Part shown: positions 1 to 45,006 of the stretch, one piece after another
How the letters are laid out: each line of letters begins with the position of its first letter
Numbering within the stretch: position 1 is the first letter of the stretch
From: Nitrososphaerota archaeon
Lineage (GTDB): Archaea > Thermoproteota > Nitrososphaeria > Nitrososphaerales > Nitrosopumilaceae
Length of the DNA stretch: 45,006 nucleotides
Direction: 5' to 3'
Assembly (NCBI GenBank): GCA_005877205.1
Contig: VBPL01000014.1
Span: forward strand, 1 to 45,006
The notes under the pieces: model-generated
What the model saw: the letters and a program-made list of their open reading frames with translations, nothing else
Databases searched by the model: none
What the model was told of the DNA's origin: nothing
Made by a program: the position numbers and the translations under genes

Positions 1-438
1 GATATTCCCGATGCAGTTGTTAGAGGCGACGTTGATGCAGGGCTAGTCATACATGAAACTCAGTTAACTTACGAACAAAAGAACCTCATGAAAGTGCTCG
101 ATACGGGCACTTGGTGGCGTGATAGTACAGGCGGTCTGCCTGTTCCCCTGGGAGTAAATGTGATGAGCAATCATTTTGGGATTGATACAATAAAAAAATT
201 CGACGGATTCTTTCGCGAGTCAATTGTGTACGGCATGGCCCGCGTTAGTGAGGCAGTAGACTACGCAATGCAGTACAGTCGAGGCCAATCAAAGGATCTC
301 ATCAAGCGATTTGTGCGAATGTATGTAAATGACATGACAATCGAGATGGGGGTTCTTGGTGAGCATTCAATTAGGACATTCTTTAATTTTGGAATAGAAA
401 AGGGACTAACGCCATACTTTGACCTAAGAATAGCTTAA
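1..438 (+). CDS. mqnD: MqnD-like menaquinone biosynthesis protein (5' partial)
   Basis: The reading frame is open from the first base, so the gene starts upstream of the window. The visible part resembles the periplasmic-binding-fold MqnA/MqnD family, which in the futalosine pathway handles late steps from chorismate to 1,4-dihydroxy-6-naphthoate. Visible features are the D-x-G-D-V-D-A-G-L-V-I-H-E segment near the start, which fits the substrate-binding loop of MqnD, then a GGLPVPLG motif and a helical C-terminus. MqnD fits better than MqnA because of the AG-x-x-IHE loop. The neighbouring convergent gene looks like mqnE, which supports the pathway. Members of this phylum are known to use menaquinones. 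The internal ATG at 88 is not the start. Confidence 0.75.
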   Translation, partial: DIPDAVVRGDVDAGLVIHETQLTYEQKNLMKVLDTGTWWRDSTGGLPVPLGVNVMSNHFGIDTIKKFDGFFRESIVYGMARVSEAVDYAMQYSRGQSKDLIKRFVRMYVNDMTIEMGVLGEHSIRTFFNFGIEKGLTPYFDLRIA

Positions 439-472
439 TGGTTAATTAGTACTCAGAAGAAATAGGCTTTCA

Positions 473-751
473 ATGGACAAACGCATTTTTGCGCTTGGCA
501 TTGCCATGCTGTCAGCTGGCATCTTGTTTTGGGCGTATTTTAATTATAATGAGCCTGCAGGTAAACCTGATATGACAGAGGAGGATACAAACGCGTTCTA
601 TGCGCAGATGGTGATAAATACCAGCCTAAAAAACATATCACAGCTTGTGGCGGGGCTTGGTTTTTTCATTACTTTGGTAAGTCTGGGTCTAAAACGAAGA
701 AAGAAAGGAGGGGTTGGAAAATCTATCACTCAAAAGCCTGCCCAGATCTAG
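473..751 (+). CDS. Small two-helix membrane protein, unknown function
   Basis: I do not recognise this 92-residue protein. It has an N-terminal hydrophobic segment (about residues 5-23), a polar extracytoplasmic loop rich in Asp, Glu and Asn, a second hydrophobic segment (about 55-72), and a basic tail beginning KRRKK. It follows the mqnD-like gene by about 35 bases on the same strand and may be cotranscribed with it. Its stop codon overlaps the end of the convergent mqnE gene by four bases. No catalytic motif is visible. Confidence 0.55.
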   Translation: MDKRIFALGIAMLSAGILFWAYFNYNEPAGKPDMTEEDTNAFYAQMVINTSLKNISQLVAGLGFFITLVSLGLKRRKKGGVGKSITQKPAQI

Positions 752-1845
752 AACGTTTTCAAAACGTTAAAGAACGTATCTCTTTGAGCTGCCTCCCTTC
801 CTATTTCCTTTATCATATTAGCTAGCTCCATAATTGTGGAGTTTGTGCCCTTACCGGCTGCTTTGTATATTTCCTCTGAAAAGGCAGTACCGACTAAATC
901 ATTTCCACCATAGGCAAGGGCCACCTGGGCAAGCCTCTTTCCTAGTGCAACCCAATAAACGGAAATATTATCAAGTTCTCTTGCAAGCATTAATCGTGAA
1001 ACCGCAATGACTCTTAGATCATAAATTGATGGGCTTTCTGAAGCGACTATCTTCTTTTTCTCAAGTTCTGTATTTTCCAAGCTGAACTTTAGCGGAATGA
1101 AAGTCAGGAAACCTTTGGTTCGCTTTTGGACGTCTCGTAGCTTTATTAGATGATCAACGATATGCTCCGGTTTTTCTATGTGACCAAAAAGCATTGTCGC
1201 GTTGCTTTTGATGCCCATGTTATGAGCCTGTTCTATTGTATCAAGCCACTCCTGTCCTGAACATTTGCCACGTACTATCTTGTTTCTTATATCAGAATGG
1301 AAGAGTTCTGCTCCACCTCCTGGCATAGAATCAAGTCCCGCTGCTTTTAGCCTGTCAAGTACTTCTTTAACAGAATTTTTTGTCAGTTTTGATATGAAGA
1401 ATATTTCTGCGGCCGTTAGTGCCTTTATGTTCATTTCTGGATGGTTTTGTTTTATTGTTCTAAACATCTCCTCATAGTACTCCAAGGGTAGTTCGGGATG
1501 AAAACCACCTACTATGTGAACCTCCGTTGCTCCCATCTCCTTTGCTTTAGCAATCCGTGATTCGATGTCTTTGGCAGTAAGAGTATACGCATCACCTTCA
1601 TCTCCTTTTCTGTAAAACGCACACATCTGGCAACTTGCTGCGCAAACGTTGGTATAATTTAGATAGTAAGAGGCTGCAAATGTTACTCTGTCACCGACAC
1701 TTTTTTGTCTTATTAAATCGGCTGCAGCGCCCAGCATGTAGAGATTATCATAAGACATTAGCTCTAGGCCATCATCATAAGAAAGTTCTTCGCCTGCAAT
1801 CGCCTTCTCAAGAGCTTTTGATTCCTTCACTAGTTTTTCTAACAT
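748..1845 (-). CDS. mqnE: Aminofutalosine synthase MqnE (radical SAM)
   Basis: This is a radical SAM enzyme of the MqnE/MqnC/CofH group. From the ATG at 1845 the protein is 365 residues, with the cluster-binding CxxxCxxC at Cys68, Cys72 and Cys75 in the context NYTNVC..C..CAFYR. MqnE is preferred over MqnC because of the later blocks SMPGGGAELF and NATMLFGHIE, which I recall as typical of aminofutalosine synthase. The known reaction joins SAM-derived adenosyl radical and 3-enolpyruvylbenzoate to give aminofutalosine. The frame is open to a TTG at 1869, but a TATA-like box at 1870-1877 sits 28 bases before the ATG at 1845, so I chose that start. The gene is convergent with the mqnD-like end, so the two are not one operon. 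Confidence 0.8.
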   Translation of the reverse strand: MLEKLVKESKALEKAIAGEELSYDDGLELMSYDNLYMLGAAADLIRQKSVGDRVTFAASYYLNYTNVCAASCQMCAFYRKGDEGDAYTLTAKDIESRIAKAKEMGATEVHIVGGFHPELPLEYYEEMFRTIKQNHPEMNIKALTAAEIFFISKLTKNSVKEVLDRLKAAGLDSMPGGGAELFHSDIRNKIVRGKCSGQEWLDTIEQAHNMGIKSNATMLFGHIEKPEHIVDHLIKLRDVQKRTKGFLTFIPLKFSLENTELEKKKIVASESPSIYDLRVIAVSRLMLARELDNISVYWVALGKRLAQVALAYGGNDLVGTAFSEEIYKAAGKGTNSTIMELANMIKEIGREAAQRDTFFNVLKTF

Positions 1846-1869
1846 GTCCTCTATAGAAATTACTATCAA

Positions 1870-1877
1870 TATAAAAT
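1870..1877 (-). promoter_or_regulatory. TATA box of mqnE
   Basis: On the minus strand this reads ATTTTATA and is centred about 28 bases upstream of the ATG at 1845. The spacing fits leaderless archaeal transcription and argues against the upstream TTG start at 1869. Confidence 0.5.
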
Positions 1878-1924
1878 TAACAACGTTAGATTATTGTATA
1901 CCTATACTGATAAAGATCATGAAA

Positions 1925-2335
1925 TTACATCGTATCGCGATATTCCAGCTTTACGTTGTCAACTATCAGATTAAGCTCTACCTTTGTTTTACTATTCATT
2001 GCACTTGTCAGATGTGCGGTTAAGGTTATTCTTCCATTCAAGCCATCGAGTTCTAAGTTGGCTTTAATCTGGATTGGTTTAAAGTCACTGTTTGGGCCAA
2101 GCATTAGCGTTGGAATTTTTTCTATTATGGACAGATCGTGTGTAATTGCCTTCACTTTATAGGCAGTCGTATCGGTAAAATAGACTCCGCCTCTAGTGGT
2201 TGGCTTTCTCACTGGAATTTTCGATTTGGTCACTGAAAACTGCTCAAGCGCATAATCCTTTTCCCCTATGCACAAGGTTCCATGGAGAGCTAAGATTTCG
2301 GAGATCTTTGCAAGTAATATCTCGTCCATAACCAT
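1925..2335 (-). CDS. Conserved-looking hypothetical protein
   Basis: I do not recognise this 136-residue protein. The N-terminal 35 residues look helical, with a Cys at about residue 22. The rest is rich in beta-forming alternations of Val, Ile, Lys and Thr, ending in a strand-like VELNLIVDNVKLEY. There is no signal peptide or membrane segment. ATG codons at 2335 and 2329 are both possible starts. A second minus-strand frame, open from 2486 to 2244 with an ATG at 2423, overlaps the 5' end and also looks coding up to about 2340, so the true N-terminus may be longer if there is a one-base error in between. Confidence 0.55.
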   Translation of the reverse strand: MVMDEILLAKISEILALHGTLCIGEKDYALEQFSVTKSKIPVRKPTTRGGVYFTDTTAYKVKAITHDLSIIEKIPTLMLGPNSDFKPIQIKANLELDGLNGRITLTAHLTSAMNSKTKVELNLIVDNVKLEYRDTM

Positions 2336-2449
2336 ATGAGATTTGATTCACAGAAACCTGTAATAATCTTCCTTTTGGCTTTATGTAAAGAAGCAAAATA
2401 CGCCGTGCAGGATCAAACTTCATTTTAAAAACGAGGCAATTCTCAATGC

Positions 2450-2457
2450 TTATATCT
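2450..2457 (+). promoter_or_regulatory. TATA box of the DUF3311-symporter operon
   Basis: TTATATCT is centred about 22-28 bases upstream of the ATG codons at 2475 and 2481, giving an essentially leaderless transcript. The sequence is nearly symmetric and could also direct a minus-strand transcript starting near 2427. Confidence 0.45.
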
Positions 2458-2474
2458 TTACTACCAAATTCAAC

Positions 2475-2681
2475 ATGGGAATGCATACCAAGACAAAGTA
2501 CGTTGCACTTTCTTTTTTGATTCTAATACCATCTTTTGTAAACTTGAGCGTTCCAATTTACAATCGTGAGTCACCAGAACTTCTGGGTCTGCCATTCTTT
2601 TACTGGTTCCAGACACTTTGGCTTTTTGCGTCAGCCGCCTTCTACCTAGCTTTTACTCATATCAAGGAGAAAGAGCAATGA
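2475..2681 (+). CDS. DUF3311-type small membrane protein, symporter partner
   Basis: This 68-residue protein has two hydrophobic helices (about residues 8-24 and 42-60) separated by a short loop with a proline and an acidic patch. This is the typical size and topology of DUF3311 proteins, which are usually encoded directly before a sodium:solute symporter. Its stop overlaps the symporter start in an ATGA arrangement, implying translational coupling. The role of the family is not established; an accessory transporter subunit is the usual inference. An internal ATG at 2481 is an alternative start. Confidence 0.7.
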
Positions 2682-4174
2682 TCGGTCTAGATGTTACTAT
2701 TGCATTTGTTGCGTTGTTTGTTGTCTTTATCTTTCTTGGTTTTTACGGAAAATACTGGCGAAGAGGAAACCTCAACCATATTCATGAATGGTCATTAGCT
2801 GGAAGGAGACTAGGTACTACTCTTGTCTTCTTTCTGATTGGAGCTGATCTTTACACTGCGTACAGTTTTGTTGCCATCCCCTCAGGAATTTTTGCAAAGG
2901 GCTCTTTGTACTTTTTTGCAATTCCTTATGTCATGCTAACTTTTGGAGTAGCGCTGGTAACAATGCCCAAGCTCTGGACCTTGTCACGAGAGAAGGGATA
3001 CATTACAGCCTCAGATTTTGTAAAAGACAGATTTAGCAGTAAAACTTTGGCAATAATGATTGCTGTTACAGGTATCGTTGCAGAGCTTCCTTATATTGCC
3101 CTCCAAATAGTCGGCATGCAGTCAGTCTTGACTGTTATGTTAGCTGGCACTACAAATTCTCAGACCGTTCAAGAAATCTCACTCTTGATTGCCTTTGTAG
3201 TCTTGGCCGCATTTACTTACACAAGCGGTTTACGTGGAGCTACTTTGACTGCAGTCTTCAAAGACTTCTTAATTTGGATCACAGTAATTGTAGTGATAAT
3301 AGCTGTTCCGATCAGTATTGGTGGATTTGGTAATGCGTTCAAGGAAGTCAAGGAAAATTATGTTACTTTGCCTGATTCGCTAGTCCCAGCTTATGCAACG
3401 CTTGTTCTTGGAAGCGCGTTGGCCCTCTATCTTTATCCTCATGCAGTAAACGGTGTACTAAGTGCAGAAAGTGCACAGAAACTGCGTAAAAGTACCGCTC
3501 TTCTTCCTCTTTATGGAGTTGGTTTAGCAATACTTGCCCTGATGGGAATTTTGGTTTACGGTGTACCGCAAGCTATGAATTTTCTATCCGGGTTTCCTTC
3601 AAGTACTCGCGGCATACTGGTGGTTCCATCATTGATACTTTATACGATGCCTGGATGGTTTTCTGGAGTAGCGTTGCTTGGCATATTCATTGGAGGTCTT
3701 GTGCCAGCTGCAATAATGGCCATGGCTCAAGCTAATCTTCTTACAAGAAACATAATCAAAGAAATCAAGCCAAATTTGTCAGATAGCTCAGAAATTAGGA
3801 TAACGAAGGTTTCATCTACTATTTTCAAATTTATAGCTCTGGGTTTTGTGTTTACAGTACCTGCGACATATGCCATATCACTACAACTTTTGGGAGGGAT
3901 TCTGATTGCACAAATACTCCCCGCAGTATTCTTTGGATTGTACGTAAAATCGTTGCGAAGGGTGCCGTTAATCGTAGGTCTGCTTGTAGGCATAGTGTCA
4001 GGCATTTACATGGTTGAAGTTGCGAACAATTTTGGACCTTTGGCCTCATCACTCTTCAACACCATGTTTGGTCCACTGTACATAGCTGTGATCGCACTAG
4101 CATTCAATCTGGCAATTTCATTTGGAGGTAGCGCCATATTAAATAAATCAAGACCTCCCAAAAGTCAGATCTGA
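2678..4174 (+). CDS. Sodium:solute symporter (SSS family)
   Basis: The 498-residue product is almost wholly hydrophobic, with about 13 predicted transmembrane helices, as expected for the SSS (LeuT-fold) family. Typical blocks are [21 protein letters not shown] near residue 38, the Y-T-A-Y-S sequence that follows, and a TSGLRGA segment around residue 190. The nearest functional subgroup seems to be the monocarboxylate/organic-acid permeases that pair with DUF3311, but substrate specificity cannot be read from sequence. The start at 2678 overlaps the upstream stop (ATGA) and is preceded by a weak Shine-Dalgarno sequence AAGGAGA at 2664-2670. The longer frame from 2618 overlaps the upstream gene and is unlikely. 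Confidence 0.85.
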
Positions 4175-4230
4175 GTCTAACGGTATTTGACCTTCAAATT
4201 TATTAGCATAGATTTGTGCTTTGAAATTAA

Positions 4231-4510
4231 TTGAAAGTTTTTCTGCTGATTTCCTTTTTGGTTTTCTTTGTATTTTTTCAAGCTAGTACAGAGCCTGAAA
4301 TAAAGGATAACGACTTTTTTGTGCAAAAATTTGTCACAGGGATTGCAAGTAGTCCAACTACTATGACTTTGGAGGGAAACGATATTTTAGTTCTTCAAAA
4401 AGATGACGGCTCAACCATACATTGAATATGTCACAATTGGATTGGTAGCTTCGGCAGCTACTGCATCAGTATTTTTCGTAACCAGAAAGAAACCACAAAA
4501 AATGGACTAA
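4231..4510 (+). pseudogene. Collapsed PQQ-type (sorbosone/glucose) dehydrogenase remnant
   Basis: From TTG 4231 the frame encodes a signal peptide and then FVTGIASSPTTMTLEGNDIL, which resembles the start of the first propeller blade of secreted PQQ-dependent sugar dehydrogenases. It stops at 4425 after only 64 residues; family members have several hundred. In a different frame, 4403-4510 encodes a hydrophobic helix followed by RKKPQKMD, which looks like the C-terminal membrane anchor of such proteins. The simplest reading is a large internal deletion that joined the two ends out of frame. A short genuine secreted peptide is the alternative. The family assignment rests on one blade-like segment. 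Confidence 0.55.
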
Positions 4511-4520
4511 CGAAACTTGG

Positions 4521-5081
4521 TTATTCGTATTCCATCAATTTTTTCTCTTCTAGAAGAGTGTGAAGATTATGTACTGCCCTATATACCTCAGATTCCTTCT
4601 TTGTTCCAGTACACACTAATTTACCAGAGGCAAAGATTAACACTACAGAACGTGGGTCAAGCATTCGGTGTATTAAACCAGGGAATTGTTCTGGTTCATA
4701 CATACTCCTTGGTAAACTTCGTGCGGCTCTTTCTAGATGTACTTTTCCGCCCAAACTTACAGAAGCAACTATATTCTGGATAGTAATCTCTGGATCATTT
4801 TTGACCTTTATCTTCCCTTTTCGGAGCTTTTGGACGACGGTTCTTACAGCATTAATTGCAGCATCCTCCGACTTGGAACCGGTACAAACCATTTTACCTG
4901 AACTAAAGATAAGAGTAGCAGTCTTTGGTGACTTTAGTCTAAATACAAGACCAGGAAACTGCTCTGGATGATACTCGACGTCGGGAAAAGCTTTTGTAAT
5001 TTCCACGAGATCAATTCTTTGATCGACTGACGCAGAAGCAACGACATTTACTATATCAACAATCGGTTTTGTTTGCGGCAC
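4521..5081 (-). CDS. tbp: TATA-binding protein (TBP)
   Basis: TBP nucleates transcription initiation by bending the TATA box and recruiting TFB. The 186-residue protein is the expected two-fold direct repeat: IVNVVASASV through CTGSKS (about residues 8-72) and IQNIVASVSL through CTGTKK (about 101-165). Both halves carry the EQFPGLVFR or EQFPGLIHR block and the F-x-SGK-x-VCTG strand. The C-terminus is acidic (EEKKLMEYE), as in many archaeal TBPs. The start is a GTG at 5081, supported by a TATA box centred 27 bases upstream. The window also holds two TFB genes. Confidence 0.95.
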   Translation of the reverse strand: MPQTKPIVDIVNVVASASVDQRIDLVEITKAFPDVEYHPEQFPGLVFRLKSPKTATLIFSSGKMVCTGSKSEDAAINAVRTVVQKLRKGKIKVKNDPEITIQNIVASVSLGGKVHLERAARSLPRSMYEPEQFPGLIHRMLDPRSVVLIFASGKLVCTGTKKESEVYRAVHNLHTLLEEKKLMEYE

Positions 5082-5103
5082 TTATATGGGTTATAATTTA
5101 GCA

Positions 5104-5113
5104 CCATATATAC
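5104..5113 (-). promoter_or_regulatory. TATA box of tbp
   Basis: The minus strand reads GGTATATATG, centred about 27 bases before the GTG at 5081. This supports a leaderless tbp mRNA and the GTG start. Confidence 0.55.
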
Positions 5114-5240
5114 CAATTACATAAATGGAATCTTGAGCATGGTCATCTAGATACTACCACACGATGAAAAAGTTTGCCTTGACACAAATCGTGATGACAT
5201 CAATTGGATTACTGTCCTCTAACAGGTATTCAATAATTAC

Positions 5241-5537
5241 TCATTCTTTTTCCATACATAATGGCAATTTTCCATTATGTTTTACGATGTACTCTTTGAG
5301 CATATCTCCACGTATTTTTTCATATGACGGCGTAATCAAGTACTTGAATCGTTTTGTCTTCTGTAAACATGGTTTTGAGAGATATCCAAGAAGAGTTTTT
5401 CTCAGGTTTTCACTTCCCCCAATGAAAAATATCTTCATGTCAGCATGCATTACAAAGACTCCTGACATTTCCGGTGTTTCCTTGACACTTGCTTCAGTAA
5501 AATCTAACCACTCAGACCAGTTAGCCCCATCACTCAC
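5241..5537 (-). CDS. Small GIY-YIG-like protein
   Basis: The 98-residue product has the layout of a compact GIY-YIG-like domain: NWSEWLDF, then GVFVMH, then IFFIGGSENLRKTLLGYL, and later ITPSYEKIRGDMLKEYI followed by HNGKLP. GVF..(about 11 residues)..FIG stands where GIY and YIG would be. The closest family I recall is an archaeal DUF7508-type group; whether it cleaves DNA is unknown. The start is GTG 5537: a TTTAAA box at 5561-5566 lies 27 bases upstream. An in-frame ATG at 5579 is cut off by a TAA at 5562-5564, so it cannot be the start. Confidence 0.55.
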   Translation of the reverse strand: MSDGANWSEWLDFTEASVKETPEMSGVFVMHADMKIFFIGGSENLRKTLLGYLSKPCLQKTKRFKYLITPSYEKIRGDMLKEYIVKHNGKLPLCMEKE

Positions 5538-5603
5538 AAATTCACGTGGCTTTTTTGAACTTTAAAGGTTAGTAATCATCTTTGTATTTCGTAAGCTACT
5601 GCA

Positions 5604-6180
5604 TTACTGAGGATAAAATACTCTTCCTTGATCTGATTTTAGCGCATATATGGTAGCATGATGAGTCTCAAATAGACGTCGAATCCAGTCTCCCCGATTC
5701 ATTCGAAGTTTCGATATATCGTACGGGCATATAACAGAGCCGTCAAAGGTAGAAAACCTTGAGTGAAACTCACGCTCTATTTTCATCTCTGCAAGTATGC
5801 CCTCTGGCTTGCTAATATCTGCGATTATTCTGGCTACAATTCTATACGGAGGTCTTGCAGATTCCAGGATTTTTTCGAGTAATTTTTTTGCATATTTTAT
5901 CATAACTTCCGTTTCGTTTGTTAGACGAGGAATCTGAAAGATATGGAGGTTTTTCTTTAGAAATTGCTTGACAGGAATTCCGCTATTAATCATTTTGAGA
6001 ATTACTAGCCCTGAATCCATTTCAGACGCATATATACAGCTGTCTCCCATCCCCCAGGCCGTTTTTGAGGAAATGAAACTGAATTCTTTGTGCGTGTTCC
6101 TCATCATCATAAAGCATTACAATATGTTTCTTGCCAAAAAACGAGTCTACAAACTTTAATGGCACACTTTGCTGGCTCAT
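5604..6180 (-). pseudogene. MEDS-domain sensor-like gene with a frameshift
   Basis: Two minus-strand frames together make one protein like the gene at 9105-9674. Frame one starts at ATG 6180 (MSQQSVPLKFVDSFFGKKHI, then VMLYDDEEHA) and stops after NGLGDGRQLYICV. Frame two carries GMGDSCIYASEMDSGL through to YALKSDQG at 5604. Dropping one G from the G5 run (C5 on the plus strand at 6051-6055) joins them as NGLGMGDSCIYASE, matching the paralogue's NGLMKGESGIYLTS. The family is MEDS (DcmR-like sensory domain, a KaiC/RecA-related fold), with the PPYRIVARIIADIS block at about two-thirds. The indel may be a sequencing error or a real loss. Confidence 0.7.
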
Positions 6181-6591
6181 TTCACATCATACTCCAGTTT
6201 CATAGTATGTAGTACCCAACAGAGATTCATAGATTCTAGTTAGCTGTAATGACAACAACTTAGCTAGGTATCATAGTGCCATCAATAAGTAGCCGATTCC
6301 ATAGAACCGTATGAACAAAACGGGGAGAGTGATATTTTGGGCGGAATAGGCGGTCCTTTACCTGTAAAGTAATTATTAATGATCCAGGTTGGCGATACAG
6401 CATAAGTTAATTTGTCACTAGAAGGTGTCGAATCCCCAAGTATTTGGGATGAAATTCAAGCTTATGAAGCCGGTTTTCATTATATATAATCGACGCAAAA
6501 AATTCCCAAGACGTGAATTTCACTGATATTGTTGAACCTAGAGAAAATGACTCAAACAAGAACCAGGTAAAATAAAGTAATAAAAATACTA
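6181..6591. other. Intergenic stretch without a supported gene
   Basis: About 410 bases of AT-rich sequence. A 62-codon minus-strand frame (6407-6595) is hydrophobic at its N-terminus but matches nothing I know and has poor coding character. A plus-strand piece at 6312-6373 can be read, with one extra base near 6335, as a short peptide ending LGGIGGPLPVK. I cannot support either as a gene. Confidence 0.4.
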
Positions 6592-8040
6592 TCAACTAAC
6601 ATCTAGTTCAAGAAAAATTGTTTTTGTGACAAGGCCATCAGAAGCACTTATCCCAAGAGTATAGTTGCCACTGACTGTACCATAATTTTGTAAAAATAAT
6701 TGTGCCGTATGAGAGGAGGAGAGATCTAAAACATTTGAAGAAAATTTAACTGTCATGTTGCCAAAACCGGCAGTTGGTGTTATTGAACTAGACGCGTTTA
6801 GGAAAACTCGATTCGAACTATACGGATTCTGTCCGGTAACTTCCAAATTTATCACGTTTTCTTTTGATGTATCATTTCTTAATACGATCTTTTTTGTATC
6901 CGCACTGATTCCGAATGGGATCTCAATGTTTCTGTCTACTAATCCAATTTTGTCTGTGTTCCATTCAGTAAACCAGAGTTTTTTATCGTCAAAAGGATCC
7001 AGGGCAATATTAAGGGGGTAGGTGAGGTAGCCATCTTGTGGAAGCGATGGTATGTTGTATTCCGTTAGGGTTTGGTTGTAGATGTCAAAATAGGCTAACT
7101 TGTTGCCTTCGTGTTCATTAAACCACAAACCTTTGTCGTTACTAACGCCTCGAATCCAAAAGGGAAGAGTAGTGGCGTGAAAGATGTTTTGAGAAGTAGT
7201 ATATCTTACTATGTCACCCGAACTTAATTTATACTTTGTAAGAAAACTCGTACCATGCTCGGTAAGCCATATTACACCATCTTTTATGATTAGGTCTGTC
7301 GGTGACGAAAGTGACATCTTCTTGGATGTAACCTCGAAAGTCTTAGTTATGTTCTTCACCAGCCCATTATCCTCGATTATTTTGTATTTAACAATTTTCT
7401 GCATAGCCATTTCCGTAATCCAAATAGAATCATCTTGTAAAAACAGACCAGCAGGAGTGGTACCACTACCTAGGTCAAACGATGATATTTTGTATCCATC
7501 GTTTCCTATCTTTTCTATGACACCAAGTGCGTCCCCGCTCAATGTTGTAAACCATATCTTCCCATTGTTAGATGCCTTCATCTGAAATGCAGAGCCACTT
7601 TCTGATTTAATCATATGAAATGTCCTCTTCGTAGTATCAAGTGTCCATATGGATTTAGTTCCGAGCGGTGAGAACCATATTACTCCATTATTGTCTTGAA
7701 CGATTGTCCAGACCATAGTAGAATTTCTTGCCAAGTTACTAGATTGTGAATTTTCATCGTTGATAGGATACTCCCTTATCTTTCCTGACTTGGACTCTAG
7801 ACTAAACAGATTATTGGTTGTTGAAGAAGCAGCCCAGATAATGCCTTGTCTGTCAACGATTATACCATTAGGCCTGGAGCCTGAAGGAAGCTGGTATTCT
7901 TCAATGTAGGAATTCTGATTTTTGTATGTTATACTACTAGTAGATTCATTCTGTTGGGAATTTATTTGCAGGTATCCAAATACGCTAATTGCCACACCAA
8001 TAACTATGATAATTACTCCAATTGATTTTCTCGATAACAA
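6592..8040 (-). CDS. Membrane-anchored Vgb/streptogramin-lyase-like beta-propeller protein
   Basis: The 482-residue protein begins with a basic start and one hydrophobic helix (about residues 7-24), so it is probably anchored outside the cell. Residues about 50-375 are propeller-like repeats with signatures such as PNGIIVDRQGIIWAAS, GVIWFSPLGTKSIW, GKIWFTT and KLWFTEWNTDKIG, as in virginiamycin B lyase (Vgb) and related NHL/SMP-30 propellers. The last 100 residues are an Ig-like or CARDB-like beta domain. Members in archaea are generally not antibiotic lyases, and the ligand is unknown. The start is a TTG at 8040; no strong Shine-Dalgarno sequence is present. Confidence 0.75.
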   Translation of the reverse strand: MLSRKSIGVIIIVIGVAISVFGYLQINSQQNESTSSITYKNQNSYIEEYQLPSGSRPNGIIVDRQGIIWAASSTTNNLFSLESKSGKIREYPINDENSQSSNLARNSTMVWTIVQDNNGVIWFSPLGTKSIWTLDTTKRTFHMIKSESGSAFQMKASNNGKIWFTTLSGDALGVIEKIGNDGYKISSFDLGSGTTPAGLFLQDDSIWITEMAMQKIVKYKIIEDNGLVKNITKTFEVTSKKMSLSSPTDLIIKDGVIWLTEHGTSFLTKYKLSSGDIVRYTTSQNIFHATTLPFWIRGVSNDKGLWFNEHEGNKLAYFDIYNQTLTEYNIPSLPQDGYLTYPLNIALDPFDDKKLWFTEWNTDKIGLVDRNIEIPFGISADTKKIVLRNDTSKENVINLEVTGQNPYSSNRVFLNASSSITPTAGFGNMTVKFSSNVLDLSSSHTAQLFLQNYGTVSGNYTLGISASDGLVTKTIFLELDVS

Positions 8041-8127
8041 GTATTCTCTGAAAATCCTGCAGATTTTCTTTGTTTATTAGTGTCTCGAAGGCAGTCAAGT
8101 GTAATATAGGAAGTCATCATATCACAT

Positions 8128-8652
8128 GTGTTGAAGAAGCGCTATTACATCCTCTTGCCCGTTTATTTGAGCTTCTTTATTGGTATAGGCGTCTACGAGG
8201 TAATGTATCCACCATTCAGTACAAACTCAGTAAAAATTGGAAATTATGAACTCCAAATAGAAACAACGCCTTCCATACCAGAGGTCGGAAAAGACACCAA
8301 GATTCATTTTCATTTCATGGACCAAGATGGAAAAGATATTGACAAATTCAGAACGGGTCTTAAGATTTATCACAATGATGATTTTCTTCATTCCTTTCCA
8401 CCAACGGAATACAATGGTGGAAATTCTGATATTGATTATATTTTTGAAGAATCTGGGAACCATGTGCTAAGGGTAGACCTATTTGATCTCAGGACTGGAA
8501 TCATGGTTTCATATGCGTTTAATGTTACAGTTCTTACTGCTTACGGAATGATCTTTTCTTATCTTATCATGGCTGGTGCGGCGGGGGCTATTGGTATAAT
8601 CACAGCCATTGTCATTTTCCAAAAGAAGCTGAAAACAAAGAACAAATTATAA
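8128..8652 (+). CDS. Membrane protein with extracytoplasmic Ig-like domain
   Basis: This 174-residue protein has an N-terminal hydrophobic helix (about residues 6-22), a beta-rich domain (about 35-130) with PSIPEVGKDTKIHFHFMDQD and a later GNHVLRVDLFDL strand, then a C-terminal helix (about 138-162) and a KKLKTKNK tail. The layout and the PxVG..T.I.F.F..Q.G pattern resemble the FixH/YtkA-like or copper-resistance-type Ig domains common on archaeal surfaces. I do not assign a function. The start is GTG 8128, with a TAATATAGG box about 24 bases upstream. It diverges from the Vgb-like gene. Confidence 0.6.
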   Translation: MLKKRYYILLPVYLSFFIGIGVYEVMYPPFSTNSVKIGNYELQIETTPSIPEVGKDTKIHFHFMDQDGKDIDKFRTGLKIYHNDDFLHSFPPTEYNGGNSDIDYIFEESGNHVLRVDLFDLRTGIMVSYAFNVTVLTAYGMIFSYLIMAGAAGAIGIITAIVIFQKKLKTKNKL

Positions 8653-8655
8653 CCA

Positions 8656-8784
8656 AAAGGCGTGGCCCCCTTGTGCAGGACACTTGGAGATTGCCTCCTT
8701 TGAACCAACGCCTTTGCGTTTCGTTCACATATTCTTCCTGCAGGACCACGCTTTGTCAAGCCATTGGTCGTGGCTCCACGCTCA
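8656..8784 (-). ncRNA. Candidate structured non-coding RNA of about 125 nt
   Basis: This GC-rich island in AT-rich surroundings folds into fully nested helices. In plus-strand coordinates these are: a terminal stem GCGTGG 8660-8665 with CCACGC 8776-8781; TGCAGGA 8674-8680 with TCCTGCA 8736-8742; inside that, GGAG 8686-8689 with CTCC 8695-8698, GAAC 8702-8705 with GTTC 8723-8726, and AACGC 8707-8711 with GCGTT 8716-8720; then CCACG 8746-8750 with CGTGG 8769-8773. A TATA-like box at 8804-8815 is placed about 26 bases before the 5' end on the minus strand, and a T-rich tail follows the 3' stem. It does not match 5S rRNA, tRNA, SRP or RNase P hallmarks. A palindromic mobile remnant is the alternative. 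Confidence 0.45.
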
Positions 8785-8803
8785 TTATAATAATAATGAA
8801 TTT

Positions 8804-8815
8804 CAAATTATTTAA
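8804..8815 (-). promoter_or_regulatory. TATA box of the ncRNA candidate
   Basis: The minus strand reads TTAAATAATTTG, centred near 8810, so transcription would start around 8784, exactly at the terminal stem. It lies just after the stop codon of the small membrane protein upstream. Confidence 0.4.
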
Positions 8816-8819
8816 GAAT

Positions 8820-9014
8820 TCACTCAAGCATATTCCAGAATCTTGAATATCTAAAGAGGCCAACCCAACCTGAAATAAAAAATGCAAGTGACAAACCAAA
8901 GAGAATGTACAGATCTCTCTTACGATGGGCAAGATCTAGATTTAGAAAGATAAAAGCGCCCATGCCTATGAAACCGAACCAAAGAACTAGCCTCCCAATA
9001 CGTTTCCAATTCAA
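8820..9014 (-). CDS. Small two-helix membrane protein
   Basis: This 64-residue protein has two hydrophobic helices (about residues 8-26 and 37-54) joined by a short basic turn (AHRKRD). The N-terminus MNWKRIGR and the loop are basic, which suggests both are cytoplasmic. The family is unknown to me. The start is a TTG at 9014. It lies directly upstream of the ncRNA candidate on the same strand. Confidence 0.5.
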   Translation of the reverse strand: MNWKRIGRLVLWFGFIGMGAFIFLNLDLAHRKRDLYILFGLSLAFFISGWVGLFRYSRFWNMLE

Positions 9015-9104
9015 TTATGAGACGATTCCATATCTCGAATATAAAATAGATGTTAAGCTTGTCATAAATTGTAATTAGCCGTTGGTAAGGCTAGATATTG
9101 CTAG

Positions 9105-9674
9105 TTAGACAAGCAGAGTGGCTCTTGCCTTATTGGGTCCATTGGCATAGATTACTGCGTGGTGGTTTTTCATTAACGAATCCATCCACTTTAACCGACT
9201 TTTCTCAGGAACTTCGCAATAATGATACGTACACAGAAAAGAGCCATCAAGTGAATCAAATCTAGCGTGAAGGTATCTTTCCAATGTTAACTCTACAGAC
9301 ATACCCAATTCAGTACTAACGTCCGAAATTATTCTGCCGACTATACGATATGGCGGCTTTAATTCTGAGAGCATTTTTTGCATAAATTTTTCAATTCCTA
9401 AAAGAATTCCACCTGGATCTTCATCAAACTTTGGAAGTTGTAGAATTTGTAGCGATTTATTCTTCAGATACGGCCAAATGTCCATGTTGAATTCCACCAT
9501 CATGTCGATAATTCTTTCTGGATCTTTACTAGTGAGATAGATGCCGCTCTCACCCTTCATAAGGCCATTTTCTAAGAATCGTAACTCTATCATCTTCCCG
9601 AATGTCTGGTCATTACAGAGCAACAAGATATGTTTTTTTGCATCAAGCGAGTTAACAAATTGTAATGGTTCCAT
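9105..9674 (-). CDS. MEDS-domain sensor-like protein
   Basis: The 189-residue product resembles the MEDS domain, a sensory module named from DcmR of methylotrophs and found in many methanogen and thaumarchaeal regulators. It has a RecA/KaiC-like core without an obvious Walker A. Visible blocks are MEPLQFVNSLDAKKHILLLC, then FLENGLMKGESGIYLT, PPYRIVGRIISDVS and LDGSFLCTYHY. No DNA-binding domain is attached, so it may act as a partner protein. I chose the ATG at 9674 because the paralogue at 5604-6180 aligns from this point; a TTG at 9695 extends the frame by seven residues. Confidence 0.65.
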   Translation of the reverse strand: MEPLQFVNSLDAKKHILLLCNDQTFGKMIELRFLENGLMKGESGIYLTSKDPERIIDMMVEFNMDIWPYLKNKSLQILQLPKFDEDPGGILLGIEKFMQKMLSELKPPYRIVGRIISDVSTELGMSVELTLERYLHARFDSLDGSFLCTYHYCEVPEKSRLKWMDSLMKNHHAVIYANGPNKARATLLV

Positions 9675-9822
9675 AATCTTACATAACAAGAACAATTCAT
9701 AACGAATGTTTAGCTAAGGATGCAAATTGTTGTCAAGTTAGCTAAGTTGAGAATTTATATCTAAAGTATCTGGTCCAGAAGTAACTTTTATCAGTTTCAA
9801 TGATAACATGTGAGATTAAATT

Positions 9823-11031
9823 CTATCGCGCAAGATGCACAAATAACTTTGTTACTTGTGAATCTGGAACTTTACTCTCAGTCCAAAGGCAAAGACTTGT
9901 TTTGTCAAGCGATGTATCTGATTGATCATCTTGGGGTAATGCGATCTTCTTGCTCGAAGATAGATATTTCATTGCGTGGCGCATGTCATCATCCTTTATC
10001 TCACCACCACACCAATACCCAGTCAGTTTCTTTAGCCAGTGTGGAATCAAACTAGATTCTTTGATTACCGTAACCGTGAATGACTTTATCACAGAATTAC
10101 CTTGTTGGTCCTTAGTAGAACAGGTTACCGTAGTTTTGCCTACGGTAAAGAATGAATCAGGTGACGGGTAACAGACTGGAGATACCAGACTTTGTAGCAT
10201 GCTGGAATTTGCATAGTTTACAACCATTCCCAACGAGTCAGTGTAGAAGGTTATGTTCGGCGGAGTAATACGGCCAATGCTGCTTACGCTGGGAGCTTCG
10301 TAGGAGCCTACCCTAACAAAGACGCTTGATGATGAAGATGAAGCCTCTGAAGTATCTGTGAACCTAAATTCCAGAGTTGACCCAATTTCTACTGGGAAGC
10401 CATCAACTTCTTTTGGAATTTTGAAGGTGGCTTCAAATGTACCTGTGTCAGACCCGGTTTCTCTCAACGCAAATGTATTGACATGGAACGCAGAGTCTGC
10501 CAATGTTGTTTTTACCCCTCCCATCCTAAATTCGATAAGACTTAGTGGAATGTCATCTGGAGTATACGAATCCAAGTTAAAGTTTGGCGCATGTAGCCTT
10601 AGGGTAAAGTCTTGGCCAATTCTTGCCCTCTGAGTCGAACTGGCAATTGGACTTGATGGAATTATGTTAAGCACTCGTGATTGTGTAATTGTTTGCGGAT
10701 TTCCTGAGTAATCTGCTTTTTGATGATATGCCATGACAACTACATCACCATTCTGCAATGATCTACCATTAACAGTAGAAGGTAAAGTCAATTGAATTTG
10801 GAATGTACCTGTATCAACACCTGTTTCAACCATCGTAGCTGGCCCTGGAATTGCCATACCATTTATGGTAAAATCAACCAGTCCGACAAGAGCAATTACA
10901 TCAACTCCCCTATGGCTTGTGTTCAGGTTGTCATCTGTGATATAAAAAGTCAGAGTGGTGTTTGGACTAGCAGGCTCTCCGTAGCAAAGTGATAGTGATA
11001 ATACAAGAAACGCCACAAGCAATATTTTCAT
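9823..11031 (-). CDS. Secreted surface protein with Ig-like and HYR-like domains
   Basis: The 402-residue protein has a signal peptide (about residues 1-18). Two related beta domains follow (about 20-120 and 130-240), each with the signature ETG-x-DTGTF (ETGVDTGTFQIQLTLP and ETGSDTGTFEATFKIP). An HYR-like module comes next (about 260-330: FTVGKTTVTCSTKDQQGNS). The C-terminal part begins IPHWLKKLTGYWCGGEIKDD, which resembles the I-P-x-W-x-K-x2-x2-WW-x2-G-x-I-x-D-x-D/E repeat that is widespread in surface proteins of this phylum. A cell-surface structural or adhesive role is inferred. It is divergent from the next surface protein gene. Confidence 0.7.
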   Translation of the reverse strand: MKILLVAFLVLSLSLCYGEPASPNTTLTFYITDDNLNTSHRGVDVIALVGLVDFTINGMAIPGPATMVETGVDTGTFQIQLTLPSTVNGRSLQNGDVVVMAYHQKADYSGNPQTITQSRVLNIIPSSPIASSTQRARIGQDFTLRLHAPNFNLDSYTPDDIPLSLIEFRMGGVKTTLADSAFHVNTFALRETGSDTGTFEATFKIPKEVDGFPVEIGSTLEFRFTDTSEASSSSSSVFVRVGSYEAPSVSSIGRITPPNITFYTDSLGMVVNYANSSMLQSLVSPVCYPSPDSFFTVGKTTVTCSTKDQQGNSVIKSFTVTVIKESSLIPHWLKKLTGYWCGGEIKDDDMRHAMKYLSSSKKIALPQDDQSDTSLDKTSLCLWTESKVPDSQVTKLFVHLAR

Positions 11032-11240
11032 TTTATAATCTATCTATGTCATATCCCGACGTATAATTCTGCCTTTATCTCATTTATGCCCTCATCGAAT
11101 CATAATTTTGTGATCTTGTGATGATGAACCTGATACAGAACGCATGAACGTAGGCACTAATTTATCATACACTGATGCGAATCAATTTAGAATCCAAGAT
11201 TCGTATTACTTATTAACTATTTTACGCATTAATTTAAGAT

Positions 11241-12323
11241 ATGAAATTCTATGGATGTTTGGAATCTATCGAAAATTTTGGATTTGTCTTTTTACTGATG
11301 TTTGTAATAGTAATTGGAGCAAGCTTAGTTATGTCTGTTGCAAATGCTGAAAAAGACAAGGTCGAAATTGGAGCAGATGTTTCTGCAAAGATAAACGTTG
11401 GCAAATCTGGAACTCAAGCAAATGCTTCCGGGAATGAATCCGCACAAGTAGAGGAAAATGTTAGCTCATCTTCTGGCGCAAAACCACAAGAAGAATATCA
11501 TGAAAGTACAGAAGCAGAATCGCATGAGCATTTGAAAATCGCGTATGAAAAGTTGAGTGCAGACTCGGACAATACTTTTACAGTTCAAACTGAACGACAT
11601 CTCTACAAACCAGGAGACGGAGTAAAAATTGAGGGAACTATCTGGTCTGGTCTGATTGCCGCAGTTGGTGGGATAAACACTGTTTCTATCCAAGTTGCGG
11701 ACAACAACGGAAATATCGCATATAATGGAATAGAACATGTGAGCAACGGAGAATACTCTGCGACATTTGAATTACCTCCCGATACAAAGAATGGTGCCTA
11801 CACATTGCAGGCAAAAGCAGATGTAAATGCTGATGTATTGAATAGCCTCACACTAAAGATGCAAACTGGGTTGGATAGCACTACCAAGTTCGTAGTAGTA
11901 AGCCCAAATGCATGGGAAGTTAAGGCTGGCGGTAAAGATTTTGAAGTAAGTGTCGAGTCCAGTTCAGATGCGTCTGATTTGAAGTTTGACGAACAAGCAA
12001 AGAAATTATCACTTAGCGTACAAGGAGAAAGTGGAACTACAGGTGTAACCGATATTACTATTCCCAAATCCCTATTGAGTGGGGATCTCACAGTCATGAT
12101 TGACGGACAAGTGATGTCTCAAAATGACGTGATAGAAACGGCAGACACACAAGATGACACCACACTTGAGATTAATTATCATCACAGTAGCCATGTGATA
12201 GACGTAGTAGGCACAAATGCCGCTCCCGAATTTCCAGTATCAACAGTAATTATTACTGTAGCAGTAGGTTCTGTGATAATTCTTGGCTCTTTTGGAAAAG
12301 GATTAAACAAAAAGAGTAAATAA
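11241..12323 (+). CDS. Surface protein with C-terminal PEF-type anchor
   Basis: The 360-residue protein has an N-terminal hydrophobic segment (about residues 10-33), a Ser/Glu-rich linker (about 50-100), and a beta domain starting near residue 112 (RHLYKPGDGVKIEGTIWSG) that resembles the MG2-like or Ig-like domains of macroglobulin-type surface proteins. It ends with NAAPEFPVSTVIITVAVGSV, a hydrophobic helix and KGLNKKSK. This tripartite tail resembles the PEFG-CTERM type sorting signals described for this phylum, although the fourth residue is Pro rather than Gly. An extracellular, possibly sortase-processed protein is inferred. Confidence 0.65.
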   Translation: MKFYGCLESIENFGFVFLLMFVIVIGASLVMSVANAEKDKVEIGADVSAKINVGKSGTQANASGNESAQVEENVSSSSGAKPQEEYHESTEAESHEHLKIAYEKLSADSDNTFTVQTERHLYKPGDGVKIEGTIWSGLIAAVGGINTVSIQVADNNGNIAYNGIEHVSNGEYSATFELPPDTKNGAYTLQAKADVNADVLNSLTLKMQTGLDSTTKFVVVSPNAWEVKAGGKDFEVSVESSSDASDLKFDEQAKKLSLSVQGESGTTGVTDITIPKSLLSGDLTVMIDGQVMSQNDVIETADTQDDTTLEINYHHSSHVIDVVGTNAAPEFPVSTVIITVAVGSVIILGSFGKGLNKKSK

Positions 12324-12367
12324 ATCAGGAAGAGTCTCGACCGGTCAAGTTTATCGTGGTATTAACC

Positions 12368-12820
12368 TTACATGGCTTTGTTAGCAACCGTATCTGCGTT
12401 ATCAATAATCTTCTTCATGGTTTTTTTTGCTGATTCAAGTTCCTCTTGAGATAATTCGTTGTAGATTATTTTTCTAAGTTCAAGGATAATTTCTATTATA
12501 GAATCAACAACCGACCCAGATTTCTTTGTTAGAAATATTCTATTATTTCTCCTGTCGTTTGGGTCTTGTCTTCTTTCTACCAATCCGTCCAGTTCCATCT
12601 TGTCTATTATTGGTACAAGTGTGCTTCCATCTACGTAGATTTTCTCAGCAAGTTCCTTTTGACTCAGGCCGTCACTGAGATTAAGTGCCATGATGATCTT
12701 CCACTGAGAACTAGTCAAACCCAATCGCTTTTTCATTTCGGCCTCAGCCAATCTTTCAAGTGATTTAGAAGTAAGGAAAACCAGCATTCCCAAACTATCA
12801 CTCAGATCTAATTTGCGCAT
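12368..12820 (-). CDS. MarR-family transcriptional regulator
   Basis: This 150-residue winged-helix protein matches MarR in length and layout: an N-terminal dimerisation helix, TSSQWKIIMALNLSDGLSQKE, the recognition helix region VDGSTLVPIIDKMELDGLVE, the wing RRQDPNDRRNNRIFLT, and a long C-terminal helix. The D-x-R motif of the wing is present. The chosen ATG at 12820 has a GTATAC box about 25 bases upstream; the longer frame to 12877 overlaps the opposite promoter. It is divergent from the secreted-protein gene at 12897, whose TATA box sits in a palindrome, so that operon is a plausible target. Confidence 0.8.
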   Translation of the reverse strand: MRKLDLSDSLGMLVFLTSKSLERLAEAEMKKRLGLTSSQWKIIMALNLSDGLSQKELAEKIYVDGSTLVPIIDKMELDGLVERRQDPNDRRNNRIFLTKKSGSVVDSIIEIILELRKIIYNELSQEELESAKKTMKKIIDNADTVANKAM

Positions 12821-12865
12821 GACAGATATGTAATTGGGTGGTATACAAATGATTGGTGCACCAAT

Positions 12866-12879
12866 AGTTATATACAACT
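12866..12879 (+). promoter_or_regulatory. TATA box embedded in a palindrome (candidate MarR operator)
   Basis: AGTTATATACAACT is a near-perfect palindrome (AGTT and AACT arms) centred 24-25 bases before the ATG at 12897. Regulator binding here would block TBP. The divergent MarR gene makes it the first candidate regulator. Confidence 0.4.
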
Positions 12880-12896
12880 GGGTGAATTACGATCCG

Positions 12897-13574
12897 ATGA
12901 TCAACCCAAGTGTTCCCCTAAGGTATCTCATCTTTTGTGCACTCCTATCTACTGCTCTCTCTCTTAGTGTCAGTCCTCAAAATTTCGCATATGCGTTGAT
13001 GCAACAAAATCAATTTGAATCTCACACCATAACTGGTGATGAGTTAAAGAATAATCCCTTTGTTGCAAAGATCCTAAGTGAGATAGAATATTCAAAAAAA
13101 CAGATAGCAGAGCTACAGAAGAATCAAAGGGATGCTGAGCTAAACCAGAAATTAATCGATGAGCAAAGAAGAATCGCAAAAACCCTTGAAGAGCAAGCAC
13201 TTCAGATGTTACAAATTCAGACGGAGCAAAACAGTTCAAAGAATTCTTTTGATAGGTTTGTGGCCACAGTAGAAAACAATAATACGAAGAAGATCTTTCT
13301 TGGTGAATTTGATTTTATGACTAAAAGAGTTGATGCCGGTCATATCGCTATGAAAAAGATACGTGACAACGGTGGAACATGGGAAGAAGCAATGCAAGAA
13401 TTTTCAAGATATGCTGCTATAAAGCATGCAGAGATCATGCAAGTAAATAGGGACCTGAACATAAAATATGGTTTTGGAGTAGATCCAGTGGTGCAGGCAT
13501 CTTTTAATGACAAAGGTCTTCTCCCTGATGATTATATTAAGGTGCCAAATGTTGTGTTAAGTCATGTTTCGTAA
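12897..13574 (+). CDS. Secreted coiled-coil protein, unknown family
   Basis: From the ATG at 12897 this is a 225-residue protein with a signal peptide (about residues 8-32, ending SPQNFAYA). A long charged helix follows (about 55-115) that is rich in Glu, Gln and Lys and has coiled-coil heptad character. The C-terminal domain contains GHIAMKKIRDNGGTWEEAMQ and ends near YGFGVDPVVQ. I do not recognise the family. The start is supported by the TATA spacing of about 25 bases; the upstream ATGs at 12834 and 12849 lie before that TATA box. The end overlaps the next gene by 11 bases, so they are cotranscribed. Confidence 0.6.
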   Translation: MINPSVPLRYLIFCALLSTALSLSVSPQNFAYALMQQNQFESHTITGDELKNNPFVAKILSEIEYSKKQIAELQKNQRDAELNQKLIDEQRRIAKTLEEQALQMLQIQTEQNSSKNSFDRFVATVENNNTKKIFLGEFDFMTKRVDAGHIAMKKIRDNGGTWEEAMQEFSRYAAIKHAEIMQVNRDLNIKYGFGVDPVVQASFNDKGLLPDDYIKVPNVVLSHVS

Positions 13575-14109
13575 ACTTGATATTTTTCATATAAGGAATT
13601 TTCTTGTCATTTTGTTAGTACTCACAACAGTAGTATCAGGATTACCTTTATCGTATGCTGACCGTGAAATTACAATGCAAAAAGTTGTCAACGTGAAAGA
13701 AGAGTCTTTGCTGAAAGTCATATCAGATCTATCTCAATATCCACAAATTTTTCCTGAGAACGTAAGATCTGTAAAACTTTTAGATAACGAGACAAAATTA
13801 GTTGAAATGAATGCAGGTGTCAGTGGAATTTTCTTTAATACACAGGCAATTTACACGATAGGTTCGGATGACAAATATGTTATAAAGGTCATTTCGGGAG
13901 ACCTGAAGGGTACCACAATGACTACTGTAGTGCAAAAGACTTGGGGTTTTGATGGTGAGAAGGACAAAGGCACCATAACATACATTAACTTGGATTTGAA
14001 AACTTCTGGTCTTCTCTCATGGATACTAGACTTTGTTCCTGACAGTTCTCTGTCATATGCCCTTGAAAACGGTATTGACAAATTTGTAGAACGTGCAAAA
14101 ATGTTCTAA
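13564..14109 (+). CDS. Secreted START/COQ10-like (SRPBCC) protein
   Basis: The 181-residue product has a signal peptide or anchor (about residues 10-32) and then a domain of about 145 residues resembling the START-like polyketide-cyclase/COQ10 fold. Visible features are KVVNVKEESLLKVISDLSQY, then PQIFPENVRSVKLL, and a C-terminal amphipathic helix (ALENGIDKFVERAKMF). Such folds bind hydrophobic ligands. An extracytoplasmic lipid- or quinone-binding role is inference only. The gene overlaps the previous one by 11 bases in another frame. Confidence 0.6.
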   Translation: MFRKLDIFHIRNFLVILLVLTTVVSGLPLSYADREITMQKVVNVKEESLLKVISDLSQYPQIFPENVRSVKLLDNETKLVEMNAGVSGIFFNTQAIYTIGSDDKYVIKVISGDLKGTTMTTVVQKTWGFDGEKDKGTITYINLDLKTSGLLSWILDFVPDSSLSYALENGIDKFVERAKMF

Positions 14110-14145
14110 TCTTTAGATCTCTGGTGCAGATCAGTCTTTATTCTG

Positions 14146-14652
14146 TCACTTTTTTCCGCTTTTGTGAAGCTTTGGTTTCGGTCTTGTGTTTTCCTTTAAA
14201 AGTTCCAATGCGATTGTCTTATTGTCTAATGCTATATTGTATTTTTTGTCAATTCGTAATGACGCGTTAAAACATTTGATAGCTTCCTTTAGATGTCCTA
14301 GCTCTCCCAAGGAAAGTCCCTTGTATGCCATGGCCACTGCATATTTTGGTTCAACTTGCATAGCTTTATCATAACAATCGATTGCTTCATTATACCTGCC
14401 TAGAGTATGCAACGAGGATCCTTTGTTTACCAGTGCATCAATATTGTCATCTTCCAATTTTAGGGCCGCATCATAACATTTTATCGCCTTCCTAGTCTTA
14501 CCAAGATTTTGGAGTGTGACTCCCTTATTGATAAGGGCTGTTACATTGTCTGGTTCCTTATACAGGACAAGATCATAATACTCGATAGCAAGTGTGTATT
14601 CTCCTTCCTCACACAGACCATATGCCTCGTCCAAGAGAGAAGAATTGTACAT
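14146..14652 (-). CDS. TPR-repeat protein
   Basis: This 168-residue protein is made of four tandem tetratricopeptide repeats of 34 residues. The consensus is visible in AIEYYDLVLYKEPDNVTALI, then INKGVTLQNLGKTRKAIKCY, and NKGSSLHTLGRYNEAIDCYD. The tail is basic (RPKPKLHKSGKK). TPRs mediate protein-protein contacts; the partner is not evident. There is no signal peptide, so it is cytoplasmic. A TTTTATC-like box lies about 29 bases upstream of the ATG. Confidence 0.85.
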   Translation of the reverse strand: MYNSSLLDEAYGLCEEGEYTLAIEYYDLVLYKEPDNVTALINKGVTLQNLGKTRKAIKCYDAALKLEDDNIDALVNKGSSLHTLGRYNEAIDCYDKAMQVEPKYAVAMAYKGLSLGELGHLKEAIKCFNASLRIDKKYNIALDNKTIALELLKENTRPKPKLHKSGKK

Positions 14653-14699
14653 ATTTGGGTACTATATCATGGGTTGATTTTATCTTTTTAGGATAAAAT

Positions 14700-15323
14700 C
14701 TACTTCATATAGTTTGACAGTATGTTCAGAACCTCTTTATCCTCAACTTCATTGAATTTTTCATAAAATTGACTCACAGCATGTAGAAAAGTAGGAATTA
14801 GTAAAGCTACAACGGCATCACAGTTCTTTTTTATTTCTTCATATACATCTGCAGCAACAACAGGTGTCGCCACAAAAATTTTTTTGGGTTTTAGTTTGGC
14901 AAGCCATTTCAAGATGACAAGTGCCGTTGCGCCAGTGGCAATGCCATCATCTACTAATATCACAGCTTTTCCCGCAAGGTCATAATCGGATCTGCCTCGA
15001 AATTTCTTGAGTTGAGCTTCTACTGCTACCTTCTTCCCCTCTATTTCCTGCTTTAGATAACTACTTTCTAAATATGTCGAAACATCATGATTCCAATGAA
15101 TAGTACCGTCCGGCATGATAGCCCCTATAGCATACTCTCTATTTCCCGGCGGATTGATCTTTTTTGATATTATCACGTCAAGTTTGCATCCAAGGCTTTT
15201 TGCTATCTGGTTTCCCACTACCACTCCTCCTCTTGGTATTGCAAGAACTAAACAATCCTCTGCTTTGAGGTGAATCATTTTCTCCGAAAGCCTGATTCCC
15301 GCATCTATTCTATCTGAGAGCAC
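14700..15323 (-). CDS. Phosphoribosyltransferase-family protein
   Basis: This 207-residue type I phosphoribosyltransferase has the PRPP-binding loop AVILVDDGIATGATALVI at about residues 120-137. It also has the N-terminal IPRGGVVVGNQIAKSLG block and ISKKINPPGNREYAIGAI, typical of the predicted phosphoribosyltransferases that are sometimes fused to dienelactone-hydrolase domains. The natural acceptor base is unknown. The start is a GTG at 15323 with an AT-rich TATA-like box about 29 bases upstream. Confidence 0.85.
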   Translation of the reverse strand: MLSDRIDAGIRLSEKMIHLKAEDCLVLAIPRGGVVVGNQIAKSLGCKLDVIISKKINPPGNREYAIGAIMPDGTIHWNHDVSTYLESSYLKQEIEGKKVAVEAQLKKFRGRSDYDLAGKAVILVDDGIATGATALVILKWLAKLKPKKIFVATPVVAADVYEEIKKNCDAVVALLIPTFLHAVSQFYEKFNEVEDKEVLNILSNYMK

Positions 15324-15472
15324 ATTCTATATACGTAGAACAATGATTTTTCAATATCGCCAGAACTCCCTTAACCTCTATTTTATGATAAAAGGTTTAA
15401 TTCAGTAATGTATTGAATTTAGAATTCTAAATCCATAACAGTCTTTAAAGGGCATTAGCCTGCGAAATCCTG

Positions 15473-16102
15473 ATGCCAACAATAGTCTTCGATTTTGATG
15501 GTACGATCGCCGATACATTATCAGTTGTAATAAAAATAGCTAATAGATTCGCAGATGACTATGGCTACCATAAAATTCCACTCAGCGATCTACCCAAACT
15601 TAGGGAGAAGAAACCCAGTGCAATTCTAAGGCACTTGGGAATATCTATATTTAGACTACCTATAGTAGCAAGAAAGATTAGGTTCGAGATGAATAAAGAA
15701 ATAGTTCATTTGCAAGCGGCGGTAAACCTTAGAAATACACTTGTCGTACTCAAGGAAAGTGGATGCATATTAGGAATTCTAACAACCAACTCGCGTGAGA
15801 ATGTGATGGCGTTTTTGAAAAATAACAATCTCGAATTATTCGACTTTGTCTATTCAGGAAGAGCAGTTTTTGGTAAGAGCAGACTACTGAAGAAATTGAT
15901 GAAAGCAAAAACCATACCACATAATGATCCTATTTATGTTGGCGACGAAATAAGGGATATAGAAGCGGCGAAAAAAGCTGGCATCAAAGTAATTGGTGTT
16001 TCATGGGGCTATAACACCAGAAATGCCCTGCAAAAAGCCCATCCTGACCACATAGTAGAAAGACCCGAAGAACTTCAGAAAATAATCCTAAATCAAAACT
16101 AA
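15473..16102 (+). CDS. HAD-family hydrolase (phosphoglycolate phosphatase-like)
   Basis: This 209-residue HAD phosphatase has motif I IVFDFDGTIADT (nucleophile Asp7, acid Asp9), motif II LTTNSREN around residue 103, a conserved Lys region before motif IV, and motif IV YVGDEIRDIEAAKKAG around 160-175. The helical cap between motifs I and II is the type seen in Gph/PpaX-like enzymes. The substrate is probably a small phosphate ester. A single-residue difference could change specificity, so I do not give a gene symbol. Confidence 0.85.
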   Translation: MPTIVFDFDGTIADTLSVVIKIANRFADDYGYHKIPLSDLPKLREKKPSAILRHLGISIFRLPIVARKIRFEMNKEIVHLQAAVNLRNTLVVLKESGCILGILTTNSRENVMAFLKNNNLELFDFVYSGRAVFGKSRLLKKLMKAKTIPHNDPIYVGDEIRDIEAAKKAGIKVIGVSWGYNTRNALQKAHPDHIVERPEELQKIILNQN

Positions 16103-16146
16103 ATTCAAAGAATTCATTTAATACAGATTTGAACGACTCCAATGTT

Positions 16147-16437
16147 ATGCCACTGAGTTTTGAGTTCAGAAAATATTTGGAAAATACGATCGAGGGAATA
16201 ATACTAGGCATCCCCACCCTAAAAAAAGAATACCCTAGATTTAAAAGCGATTGGAAATTTGATAACGAATTTGATTTCTTGTATGGTTGCATAGTAGGTC
16301 AGATACTTGGAACAAGTCTTACGGCCTTCAGAATGATGCATAGTAGAGAGGCAAAATCTGATGAGATTTTAATGATTGGCGAATTGGCAGAATCTTACTT
16401 TCCAATCATCCGCGACGAAATAAGAAATAGTGTCTAA
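16147..16437 (+). CDS. Hypothetical protein, alpha-helical
   Basis: I do not recognise this protein. From the ATG at 16147 it is 96 residues, mostly helical, with a hydrophobic FLYGCIVGQILGTSLTAF stretch near the middle and a C-terminal ELAESYFPIIRDEI. The start is chosen because an ATTTAATAC box at 16116-16124 is centred 26-27 bases upstream. A TTG at 16129 would add six residues. It ends four bases into the convergent gene. Confidence 0.55.
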   Translation: MPLSFEFRKYLENTIEGIILGIPTLKKEYPRFKSDWKFDNEFDFLYGCIVGQILGTSLTAFRMMHSREAKSDEILMIGELAESYFPIIRDEIRNSV

Positions 16438-16895
16438 GTCTTCTCTGTGATCTTTGCTTGCTCAGTGGTCGGCGTTGCCTTAATTTGTTTTTTGTATACG
16501 TAAAACAGTATTCCAGCATCGAGAATACTCCCGCCCATAATCACTATCACACTTGTAGTATTTGGAATTCCGATTATGGCTAGCATGTTAAGTGACGCAC
16601 ATGCTACTGTGAGCATTGCGAGGGCTTTCCAAGCCCACTTTTTTTGTTTGATTACTCCTATTGCTATAATGATATCTATGACTCCTAGTGCAAATAATCC
16701 TCCAACAAGAAGAGAGCCCATGGTTCCTGAGAAAAACTGCAATAACAAGTATTGTTGATCATCTCCCAAGGGCGACACTGTAGCAAGAATAGGCAAAACA
16801 ACAAAATGTAGAATCACACTAGACCAAATCAAAATTACACCTATGGCAAAAAGTACAACACCTGTAATTTTAGCACCAGAAAGTGGTGTAACCAT
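16434..16895 (-). CDS. Four-helix membrane protein, unknown function
   Basis: The 153-residue protein has four hydrophobic helices (about residues 10-35, 52-78, 86-108 and 114-132) and a charged tail (KKQIKATPTTEQAKITEKT). The first loop contains a LGDDQQY sequence. No transporter or enzyme motif is visible. The size and four-helix layout resemble DoxX/DUF-type membrane proteins, but I cannot assign a family. Confidence 0.55.
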   Translation of the reverse strand: MVTPLSGAKITGVVLFAIGVILIWSSVILHFVVLPILATVSPLGDDQQYLLLQFFSGTMGSLLVGGLFALGVIDIIIAIGVIKQKKWAWKALAMLTVACASLNMLAIIGIPNTTSVIVIMGGSILDAGILFYVYKKQIKATPTTEQAKITEKT

Positions 16896-16965
16896 GGCTT
16901 ACTATGCAACTAACCTCATCTTAATTAAAAGTAGCTCTAATCGCTACTTACCTTGATCTTCAATC

Positions 16966-17196
16966 TTAACACTGTGCAACTAGAATTAACGTAGACCTTA
17001 CGCCATCTATCCTTCGAATCTTTTCAGAAACTGTTGTGTTTATTTCGTCAGTTGTTCTTGATTGCACTTCTGCAACAATATCATAATGCCCCTCTGTACC
17101 GTGAACCTCCTTGATTCTATCAATTCCCTTCAATTCTTCAAGAATTCTTTCTTCTTGGCCAAAGTCACATGCGATCATTATATATGCTGTTGCCAT
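16966..17196 (-). CDS. Stand-alone Lrp/AsnC effector-binding (RAM) domain
   Basis: This 76-residue protein is only the C-terminal effector domain of Lrp/AsnC regulators, with no helix-turn-helix. It shows the beta-alpha-beta pattern: ATAYIMIACDFGQEERILEE, then VHGTEGHYDIVAEVQSRTTD, then RIDGVRSTLILVA. The GxYD turn is kept. Such proteins form ring assemblies and bind amino acids or act as partners of full-length Lrp. The start is taken as the ATG at 17196 (21 bases after a CATAATATT box); ATG 17205 is also open. It is one of three in this window. Confidence 0.8.
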   Translation of the reverse strand: MATAYIMIACDFGQEERILEELKGIDRIKEVHGTEGHYDIVAEVQSRTTDEINTTVSEKIRRIDGVRSTLILVAQC

Positions 17197-17351
17197 GATT
17201 TCCATACGCCTTCATAATATTTCAACCCGATGCAATCATAACTGTAAATTATGGTGGTATTTCTGTTATCGTACACGTAAAACTGCGTGACCCCTTCGGC
17301 CTCAATTTAGTGCTTACTTTACTAGTGAATTTTGGTTAATGAAAACTCATG

Positions 17352-18323
17352 TTAATTATAGACTCGTTCACCCAATTGTTTCCTTAATACAGAAGAGACA
17401 TTTCTAATGGTTACCGCCGTGATTCCGGAGGCCTTTGCGATCATATGTTGAGATTTCTTTTCACCGTTTACCAAACAAGAGAGGTAAAGTGATGATGCTG
17501 CAAGCCCCAACGGGTTTTTCCCAGCAGATATCTCCTCGTCTTCTACAACAGATATGATCCTAAGTGCGTCTCTTCTCGCTCTTTCACTTATTCCAGCAGC
17601 GTTTGCTATTTTGGTTATAAATTCCGCGGAGCTGAATGGTTCAAATCGTAAGTCAAGTACCTTAAGCAATATCCTGTAATTCCTTGACAGATCTTTTCTA
17701 CTAATGTTTGCCGCTTTTGTAATATCATTCAAAGTTCTAGGGGTGTTCATTTTCCTACATGCAGCATATAGTGCGGCAGAAACGAGCGCAGTTGAGTTTC
17801 TTCCCGTTGTTAATCTCTTTGCCAACGCTTTTCTGAAAATGTAGGCCGCCTCCTCTATGACCGTTTCTGGAATACCAAGATTTGTCTTGAGCATGTCAAG
17901 TGTCAAGAAAGCTTTCTTTAAGCTTCTATCATGCCATCTTGGTTGACTTCTACTATCCCATAATCGTAAACGCTTGAAAGTTGATCTAAGTTCGGTAGTT
18001 AACTGATTTCCAGAAGCGTCCTTGTTTGCAAAATCAATTATTGTTGCCAATCCTTTGTCAGATAACAAAAGTTTTGTGCCAGGACCTGTTCTTGCCTTTC
18101 CCATAAAGTCTTCAAAGTTGTATGATCTTGATTCAGGGCTTGTATCTTCAGACTTTTCAATTAGTACAAGACCACATTTTCCGCACACTACCTCGCCGGT
18201 AACATTATCTGTAATCAATGGCCCTTTAACGCGCTTCTCACCAATGCATTCTTCGCATGCTATGTCACATGTCCCGTTTGGCATGATTCTATATTCGTGA
18301 TCTTTGTAATTAGACTTATGCAT
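17352..18323 (-). CDS. tfb: Transcription initiation factor TFB (first paralogue)
   Basis: TFB binds the TBP-TATA complex and recruits RNA polymerase. The 323-residue protein has an N-terminal zinc ribbon (C-x3-C-x2-C at about residues 19-26 and C-x2-C near 48-51), the B-reader/linker with RSYNFEDFMGKARTG, and two cyclin folds (about 115-210 and 220-315). The RLRLWDSRSQPRW and SRKDLSRNYRILLK blocks are typical. The ribbon spacing is a little longer than in many TFBs. The start is ATG 18323; a TTG just upstream adds one Met. A second TFB is at 25157-26146. Confidence 0.92.
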   Translation of the reverse strand: MHKSNYKDHEYRIMPNGTCDIACEECIGEKRVKGPLITDNVTGEVVCGKCGLVLIEKSEDTSPESRSYNFEDFMGKARTGPGTKLLLSDKGLATIIDFANKDASGNQLTTELRSTFKRLRLWDSRSQPRWHDRSLKKAFLTLDMLKTNLGIPETVIEEAAYIFRKALAKRLTTGRNSTALVSAALYAACRKMNTPRTLNDITKAANISRKDLSRNYRILLKVLDLRFEPFSSAEFITKIANAAGISERARRDALRIISVVEDEEISAGKNPLGLAASSLYLSCLVNGEKKSQHMIAKASGITAVTIRNVSSVLRKQLGERVYN

Positions 18324-18355
18324 CAATTCATAGTGGTATAGCGGAGTAGGTTTAG

Positions 18356-18976
18356 CTAATTTTGTGATGAGAGTCTTTGTTTTGAATAATGATCAGCAAT
18401 CCTGATTGGCTCGGGTTGCCACTGCCCTTCTCTTATCAGTGATTTTATTATTTTGTAAGCAGTTCTAAGACTAATCTTGTTTCCAACACTCACAAAGATC
18501 TTTTTTCCTTTTTTCTTTTCAATTACTTTACCGAGAATTTTCCCATCGAATTCAACTGAATTGTTCTTTATGTTGCCGCAAAGCAAGCTTTTTGCAACAC
18601 CTATAGTAGGTTTGTCTAGAACAATTCCAAGGTACGTCGCTATTCCACATTTACGTGGGTGTAGTTGACCATTACCGTCAACAATCAGTATATCAAAATT
18701 ATTTTTCAGCAATTTCAAAGCAGAAAGTATTGGCTTGGATTCTCGTAACATAAGAAGACCTGGAACGTATGGTATTTTTACTTTGGTTTCCAAAGTAATG
18801 TGCTCTAGAATCTCCAGAGTTCTTGCATCCATGACAACCGCTGAAGTCCAAGCATTTTCATCATTGTAGGAAACATCAGCAGCACAAACTTTTCTTATCT
18901 TTTTTATGGAATCTCTTGCAACTACTTTCTGCGAAAGGCTTCGTTGAAGTTCTAATGCTTGGTTGTAACTTATCAT
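18356..18976 (-). CDS. nfi: Endonuclease V
   Basis: Endonuclease V nicks nucleic acid next to deaminated adenine (inosine). The 206-residue protein has the metal-binding triad Asp34 (AADVSY), Glu79 (LMLRES) and Asp100 (IVDGNGQLHPR), the PYVPGLLMLRE wedge region, and DKPTIGVAKSLLCG. The length is normal. The gene ends 30 bases after the TFB gene's start and begins four bases after the stop of a RAM-domain gene, all on the same strand, so the RAM gene and nfi may be cotranscribed. Confidence 0.93.
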   Translation of the reverse strand: MISYNQALELQRSLSQKVVARDSIKKIRKVCAADVSYNDENAWTSAVVMDARTLEILEHITLETKVKIPYVPGLLMLRESKPILSALKLLKNNFDILIVDGNGQLHPRKCGIATYLGIVLDKPTIGVAKSLLCGNIKNNSVEFDGKILGKVIEKKKGKKIFVSVGNKISLRTAYKIIKSLIREGQWQPEPIRIADHYSKQRLSSQN

Positions 18977-18979
18977 TTT

Positions 18980-19234
18980 CTACTTTTCTTGGTCTATGGA
19001 TCCCCCTTGGCCTTTAATTGCGGCAAAGGTTGCAGTGCTTGTAATTGCGGAAACATCACGTATACTTGTTATGGTAGAATGCAAATCAATGTCGTTTTTT
19101 GCAGAAACTTTCACAAAGATATCATATCTTCCCATTATACCATTGACTTCCACAACATTTTGCAATTTCTTTATTTTAGATATAGCTTCCTGTTCTTGAC
19201 CTGGGATGCACGTTGCAAAAATGTACGCGATCAT
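18980..19234 (-). CDS. Stand-alone Lrp/AsnC effector-binding (RAM) domain
   Basis: This 84-residue RAM domain is without a DNA-binding part. It has IAYIFATCIPGQEQEAISKI, then VEVNGIMGRYDIFVKVSAKN, and the closing strand STATFAAIKG. The GxYD turn is conserved. The C-terminus carries a short polar tail (GQGGSIDQEK). A GATATAATA box at 19251-19259 is centred about 21-24 bases upstream of the ATG, so the mRNA is probably leaderless. It sits four bases before endonuclease V. Confidence 0.8.
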   Translation of the reverse strand: MIAYIFATCIPGQEQEAISKIKKLQNVVEVNGIMGRYDIFVKVSAKNDIDLHSTITSIRDVSAITSTATFAAIKGQGGSIDQEK

Positions 19235-19318
19235 AAATTAGATACCAGAGGATATAATAAAAACAGTTCCGGATTCACAAAATTTATCATTGTTATAGTT
19301 AAGATATAATCAGGCCAT

Positions 19319-19519
19319 ATGGACATTGAACCTGAAGATAAAGAAGCTGTCCTGATAAGGGAGATGTTTGAAGAGATAATGAAATTGATTCGCGAGAAAC
19401 AGATAAAGCTAGAATCTGTGATTCAGAGGACGGCTGAACAAGAAATGATTCAAGAAGAAGCCTTTAGAAGAATCTACAAGATACTAACAGAATATGGAAA
19501 AAGGAAACAATGGTTATGA
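19319..19519 (+). CDS. Small helical protein, unknown function
   Basis: This 66-residue protein is highly charged and almost certainly one long helix or a helical hairpin (MFEEIMKLIREKQIKLESVI and so on). There is no Cys, no signal and no membrane segment. The family is unknown. A GTTATAGTT box at 19293-19300 lies about 24 bases upstream of the ATG, supporting real transcription. It runs convergent with the HTH gene that ends at 19533. Confidence 0.5.
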   Translation: MDIEPEDKEAVLIREMFEEIMKLIREKQIKLESVIQRTAEQEMIQEEAFRRIYKILTEYGKRKQWL

Positions 19520-19532
19520 CCTGGAATTGGAT

Positions 19533-19985
19533 TTATGACTCGGGCCAGTTGGCTCCACAGGAATAGCATATACTTCTTACGCCGTTGTATCTTTCATCAT
19601 AATATACACCACAGTTTAAAGACTCACAGCCAACACAATTAACGAGATTTTCATAATCAAATACTATTGTCTGTGACAGATATTTGTGATTCAACAGAAC
19701 CATTATTGGATGTGCTTTACTTCTGTAGACTGCATATTTTCTTCCGTCAAATATTACTGAGCTTGATACTTGGACTAGATTATATTTTGTTAGATTTTTG
19801 ATCTTCTTATACGCCAGTGCCAAGGAAATTTTACATTCTTTGCTTACATCAAGGGCTGATTTTGGAGATTCTATCAAAGATTCCAATATCCTTCTTGAAT
19901 GTTTATCTCCAAGAATTTTGAAAATGGCATCAGCGGTAGGTTCGTCCTCGATTGTTTTTCCGCGCAATATCAATTTCATGCTCAT
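19533..19985 (-). CDS. ArsR-like winged-helix regulator with a C-terminal Cys cluster
   Basis: The 150-residue protein has a winged helix (about residues 18-95: AIFKILGDKHSRRILESLIE, then SALDVSKECKISLALAYKKI) like ArsR/IclR-type archaeal regulators. The C-terminal 40 residues hold Cys residues in C-x2-C, C-x4-C and C-x2-C-like spacing (NCVGCESLNCGVYY and SICYSCGANWPES), which suggests bound zinc or a redox sensor. The target is unknown. An alternative start is the ATG at 19979. Confidence 0.7.
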   Translation of the reverse strand: MSMKLILRGKTIEDEPTADAIFKILGDKHSRRILESLIESPKSALDVSKECKISLALAYKKIKNLTKYNLVQVSSSVIFDGRKYAVYRSKAHPIMVLLNHKYLSQTIVFDYENLVNCVGCESLNCGVYYDERYNGVRSICYSCGANWPES

Positions 19986-20204
19986 TATGATTACCCCGTG
20001 AGCTATCTAGCTCAATGTTGTAACTATTCTTCTGAAACTCTGAGATAAAAAGAAATCTGTGACGGCAAAATCTTGTTGCTTTATCGAATCTATTAGGCAA
20101 GTTCGGCATGGTTCAATAAAACAAACACCGGCAGAGCAAGCTGGAATAAAGCTAGAGTTAGGGCAGAATAAGATCTAATCTCTAACTAAATTGGCGTCTA
20201 AAAA

Positions 20205-20468
20205 GTAGCAGATCCCGTATATAGAACACAAATCTATAACAAGAGTGGTGGCGAGGATAAGTTATTCTCAAAGTATAGCGATGTTGACAAAGTTGTGGAT
20301 ATAACAAAAAAATTCTTTCAGTACAATTACTCTGCATGTAGGATAGAAAGCACAACTCTTCAAAATAACACTTGGTCTGTGCAAGTATCTGTAACCTTAT
20401 TTGCTCAACACTCAAGTAAAATACTTACAATCGATTCTAAAACTGGCAGGATTATCAGTTGTAAATGA
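20205..20468 (+). pseudogene. Small conserved-looking gene lacking a start codon
   Basis: This frame (87 codons) translates to a sensible protein ending KILTIDSKTGRIISCK, with V-D-K-V-V-D-I-T-K and an R-I-E-S-T-x-L-x-N-x-x-W-S-V-Q-V block like small thaumarchaeal proteins with a PepSY-like W-x-V-x-V and D-x-x-TG-x-I ending. No ATG, GTG or TTG begins the frame, which opens after TAA at 20199-20201. Adding one A to the A5 run at 20200-20204 would join it to a TTG at 20191, giving an N-terminus MASKKVADPVYR. So it is either a one-base indel or a degraded gene. The minus-strand frame over the same bases looks like a shadow. Confidence 0.45.
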
Positions 20469-20603
20469 AACCACGAAAGTTAGTGCATTAAATTTTGAGA
20501 TATCCAAATTAGTCAGATCCTGATAAGTTAGTAGAAGTAAATCTCAAAATACTTATTACCTAAATAGGGAGAATCCTAGAGACGAGCTGATTTGCAGACA
20601 AAA

Positions 20604-20966
20604 CTAGAGCTTGATGTTAAGACTTTGAATGTTCTTGATTATTGTATCATGGTTTGATGTTGGCTCTGTTGATATTATTAACAGGCCGTCATCCAAGAAG
20701 AGGGTTATCAGCTTTACCTTTTCCTTTGACGTTATCATCCAATTTGTTTTTCCAAGCGCATCATTGAACATGTCTTCCCATGACGCCTTGATTGATGCTT
20801 GATAATGAGCCATGTTACTTAGCTCTTCTTCAAGCAAAGGTGTTGCATGTGCCCTTCTTGCAAACGAGATCAACTTTCGATCCTTTATCCTACCCGCAAA
20901 TCGTATGGCGCTATCTATGTTAAGGATCTGCATGCACAGTTCTATTTGCCTCGAACTTTGAACCAA
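20604..20966 (-). CDS. DUF6659-type protein
   Basis: This 120-residue protein belongs by eye to the DUF6659 family of Nitrososphaerota. Its blocks are C-x-x-I-L-N-I-D-S-x-I-R-F-A-G-R-I, a middle helix with M-x-x-Y-Q-A-S-I-K-A-S-W, and LITLFLDDGLLIISTEP. The fold is probably roadblock/profilin-like. The function is unknown. Related proteins are encoded at 36091-36441 and 36547-36918. The start is a TTG at 20966; an ATG at 20933 is internal to the conserved block. Confidence 0.65.
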   Translation of the reverse strand: MVQSSRQIELCMQILNIDSAIRFAGRIKDRKLISFARRAHATPLLEEELSNMAHYQASIKASWEDMFNDALGKTNWMITSKEKVKLITLFLDDGLLIISTEPTSNHDTIIKNIQSLNIKL

Positions 20967-21029
20967 CGCAGAAACTTGATCTTAAGAAAGTAAATTTAAT
21001 CCTATTGGGAATGATTCCAGATCTATATA

Positions 21030-21122
21030 ATGCATGAAGTGAAAAACCTCGAGAATTTACATGAAAAGGTGAGGAATATAAGATTGATGAACATACTGAA
21101 GATCCACATGGAGATCATGTAA
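21030..21122 (+). CDS. Possible 30-residue peptide
   Basis: The ATG at 21030 opens a 30-codon frame (MHEVKNLENLHEKV..., ending HMEIM), which is amphipathic and helical. A TATA-like ATCTATATAA lies only a few bases upstream, too close to be its promoter. There is no homologue I recognise. It is listed because it is the only open frame in the 160-base gap. Confidence 0.25.
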   Translation: MHEVKNLENLHEKVRNIRLMNILKIHMEIM

Positions 21123-21133
21123 TGGCGCTCAAG

Positions 21134-21391
21134 CTAAATCTCTTGCTCTTCGTTTACTAACATTGTTATAGTTGAGATAATTTTGTCGATTCTTCTAATC
21201 TTGCCTAAAGTATTTCTTACGTCTTCCATTGTTTTGCATTCTAATTTTACAACAATATCATAGACACCGTAGACACCTTGAATCTCATAATTTACAAGTT
21301 GAGTATCACTTTTCATGATCGCTTTGATTTTGGTTATTATCTCGACTTCAGAGTCAGGTTTGCTGTTTAACAGAATGTATGCTGCTGGCAT
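21134..21391 (-). CDS. Stand-alone Lrp/AsnC effector-binding (RAM) domain
   Basis: This is the third RAM-only protein of the window, 85 residues: MPAAYILLNSKPDSEVEIIT, then EIQGVYGVYDIVVKLECKTM, and DKIISTITMLVNEEQEI. The G-V-Y-D-I-V-V turn is conserved. It has no helix-turn-helix. A TGTATATC box at 21411-21418 is centred about 24 bases upstream of the ATG, indicating a leaderless transcript. It is divergent from the proteasome operon. Confidence 0.8.
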   Translation of the reverse strand: MPAAYILLNSKPDSEVEIITKIKAIMKSDTQLVNYEIQGVYGVYDIVVKLECKTMEDVRNTLGKIRRIDKIISTITMLVNEEQEI

Positions 21392-21410
21392 ATGGTTATT
21401 ACGAATCCGC

Positions 21411-21418
21411 TGTATATC
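21411..21418 (-). promoter_or_regulatory. TATA box of the third RAM gene
   Basis: The minus strand reads GATATACA, centred about 24 bases before the ATG at 21391. Confidence 0.45.
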
Positions 21419-21568
21419 AGTTTGAATATATTTACATTTTCTTAATCAAATTCAATACCAGTGTATGGCAATCCCTTAGTACCATAGCTTGTTTTTATTT
21501 TAGCATATAAAACGTGACTAAATAGGCAAATTACTAGTCAATTAATCCATTGTATTCGTAATAGTATC

Positions 21569-22144
21569 ATGACAACAATAGTTGGAATAAGAACAAAGGA
21601 TGGTGTAGTTCTTGGCTCAGACAAAAGAGCAAGCAAAGGCTTCTTTATCGGATCAAAAATAGTCCAAAAGATCGCAAAAATAGATGATATGCTGGCTGTC
21701 GCAATAGCAGGTCAGCTCTCAGATGCCGAGTACATAATCAAAGTGGCAAAGGCAGAAAGAAGGCTCATGGAATTAAGAAGGGGATTTCCTCTAACTGTAA
21801 GAGAAGCATCTAGATTAATTGCAAACATTGCATATTCTGGTCTTAGAAACTATCAACCATACTATGTTGAGTTGCTGGTGGCTGGAGTAGATCGTGAAGG
21901 ATCACATGTGTATGCTGCTGACATGAGTGGCGCAATTACGGAAGAAGATTTTGCATCATCTGGTTCTGGTTCTCCAATCGCATATGGGGTTCTTGAGAGC
22001 CTCTATAGTAAGGAAATAACAAATCAACAGGCAAAAGAGATTGCGTCAAGAGCAGTAGCAGCAGCCATGGAGCGTGATCCTGGTTCAGGAAATGGCATAG
22101 ATTTGTTGGCCATACCAAATATGATACAGGAGGTAAGAGCTTAG
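21569..22144 (+). CDS. psmB: 20S proteasome beta subunit
   Basis: This is the catalytic subunit of the 20S proteasome, an N-terminal-threonine hydrolase. The sequence is MTTIVGIRTKDGVVLGSDKR; with Thr1 directly after Met, Asp17 (GSDKRAS) and Lys33 (IVQKI) fall at the canonical catalytic positions. The later block RDPGSGNGIDLLAI contains the expected SGNGID motif. At 191 residues it has no propeptide, unlike most archaeal beta subunits, so Thr1 would be exposed by Met removal alone. The next gene starts at the base after its stop. Confidence 0.92.
   Translation: MTTIVGIRTKDGVVLGSDKRASKGFFIGSKIVQKIAKIDDMLAVAIAGQLSDAEYIIKVAKAERRLMELRRGFPLTVREASRLIANIAYSGLRNYQPYYVELLVAGVDREGSHVYAADMSGAITEEDFASSGSGSPIAYGVLESLYSKEITNQQAKEIASRAVAAAMERDPGSGNGIDLLAIPNMIQEVRA
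22130..22135 (+). promoter_or_regulatory. Shine-Dalgarno of the alpha-like gene
   Basis: GGAGGT lies 9 bases before the ATG at 22145, inside the end of psmB. It shows that the second gene is translated from the same mRNA and fixes its start. Confidence 0.6.
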
Positions 22145-22813
22145 ATGTCAGAATCGAGTCCAAACTTTAGTAACAGGTTTCCATTCTACGGACCACAAGG
22201 AAGATTGGTACTTGTTGACAGTGCGCTTGAAGCAGTAAGCAGAGGCTCTACAACAATAGGAATCAAGACTCCAAAGTTCGCCATTGTATCAAGTCAAATA
22301 AAACCAACACATCCGCTAATTGAGCCATCTGAAAAAATATTTTCAATCGATTTCCATGCTGGTGCAACCGGCTCTGGATATATTGGAGATATCTTGCAAT
22401 TGATTGATACACTACGACTTGAAGCACAAAGACACAGACTAACATATGAAACCCCAATTGACACAGATTCATTAGCCAAGCATCTCAGCACATTTCTACA
22501 TAACTACACAACTTATGCAGTAAGGCCACAAGCTGCCTCGATAATATTAGCTGGAGCAGATCAGACCGGTATCCAGTTGTACCAAGTTGACCCAAGCGGT
22601 ACGTTCTTCCGCGGTTCTGGATTTGCGATAGGTCAATCCTCCGAGACAGCGCTAGATGTGATCACAAAGGAATACAGTGCAGATATGACACAAGAGAAAG
22701 CAATTGAGCTTGGAAAAAAGGCAATTGAGAAGGCCTTGGGAGAAAAACCTGTTGTTGAGACTGGGATTGTAACTCAAAGCAGCTTTCGCAAGCTACCGCT
22801 TGAGAAAGAATAG
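22145..22813 (+). CDS. Divergent proteasome alpha-like subunit
   Basis: The 222-residue protein is proteasome-fold and closer to alpha than beta. The N-terminus NRFPFYGPQGRLVLVDSALE, then AVSRGSTTIGIKTPKFAIVS, aligns with the alpha signature FSPDGRLxQVEYAxEAVxRGsTxxGI. It lacks the usual leading YDR and has VDSALE where VEYA is normal. The block YSADMTQEKAIELGKKAIEK near the end fits the last helix. No catalytic Thr is exposed. It begins one base after psmB, so the pair is coupled. The main psmA may lie elsewhere; this copy could be a second or regulatory alpha. Confidence 0.75.
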   Translation: MSESSPNFSNRFPFYGPQGRLVLVDSALEAVSRGSTTIGIKTPKFAIVSSQIKPTHPLIEPSEKIFSIDFHAGATGSGYIGDILQLIDTLRLEAQRHRLTYETPIDTDSLAKHLSTFLHNYTTYAVRPQAASIILAGADQTGIQLYQVDPSGTFFRGSGFAIGQSSETALDVITKEYSADMTQEKAIELGKKAIEKALGEKPVVETGIVTQSSFRKLPLEKE

Positions 22814-22998
22814 TGGATTACACCATAGCCTATTCATTATTTCCCTAAATCTCCTCATGATTACCAAATTTGTGGAGAATTTTGTCTATAAAATAAATAA
22901 CAAAGGTATAAGGCGCCGTATCGTTGATTTAATTCATAGCCCAAAATGAAATTTCACTTAAAGTAATAGAGGCATATACCCGTGATGTTGGCCGGGGT

Positions 22999-25134
22999 GT
23001 GGCACGTGTTGATTATGACGTCATGGATGCACTTGGAGCAACAAGTGGCGACATTTTAGAAATCAAAGGAAAAAGAAGGTCGGTTGCAAAATGTCTTCCA
23101 CTTTACCCCTCCGACGAGGGAAAGGGGATTATCCGAGTAGATGGACTAGGACGAAACAACACCGGAGTAGCAATAGGAGACACCGTCACTGTGCGAAAGA
23201 TAAAAACAGTTGCTGCTGAAAAGATCGTAATTGCACCTACTGATTCCATTCCACCAATAGACGAAAGATATCTTACTGAATCGCTGGAAAGCATTCCTTT
23301 GGTAAAAGGGGACAATATTATGGTTCCCTACTTTGGTGGCAAACTTACATTTCAAGTCATTGGAATAACACCTGCAGCAGATGCAGTACTTGTAACTCAA
23401 AAAACAGTATTTCACATTGCTGCGGAAGGAGAAGCTTTACGGGGAGTTCCGCAGGTGGCATATGAAGACATTGGAGGTCTGACCGTTGAAATCAAAAAAG
23501 TGCGTGAAATGATCGAGCTGCCAATGAGGCACCCAGAGATTTTTGAAAAGCTTGGAGTCGAAGCTCCAAAAGGTGTATTGCTTTTTGGAGTACCGGGTAC
23601 TGGCAAGACGCTTTTGGCAAAGGCAGTAGCAAATGAAAGTAATGCTCATTTCATAAGCATTTCAGGTCCTGAGATTATGAGCAAATTTTACGGAGAAAGT
23701 GAAGCAAGACTAAGAGAAATTTTCAAGGAAGCACGAGAAAGATCTCCTTCCATTATTTTCATTGATGAAATAGACTCTATTGCTCCAAAACGTGAGGAGG
23801 TAACTGGCGAAGTAGAGAGAAGAGTAGTGTCTCAAATGCTTGCACTTATGGATGGTCTAGAGGGAAGAGGAAAAGTAATTGTCATTGCAGCAACAAATAG
23901 GCCAAATGCTCTAGACCCTGCTCTTAGGCGGCCAGGAAGATTCGACAGAGAAATTGAGATCAGAATACCGGATAAAAAAGGAAGACATGAGATACTTTTG
24001 ATTCATACAAGAAACATGCCACTCACTGAAGATGTAAACTTGGAAAAAATTGCTGCCATAAGCCACGGATATGTCGGAGCAGATTTAGAATATCTCTGCA
24101 AAGAAGCTGCAATGAAATGTTTGAGAAGATTATTGCCAGAAATTAATTTAGCAGATGAAAAGATCCCAGCTGAAACTCTGGATAAGCTTGTTGTAAACGA
24201 AGAAGATTACCAGTTTGCATTCCGCGAAGTTACCCCAGCTGGAATGCGTGAAGTTTACATTGAAAAACCCGACATAAAATGGGGCGAAATTGGGGGATTA
24301 GAAAATGTAAAACGTGAACTACAAGAGGCAGTTGAATGGCCTATGAAATATCCCATACTTTACGCTAAACTTGGACATAAAATGCCACGCGGAATTTTGC
24401 TTCATGGACTAAGTGGAACTGGAAAGACACTTTTGGCAAAAGCGGTTGCGACTGAAAGTGAAGCCAATTTTATTTCAATAAAGGGCCCAGAGCTCTTATC
24501 AAAATGGGTTGGCGAATCAGAACGGGGAATAAGGGAGATATTTCGAAGAGCAAGGCAAGCTTCACCGTGTGTCATATTCTTTGACGAGGTTGATTCTATT
24601 GCACCTGTAAGAGGAATGGGGGAAAGTGCAGTTACCGAAAAAGTTGTCAGTCAGCTCTTGACAGAACTTGATGGCATTGAAAGCCTCCATGAAGTGGTAG
24701 TCATTGCAGCAACAAATAGACCAGACATGATTGACAGAGCGTTGATTAGACCGGGCAGATTTGACAAGATAGTACTAGTACCAATGCCTGACAAGGAAGG
24801 AAGAATCAAAATATTAGAGATAAGCTCAAAGGAAATTCCTATCGATAGAGAAATGGGAACTTCTAACGGCATAAACCCAGATTATGTAGATATAGAAAAA
24901 ATTGCCGAATCTTCTGATGGTTTAAGCGGAGCAGATGTTGCTGCGATTGCTAATACGGCAGCATCTTTATTGATACACGAATTCATTGAAAAGTTCCCTG
25001 ACCCAAAAGAGGCAGAAAGACAGGTAGGAAACGCCAAAGTTACGATGAAGCACTTTGAAGAAGCTCTCAGAAAAGTTAGGACTCAAAAAGATCTAAAGGT
25101 TGGAGAAAAAGTAGCAGTGTCATATTACAGGTAA
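22999..25134 (+). CDS. cdc48: Cdc48/VAT AAA+ ATPase (5' end disrupted)
   Basis: This double-ring AAA+ unfoldase has an N-domain (about residues 1-145), D1 (Walker A GVPGTGKT at 197-204, Walker B IIFIDEID) and D2 ([16 protein letters not shown]). The C-terminus SYYR fits the HbYX motif used to dock on 20S proteasomes, and the proteasome genes lie just upstream. The only normal in-frame start is GTG 22999. However, coding continues upstream from 22951 ([20 protein letters not shown]), matching the first strand of the VAT N-domain. An ATG at 22946 is one base out of frame; one more A after it would give MKISLKVIEAYT. The true start is therefore probably 22946. Confidence 0.9.
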
Positions 25135-25156
25135 TTGTAACTTATCCCAAGCGCTA

Positions 25157-26146
25157 TTAAAAATTAGTTCCAAGATTTAATTTTATCTTATTCGGAACTT
25201 GGATATTTAACGATTCTTTTAGTCCCTTGTACCTGTTTCTTATTGTTACTTCGGTGACCCCAGCTGCTAATGCAATAACTTTTTGTGTTGTGTCTTCGTT
25301 GTTCATCGTACATGAAAGATATAACGCAGCAGCTGCAAGCCCCATGGGATCTTTTCCTGCAGTAATTTCCATGTTGTTTGCATCCTCTAGAATAGTAAGA
25401 GCTTGTCGTTTTACTTTTTCACTCAGACCAGCCTCGCTTGCTATTCTTGACATACACCGGACTGGGTCTAAGACTGGCATTGTCAGATCAAGTTCTTGTA
25501 AAAGTAACCTATAGCATCTTGAAACATCTTTTCTTTTTACATTGATTTGACGCGCAACTTCGCTCAATGTCCTAGGTGTACCAGTATCTCTGCATGCCAA
25601 ATATAGTGCCGCAGCAATAAGCCCTGGAATTGATCTACCCTTGGCAAGACCTTTTTCTAGTGCTTTTCTGTAAATATACGCAGTTTTTTCTATTAGTGAG
25701 TCGGAAATCGCAAGCTTATCTTTTAGTCTGTCAAGTTCACTAAAGGCCTGTCTAAAATTTTTGTCAATAGAGCTATGAACCTGACTTCTGCCATCCCATG
25801 TCCTAAGACGCTTTATGGTACTTTTCATAGATGCTGATAGGGGCTTTCCAGTCGAGTCCGAGTTTTCATGACCAATTATGGTTGCAAGCCCCATGTCGTG
25901 CACTGCAAGCGAGGTTGGCATGCCTGTTCTTGCTTTATCATCATATTCCTCTTTTGAGAACGCCCGCAGGTCAGGACCTGAATTGTCAACACGTTCAGTA
26001 ATAACAAAGCCACATCCTCCACAAAATCTTTCTCCAGTAACACCATCAGTTACCATCAAACTCTTTCCACAGCGTGAGCAACGTCTATCAATATCAGAAT
26101 ATGGTAAAAACATACGACTCGTTACATGTACACGGTTGTCTACCAA
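25157..26146 (-). CDS. tfb: Transcription initiation factor TFB (second paralogue)
   Basis: This second TFB has 329 residues: zinc ribbon RRCSRCGKSLMVTDGVTGER with a second C-x2-C (CGGCG), the linker with AFSKEEYDDKARTGMP, and two cyclin folds (about 120-215 and 225-315). The RLRTWDGRSQVHS and NVKRKDVSRCYRLLLQEL blocks are typical. It differs clearly from the copy at 17352-18323 in the ribbon and in the B-reader region, so promoter choice may differ. The frame starts at TTG 26146, with an ATG at 26113. It converges on cdc48. Confidence 0.92.
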   Translation of the reverse strand: MVDNRVHVTSRMFLPYSDIDRRCSRCGKSLMVTDGVTGERFCGGCGFVITERVDNSGPDLRAFSKEEYDDKARTGMPTSLAVHDMGLATIIGHENSDSTGKPLSASMKSTIKRLRTWDGRSQVHSSIDKNFRQAFSELDRLKDKLAISDSLIEKTAYIYRKALEKGLAKGRSIPGLIAAALYLACRDTGTPRTLSEVARQINVKRKDVSRCYRLLLQELDLTMPVLDPVRCMSRIASEAGLSEKVKRQALTILEDANNMEITAGKDPMGLAAAALYLSCTMNNEDTTQKVIALAAGVTEVTIRNRYKGLKESLNIQVPNKIKLNLGTNF

Positions 26147-26268
26147 TAAGAACTGTGTGGTATTGTTGCGATTTTCTTAGTTTGATCCACTAACTGCAAA
26201 CCAGCAGTCTATAATTTTTCTGCAAAAAGATTCTGTATTTCTTGATCGGTTTCAGCATATCCAGCCTC

Positions 26269-26664
26269 CTATTCTTTCTCTAACTTCAAGGCACATGAAT
26301 TGATGCAATATCTCATCCTCGTAGGACCTGGACCGTCGTCAAAGACATGACCAAGGTGAGCCCCGCACTTGTCGCAGGTAACCTCTACTCTATGCATGAA
26401 ATGGCTATTTTCGTCGTTCTCTGCTATGTTGGACTCGTTAGTTGGTTTGGTAAAGCTTGGCCAACCTGTACCAGAATCAAACTTGTCGTCCGACTTGAAA
26501 AGAACATTGCCGCAACATACACATTTGTACGTTCCTTTCTCTTTGGAATCAACGTACTCACCTGTAAATGGCATCTCTGTGTCTTTCTTTCTGGTAACTA
26601 GGTATTGTTCTGGAGTAAGTTGCTTCTTCCATTCCTCCTCGCTTTTGGAAATCTTTTCTGTCAT
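26269..26664 (-). CDS. msrB: Peptide methionine sulfoxide reductase MsrB
   Basis: MsrB reduces the R form of methionine sulfoxide in proteins. The 131-residue protein has two zinc pairs (Cys48/Cys51 and Cys97/Cys100), the block FDSGTGWPSFTKP, HRVEVTCDKCGAHLGHVFDD, and the catalytic RYCINS with Cys120. A further Cys at 124 (NSCAL) is unusual, because that position is normally Ala or Ser, and it could act as a resolving residue. It lies 17 bases downstream of msrA on the same strand, so the two form an operon. Confidence 0.95.
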   Translation of the reverse strand: MTEKISKSEEEWKKQLTPEQYLVTRKKDTEMPFTGEYVDSKEKGTYKCVCCGNVLFKSDDKFDSGTGWPSFTKPTNESNIAENDENSHFMHRVEVTCDKCGAHLGHVFDDGPGPTRMRYCINSCALKLEKE

Positions 26665-26680
26665 AAATTCACTCTTCTTT

Positions 26681-27178
26681 TTACTCCATCACTGGATGTG
26701 TGTAGCAGCTACCGCCACCCATTTTCATATAGTATTTTTGATGGTATTCTTCAGCTTGGTAAAATGCTGACGCAGGTACAATCTCAGTCACAATCTTATT
26801 TTTGAATCGGCCAGATTTCTCAAGAGATTCTTTTGAGTTTCTGGCAATCTGTTCTTGTTCTGGAGTATGAAAGGCAATCATGGAACGATATTGAGAACCA
26901 ATGTCCGGTCCTTGCCTGTCCAGCGTTGTCGGATTGTGAATAGACCAGAATACCTCAACCAGTTTTTCATATGAAACCTCTATTGGATCGTATTCTACTT
27001 GAACAGCTTCTGCGTGTCCTGTCTTATTGGAACAGACATCATGATATGTCGGATTCTCAAATTTTCCTCCCGTGTATCCTACCACAGTTGACGTGACACC
27101 TTTTATTTGTCTAAAGGCTTCTTCTACGCCCCAGAAACATCCTGCGGCAAATGTTGCTAGTTGAGTATTTTTGTTCAT
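26681..27178 (-). CDS. msrA: Peptide methionine sulfoxide reductase MsrA
   Basis: MsrA reduces the S form of methionine sulfoxide. The 165-residue protein has the catalytic GCFWG with Cys14, then [31 protein letters not shown], and [17 protein letters not shown], all standard. No Cys close to the C-terminus matches the usual resolving pair except the one in GGGSCYTHP. It is the first gene of the msrA-msrB operon, and the 5' region faces the ncRNA candidate. Confidence 0.95.
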
Positions 27179-27309
27179 GATGTCAATTATCTCTCTTCAT
27201 ATAATTACATTATTCCAGATCGAATCCAAATTGCTATCAGTTTCATCTCATCTTGGATATTTATCAATTTTTTTATTCCCTTTGAACAACATTTGTTCAA
27301 AATAGGAAA

Positions 27310-27544
27310 AAGGCCATCCGCCTTTCGGTGGAATGTGGCTTTCCTTTGAAGCGGTGCCACGGTCTTGCATATTACTCGCTACTCGGTTTGCCCTCGCCAA
27401 CACTTCTGAAGATTTTCATGTGTTGCCACATAGTTTTCCGTGCAGAAGCGTGTGTGGTCACTTATCTGGCCAGAAGATCAAGCCTTCGCCTGGTCTTCAA
27501 ATTCGACAAGCGCATCTTCACCTTTGCCGGTCGGATGGTACAGT
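27310..27544 (-). ncRNA. Candidate structured RNA of about 230 nt
   Basis: This GC-rich block has no convincing coding frame. In plus coordinates, CCATCCG 27314-27320 pairs with CGGATGG 27532-27538 to close the ends. Inside are CTTCTG 27403-27408 with CAGAAG 27443-27448, ATGTG 27418-27422 with CACAT 27427-27431 (loop GCAA on the minus strand, a GNRA tetraloop), and GAAGA 27473-27477 with TCTTC 27494-27498 around a GAAG-capped stem. The minus strand is favoured: a TATATTGA box at 27567-27574 gives a start near 27544, and a T5 run follows the 3' closing stem. RNase P or SRP RNA were considered, but their hallmark motifs are not visible. Confidence 0.45.
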
Positions 27545-27659
27545 ATATTTTAAGATAAAAAACCGATCAATATAGATCATGTATATCTAAATGATTGTAA
27601 TTGAGTTCTAAATCAAGATATTTAGCAGCAGTGTTCTAGCAGTACGTGAATTTTAATCA

Positions 27660-28394
27660 CTAATTGTATTGGCTAAACGAATCTAAACCGTTTCTTCTAT
27701 CGCTCTTGTCGCTTACAGTTTTTAGTATCTTGGTAATCTGTTCGAGTATACGGTAAGCGCTTAACATTGCATCTGCTTTATTTTTCTCGCCGACAGCATT
27801 GCTTTCTATGATTGCGTATCTTGAAATTATCTTCATATTAACTTGAAACCTATCGCTGTTTTCCCATTGCAAAACATAGCCTCCGTCTCCTTCGACAAGC
27901 CCTATCCAGCGAAGATTTCCAAACCACTTACCTACAAGTCGATTTACTACCTGTTCGGCCTTTACAGTTGTTGGAATGTACAACTGAAGTATCTGTGTGA
28001 ACTGAAGATACTGTTTTGATATTCTCTTTGATAAATTCTCGAGGTCAATTCTTGATTTGTTGACCAAGATCGACCTGAGGTTCTTGCTTAGTTTATAACC
28101 ATTTTCTGTTCTCTGTACAAGACCTGCATCTTCCAGTCTGTGCAATGCTCGTGATAGACTCTGTTGATGCATTCCTAACTTTCTTGCAAGACCGTTGAAA
28201 GTATACTGCTTATCATTTATGTCACTGTCTTGGTTAAGCAATGATAATATCTTCTTATCATTTGTGTGAAAATCATCAAGAGATATTCCTGTAGAGTCAT
28301 CAATTACAATTTGTACAATTTTATCGTCTACTGTTATTTGCTTCTCGCCTATAGCTTTATCCTCTTTTTCAGCGCCGGTTTCTGTGTTTTCCAT
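27660..28394 (-). CDS. Winged-helix transcription regulator
   Basis: The 244-residue protein starts with an acidic, poorly ordered segment and then a winged helix at about residues 60-105 (FNGLARKLGMHQQSLSRALH, then RLEDAGLVQRTENGYKLS). A helical region follows (about 115-145) and an alpha/beta C-terminal domain with WFGNLRWIGLVEGDGGYVLQ. The C-terminal domain is not one I can name. A short gap separates it from the zinc-ribbon gene upstream on the same strand. Confidence 0.7.
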   Translation of the reverse strand: MENTETGAEKEDKAIGEKQITVDDKIVQIVIDDSTGISLDDFHTNDKKILSLLNQDSDINDKQYTFNGLARKLGMHQQSLSRALHRLEDAGLVQRTENGYKLSKNLRSILVNKSRIDLENLSKRISKQYLQFTQILQLYIPTTVKAEQVVNRLVGKWFGNLRWIGLVEGDGGYVLQWENSDRFQVNMKIISRYAIIESNAVGEKNKADAMLSAYRILEQITKILKTVSDKSDRRNGLDSFSQYN

Positions 28395-28420
28395 CTATAT
28401 ACCACTTGTAGGCGTGTTAG

Positions 28421-28729
28421 TTATTTAAGCCTAGGCAGGGGTACTACTGGACTAGTATTTCCGATCGCTTTGCTTATTGACTTCATGAGGTCATTTGTTT
28501 TTGCAAATATAGCAGAATTATACAACCTATTGAATCTGTTTTTCCTAGACCTTGTGTTTCTTGAGGCCAATCGAAGTTTATTGTTACAACATGGACAACG
28601 ATAAATACTATACAAGTTAACATCAACAAATATTCCACATATTGAACATGGCCTCTGGCCCGCAGCAAAACGATAGCCGTCTGATGGTTTTTTAGCAGCA
28701 AATCTATAACAAATTCCCTTACACCTCAA
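28421..28729 (-). CDS. Thaumarchaeal zinc-ribbon protein
   Basis: The 102-residue protein has the pattern MRCKGICYRF, A-x-K-P-S-D-G-Y-R-F-A-A-G-Q-x-P-C-S-x-C, and then YRCPCCNNKLRLASRNTRSR. I recognise this as a family that is multiplied in Nitrososphaerales genomes, with C-K-G-I-C at the front and C-P-C-C at the second knuckle. Function is unknown; nucleic-acid or protein binding is inferred from the zinc sites. The start is a TTG at 28729, with a GTATAAAA box about 45 bases upstream, so there is a short leader. Confidence 0.7.
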   Translation of the reverse strand: MRCKGICYRFAAKKPSDGYRFAAGQRPCSICGIFVDVNLYSIYRCPCCNNKLRLASRNTRSRKNRFNRLYNSAIFAKTNDLMKSISKAIGNTSPVVPLPRLK

Positions 28730-28963
28730 TTTAGGTTACCTCAGTTCCTGACTTTCCAGGTGGTCCATGTTTTATACATATTATTCCCAGTTAAAGAGAC
28801 TAGCAGTCATAAAACCTAGTCACATCTATAGTACAGATGTACAAAAATGGCATTGTAAAGAATTATTTTCTTCTTACCATTGCGATAATAGCATAAATTA
28901 ATCTAGTGGCAACAAACTGTGGACCTCAATACTACGCGGTTGTGTCTTCGTGGAGGTGCAAAT

Positions 28964-29914
28964 TTATCCTTTTATTCCATATCCAACAAGTACTGAATAG
29001 CATCCAAGACCGCATTCTTCACAAATTGGTTTCATGGATTCTTTTTCTGCACTTCCTATACAACAAGGTCTTTTCTCTCGTCCCATATGATCAACTGAAA
29101 GTATGGCCCATGTTGGACAATCAATTGGTATGGTGCCCTTTCCTCCCCAATTTCTCTTCATCAGTTCCAGCTGATAAGTAGGATTTATGATATAATCATC
29201 GTCATACTTGTCTTTCATATCAATAATATCGTCAACAACCTTTGTTCTCTCAGGGCCAAAGGGAAACCAAAGTGGATCATTTTTCATAAATGGTGTGTGA
29301 AATTGGAATCCAATTTTATTTGAGTAATCGTACCATTCGTCTATAACATCTTTAACAGTCTTATAGTTTAGTGAGTTGATAGTCATTGTAATCCAGATAT
29401 CTTTCCATGCCTTTTCCCCATTGTTGTTGACATAATCAAGTATGTTCTTTCTTGTGCGCTCCCACGTTCCCTCTCCGCGTATTTTGTCGTGAATTTTCTG
29501 TGTGCCATCTATTGAAATCCAATAGAAGTATAGATTCTTAATGCGTTTTAGTGGCAGCGTTCCGTTTGTAACTATTGAGATTCGTTTTGGAAACTGTTTT
29601 ACAAATAGTTCTATCACATCTGGTCTAAGAGTAGGCTCTCCACCAACGAGGGTAATTATGAAGACATGATTTTTCTTAAATTTCTCGTCTATTACCTTTT
29701 GCCACTGTTCTACTGTAAGCTCGTCATTCTCTTTTCTGTTAAGCCACCAATAACAATGTTCACAGTGCAAATTACACACGTTGATGATATCAGCAGAGCC
29801 ATAGAGCGGACTGTGTTTGTTAAATAATTTGTAAGCTGCAAATTTACTAAATAGATGAACGTAACATGGTGTTTCTTGAATTATCTGTCTTAAACCTCTT
29901 CCCATTATTTCCAT
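28964..29914 (-). CDS. Radical SAM enzyme with C-terminal Cys region
   Basis: The 316-residue protein has the cluster motif CNLHCEHCYWW at about residues 48-56, the SAM-binding GGEPTLR near 91-97, and a strand VTNGTLPL. The C-terminal part has further Cys residues (IDCPTWAI, RPCCIGSAEKE, PICEECGLGCYS), suggesting a SPASM-like auxiliary cluster. The general shape is that of HpnH- or MoaA-like members. No precursor peptide gene is next to it, and substrates cannot be read. A CTTTTAAGG box lies about 30 bases upstream of the ATG. Confidence 0.75.
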   Translation of the reverse strand: MEIMGRGLRQIIQETPCYVHLFSKFAAYKLFNKHSPLYGSADIINVCNLHCEHCYWWLNRKENDELTVEQWQKVIDEKFKKNHVFIITLVGGEPTLRPDVIELFVKQFPKRISIVTNGTLPLKRIKNLYFYWISIDGTQKIHDKIRGEGTWERTRKNILDYVNNNGEKAWKDIWITMTINSLNYKTVKDVIDEWYDYSNKIGFQFHTPFMKNDPLWFPFGPERTKVVDDIIDMKDKYDDDYIINPTYQLELMKRNWGGKGTIPIDCPTWAILSVDHMGREKRPCCIGSAEKESMKPICEECGLGCYSVLVGYGIKG

Positions 29915-30036
29915 ATTCTATCTGGGATATGTCGTAGTCCTTAAAAGATGTTAGTATTTCAAAACCAGAGCGAGGGTGGCAAATTTACTGAGTATAATTG
30001 TCTAAAGTACAGATATGAAAAGAAAAATGAGTGGAG

Positions 30037-30828
30037 CTACTGATCTCCAATTAAGAAAATGACATTTACAGTAGTTGTTACTTCTTGATTTGATGTAAAT
30101 ACAGGTGTAGATTTTTCCATCAGAGATGCTCCTGCGCTATAGTATGTCGGCGGAGGTGGCATATTGAATTCCGAGAGGCTCACCATTTTTACACCAATCA
30201 TCTTCTGGCTTAGCGGATCAAGTGCCTTTTCTGCCCGAGACTTTGCATTCAAGACAGCCTTGCTCAAGAGATCATCCTGAATACTTTGCTCCTTTTCCGG
30301 AGAAAGTGAGAATGATACATTATCTACTCTGTTTGCGCCTGCGTTTGCTGCAGTATCAATAATGTTTCCCGCCAGTGAAAGCTTTGTAGTCTTCACATAC
30401 AGAGTATTTGATGCTCTGTATCCTGCCAGCACGTTCTTATGAATTCCTGTACGAGGATCTGGAATCGTATCGTTGTAGATAGGATATACGGAGAAGCCAG
30501 CTGTGCTTATCTCCTCTTTGGTAATTCCAAGGTTTTGCACGGCAGAAACCACGGTATCCATTATTTGGGCGTTTGAGCTTATGGCTTCCTGAGCTGTCTT
30601 GCTTTCGGTGTCAACTCCAAACTGTACCGTCACAAGATCCGGCAAAACTGATGTTGTAGCAGTTCCGGTGACAGAAATTGTTCTCTCTCTTGACGGATAT
30701 AGATTAGGTACTTGTTGTCCGTAGGCTTCGTCTTTAGATGCCTGCATGCTGGTAAACACTGCTGTTGAAACGATTAGAATTGCAGCAAGTGTAGCTAACA
30801 CGATTTTGTTTTTGGTTGTCATTAGCAT
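30037..30828 (-). CDS. SIMPL-domain (DUF541) secreted protein
   Basis: The 263-residue protein has a signal anchor (about residues 7-28) followed by the SIMPL domain: RTISVTGTATTSVLPDLVTV, then NLGITKEEISTAGFSVYPIY, and AGYRASNTLYVKT. It is the periplasmic/extracytoplasmic type widespread in bacteria and archaea, with no settled function. The final segment carries the usual EVTTTVNVIFLI strand. The frame starts at 30828 or at the ATG 30822, two codons later. Confidence 0.85.
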   Translation of the reverse strand: MLMTTKNKIVLATLAAILIVSTAVFTSMQASKDEAYGQQVPNLYPSRERTISVTGTATTSVLPDLVTVQFGVDTESKTAQEAISSNAQIMDTVVSAVQNLGITKEEISTAGFSVYPIYNDTIPDPRTGIHKNVLAGYRASNTLYVKTTKLSLAGNIIDTAANAGANRVDNVSFSLSPEKEQSIQDDLLSKAVLNAKSRAEKALDPLSQKMIGVKMVSLSEFNMPPPPTYYSAGASLMEKSTPVFTSNQEVTTTVNVIFLIGDQ

Positions 30829-30954
30829 TATAGTAAATAACAGTGTTTATAGGCTTTGATTAAATTTCATTTTAACTTAATTTTTTTATAAATAATTGTA
30901 AAATTATTTCATATATCATGCATTTTGTATTTTCTTCGTATTGGTAAGAAAATT

Positions 30955-31680
30955 CTAGTTTTTCACTGTTTGAAGTCTTTGTTTTCGTCTCTTAATATAA
31001 CGAAGTACAAAAAAGACAACACAGAATGCTACAGCACCACCCAGTAACGCAAGTAAAATCATTGTAGGTTCTGCTGCAAAAATTGAAGGCTCTGAAGGCG
31101 AAGAAGGCACTGTCGTCATTGAACCACCGGTGGGTGCAGCTTCACGCAAAGATTCTGTAGCCTGTGGAAGATTTTTTGCTGCCATTTGCGGAACTGTGAC
31201 AGGTTCATTTGGAATCTGACTTTTTTCAGCAACATAGACTGTAGAGCTTCCAACAATGAACGCCGCAATACCAGCCAAATAATGACGTAATTGCAATAGA
31301 ACAGTTTCCTTTTTTGATTTTGAGACATTGCTTTCTGTTGCGTTTTCAGCTGGAACAATCACAAGCGCAGTCTTTACTGGTCCATAATATTTCATCTGCT
31401 TATTTTTTGAGCTCATCTCAACCTTTTCTACTTTGATCAAACCAACGCTCAAAAGTCGATTTATGTGCCAATTTACAAGTGGAAGCGATATGTTTAGTGC
31501 TTTTGCTAGATCATTCGTGCTTGCTATTCCTTGAGATATCTTTCCAAAGATTGCCCTTCCTGTATCGTTTGCAAGCTCTTCTCCTATTATCTTGATTCTC
31601 TCATCTTCCGTACTGATTACCTCTATGTACTCCTCTGCTTTTACCGATAGATCTGAATCCTTGTCTATATTCTCAGACAT
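30955..31680 (-). CDS. Membrane-bound winged-helix protein
   Basis: From the ATG at 31680 this is 241 residues. The N-terminal half is an ArsR-like winged helix (GRAIFGKISQGIASTNDLAK, then ISLPLVNWHINRLLSVGLIK). A hydrophobic helix (about 132-150), a Pro/Ser/Ala-rich loop with repeated acidic residues (about 155-205), and a second helix (about 209-230) with a KRRKQR tail follow. This implies a regulator that is fixed in the membrane and may sense an outside signal. The start is chosen because a CATTTTAAGG box at 31701-31710 is centred 26 bases upstream of it. Confidence 0.75.
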   Translation of the reverse strand: MSENIDKDSDLSVKAEEYIEVISTEDERIKIIGEELANDTGRAIFGKISQGIASTNDLAKALNISLPLVNWHINRLLSVGLIKVEKVEMSSKNKQMKYYGPVKTALVIVPAENATESNVSKSKKETVLLQLRHYLAGIAAFIVGSSTVYVAEKSQIPNEPVTVPQMAAKNLPQATESLREAAPTGGSMTTVPSSPSEPSIFAAEPTMILLALLGGAVAFCVVFFVLRYIKRRKQRLQTVKN

Positions 31681-31911
31681 CATTTCCCTTGTCCATTTCC
31701 CCTTAAAATGCCTTAACAATATGCTTCACTGATGGATTATACGCAATTTTTATAATCTCTATTAACAAGCACTATCAATTTACAAGCTCCTTAATTGACA
31801 CTAATAGAAAATGTAAAAATACTATTCGGTCGTCTGCAACATAGGAGAATGTTTCCAATCTTGTTTTCCATATGGGGATGCGTGCCCGAAATCTCGAAAG
31901 ATTGCGTGGAC

Positions 31912-32187
31912 ATGACCAATGCGGCTTCCACATACTTAGGCATTATAGCGGGAACAATAATCGGCGCGGTGATAAGTTGGTGGATATACAATAGACAGAA
32001 GAAGACGGCAGAGATACAAGATCACATATTATGTCGTATCAAAGAGTTGGAAGAAAATCATGGTGACATTTTAAAGAAGCTTGAAGATTTCGATGAAAAA
32101 CACGAGTCGTCCTTTGACTTGATACAAGAATTGAACAAGAAGATTGATGCTATAATCAAAAAATCTGATACTGATTCTCCACAATAG
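31912..32187 (+). CDS. Membrane-anchored coiled-coil protein
   Basis: From the ATG at 31912 it is 91 residues: a transmembrane helix (STYLGIIAGTIIGAVISWWI), a basic stop-transfer sequence, and a long charged helix (RIKELEENHGDILKKLEDFD and onward) with coiled-coil character. The frame is open to 31795, with another ATG at 31849, and the longer forms would add a poor hydrophobic stretch, so the start is uncertain. The family is unknown. It is divergent from the membrane winged-helix gene. Confidence 0.5.
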   Translation: MTNAASTYLGIIAGTIIGAVISWWIYNRQKKTAEIQDHILCRIKELEENHGDILKKLEDFDEKHESSFDLIQELNKKIDAIIKKSDTDSPQ

Positions 32188-32233
32188 CCTGATTATTTGC
32201 TTTTACAGTTACTAGTGACGCTTCAGTCCAAGA

Positions 32234-33097
32234 TCATTGAATAGAATCAGATTTTTCCCAACAACAGTCAAACAGCATATTCATCGATTCTGAAAGTGCC
32301 TTTGAATCTGTCCAAATAGAAAAGACATTGCTTGGTGCATGATTTGCGTTTTTTAAGAAAATAAGAACTTCTGAATCACTTACTACAAAGCACTGATTTT
32401 CTGTCTTATTGTTTGACATGATCCTGATCCTTCGTTTATTGATCTTTCGTGCAAATGCTGGTATCATAGTGACGGGAGTAATTATGAATTTCACATCTGC
32501 GACTGATTTTGACAAAATATCAACAATATCTGAGTGGTAAAAGCTGGATAGGTCCTTCAGAGTGCAAAAAATCTTGATCTCTTCTTTTGCACTTTCGATC
32601 ATCTGTCTAAGTTTGGAATGAATTTGCGGATTACCTTGTAGCATTTGTAACTGTTCTTTTCTTGTGGTGTTCCCTTCTGTAACATACGCTGGTATTTCGT
32701 CCCACAGTTCTACAAGCTTGCTTTCGCGTCTAGCAAGTATATTGATCTTTTCTTTTTCCGCACTTACCAGAGTCTCAATCGTATCCTTCAAAGGTAACGC
32801 GGAATAGATCACAGGCGAAGAAAATTCAGCTGTTATAATTCCATGACTTTGCAATGCATTAAGAATGCCATATGTTTCAGTTCTTGGTAACTCTAAAGCC
32901 TTGAAAATATCAGATGCCTTTTTTGGCCCACATTTTGACAAATATATATATACTTTAGCCTGGTTTGACGACAAACCAAATTTCATAAGTTCCTCTTTCA
33001 CTTTATCTAGCTGTAGCTTGTACTGATAGAGACTCGAATCTGGCTCTGAATCAAAGATGCTCAAATCCGAATTAAAAGCTAGTCTTTCTGCTTGCAT
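32234..33097 (-). CDS. TrmB-family transcription regulator
   Basis: The 287-residue protein has the TrmB winged helix (MKFGLSSNQAKVYIYLSKCG, then KKASDIFKALELPRTETYGI, and LNALQSHGIITAEF), a short helical linker and a C-terminal phospholipase-D-like effector domain (about 160-280). TrmB proteins in archaea often control sugar uptake or metabolism, but many respond to other cues and the target here is not known. The length is normal for the family. Confidence 0.85.
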   Translation of the reverse strand: MQAERLAFNSDLSIFDSEPDSSLYQYKLQLDKVKEELMKFGLSSNQAKVYIYLSKCGPKKASDIFKALELPRTETYGILNALQSHGIITAEFSSPVIYSALPLKDTIETLVSAEKEKINILARRESKLVELWDEIPAYVTEGNTTRKEQLQMLQGNPQIHSKLRQMIESAKEEIKIFCTLKDLSSFYHSDIVDILSKSVADVKFIITPVTMIPAFARKINKRRIRIMSNNKTENQCFVVSDSEVLIFLKNANHAPSNVFSIWTDSKALSESMNMLFDCCWEKSDSIQ

Positions 33098-33296
33098 TAT
33101 TTACCCTCGAATAGGTTTGATCTATATACTATAAAAAATTCCCCTGCCAAAAGTGGGAATTACTATCTCATCAAAAATATTGAGAGTAAAATTGATTCAT
33201 TACTATGACAGACAAGACACGTGAGCCTCTACTTTCACATCTTGCATAATTTGATATTTCCAATCACTTAAAACCAACGCGAGCGTTAGGAGACTG

Positions 33297-33482
33297 TTGG
33301 GTGATTCTGAGCATAACTCTCAAATCGAAAAAGTTGCCGCATTAGTTGTTTCAGACAAGGTCTCTTTTGATGAACAAGACCCACAGAAACTAGAAAAGTA
33401 TCTAAATTATGTAAAAAAACAATATCATCTAAAAGATGAAGATGCAATACAGGTAGTAAACGAGAGGCCCTTTTGTATTTGA
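33297..33482 (+). CDS. Small hypothetical protein
   Basis: This 61-residue protein is acidic and helical, with VVSDKVSFDEQDPQKLEKYL and a C-terminus ERPFCI. The start is a TTG at 33297 with an AGGAG at 33288-33292 nearby, which is one of the few clear Shine-Dalgarno sequences here. The family is unknown. Confidence 0.4.
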   Translation: MGDSEHNSQIEKVAALVVSDKVSFDEQDPQKLEKYLNYVKKQYHLKDEDAIQVVNERPFCI

Positions 33483-33588
33483 AATTGAAAAGCTCTGATT
33501 CCATAGATCCCCTCCAATACGGAGATCAGTTTGGTGCAGGATTCAGTTAATAAATCGACTAGATACTTGCAACAAAAAATAGTGATAG

Positions 33589-34146
33589 TTATTGTCCAAT
33601 TCTTATTCTAGTTTTCGCGGAGAAAACGATCATAAACAGAATTGCGATTGCTAGTATTGCAAAAGCGACACTGCCAAACTCTGGAACTACCTGGGTTCCA
33701 ATTATTTCTATTTCTTCGGTACCATCAGGAAAAGACACCGTTATAGTTCTATCAGTATCAGTCTTTAATTCGCCAAAATCAGTGTCAGCGCCATCTACTA
33801 GGACATAGAACTGATCATCGTCAGCACCTATCTTGGCATCAATGAGTGTCCTTGGAAGTGCAATTGTCAGATTACCATCTCCTGTTGACTGAATTGATAC
33901 AATAAGCGAGGTTTCGCCTGTATTAATTGACATGTCGTTTACCGTTCCTTTTGTTATACTATAGTTTACAGGATATGATTGCGCACTTGAAGGGTCTTTG
34001 ACAGCAAATTGGCTTTGTACCTGTGCAAGGACTGTTGTTACACCCATTGAAAGAATTATTATTGCGATAAGTGGATATGACAAGTGACGCATAGGCTCCT
34101 TGTAGAAGTCTTGTATTTGACTTTTACTTGTCATTTTTCTATGCAT
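33589..34146 (-). CDS. PEFG-CTERM surface protein
   Basis: The 185-residue protein has a signal segment (about residues 21-42), a beta-rich domain (about 60-145) with TSLIVSIQSTGDGNLTIALP and TDFGELKTDTDRTITVSFPD, and the C-terminal sorting signal VVPEFGSVAFAILAIAILFM followed by a basic end (KTRIRIGQ). This matches the PEFG-CTERM tail described in thaumarchaea, thought to be cleaved by an archaeosortase. No archaeosortase is visible in the window. Confidence 0.8.
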   Translation of the reverse strand: MHRKMTSKSQIQDFYKEPMRHLSYPLIAIIILSMGVTTVLAQVQSQFAVKDPSSAQSYPVNYSITKGTVNDMSINTGETSLIVSIQSTGDGNLTIALPRTLIDAKIGADDDQFYVLVDGADTDFGELKTDTDRTITVSFPDGTEEIEIIGTQVVPEFGSVAFAILAIAILFMIVFSAKTRIRIGQ

Positions 34147-34210
34147 AAATCAGGTCTGTAACAGCAGGGAACAGCGTAGAGTTCATCACGCTCGCATAGT
34201 AATATAATGT

Positions 34211-34336
34211 ATGGACGATGGAACCAAAAAAGACGCAAATTTGGAAAGCATGGAAATCGACGCCTTTGATCTTCTTGACAGAAAGATGGGAAACAAGGCA
34301 TTAGAACAATTGCATAAACGAATTTGTTCTAAATAG
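34211..34336 (+). CDS. Possible 41-residue protein
   Basis: The ATG at 34211 begins MDDGTKKDANLESMEIDAFD, then LLDRKMGNKALEQLHKR, and stops at 34334-34336. It is acidic at the front and helical at the back. A TAATATAAT run sits just before the start. It lies in the space between the PEFG-CTERM gene and the HD-GNAT gene, and I know of no named family. Confidence 0.4.
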   Translation: MDDGTKKDANLESMEIDAFDLLDRKMGNKALEQLHKRICSK

Positions 34337-34417
34337 CTCCTCTTCAAGTCTGGGAAGAATTTCCTACCTTCTGATATAGGAGTATATCAATTAGAGAGGG
34401 TAGAACTTAAAACCTAC

Positions 34418-35761
34418 ATGATTGATCCTCTTTTGTTGCTACAAAGCCAAGATCCGGTAGCATTACGAGATGAGATTCAAAGAATATTGGTTACAAACGG
34501 ATTAGATAGAACATGTTATTCTAAGATACTTGATTATACCGTAGAACTATTCGAGTCAAATGGACTTGGCGTAGATTATTACGGATATCACAATATCATC
34601 CATGAACTGGAGGTTACGTATGTAGCACTGCTTGGAGCTCAATGGGAAAGTCTACATGGTAAGTTTGTAAAGGAAGATTTTCCATATCTTTTTGTCGCTG
34701 CCCTCTTTCATGACTATGATCCTAAAAAGACTGCAGACAAACCCCATGAAGAAGATGCAGTAAAATTTGTCCTGACCGATAAAAAACTTCATTCGTTGCT
34801 AAGGGATGCCGGTATCGATGAAAATTTGATTGCTGCATTAATTCTAAGGACGACATATCCCTGGACTGATCAGATAAGTCTGACTGTTGAGAAAAACATT
34901 GATGAATATTTATCTAGATCAAATATCACTAACTATGACGACAGCAAGAAAGAGCATTTTAGAAATCTTGGTTGGTTTCTTTCAGTTGCTGATAGAATAG
35001 GAGGATACGCGCTTGGAGATTTTGCAAAAGCGATGGAGATGGCTCAAAAAAACGCCCATGCCTTGGCATGGCATCCGTATTACATCGTAAGAAGATCTGT
35101 TTCATATTTTGAAGATCTTCTTAACAACGATGCTGAGATGTGCCAAAGAGTATTACGTTCACTTCCAAAAGAAATGAGAAAGAATTTCATGGACAATGTT
35201 TTGTCGTTTATGAAATTGCGCGAACAGGAGATACAAATTGAGGCGTCTCTTGTCTATGATAATGCAAAATTTGTGTCCACTATAGAATTAATGCCAAGAC
35301 GAAGAGATCCTGACTTCATAAAAACTCTGACTCAAATACATGAAGAGTTGCCCCTTCCTCTACAATTCAAAAAAGAAGAATTTGCCGAATCTGTCATGAA
35401 CCCTTATACGATTCTGAATACCTTGAGACTTGGAAACGAGAATGGACCGATAGTTGGTTTTGCCAAGGGCGGTCCTCTTGAGGGATATAAATTGCGTCCA
35501 GGAATCAGCGATCCGAACTATGGAATTTCAAATACGGTATTTTTGGAGCCGATTGCTATCAGAATGGGATATTGGGGCCAGAGAGGAGGGCGTGAGATGA
35601 GACTCTTATTTGCAATGCAAGCCCAAGCCAAGGGTTACAAGTACTTGGCAAGTTTTGCATTAAGAGATGTAATTTCGAGTAGAGTTCAGCGAGGAGAACA
35701 GATAGAATTTACAAAACCGTTTAATCCAGAGCGCTGGGATTACTACAGAATCAGACTTTGA
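34418..35761 (+). CDS. HD-domain phosphohydrolase fused to a GNAT-like domain
   Basis: The 447-residue protein joins an HD-type metal phosphohydrolase (about residues 30-265) to a C-terminal GNAT-like N-acetyltransferase (about 275-447). The HD motif is visible as YHNIIHE (His58, His62) and FHDYD (His98-Asp99), with a later Asp in VADRIGG near 192. The acetyltransferase part has the GFAKGGPLEGYKLRPGISDP block and GGREMRLLFAMQAQAKGYKY, where the acetyl-CoA loop and following helix would be. Substrates of both halves are unknown. A nucleotide or modified-base role is only a guess. Confidence 0.65.
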   Translation: MIDPLLLLQSQDPVALRDEIQRILVTNGLDRTCYSKILDYTVELFESNGLGVDYYGYHNIIHELEVTYVALLGAQWESLHGKFVKEDFPYLFVAALFHDYDPKKTADKPHEEDAVKFVLTDKKLHSLLRDAGIDENLIAALILRTTYPWTDQISLTVEKNIDEYLSRSNITNYDDSKKEHFRNLGWFLSVADRIGGYALGDFAKAMEMAQKNAHALAWHPYYIVRRSVSYFEDLLNNDAEMCQRVLRSLPKEMRKNFMDNVLSFMKLREQEIQIEASLVYDNAKFVSTIELMPRRRDPDFIKTLTQIHEELPLPLQFKKEEFAESVMNPYTILNTLRLGNENGPIVGFAKGGPLEGYKLRPGISDPNYGISNTVFLEPIAIRMGYWGQRGGREMRLLFAMQAQAKGYKYLASFALRDVISSRVQRGEQIEFTKPFNPERWDYYRIRL

Positions 35762-36090
35762 GAGCGTCTAGTTGCATTTTCAAAACTAGAGAGAACTTTC
35801 AAATTTCAGCGTTATCTTGTAAACTTACCTACTGAGAACACCGTTTATTGAAGATAGTCCTAGATCAAAGATAAGACTTGGAGCGACGCACATGATGTTA
35901 TGAGAGTGACCTAGTTACCAGAATATCGCAAAGGTATTTGCTGGTTTTGTCAAACTTCCTGTGATCCTATTAGATACACTCATGAAGATTGCATAATGGA
36001 CTATTTTAAAAAGTTAAAACGTGGTCGTGCCAAAATTTAGACCAATTATTTAGTATTCATTAATTTATCTGAAAAATTCTGTACTAACAT
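35762..36090. other. Intergenic stretch without a supported gene
   Basis: About 330 bases of AT-rich sequence between the HD-GNAT gene and the DUF6659 pair. I see no frame over 40 codons with coding character, no tRNA and no strong inverted repeat. Confidence 0.5.
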
Positions 36091-36441
36091 TCAAGGCATT
36101 CCATCTGGACTGTGAAGCATATCATGCTTCAATCTTAAAGCTTTGTAAATTATGGGGGCATGGTCAGCCTCCACATCAGTAGTTATGTAGAGAATGTGAT
36201 CTTGGTCTAATGGCATGGTAATTCTTTTTAGCTTTTCATACTCTACCAGTGCGTATTTTCCCTTTCCAATCTTATCTGAAACTTCGTTACGAGATTTCCA
36301 GGCATTGATTGCAAGTTGGAGTGACTTTTGACTCTCTTCTGGTGAAAGAAGATTTGCTACCCCCTTGCGATGGCCGCTTATCATTACTTTACCATTCATA
36401 TCAAATATTGTTGCAAAGCGGATCTTAGGGTCAAGTGCCAT
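36091..36441 (-). CDS. DUF6659-type protein (copy A)
   Basis: The 116-residue protein has LDPKIRFATIFDMNGKVMIS, then NLLSPEESQKSLQLAINAWK and KIGKGKYALVEYEKLKRITM. These match the DUF6659 pattern of small Nitrososphaerota proteins with a profilin/roadblock-like core. The segment KIGKGKY is shared with its neighbour at 36547-36918, from which it is separated by about 105 bases, so it is probably a tandem duplicate. Function is unknown. Confidence 0.7.
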   Translation of the reverse strand: MALDPKIRFATIFDMNGKVMISGHRKGVANLLSPEESQKSLQLAINAWKSRNEVSDKIGKGKYALVEYEKLKRITMPLDQDHILYITTDVEADHAPIIYKALRLKHDMLHSPDGMP

Positions 36442-36546
36442 AATTTTCTCATATAATAATTTGTAGTCCGTGTTGTATAGTAGATTTTCTAAAGGATAAA
36501 GATTGCTAGCTCCTTGAAACCGGATGTTTAGGATGTCTCTTCTACC

Positions 36547-36918
36547 TTACCAGTTACGAGTGTAATCCCCAGAAAACATGTTCTGAAGATGTTCGATTAT
36601 GTCAGTCGTGCCACCATCAGTCCCCCAGGTAATCAGAAGCAAGTGCTTGTCTCCTAGAGGCATCGTCAATCTCCTGAGTTTTTCATATACAGCTAGGACA
36701 TACTTTCCTTTCCCAATCTTTGGTGCAAACTTGCTTCGTGTCTTCCATGCATTCACCGCGTAATGAAGTGTCTCTTTGGTTTCTTCGTCATTGAGCAAAG
36801 GCGCAACATCTTTTCGTATAGCTGTTTGGATTTCCTTTCCCTCCATATCACAGATAGTGACGTATCTAATGTGATGATCAGTATTCATGATGTTATCTAA
36901 CAGTTTCTCAAAGGACAT
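36547..36918 (-). CDS. DUF6659-type protein (copy B)
   Basis: The 123-residue protein has HHIRYVTICDMEGKEIQTAI, then LLNDEETKETLHYAVNAWKT, PKIGKGKYVLAVYEKLRRLT and MPLGDKHLLLITW. It parallels copy A block by block and, more distantly, the protein at 20604-20966. The C-terminus differs and has GDYTRNW. These could act as a hetero-pair. No partner such as a GTPase lies next to it. Confidence 0.7.
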   Translation of the reverse strand: MSFEKLLDNIMNTDHHIRYVTICDMEGKEIQTAIRKDVAPLLNDEETKETLHYAVNAWKTRSKFAPKIGKGKYVLAVYEKLRRLTMPLGDKHLLLITWGTDGGTTDIIEHLQNMFSGDYTRNW

Positions 36919-37015
36919 GCAATATTATCGCAAGAGAGTTAGAAAAAGGTTACATGCTATTTCCTGAAAAGTTGACTTTTGATTCGGTTTTATCAAGGAA
37001 TTACAGATATAACTT

Positions 37016-37204
37016 ATGGCTAAAAGGAACAAAGGGGCCAAAAACATTGACAGTGCATGGAAGGAATATCTTGATCTTCTAAGACAATGGATTTACACCT
37101 TCGAATCACTGCAAAGAATCAGTACAGAATTACAGATAAAACACCTAGAATTAATCGGTAAATCTCTTACTGATTCAAAAAACATCAATGTGACAAGGAG
37201 CTAG
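37016..37204 (+). CDS. Small helical protein next to the PHA locus
   Basis: This 62-residue protein is highly helical (SAWKEYLDLLRQWIYTFESL, then QRISTELQIKHLELIGKSLT). It has a phasin-like amphipathic look but no family that I can name. A TTTTATC box at 36987-36993 is centred 26 bases upstream of the ATG, so it is probably expressed from a leaderless mRNA. It lies between the DUF6659 pair and the aldehyde dehydrogenase. Confidence 0.5.
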   Translation: MAKRNKGAKNIDSAWKEYLDLLRQWIYTFESLQRISTELQIKHLELIGKSLTDSKNINVTRS

Positions 37205-37281
37205 TTTAGAGCTGGCAAAAACTGACAAGCCAATTTTGGCAGGAACCGCTAAAGGATTTATAAAAAATAATCGGAGCGTCT

Positions 37282-38676
37282 TTACTCTACGTGATGATTA
37301 ACTACGAGCTGATCGTAGAACCTTACAGACTTCATGTTAACAAATTCCAGCATACCATATCTTGATAGCTCTCTTCCAAATCCGCTTTGTTTGATTCCAC
37401 CAAACGGAATCCTAGGATCTGATATGACCACATTGTTTACTGTAACAATGCCACATTCAATTAATTCAGATAGTTTTTTTGCCTTTTCAAGATCTTGAGT
37501 CCACAGACTAGCTCCTAGGCCAAATTGAGAATCATTTCCAAGTTTTATTGCTTCCATATCGTCTTCCACTGCTGTTATTGGTGCTATAGGCCCAAAGACT
37601 TCTTCGTTGGCCACTCTCATCTTAGTGGCGACCTTATCCAAAAGAGTAGGAGCATAAAAGTATCCCTTACTGTTCAATCTTTTTCCTCCAGTTAACACTT
37701 GCGCGCCGTTGGCAATTGCGTCTTTGACAAGATCTTCTATTTTATTGAGACCAGCTGCATTTACCAATGGTCCTACATCTGTATCTTCAGACAATGGGTC
37801 TCCGACCTTTAGTCTTTCAGTCTTGTGAAGGAATTTCTCAATGAATTCCTTCGCTACATTTTTGACAACAAAGAAACGCTTTGATGCGATACAGCTTTGA
37901 CCACAGTTGATGAACCTTCCTTTTACTGCACCAGCTGATGCCTTTTCGATATCGGCATCTGAACAGACAATAAAAGGATCACTGCCACCAAGCTCGAGAA
38001 CGCATTTTTTTATCTGAGACGTAGCCCTCTGAGCCACCTTTGCACCAACTACATTACTTCCAGTAAATGTTACTGCATTTACATCAGAGTCTATAAGTTG
38101 TTCTGCTATACTTGAATCACCTACTACTGTCTGAAATACACCCTCTGGCAATCCAATTCTTTTTAATGTATTTTCTATTTCTATCCCGCATTGCATGGTT
38201 GCACTTGCGGGCTTGAGCACTACTGTATTTCCTGACATAAGAGAAGGGGCTGCAAACCTCAAAGCCTGCCAATAGGGAAAATTCCATGGCATTATGCTTC
38301 CGATCACTCCAAGTGGTTCAAAAGCAATGTAGCTCTTACGAGCATCAGTGTTGACAACTTCAGGATTTAGAAAGATTTCACCATTATCTCCGTAAAATTC
38401 CATTGCCCAAGCACATTTTTCCACCTCAGAAATTGATTCTTTGATAGGTTTCCCCATTTCATTTGTTGCAACGCGTGCAAGCTCACTCTTTTTCTTTCGT
38501 AGCTCCTGAGCAAAGATATGCAAGTAATCTGCTCTCCTCTTGATATTTTTCCTCCAGTCACGAAATGCAGTCCTTGACTTTTTCACCATCTTATGTAGTT
38601 CTTCTTTGTTGGTGTTTTGATATTCCATAAGAACCTCTTCGGTGGCTGGATTGATTGTTTTGAAACTCACAGGCAA
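37282..38676 (-). CDS. NAD(P)-dependent aldehyde dehydrogenase (succinate-semialdehyde type)
   Basis: This 464-residue aldehyde dehydrogenase is of the normal size. The catalytic Glu228 is in VLELGGSDPF and the nucleophile Cys262 in FINCGQSCIASKRF. The NAD-binding blocks GVIGSIMPWNFPYWQALRFA and FTGSNVVGAKV are present. The C-terminal sequence VSDPRIPFGGIKQSGFGREL is typical. The closest group seems to be succinate-semialdehyde dehydrogenase (GabD/Sad). In this phylum succinate semialdehyde is also a carbon-fixation intermediate. The link with PHA genes is by position only. Confidence 0.85.
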   Translation of the reverse strand: MPVSFKTINPATEEVLMEYQNTNKEELHKMVKKSRTAFRDWRKNIKRRADYLHIFAQELRKKKSELARVATNEMGKPIKESISEVEKCAWAMEFYGDNGEIFLNPEVVNTDARKSYIAFEPLGVIGSIMPWNFPYWQALRFAAPSLMSGNTVVLKPASATMQCGIEIENTLKRIGLPEGVFQTVVGDSSIAEQLIDSDVNAVTFTGSNVVGAKVAQRATSQIKKCVLELGGSDPFIVCSDADIEKASAGAVKGRFINCGQSCIASKRFFVVKNVAKEFIEKFLHKTERLKVGDPLSEDTDVGPLVNAAGLNKIEDLVKDAIANGAQVLTGGKRLNSKGYFYAPTLLDKVATKMRVANEEVFGPIAPITAVEDDMEAIKLGNDSQFGLGASLWTQDLEKAKKLSELIECGIVTVNNVVISDPRIPFGGIKQSGFGRELSRYGMLEFVNMKSVRFYDQLVVNHHVE

Positions 38677-38750
38677 GTATTAATGGAGTCATCATATTAG
38701 AACGTTATAGTAGTTCTCAGTTGCAGATTATTGCAATATACTGTAAAACC

Positions 38751-38760
38751 TTTTAATATT
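38751..38760 (+). promoter_or_regulatory. TATA box of the patatin gene
   Basis: TTTTAATATT is centred 26 bases before the ATG at 38782, so the mRNA of the patatin-hydrolase pair is probably leaderless. Confidence 0.5.
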
Positions 38761-38781
38761 TTCTAGATCAATTGATTTCAA

Positions 38782-39867
38782 ATGCAAAGTGTGTCTGAAC
38801 TAGAAAAGGAGAAAATGAGCTCCGAGACCGTCCTTATTTTACAAGGAGGGGGCTCGCTTGGAGCCTACGAGTGCGGTGTCTTCAAAACGCTTCATAAACA
38901 TGGTATAAAATTTGATATCGTAGCAGGAACTTCAATCGGTGCAGTAAATGCTGCAATAATTGCTGGTTCAAAAAATGATCCTGCAAAAAACTTGGAAGAT
39001 TTTTGGTTAGATTTGGCAGAGTATGTTACTCCAGCTTTGCCTGATAACATTAGACCCTACTTTGCCTCTATGTACTCAGCCTTTTGGGGCAATCCCAAGG
39101 CCTTTTTTCCAAAATGGTTTTTGCCAACACCAGATTACTTTTTTCCATTCTTGTGGCCCTATCTTTACGATATAACACCATTGAAGAATACTCTAATGGA
39201 GTACGTTGATTTTAAAAAATTAAAGGACCCAAAGAGGCCTCGGCTTATTATCACATCAACTGACGTTGAAAATGCAAAACCATCTGTGTTTGATAGCATG
39301 TACGACAACATCACAGCAGATCACGTAATCGCTAGTACAGGATATCCATTTTATGGAATATCTTGGACTAAGATGAATGGCAAATATCTTTGGGATGGTA
39401 CGCTACTTAGTAACACGCCCCTTCGTGAGGTCATAGATGCGTCTCCAAGGAATGATAAGAAAGTCTATGTTGTGGATCTCTTTCCTCATCGACAACACGA
39501 AATCCCAAGAAACGTGCTTGAAGCGTGGCACAGGGCAAGAGATATCATGTACACCGACAAAACAATGCATAACGTCCGCATGTCAAAAGTGATAAATCGA
39601 TACCTTGTACTCATTCGAGAGATGCACGAAATTCTAAGTAAGACTACACTTGACGAGCAATCTAAAATGAAGCTTGCCAAGCTAGAACAAGAATATCGTA
39701 AGCTTGCTGGTGAAAGAGGTGCGATCATAGATCAGATAGTAAAGATACAGCGCCGAGAAGATACTCACTTTCTATTTGAGGATGCTGACTTTTCCATTAC
39801 TACAATAAAGCAACTCATCGAAAATGGCGAAACAGACGCGGCTAAAAAGCTAGCCGAGATTCAATAA
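38782..39867 (+). CDS. Patatin-like phospholipase/hydrolase
   Basis: This 361-residue patatin-fold serine hydrolase has an oxyanion loop ILQGGGSLGAYE (Gly22-24), nucleophile elbow GTSIG (Ser51), and Asp205 in YLWDGTLLS; together they make the Ser-Asp dyad. The C-terminal third is helical and charged. Patatin hydrolases attack acyl lipids, and some are found on polyester granules. Its place in front of the PHA cluster makes a granule-associated depolymerase or lipase possible, but that is inference. No signal peptide is visible, so it is cytoplasmic. Confidence 0.85.
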   Translation: MQSVSELEKEKMSSETVLILQGGGSLGAYECGVFKTLHKHGIKFDIVAGTSIGAVNAAIIAGSKNDPAKNLEDFWLDLAEYVTPALPDNIRPYFASMYSAFWGNPKAFFPKWFLPTPDYFFPFLWPYLYDITPLKNTLMEYVDFKKLKDPKRPRLIITSTDVENAKPSVFDSMYDNITADHVIASTGYPFYGISWTKMNGKYLWDGTLLSNTPLREVIDASPRNDKKVYVVDLFPHRQHEIPRNVLEAWHRARDIMYTDKTMHNVRMSKVINRYLVLIREMHEILSKTTLDEQSKMKLAKLEQEYRKLAGERGAIIDQIVKIQRREDTHFLFEDADFSITTIKQLIENGETDAAKKLAEIQ

Positions 39868-39885
39868 TCCTAACATCCTGTCTAA

Positions 39886-40752
39886 TTGTTATTACGGAAA
39901 AGGTTATCTTACCTAGAAACCGCGAATCAATCATTCTTGGAAGAACGATTCATAAATGTGGCGGGGCACAACACGAGGTATCTGGAGGACGGCGACTCTA
40001 AAGAAACCCTAGTTTTCCTCCACGGGCTTGGTGCTTCTGCTGAAAGATGGCTTGGTGTAATTCCCCACCTGAGGTCAAAATATCGGTTGATAATGCCCGA
40101 TTTGATTGGTTTTGGCTACAGTGACAAACCTTCTGTAGACTATACGATAGATTTTCTTTCAAATTTTGTATTCAGATTTTTGGGAGCGTTGGGTATTGAA
40201 AGAGCAAATCTGATTGGCTCTTCTCTAGGAGGACAGGTAGCTGCAGAATGTGCAAGCACTCAATCTGGCATTATCGAAAAAATCGTCCTAGTTTCACCCT
40301 CAGGAATGATGAAGAGATCCACTCCTGCGCTTGATGCATACATGTTGGCTGCACTCTATCCTACCCATGATAATGCCCACTCTGCCTTTAGCATGATGGT
40401 AGAAAAAGGAGATGTGGAACAAAGACTAGTAAACGACTTTGTTACCAGAATGACGCTTCCAAACGCAAAGTTTGCGTTTCTTTCTACTGTCTTAGGTATC
40501 AGAAACTCAGCCACGTTGGAAGATAATCTTCGAAAGATAGTTTGCCCCACCTTGATAGTATGGGGCAAAAAGGACAAGTTGATCCCAGTAGAATATGCAA
40601 GCTCGTTTATTGCTGCAATCAGAGCAGCAAAATTTGTAGAGATGTCAGGATGTGGACATGTTCCACATGTTGAAGAACCAAAAAAGTTTTCGGAGCTAGT
40701 GCTCCGTTTTTTAGAACCTGAGTTGGTAATGAATACCAATAGTTACCAATAG
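39886..40752 (+). CDS. Alpha/beta-fold hydrolase
   Basis: This 288-residue alpha/beta hydrolase has the oxyanion region FLHGLGASAERW, the nucleophile elbow GSSLGG (Ser113), an Asp in KKDKLIPVEY and a His in GCGHVPHVEEP. It resembles the small esterases of the BphD/MhpC type that are often found in PHA loci and may act on hydroxyacyl oligomers or thioesters. The start is a TTG at 39886, 18 bases after the patatin stop, so the two are in one operon. Confidence 0.8.
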   Translation: MLLRKRLSYLETANQSFLEERFINVAGHNTRYLEDGDSKETLVFLHGLGASAERWLGVIPHLRSKYRLIMPDLIGFGYSDKPSVDYTIDFLSNFVFRFLGALGIERANLIGSSLGGQVAAECASTQSGIIEKIVLVSPSGMMKRSTPALDAYMLAALYPTHDNAHSAFSMMVEKGDVEQRLVNDFVTRMTLPNAKFAFLSTVLGIRNSATLEDNLRKIVCPTLIVWGKKDKLIPVEYASSFIAAIRAAKFVEMSGCGHVPHVEEPKKFSELVLRFLEPELVMNTNSYQ

Positions 40753-40761
40753 GCTTATATT
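40753..40761 (+). promoter_or_regulatory. TATA box of the AbrB-phasin operon
   Basis: GCTTATATT is centred about 27 bases upstream of the ATG at 40785. It gives the two phasin genes their own promoter, even though they follow the hydrolase closely. Confidence 0.5.
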
Positions 40762-40767
40762 GTAGGT

Positions 40768-40782
40768 GTTACCATCTGTAAC
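40768..40782 (+). promoter_or_regulatory. Inverted repeat, candidate AbrB operator
   Basis: GTTAC (40768-40772), five bases, GTAAC (40778-40782). This perfect inverted repeat lies between the TATA box and the ATG of the AbrB-tailed gene, where binding would block initiation. Autoregulation of this kind is known for the AbrB-like PhaR of halophilic archaea. Confidence 0.4.
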
Positions 40783-40784
40783 CA

Positions 40785-41204
40785 ATGGACGGTAATAACA
40801 ACCAATATAATCCAGCCACCATGTTCAAAGAATGGATACAAAAAAGTGGAAAGGCTCAGATGGACTTTTTCAAGACCTTTGGCGAGCTGATGAACCAACA
40901 GAAAGGACAATTCAATCCTGCCGATACATTAAGGGAGATTGTAGACACGAACACAAAAACTCAATCTGAGTTTATGCGAAACGTTGGAAACTTGCAAACA
41001 CAGGCCATGGAGAGTTGGTCCAAGATGTCACAGTCGGTTCCACAGTTTTTGTCATGGGGAGCCTTTAAGACAACAGTAGGAAGCAACGGAAGAATATCAA
41101 TTCCGGAAGCAGAAAGAGACGCTCTGAAAATTGGTGAAGGGGACTTGGTTCAGGTAATAATCGTTCCAATTGAAAAGAAACAAAAACCGGAGGTGAAAAA
41201 ATGA
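40785..41204 (+). CDS. Phasin-like protein with a C-terminal AbrB domain
   Basis: The 139-residue protein has an amphipathic, helical N-terminal part (about residues 10-90, with MFKEWIQKSGKAQMDFFKTF) like a granule-binding phasin. Its C-terminal AbrB/SpoVT fold (about 95-132) carries TTVGSNGRISIPEAERDALK and GEGDLVQVIIV. This would let it bind both the PHA granule and DNA, so it could sense granule surface, as PhaR does in halophilic archaea and bacteria. The start is supported by the TATA spacing. It overlaps the next gene by four bases. Confidence 0.75.
   Translation: MDGNNNQYNPATMFKEWIQKSGKAQMDFFKTFGELMNQQKGQFNPADTLREIVDTNTKTQSEFMRNVGNLQTQAMESWSKMSQSVPQFLSWGAFKTTVGSNGRISIPEAERDALKIGEGDLVQVIIVPIEKKQKPEVKK
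41189..41196 (+). promoter_or_regulatory. Strong Shine-Dalgarno of the phasin gene
   Basis: GGAGGTGA lies four bases before the ATG at 41201 and is a full match to the archaeal anti-Shine-Dalgarno core. It stands out in a region where most first genes look leaderless and marks this as an internal operon gene. Confidence 0.6.
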
Positions 41205-41623
41205 GTAAGACAACACCAGAAACAAAAGAGATCTTTGCAGTATACAAGCAAAATATTGGCAAGTTCTTTGATGATATAGAGAAATCACTTCCACAGTACC
41301 TACAGTCAATAACAAATCTTCAACAGGAATATACTGCGGCATGGAAGAACGCATTTGATTCGGCAATTTCTATACAGCAAGAATATGCAACAAAGAGTGG
41401 ACTGAGCACCAATGTACCATCAGTATATATCAAAATGATAAACGATGCAACAGAAGAGATAATCAAAGCACGTTCAGTTCAGAATAAGATTGCACTAGCA
41501 ACAATTGACGTAGCACGACAAAACGTCAAATCATTCAATGATAGCGCAAAAGCATTTTCCGAGCTAAATCAAAATATGCTGCAATCGTGGATCTCAGCAT
41601 GGACACCTACACGAAATCAGTAG
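41201..41623 (+). CDS. phaP: Phasin (PHA granule surface protein)
   Basis: The 140-residue protein is nearly all amphipathic helix: AVYKQNIGKFFDDIEKSLPQ, then YTAAWKNAFDSAISIQQEYA, and NDATEEIIKARSVQNKIALA. It has the length and composition of phasins, which coat polyhydroxyalkanoate granules and control their size. Its context, between the AbrB-tailed partner and phaC, supports the call. The overlap with the previous gene (ATGA) and the strong Shine-Dalgarno sequence suggest high, coupled expression. Confidence 0.7.
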   Translation: MSKTTPETKEIFAVYKQNIGKFFDDIEKSLPQYLQSITNLQQEYTAAWKNAFDSAISIQQEYATKSGLSTNVPSVYIKMINDATEEIIKARSVQNKIALATIDVARQNVKSFNDSAKAFSELNQNMLQSWISAWTPTRNQ

Positions 41624-41637
41624 GTAAATCCATTTCC

Positions 41638-42708
41638 TTATTTATTTGACCTTTCTTTTAACCACTGACCAAACTCAGGCAGTACCCTTTTTTGCGAAAA
41701 AGAGCTTGCAATCATGCCCACGTGTCCTGTGGTATAAATCTGCAAAGACTTGTCTTCACTTGAGACTGCGTAATGAATAGGCATGCTAGATTCTGGTGAG
41801 ACCAAATGATCGGCTACTGCAACTTGGGTGAACAATGGCATGTTTATGTTCTTAAGGGACACCTGTTTCCCGCCTACATACATTTTGCTTTGAATAAGCA
41901 GATTCTCCTGATATACGTCCTTTATCCATTGCCTGAAGAGCTCCCCTGGAATTGGAGGAGTGTCACTTAACCACTTTTCCACACGAATGAAGTTTTCGAC
42001 ATAGTCGTTGTCATGTATATTTTTGAAGAAATTGACATATTTTTCAAGGCCTTGTTCAAATGGCTTTAGTACGGAGAAGACAAAGTACATGAATTCTGGA
42101 GGCATGTTGCCAATCGTATCGACCAGCTTGTCAACATCGATATGTTTTGCAAGATTCCCAACAACTGTGGTGTCTTTTTGGCCGTCAATCACTGGTGCAG
42201 TAAGTGTTAGGGTTCTCAGCCTGTTTGGGTGAAGGGCGGCATATACGGTGGCTAAAGTTCCACCCGTACAGTATCCCTGAATCGAGACCTTTTCCTCTCC
42301 TGTTTCTTTGCTGACAAAATCAACACAGTTATCGATGTAGCCATTAACGTAATCATCAAAACCTAGGTATCTGTCGGCATTAGTTGGAGTTCCCCAGTCT
42401 ACAAGATAGACGTCAACACCTTGGTTTAGCAGATTTCTCACCCAGCTTTTCTGTGGATGAATATCCAAAATGTGATATCGGTTTATCAATGCATAAACTA
42501 TTACAAGTGGAGTCTTGATCTGTCGCTCAGTTGTAGGACGAAAGTGAAGCAATCTGACTCTGTCTTCTGAGTATGCAACATCGTATGGGGTCATATCCAT
42601 ATTGATTTCATCAGGCGCACGGACTAGCTTTGGAGCTTCAAAGATGTTTTTGTTGATGTTAAGAAACTCTTCTACAAGCTTGGGGTCTACCTTTAGCTCA
42701 TTTACCAT
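41638..42708 (-). CDS. phaC: Class III PHA synthase, catalytic subunit PhaC
   Basis: PhaC polymerises hydroxyacyl-CoA to polyester. This 356-residue protein is class III sized. The lipase-like box is GYCTGG with Cys147; Asp300 (VADHLVSP) and His329 (TTGHVGM) complete the triad, almost exactly two residues before the Cys149-Asp302-His331 of the Allochromatium enzyme. It overlaps the phaE end by 11 bases and is translated with it. The AbrB-phasin genes converge on it from the other side. PHA synthesis genes are known in Nitrososphaera. Confidence 0.95.
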   Translation of the reverse strand: MVNELKVDPKLVEEFLNINKNIFEAPKLVRAPDEINMDMTPYDVAYSEDRVRLLHFRPTTERQIKTPLVIVYALINRYHILDIHPQKSWVRNLLNQGVDVYLVDWGTPTNADRYLGFDDYVNGYIDNCVDFVSKETGEEKVSIQGYCTGGTLATVYAALHPNRLRTLTLTAPVIDGQKDTTVVGNLAKHIDVDKLVDTIGNMPPEFMYFVFSVLKPFEQGLEKYVNFFKNIHDNDYVENFIRVEKWLSDTPPIPGELFRQWIKDVYQENLLIQSKMYVGGKQVSLKNINMPLFTQVAVADHLVSPESSMPIHYAVSSEDKSLQIYTTGHVGMIASSFSQKRVLPEFGQWLKERSNK

Positions 42709-43276
42709 TTCTCTTTACCGTCCCGTGATTTACATCCTTTTCTATCCTGACTATTCTCTTTTTTAGAGAATGTAATTCTTTGTAAATTTCATTAATATCA
42801 TCCTTGGTGGGAAGATTTGCATTGTCTAGTAATTCTGATATCATACTATTCCAGTGCTTTGCAAGTTCGAGCTCGCTTGCAACTAGTTTGCCAAAATTTT
42901 CTGCAAATTTAGGAGAATCAAATAGAGTTGTAAAGTAATTTTCGAATATGTCTATCCAAATACGCTTTGACGCTTCCAGATGTTCTGCGTCATTTGGTAT
43001 CTCTGGTATCTTCTTGCTGAACTGTTTTTGCGCCTCAGCCCACGTATCGGTAAGCTGCTTATAATATTCTGTAAGTTTAGAGTTAAATTCTACTAGATCA
43101 TCGTTTGAATCTATTAGTTCGGTTGTAAGTTTTTTCATATTTGTTCCAAATTTTCGCATTGGTCCAGCGGCAGCAAGCGCATATGGCTTACTCATCATCA
43201 GGTACAGCAAGTCTGTCCAAAATAGAGAGACGTGCTTGTAGTACTGTTGTGCTTTTTTGCTGTCAGAAGCTTGCAT
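42698..43276 (-). CDS. phaE: Class III PHA synthase, partner subunit PhaE
   Basis: PhaE is the non-catalytic partner needed by class III PhaC. This 192-residue protein is helical: YYKHVSLFWTDLLYLMMSKP, then MRKFGTNMKKLTTELIDSND, and a C-terminal PTKDDINEIYKELHSLKKRI coiled coil, which is typical of PhaE. Archaeal PhaE is short compared with purple-sulphur-bacterial forms (around 350 residues), as here. A TATAAGATAC box at 43297-43306 is centred 26 bases before the ATG. Confidence 0.9.
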   Translation of the reverse strand: MQASDSKKAQQYYKHVSLFWTDLLYLMMSKPYALAAAGPMRKFGTNMKKLTTELIDSNDDLVEFNSKLTEYYKQLTDTWAEAQKQFSKKIPEIPNDAEHLEASKRIWIDIFENYFTTLFDSPKFAENFGKLVASELELAKHWNSMISELLDNANLPTKDDINEIYKELHSLKKRIVRIEKDVNHGTVKRNGK

Positions 43277-43296
43277 TCGAAATATGATGGGGCTCG

Positions 43297-43306
43297 TATC
43301 TTATAG
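43297..43306 (-). promoter_or_regulatory. TATA box of phaEC
   Basis: The minus strand reads CTATAAGATA, centred 26 bases upstream of the phaE ATG, so phaEC is probably a leaderless operon. It does not contain the GTTAC-GTAAC repeat found before the AbrB-phasin gene. Confidence 0.5.
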
Positions 43307-43417
43307 CAGTTGCTGACCAGAGTAAATCTAAGATTTTGTTTGGAATTTACCTCATAGTTTGACTCTGAAAAGGTAGCTGCAATTATTCCAAGATGATGAC
43401 TCCAATACAAGAAATTC

Positions 43418-44584
43418 TTATCGTCTCTTTTGAAAATTAGATAATGACCTATACAGATTTCTCTGTATTCTTTTATCGAACATATCCGGCAGTATGTTTT
43501 CGTACCGAAGCTCTTTGTCTGTGAGAGTTTTTGCGATAACTTTTGCTGTGACGATCAACATCTCTGTGGTGATCTTCTTTGCTCGTGTATCCAAGATCAC
43601 TCTCATCAAATGTGGGAAGACAAGTGCGTTGTTGACTTTGTTATGATATAAGTAGCTTCCTGTAGCTACAATTTTGGCACCTGCTCCCTTTGCCATATCT
43701 GGTTTTATTTCTGGATCTGGATTTGTTAAAGAGAATATTATTGGATCCTGGTTCATTTCTTTTATCATTTTTGAAGTAAGAAGATCCTTTTTCCCAGATA
43801 CTCCAATGAATACATCTGAATTTCTTAAAATGTCAGAAAGATGACCTGTTTCTTTTTTAGGATTCGTCGAATTTGCGATCTCTTTTTTGTATTTGTTCAT
43901 ATTTTTCCTTCGACCTTTGAATATGGCTCCATCAGAATCAACTACGACGAGGTACCGGCAGCCCGCAGCGCAAAGTAGCTTTGATATACCATATCCTGCG
44001 GATCCTGCACCCGCGATTACAATTTTAAGAGAAGAAAGATCCTTTTTGATCAATCTAAGCGAGTTTAGTAACGCGGCAAGAACTACAACTGAGGTTCCAT
44101 GCCTGTCATCATGAAAAACTGGAATAGGAAGTAATCTTTCGAGCTCATCTGAGATCTCCAAAACTTTAGGCGATTCAATGTCCTCAAGATTTATGGCACC
44201 AAAAACCGGTTCTATTGCTTTGATTGTAGAAACGATCTCTTCTCTTTTTGTTGTGTTAAGGCATATTGGAAAGGCATTCACTCCACCAAATTCTTGATAT
44301 ATTACGGCTTTTCCTTCCATGACTGGCAGGGCAGCATAAGGACCGATATTTCCTAAACCAAGGATCCTTGTTCCATCCGTAACTATTGCTACGTTATTCC
44401 ATTTTGTTGTGAGATTGTATTTTTGCTCAGGATTACGATATATCGCCTCACATACTGCAGCCACACCCGGAGTATAAATAAGCTGAATTTCGCTGCGCCT
44501 CAGTTTCCGAATCTTGCTTTTAACAACTATCTTTCCTTTGAGTTTTTTATGAAGTTCTAAAGCTTTTTTGGCGTTAGTCTTCAT
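43418..44584 (-). CDS. Malic enzyme (NAD(P)-dependent)
   Basis: Malic enzyme converts malate to pyruvate, CO2 and NAD(P)H. From the ATG at 44584 it has 388 residues, as in the short bacterial/archaeal form. Visible are the YTPGVAAVCEAI block, VTDGTRILGLGNIGPYAALP, EFGGVNAFPICLNT, NLEDIESPKV, HDDRHGTSVV, and a Rossmann GAGSAGYGISKLL. The frame is open upstream to 44647, adding 21 residues that are not typical. Placed next to phaEC, it could supply reducing power or acetyl-CoA precursors, which is inference. Confidence 0.9.
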   Translation of the reverse strand: MKTNAKKALELHKKLKGKIVVKSKIRKLRRSEIQLIYTPGVAAVCEAIYRNPEQKYNLTTKWNNVAIVTDGTRILGLGNIGPYAALPVMEGKAVIYQEFGGVNAFPICLNTTKREEIVSTIKAIEPVFGAINLEDIESPKVLEISDELERLLPIPVFHDDRHGTSVVVLAALLNSLRLIKKDLSSLKIVIAGAGSAGYGISKLLCAAGCRYLVVVDSDGAIFKGRRKNMNKYKKEIANSTNPKKETGHLSDILRNSDVFIGVSGKKDLLTSKMIKEMNQDPIIFSLTNPDPEIKPDMAKGAGAKIVATGSYLYHNKVNNALVFPHLMRVILDTRAKKITTEMLIVTAKVIAKTLTDKELRYENILPDMFDKRIQRNLYRSLSNFQKRR

Positions 44585-44767
44585 AGATGAATATTTTGAT
44601 GAACAGACCAGATTAAAAGATGATCTATAGTTAATTTCTCTGTTCAATGCGGAGTCATGTTGCTATAAATTGTGGACGAAATGTCAGAGATTATCTTCAT
44701 CACATCAACCTTTACTCAATGATCATTCATGAGTAAGATTAATCAATCATTATTTTTTGCAATCAAT

Positions 44768-44956
44768 ATGCTTACTTTCAATCGTGGCGAAAGAGTACGC
44801 TTGACTGGATCAGAAGAAGACAAAATTTACGTTATTAAAGACATGAAGAAGATAAGAAAGGGAGGAGTTTTGTACCTGTTAAAATCACTTGAAGAAGATT
44901 CTGTTTCTCGCCTATACTATGAAGATAGACAATCACTTCTTGAATGGATGTCCTGA
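44768..44956 (+). CDS. Small SH3-like protein, unknown function
   Basis: The 62-residue product from the ATG at 44768 looks like a small beta barrel: FNRGERVRLTGSEEDKIYVI, then GGVLYLLKSLEEDSVSRLYY, ending RQSLLEWMS. This is reminiscent of KOW or SH3-like modules, but I cannot name a family. The frame is open from 44729, but the first 13 residues do not fit the fold. Confidence 0.45.
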   Translation: MLTFNRGERVRLTGSEEDKIYVIKDMKKIRKGGVLYLLKSLEEDSVSRLYYEDRQSLLEWMS

Positions 44957-44968
44957 TTTATTTATAAT
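44957..44968 (+). promoter_or_regulatory. TATA box of the last gene
   Basis: TTTATTTATAAT is centred about 26-27 bases before the ATG at 44990, again the leaderless arrangement. Confidence 0.45.
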
Positions 44969-44989
44969 GTTCTATGTGAAAGAATCGCC

Positions 44990-45006
44990 ATGTCAAGACT
45001 TGTAAG
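44990..45006 (+). CDS. Start of a gene cut by the window end (partial)
   Basis: ATG 44990 begins M-S-R-L-V and runs off the window. It is supported only by the TATA box at the right distance. Nothing can be said about the product. Confidence 0.3.

Follow-up and report, generated by a model that had tools for sequence, protein, structure and literature searches.

A conserved family of small structured RNA genes predicted in Nitrosopumilaceae, with several paralogues per genome

Nitrosopumilaceae rank among the most abundant archaea of the oceans and of soil, and account for a large part of global ammonia oxidation. To our knowledge, few of their RNAs are known apart from rRNA, tRNA, SRP RNA, RNase P RNA, and guide RNAs. 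One reference among small structured RNAs is the Y RNA and YrlA group, found with Ro60, which combines a helical stem with a variable distal part and occurs as several paralogues per genome. Among orphan RNAs, Tan1 is an abundant noncoding RNA of 229 nt from marine group II Euryarchaeota, and Yfr103 is a paralogue family of 290-328 nt from marine picocyanobacteria with measured abundance (PMC5069720). In the N. limnia genome paper, one "conserved noncoding RNA", not further specified, is noted as 93% identical to N. maritimus (PMC3043068). Our search of the open-licence PMC literature found no description of the RNA family presented here, of which a passing mention in older work is possible. 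What is new is the family itself, as the small structured RNA gene is already known as a broad kind.

The locus lies at 8656-8784 on the minus strand of a 45,006-nt stretch of archaeal DNA (contig VBPL01000014.1), hereafter the window. An earlier note had described it as an RNA of six nested helices in a GC-rich island, and the island is evident from a GC content of 0.52 at 8650-8749, where most 100-base segments on either side have 0.31-0.40. Folded as the minus strand, 8656-8815 reaches -57.7 kcal/mol, whereas its shuffled versions average -37.9 (z -5.2, 0/200 shuffles); the plus strand folds with a z of -4.7. Across relatives, the counts of G-U versus A-C helix cells are 53:0 in alignment A1 and 76:15 in alignment A5, and the RNA is therefore assigned to the minus strand. 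Its 5' end falls at 8784-8786 and its 3' end at about 8650-8656, giving a length of ~130 nt. The gene body is aligned across 26 sequences, and it scores 130 bits with covariance model R1 and 84.2 bits with R2, the locus being in the training set of R2. Judged from these comparisons, 8656-8784 is almost certainly a genuine noncoding RNA gene.

The predicted RNA opens with a 5' hairpin (8755-8779), in which 96% of cells are paired across 25 orthologues, with one-sided changes only; in 92% of the 162 loci examined, this 5' segment folds more stably than its mononucleotide shuffles (z below -1). The hairpin is followed by a long stem composed of P1 and P2. The 5' strand of P1 (GCGUGGUCC, 8743-8751) pairs with the 3' strand (GGGCCACGC, 8660-8668), with 99.1% of cells paired and two-sided changes at 7 of 9 pairs; the 3' strand is followed by an unpaired C that hardly varies and then by T-rich DNA. 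P2 joins GCAGG (8737-8741) to CCUGC (8675-8679); in family-wide counts two-sided changes are seen at 6 of 7 pairs, the helix reaching 7 bp in other members and 5 bp here. This stem closes a three-way junction, the variable arm of which, P3 (8701-8727), is built from two stacked parts (UGAAC-GA-AACGC-AAAG-GCGUU-G-GUUCA). P3 covaries within the genus, with two-sided changes at 3 pairs, and beats shuffles in 87% of 150 loci. The other arm is the P4 hairpin (8686-8698), which reads GGAG-GCAAU-CUCC in this copy and GAGAG-GNRWU-CUCUC as a family form, and is together with P1 the most conserved element of the RNA. Its pairs are invariant within the genus, so that A1 lends it no support, and its covariation emerges family-wide, with 16 GC versus 39 AU at one pair. 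The helix set proposed earlier is thereby corrected to the 5' hairpin, P1, P2, the two parts of P3, and P4. RNAfold places a further AT-rich hairpin at about 8781-8800, within the promoter; it is not conserved and therefore lies outside the RNA.

The paired bases, whose lack of conservation had been named as a refutation, are conserved and covary in the relatives. The 25-sequence genus alignment A1 yields the 5' hairpin, P1 (9 bp), P2 (5 bp), P3, and P4, with 97.7% of cells pairing and 9 pairs that differ on both sides while remaining paired, which 0 of 500 shuffles match. Slid controls of the same structure drop to 29-43% pairing. Family-wide, 17 of the 21 core pairs show two-sided changes among 59 diverse members, amounting to 90 two-sided cells versus 22 in shuffles (0/500). 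P2 was missed by RNAalifold on A5, and was supplied by hand and then counted. It is the comparison of sequences that shows the structure and strand of the RNA, the conservation of its promoter, its paralogy, and its distribution.

The TATA-like box reported earlier on the minus strand is TTAAATA at 8809-8815 (minus read 8815-8809), centred ~26 nt before the RNA 5' end, with a BRE-like AATTC immediately upstream. TAAATA is invariant in 26/26 aligned sequences, and the exact TTAAATA is present upstream of 129 of 162 family loci, compared with 3 of 318 background windows. The distance from TTAAATA to P1, the closing stem, is near constant at ~62 nt (class medians 62-64 nt), so that the RNA would begin with the first bases of the 5' hairpin segment. 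The T-rich sequence noted 3' of the RNA end is confirmed, and across the loci T makes up 43% of the first 25 nt downstream. We infer that the RNA is transcribed in cells. Separately, TTCCTATA recurs between the TATA box and the start upstream of many loci of classes C, D, and E, where it may represent the DNA that melts in a class of strong promoters.

By blastn, the locus is single in its own genome and has orthologues in 25 of 36 other Nitrosotalea genomes at 72-88% DNA identity. R1, a covariance model trained on class A only (the orthologues of this locus), finds further members elsewhere in the same genomes, including two own-genome paralogues at C47:34331-34461 and C71:349-469; all three copies are 57-63% identical to one another. 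The family thus comprises 1-4 diverged paralogues per genome, with three in the own genome, and this multi-copy nature, together with its presence in N. maritimus, goes beyond the earlier note. R1 fails to align the 5' hairpin correctly across classes, and model R2, which draws on 59 diverse members, is therefore restricted to the core, namely the P1-P2 stem, the three-way junction, and P4 as GAG-GNRWU-CUC. Independent support for the membership of this locus comes from the recovery of other classes by the class-A-only R1.

A degenerate DNA pattern of the core, searched over 84,980 species genomes, matched at least 118 genome stretches. Among the 80 matches listed are Nitrosotalea, Nitrosopumilus, Nitrosarchaeum, Nitrosotenuis, and unnamed Thaumarchaeota; a few titles are no more specific than "archaeon", "Nitrososphaeria", or "Nitrososphaeraceae". 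Of the matches listed, 80/80 pass R1. With R2, 166 of 182 Nitrosopumilaceae genomes match in an order sample (n=350) versus 0 of 168 others, and 44 of 44 versus 0 of 256 in a phylum sample, Nitrosopumilaceae being taken in the GTDB sense with Nitrosotalea included. The proposal that Nitrososphaerales have a lineage-specific small RNA under its own promoter is therefore supported, its range being Nitrosopumilaceae within the order. The 16 sampled Nitrosopumilaceae genomes of 182 with no detectable copy, several of them incomplete, raise the possibility that some lineages can do without the RNA or evolve it rapidly. A laxer search gave nothing convincing outside Nitrosopumilaceae; it produced a weak match (30 bits, E 0.0019) in G037, a genome of 2.0 Mb on a single contig, where a TATA box and P1 and P2 pairing are present and P4 is degenerate. 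In N. maritimus SCM1 (G119, 1,645,259 bp), copies are located on the plus strand at 22,399-22,530 and 690,172-690,300. A weak third copy at 488,162-488,280 (L084 5063-5181) lies beside shikimate-pathway-like genes. Similar low scorers occur in G188, G194, G197, G208, G234, and G035, and it is possible that this type, scoring 24-35 bits, forms a more diverged extra paralogue group.

In the window, the convergent neighbour is a gene for a predicted 174-aa protein (8128-8652, plus strand) with no Pfam match, whose stop codon abuts the RNA 3' end; it adjoins the RNA in 30 of 32 class-A loci. Upstream, a predicted 64-aa membrane protein (8820-9014, minus) is encoded on the same strand as the RNA and outside its transcript. 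Further out, the region is flanked at 5604-6110 and 9105-9695 (both minus) by two related proteins that match the MEDS sensory domain (PF14417) below threshold, and a predicted exported beta-propeller protein with a Vgb_lyase match lies at 6592-8040 (minus). Class A, which belongs to Nitrosotalea and includes the locus in the window, forms one clade with 98/98 support. Class C is found family-wide between a short-chain dehydrogenase gene and a convergent gene for TFB or a small membrane protein, class D adjoins a PurP-like gene (DUF1246/DUF1297), and class E lies upstream of corA. The remaining loci are unclassed. Other members are L068, near a thermosome gene, and L085, just upstream of a superoxide dismutase (SOD) gene. 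In genus g21 (L085, L087, L088), the RNA sits 32-34 nt upstream of a same-strand Fe/Mn superoxide dismutase gene, with a TTTTAAAA box in between.

The downstream gene is convergent in 126 of 154 loci, and the median distance between its stop codon and the RNA 3' end is 3 nt. This tight spacing is what a cis element between convergent genes would predict, be it a two-way terminator, an insulator, or an antisense control of the convergent gene; however, such an element, not acting in trans, is improbable given the conserved TATA box at near-fixed distance, the same-strand downstream gene of some classes (corA, SOD, a 250-aa protein), and the occurrence of the same RNA beside unrelated genes. The RNA stays constant across loci while the neighbours change, so the neighbours are not the constant. 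A riboswitch or mRNA leader was also considered and rejected, since a convergent gene cannot have the RNA as its leader, and since corA carries its own AT-rich box ~26 nt before its start in 7/7 class-E loci, so that the RNA is not the leader there. The strongly self-complementary P1 region could recall a mobile palindromic repeat at many sites, a possibility raised in the earlier note, but this is hardly credible: by blastn there is a single copy per genome (except for two contigs in G016), class A is one clade, and no match is found in phages or viral contigs, while the synteny of the orthologues, which keep their neighbours at fixed loci, refutes it. The other copies in the own genome are instead old diverged paralogues at fixed loci.

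The RNA was further compared with known classes. An Rfam 15 covariance search, as had been recommended, gave 0 matches in the window at the gathering threshold, and the same search on 13 paralogue loci returned only two tRNAs located elsewhere in those loci. The absence of a tRNA, SRP, or RNase P signature was likewise upheld. ARAGORN finds 0 tRNA or tmRNA genes in the window. The archaeal SRP RNA of this genome is matched at C65:137-451 (RF01857, 95.3 bits, just under the 96.5 cut-off) and its RNase P RNA at C2:13631-13906 (RF00373, 177.7 bits), with neither model scoring on 8656-8784. A Y RNA identity was rejected, as the TROVE (Ro60, PF05731) protein is absent from the own genome and from 8 of 9 other genus genomes tested; the lone TROVE (Ro60-like) match in the genus, G007:C204:7856-8530, is possibly contamination. 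A protein-coding role was dismissed because the 66-aa ORF over the region is broken by indels in relatives. The GGAGGU in P4, considered as Shine-Dalgarno or anti-SD mimicry, is limited to class A and absent in other classes. The same holds for UGAUCGU at the class-A 5' end, which resembles box C of C/D box RNAs. A sigma-70 promoter scan is uninformative for archaea.

A guide for RNA modification, of the H/ACA or another type and diverged beyond the reach of Rfam, would also be a small structured archaeal RNA with paralogues. We consider this very improbable, since a weak Rfam search on five diverse loci (E up to 5) gave only chance matches away from the RNA and no guide-RNA match at it, while inspection by eye of ~160 members revealed neither an ANA box in a constant place at the 3' side nor a guide pocket in the P1-P2 internal loop. 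In an H/ACA RNA the ANA box would stand 3' of a hairpin, with the guide pocket about 14-16 nt above it.

We favor a standalone, trans-acting RNA that works within an RNA-protein particle, with a probability of roughly 0.6. As proposed, the gene would produce a noncoding RNA of ~130 nt starting ~26 nt downstream of its own TATA box and ending in T-rich DNA beside the convergent gene. The RNA would fold into the 5' hairpin followed by the long P1-P2 stem, closing the three-way junction with the variable P3 and the fixed P4, and would most likely act in trans. A dedicated protein would bind to P1, P2, and P4, whose sequence is under constraint beyond the need to pair, and the arms that vary from paralogue to paralogue, the 5' hairpin and P3, would give each paralogue its own target or duty. 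Both the protein binding and this division of labour among paralogues are suggested by the pattern of conservation. Constrained helices would, however, also be expected of a ribozyme or a metabolite-binding RNA.

The divergence of 5' hairpins and P3 arms among the 2-3 paralogues of a genome would also suit a small regulator that pairs with mRNAs through its exposed loops (5' hairpin loop, linker, P3), each paralogue having different targets. We regard this as unlikely, because the unpaired stretches are the least conserved and P1, P2, and P4 the most, the conservation being concentrated in the helices and P4 and not in any unpaired seed. A conserved P1/P2/P4 with copy-specific arms fits a protein-binding core better than a pairing seed. 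Extending the RNA-protein particle reading, we tentatively suggest that the RNA might be the core of an undescribed, near-universal Nitrosopumilaceae particle with ancient paralogues in separate roles, one of them kept family-wide beside the TFB gene. That some nine-tenths of the sampled genomes keep such a structured RNA, with conserved promoters and in several copies, points to an unrecognized cellular process, which is open to testing in cultured N. maritimus and N. devanaterra.

Among the described systems, Y RNA and YrlA share with this RNA the helical stem with a variable distal part and the paralogues, but the RNA here has an extra 5' hairpin before its closing stem and no Rfam match. 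Tan1 is similarly a lineage-specific structured archaeal RNA with no assigned function, although at 229 nt and from Euryarchaeota it is set apart from the present RNA by description, not by sequence. Yfr103 likewise has several paralogues per genome of one conserved, structured, lineage-restricted orphan RNA, and is in contrast bacterial, 290-328 nt long, and of measured abundance. SRP RNA and RNase P RNA differ in their length of ~300 nt versus ~130 nt here and occupy separate loci in the same genome, but are, like this RNA, small structured archaeal RNAs, with the kind of RNA-protein function that we propose for it.
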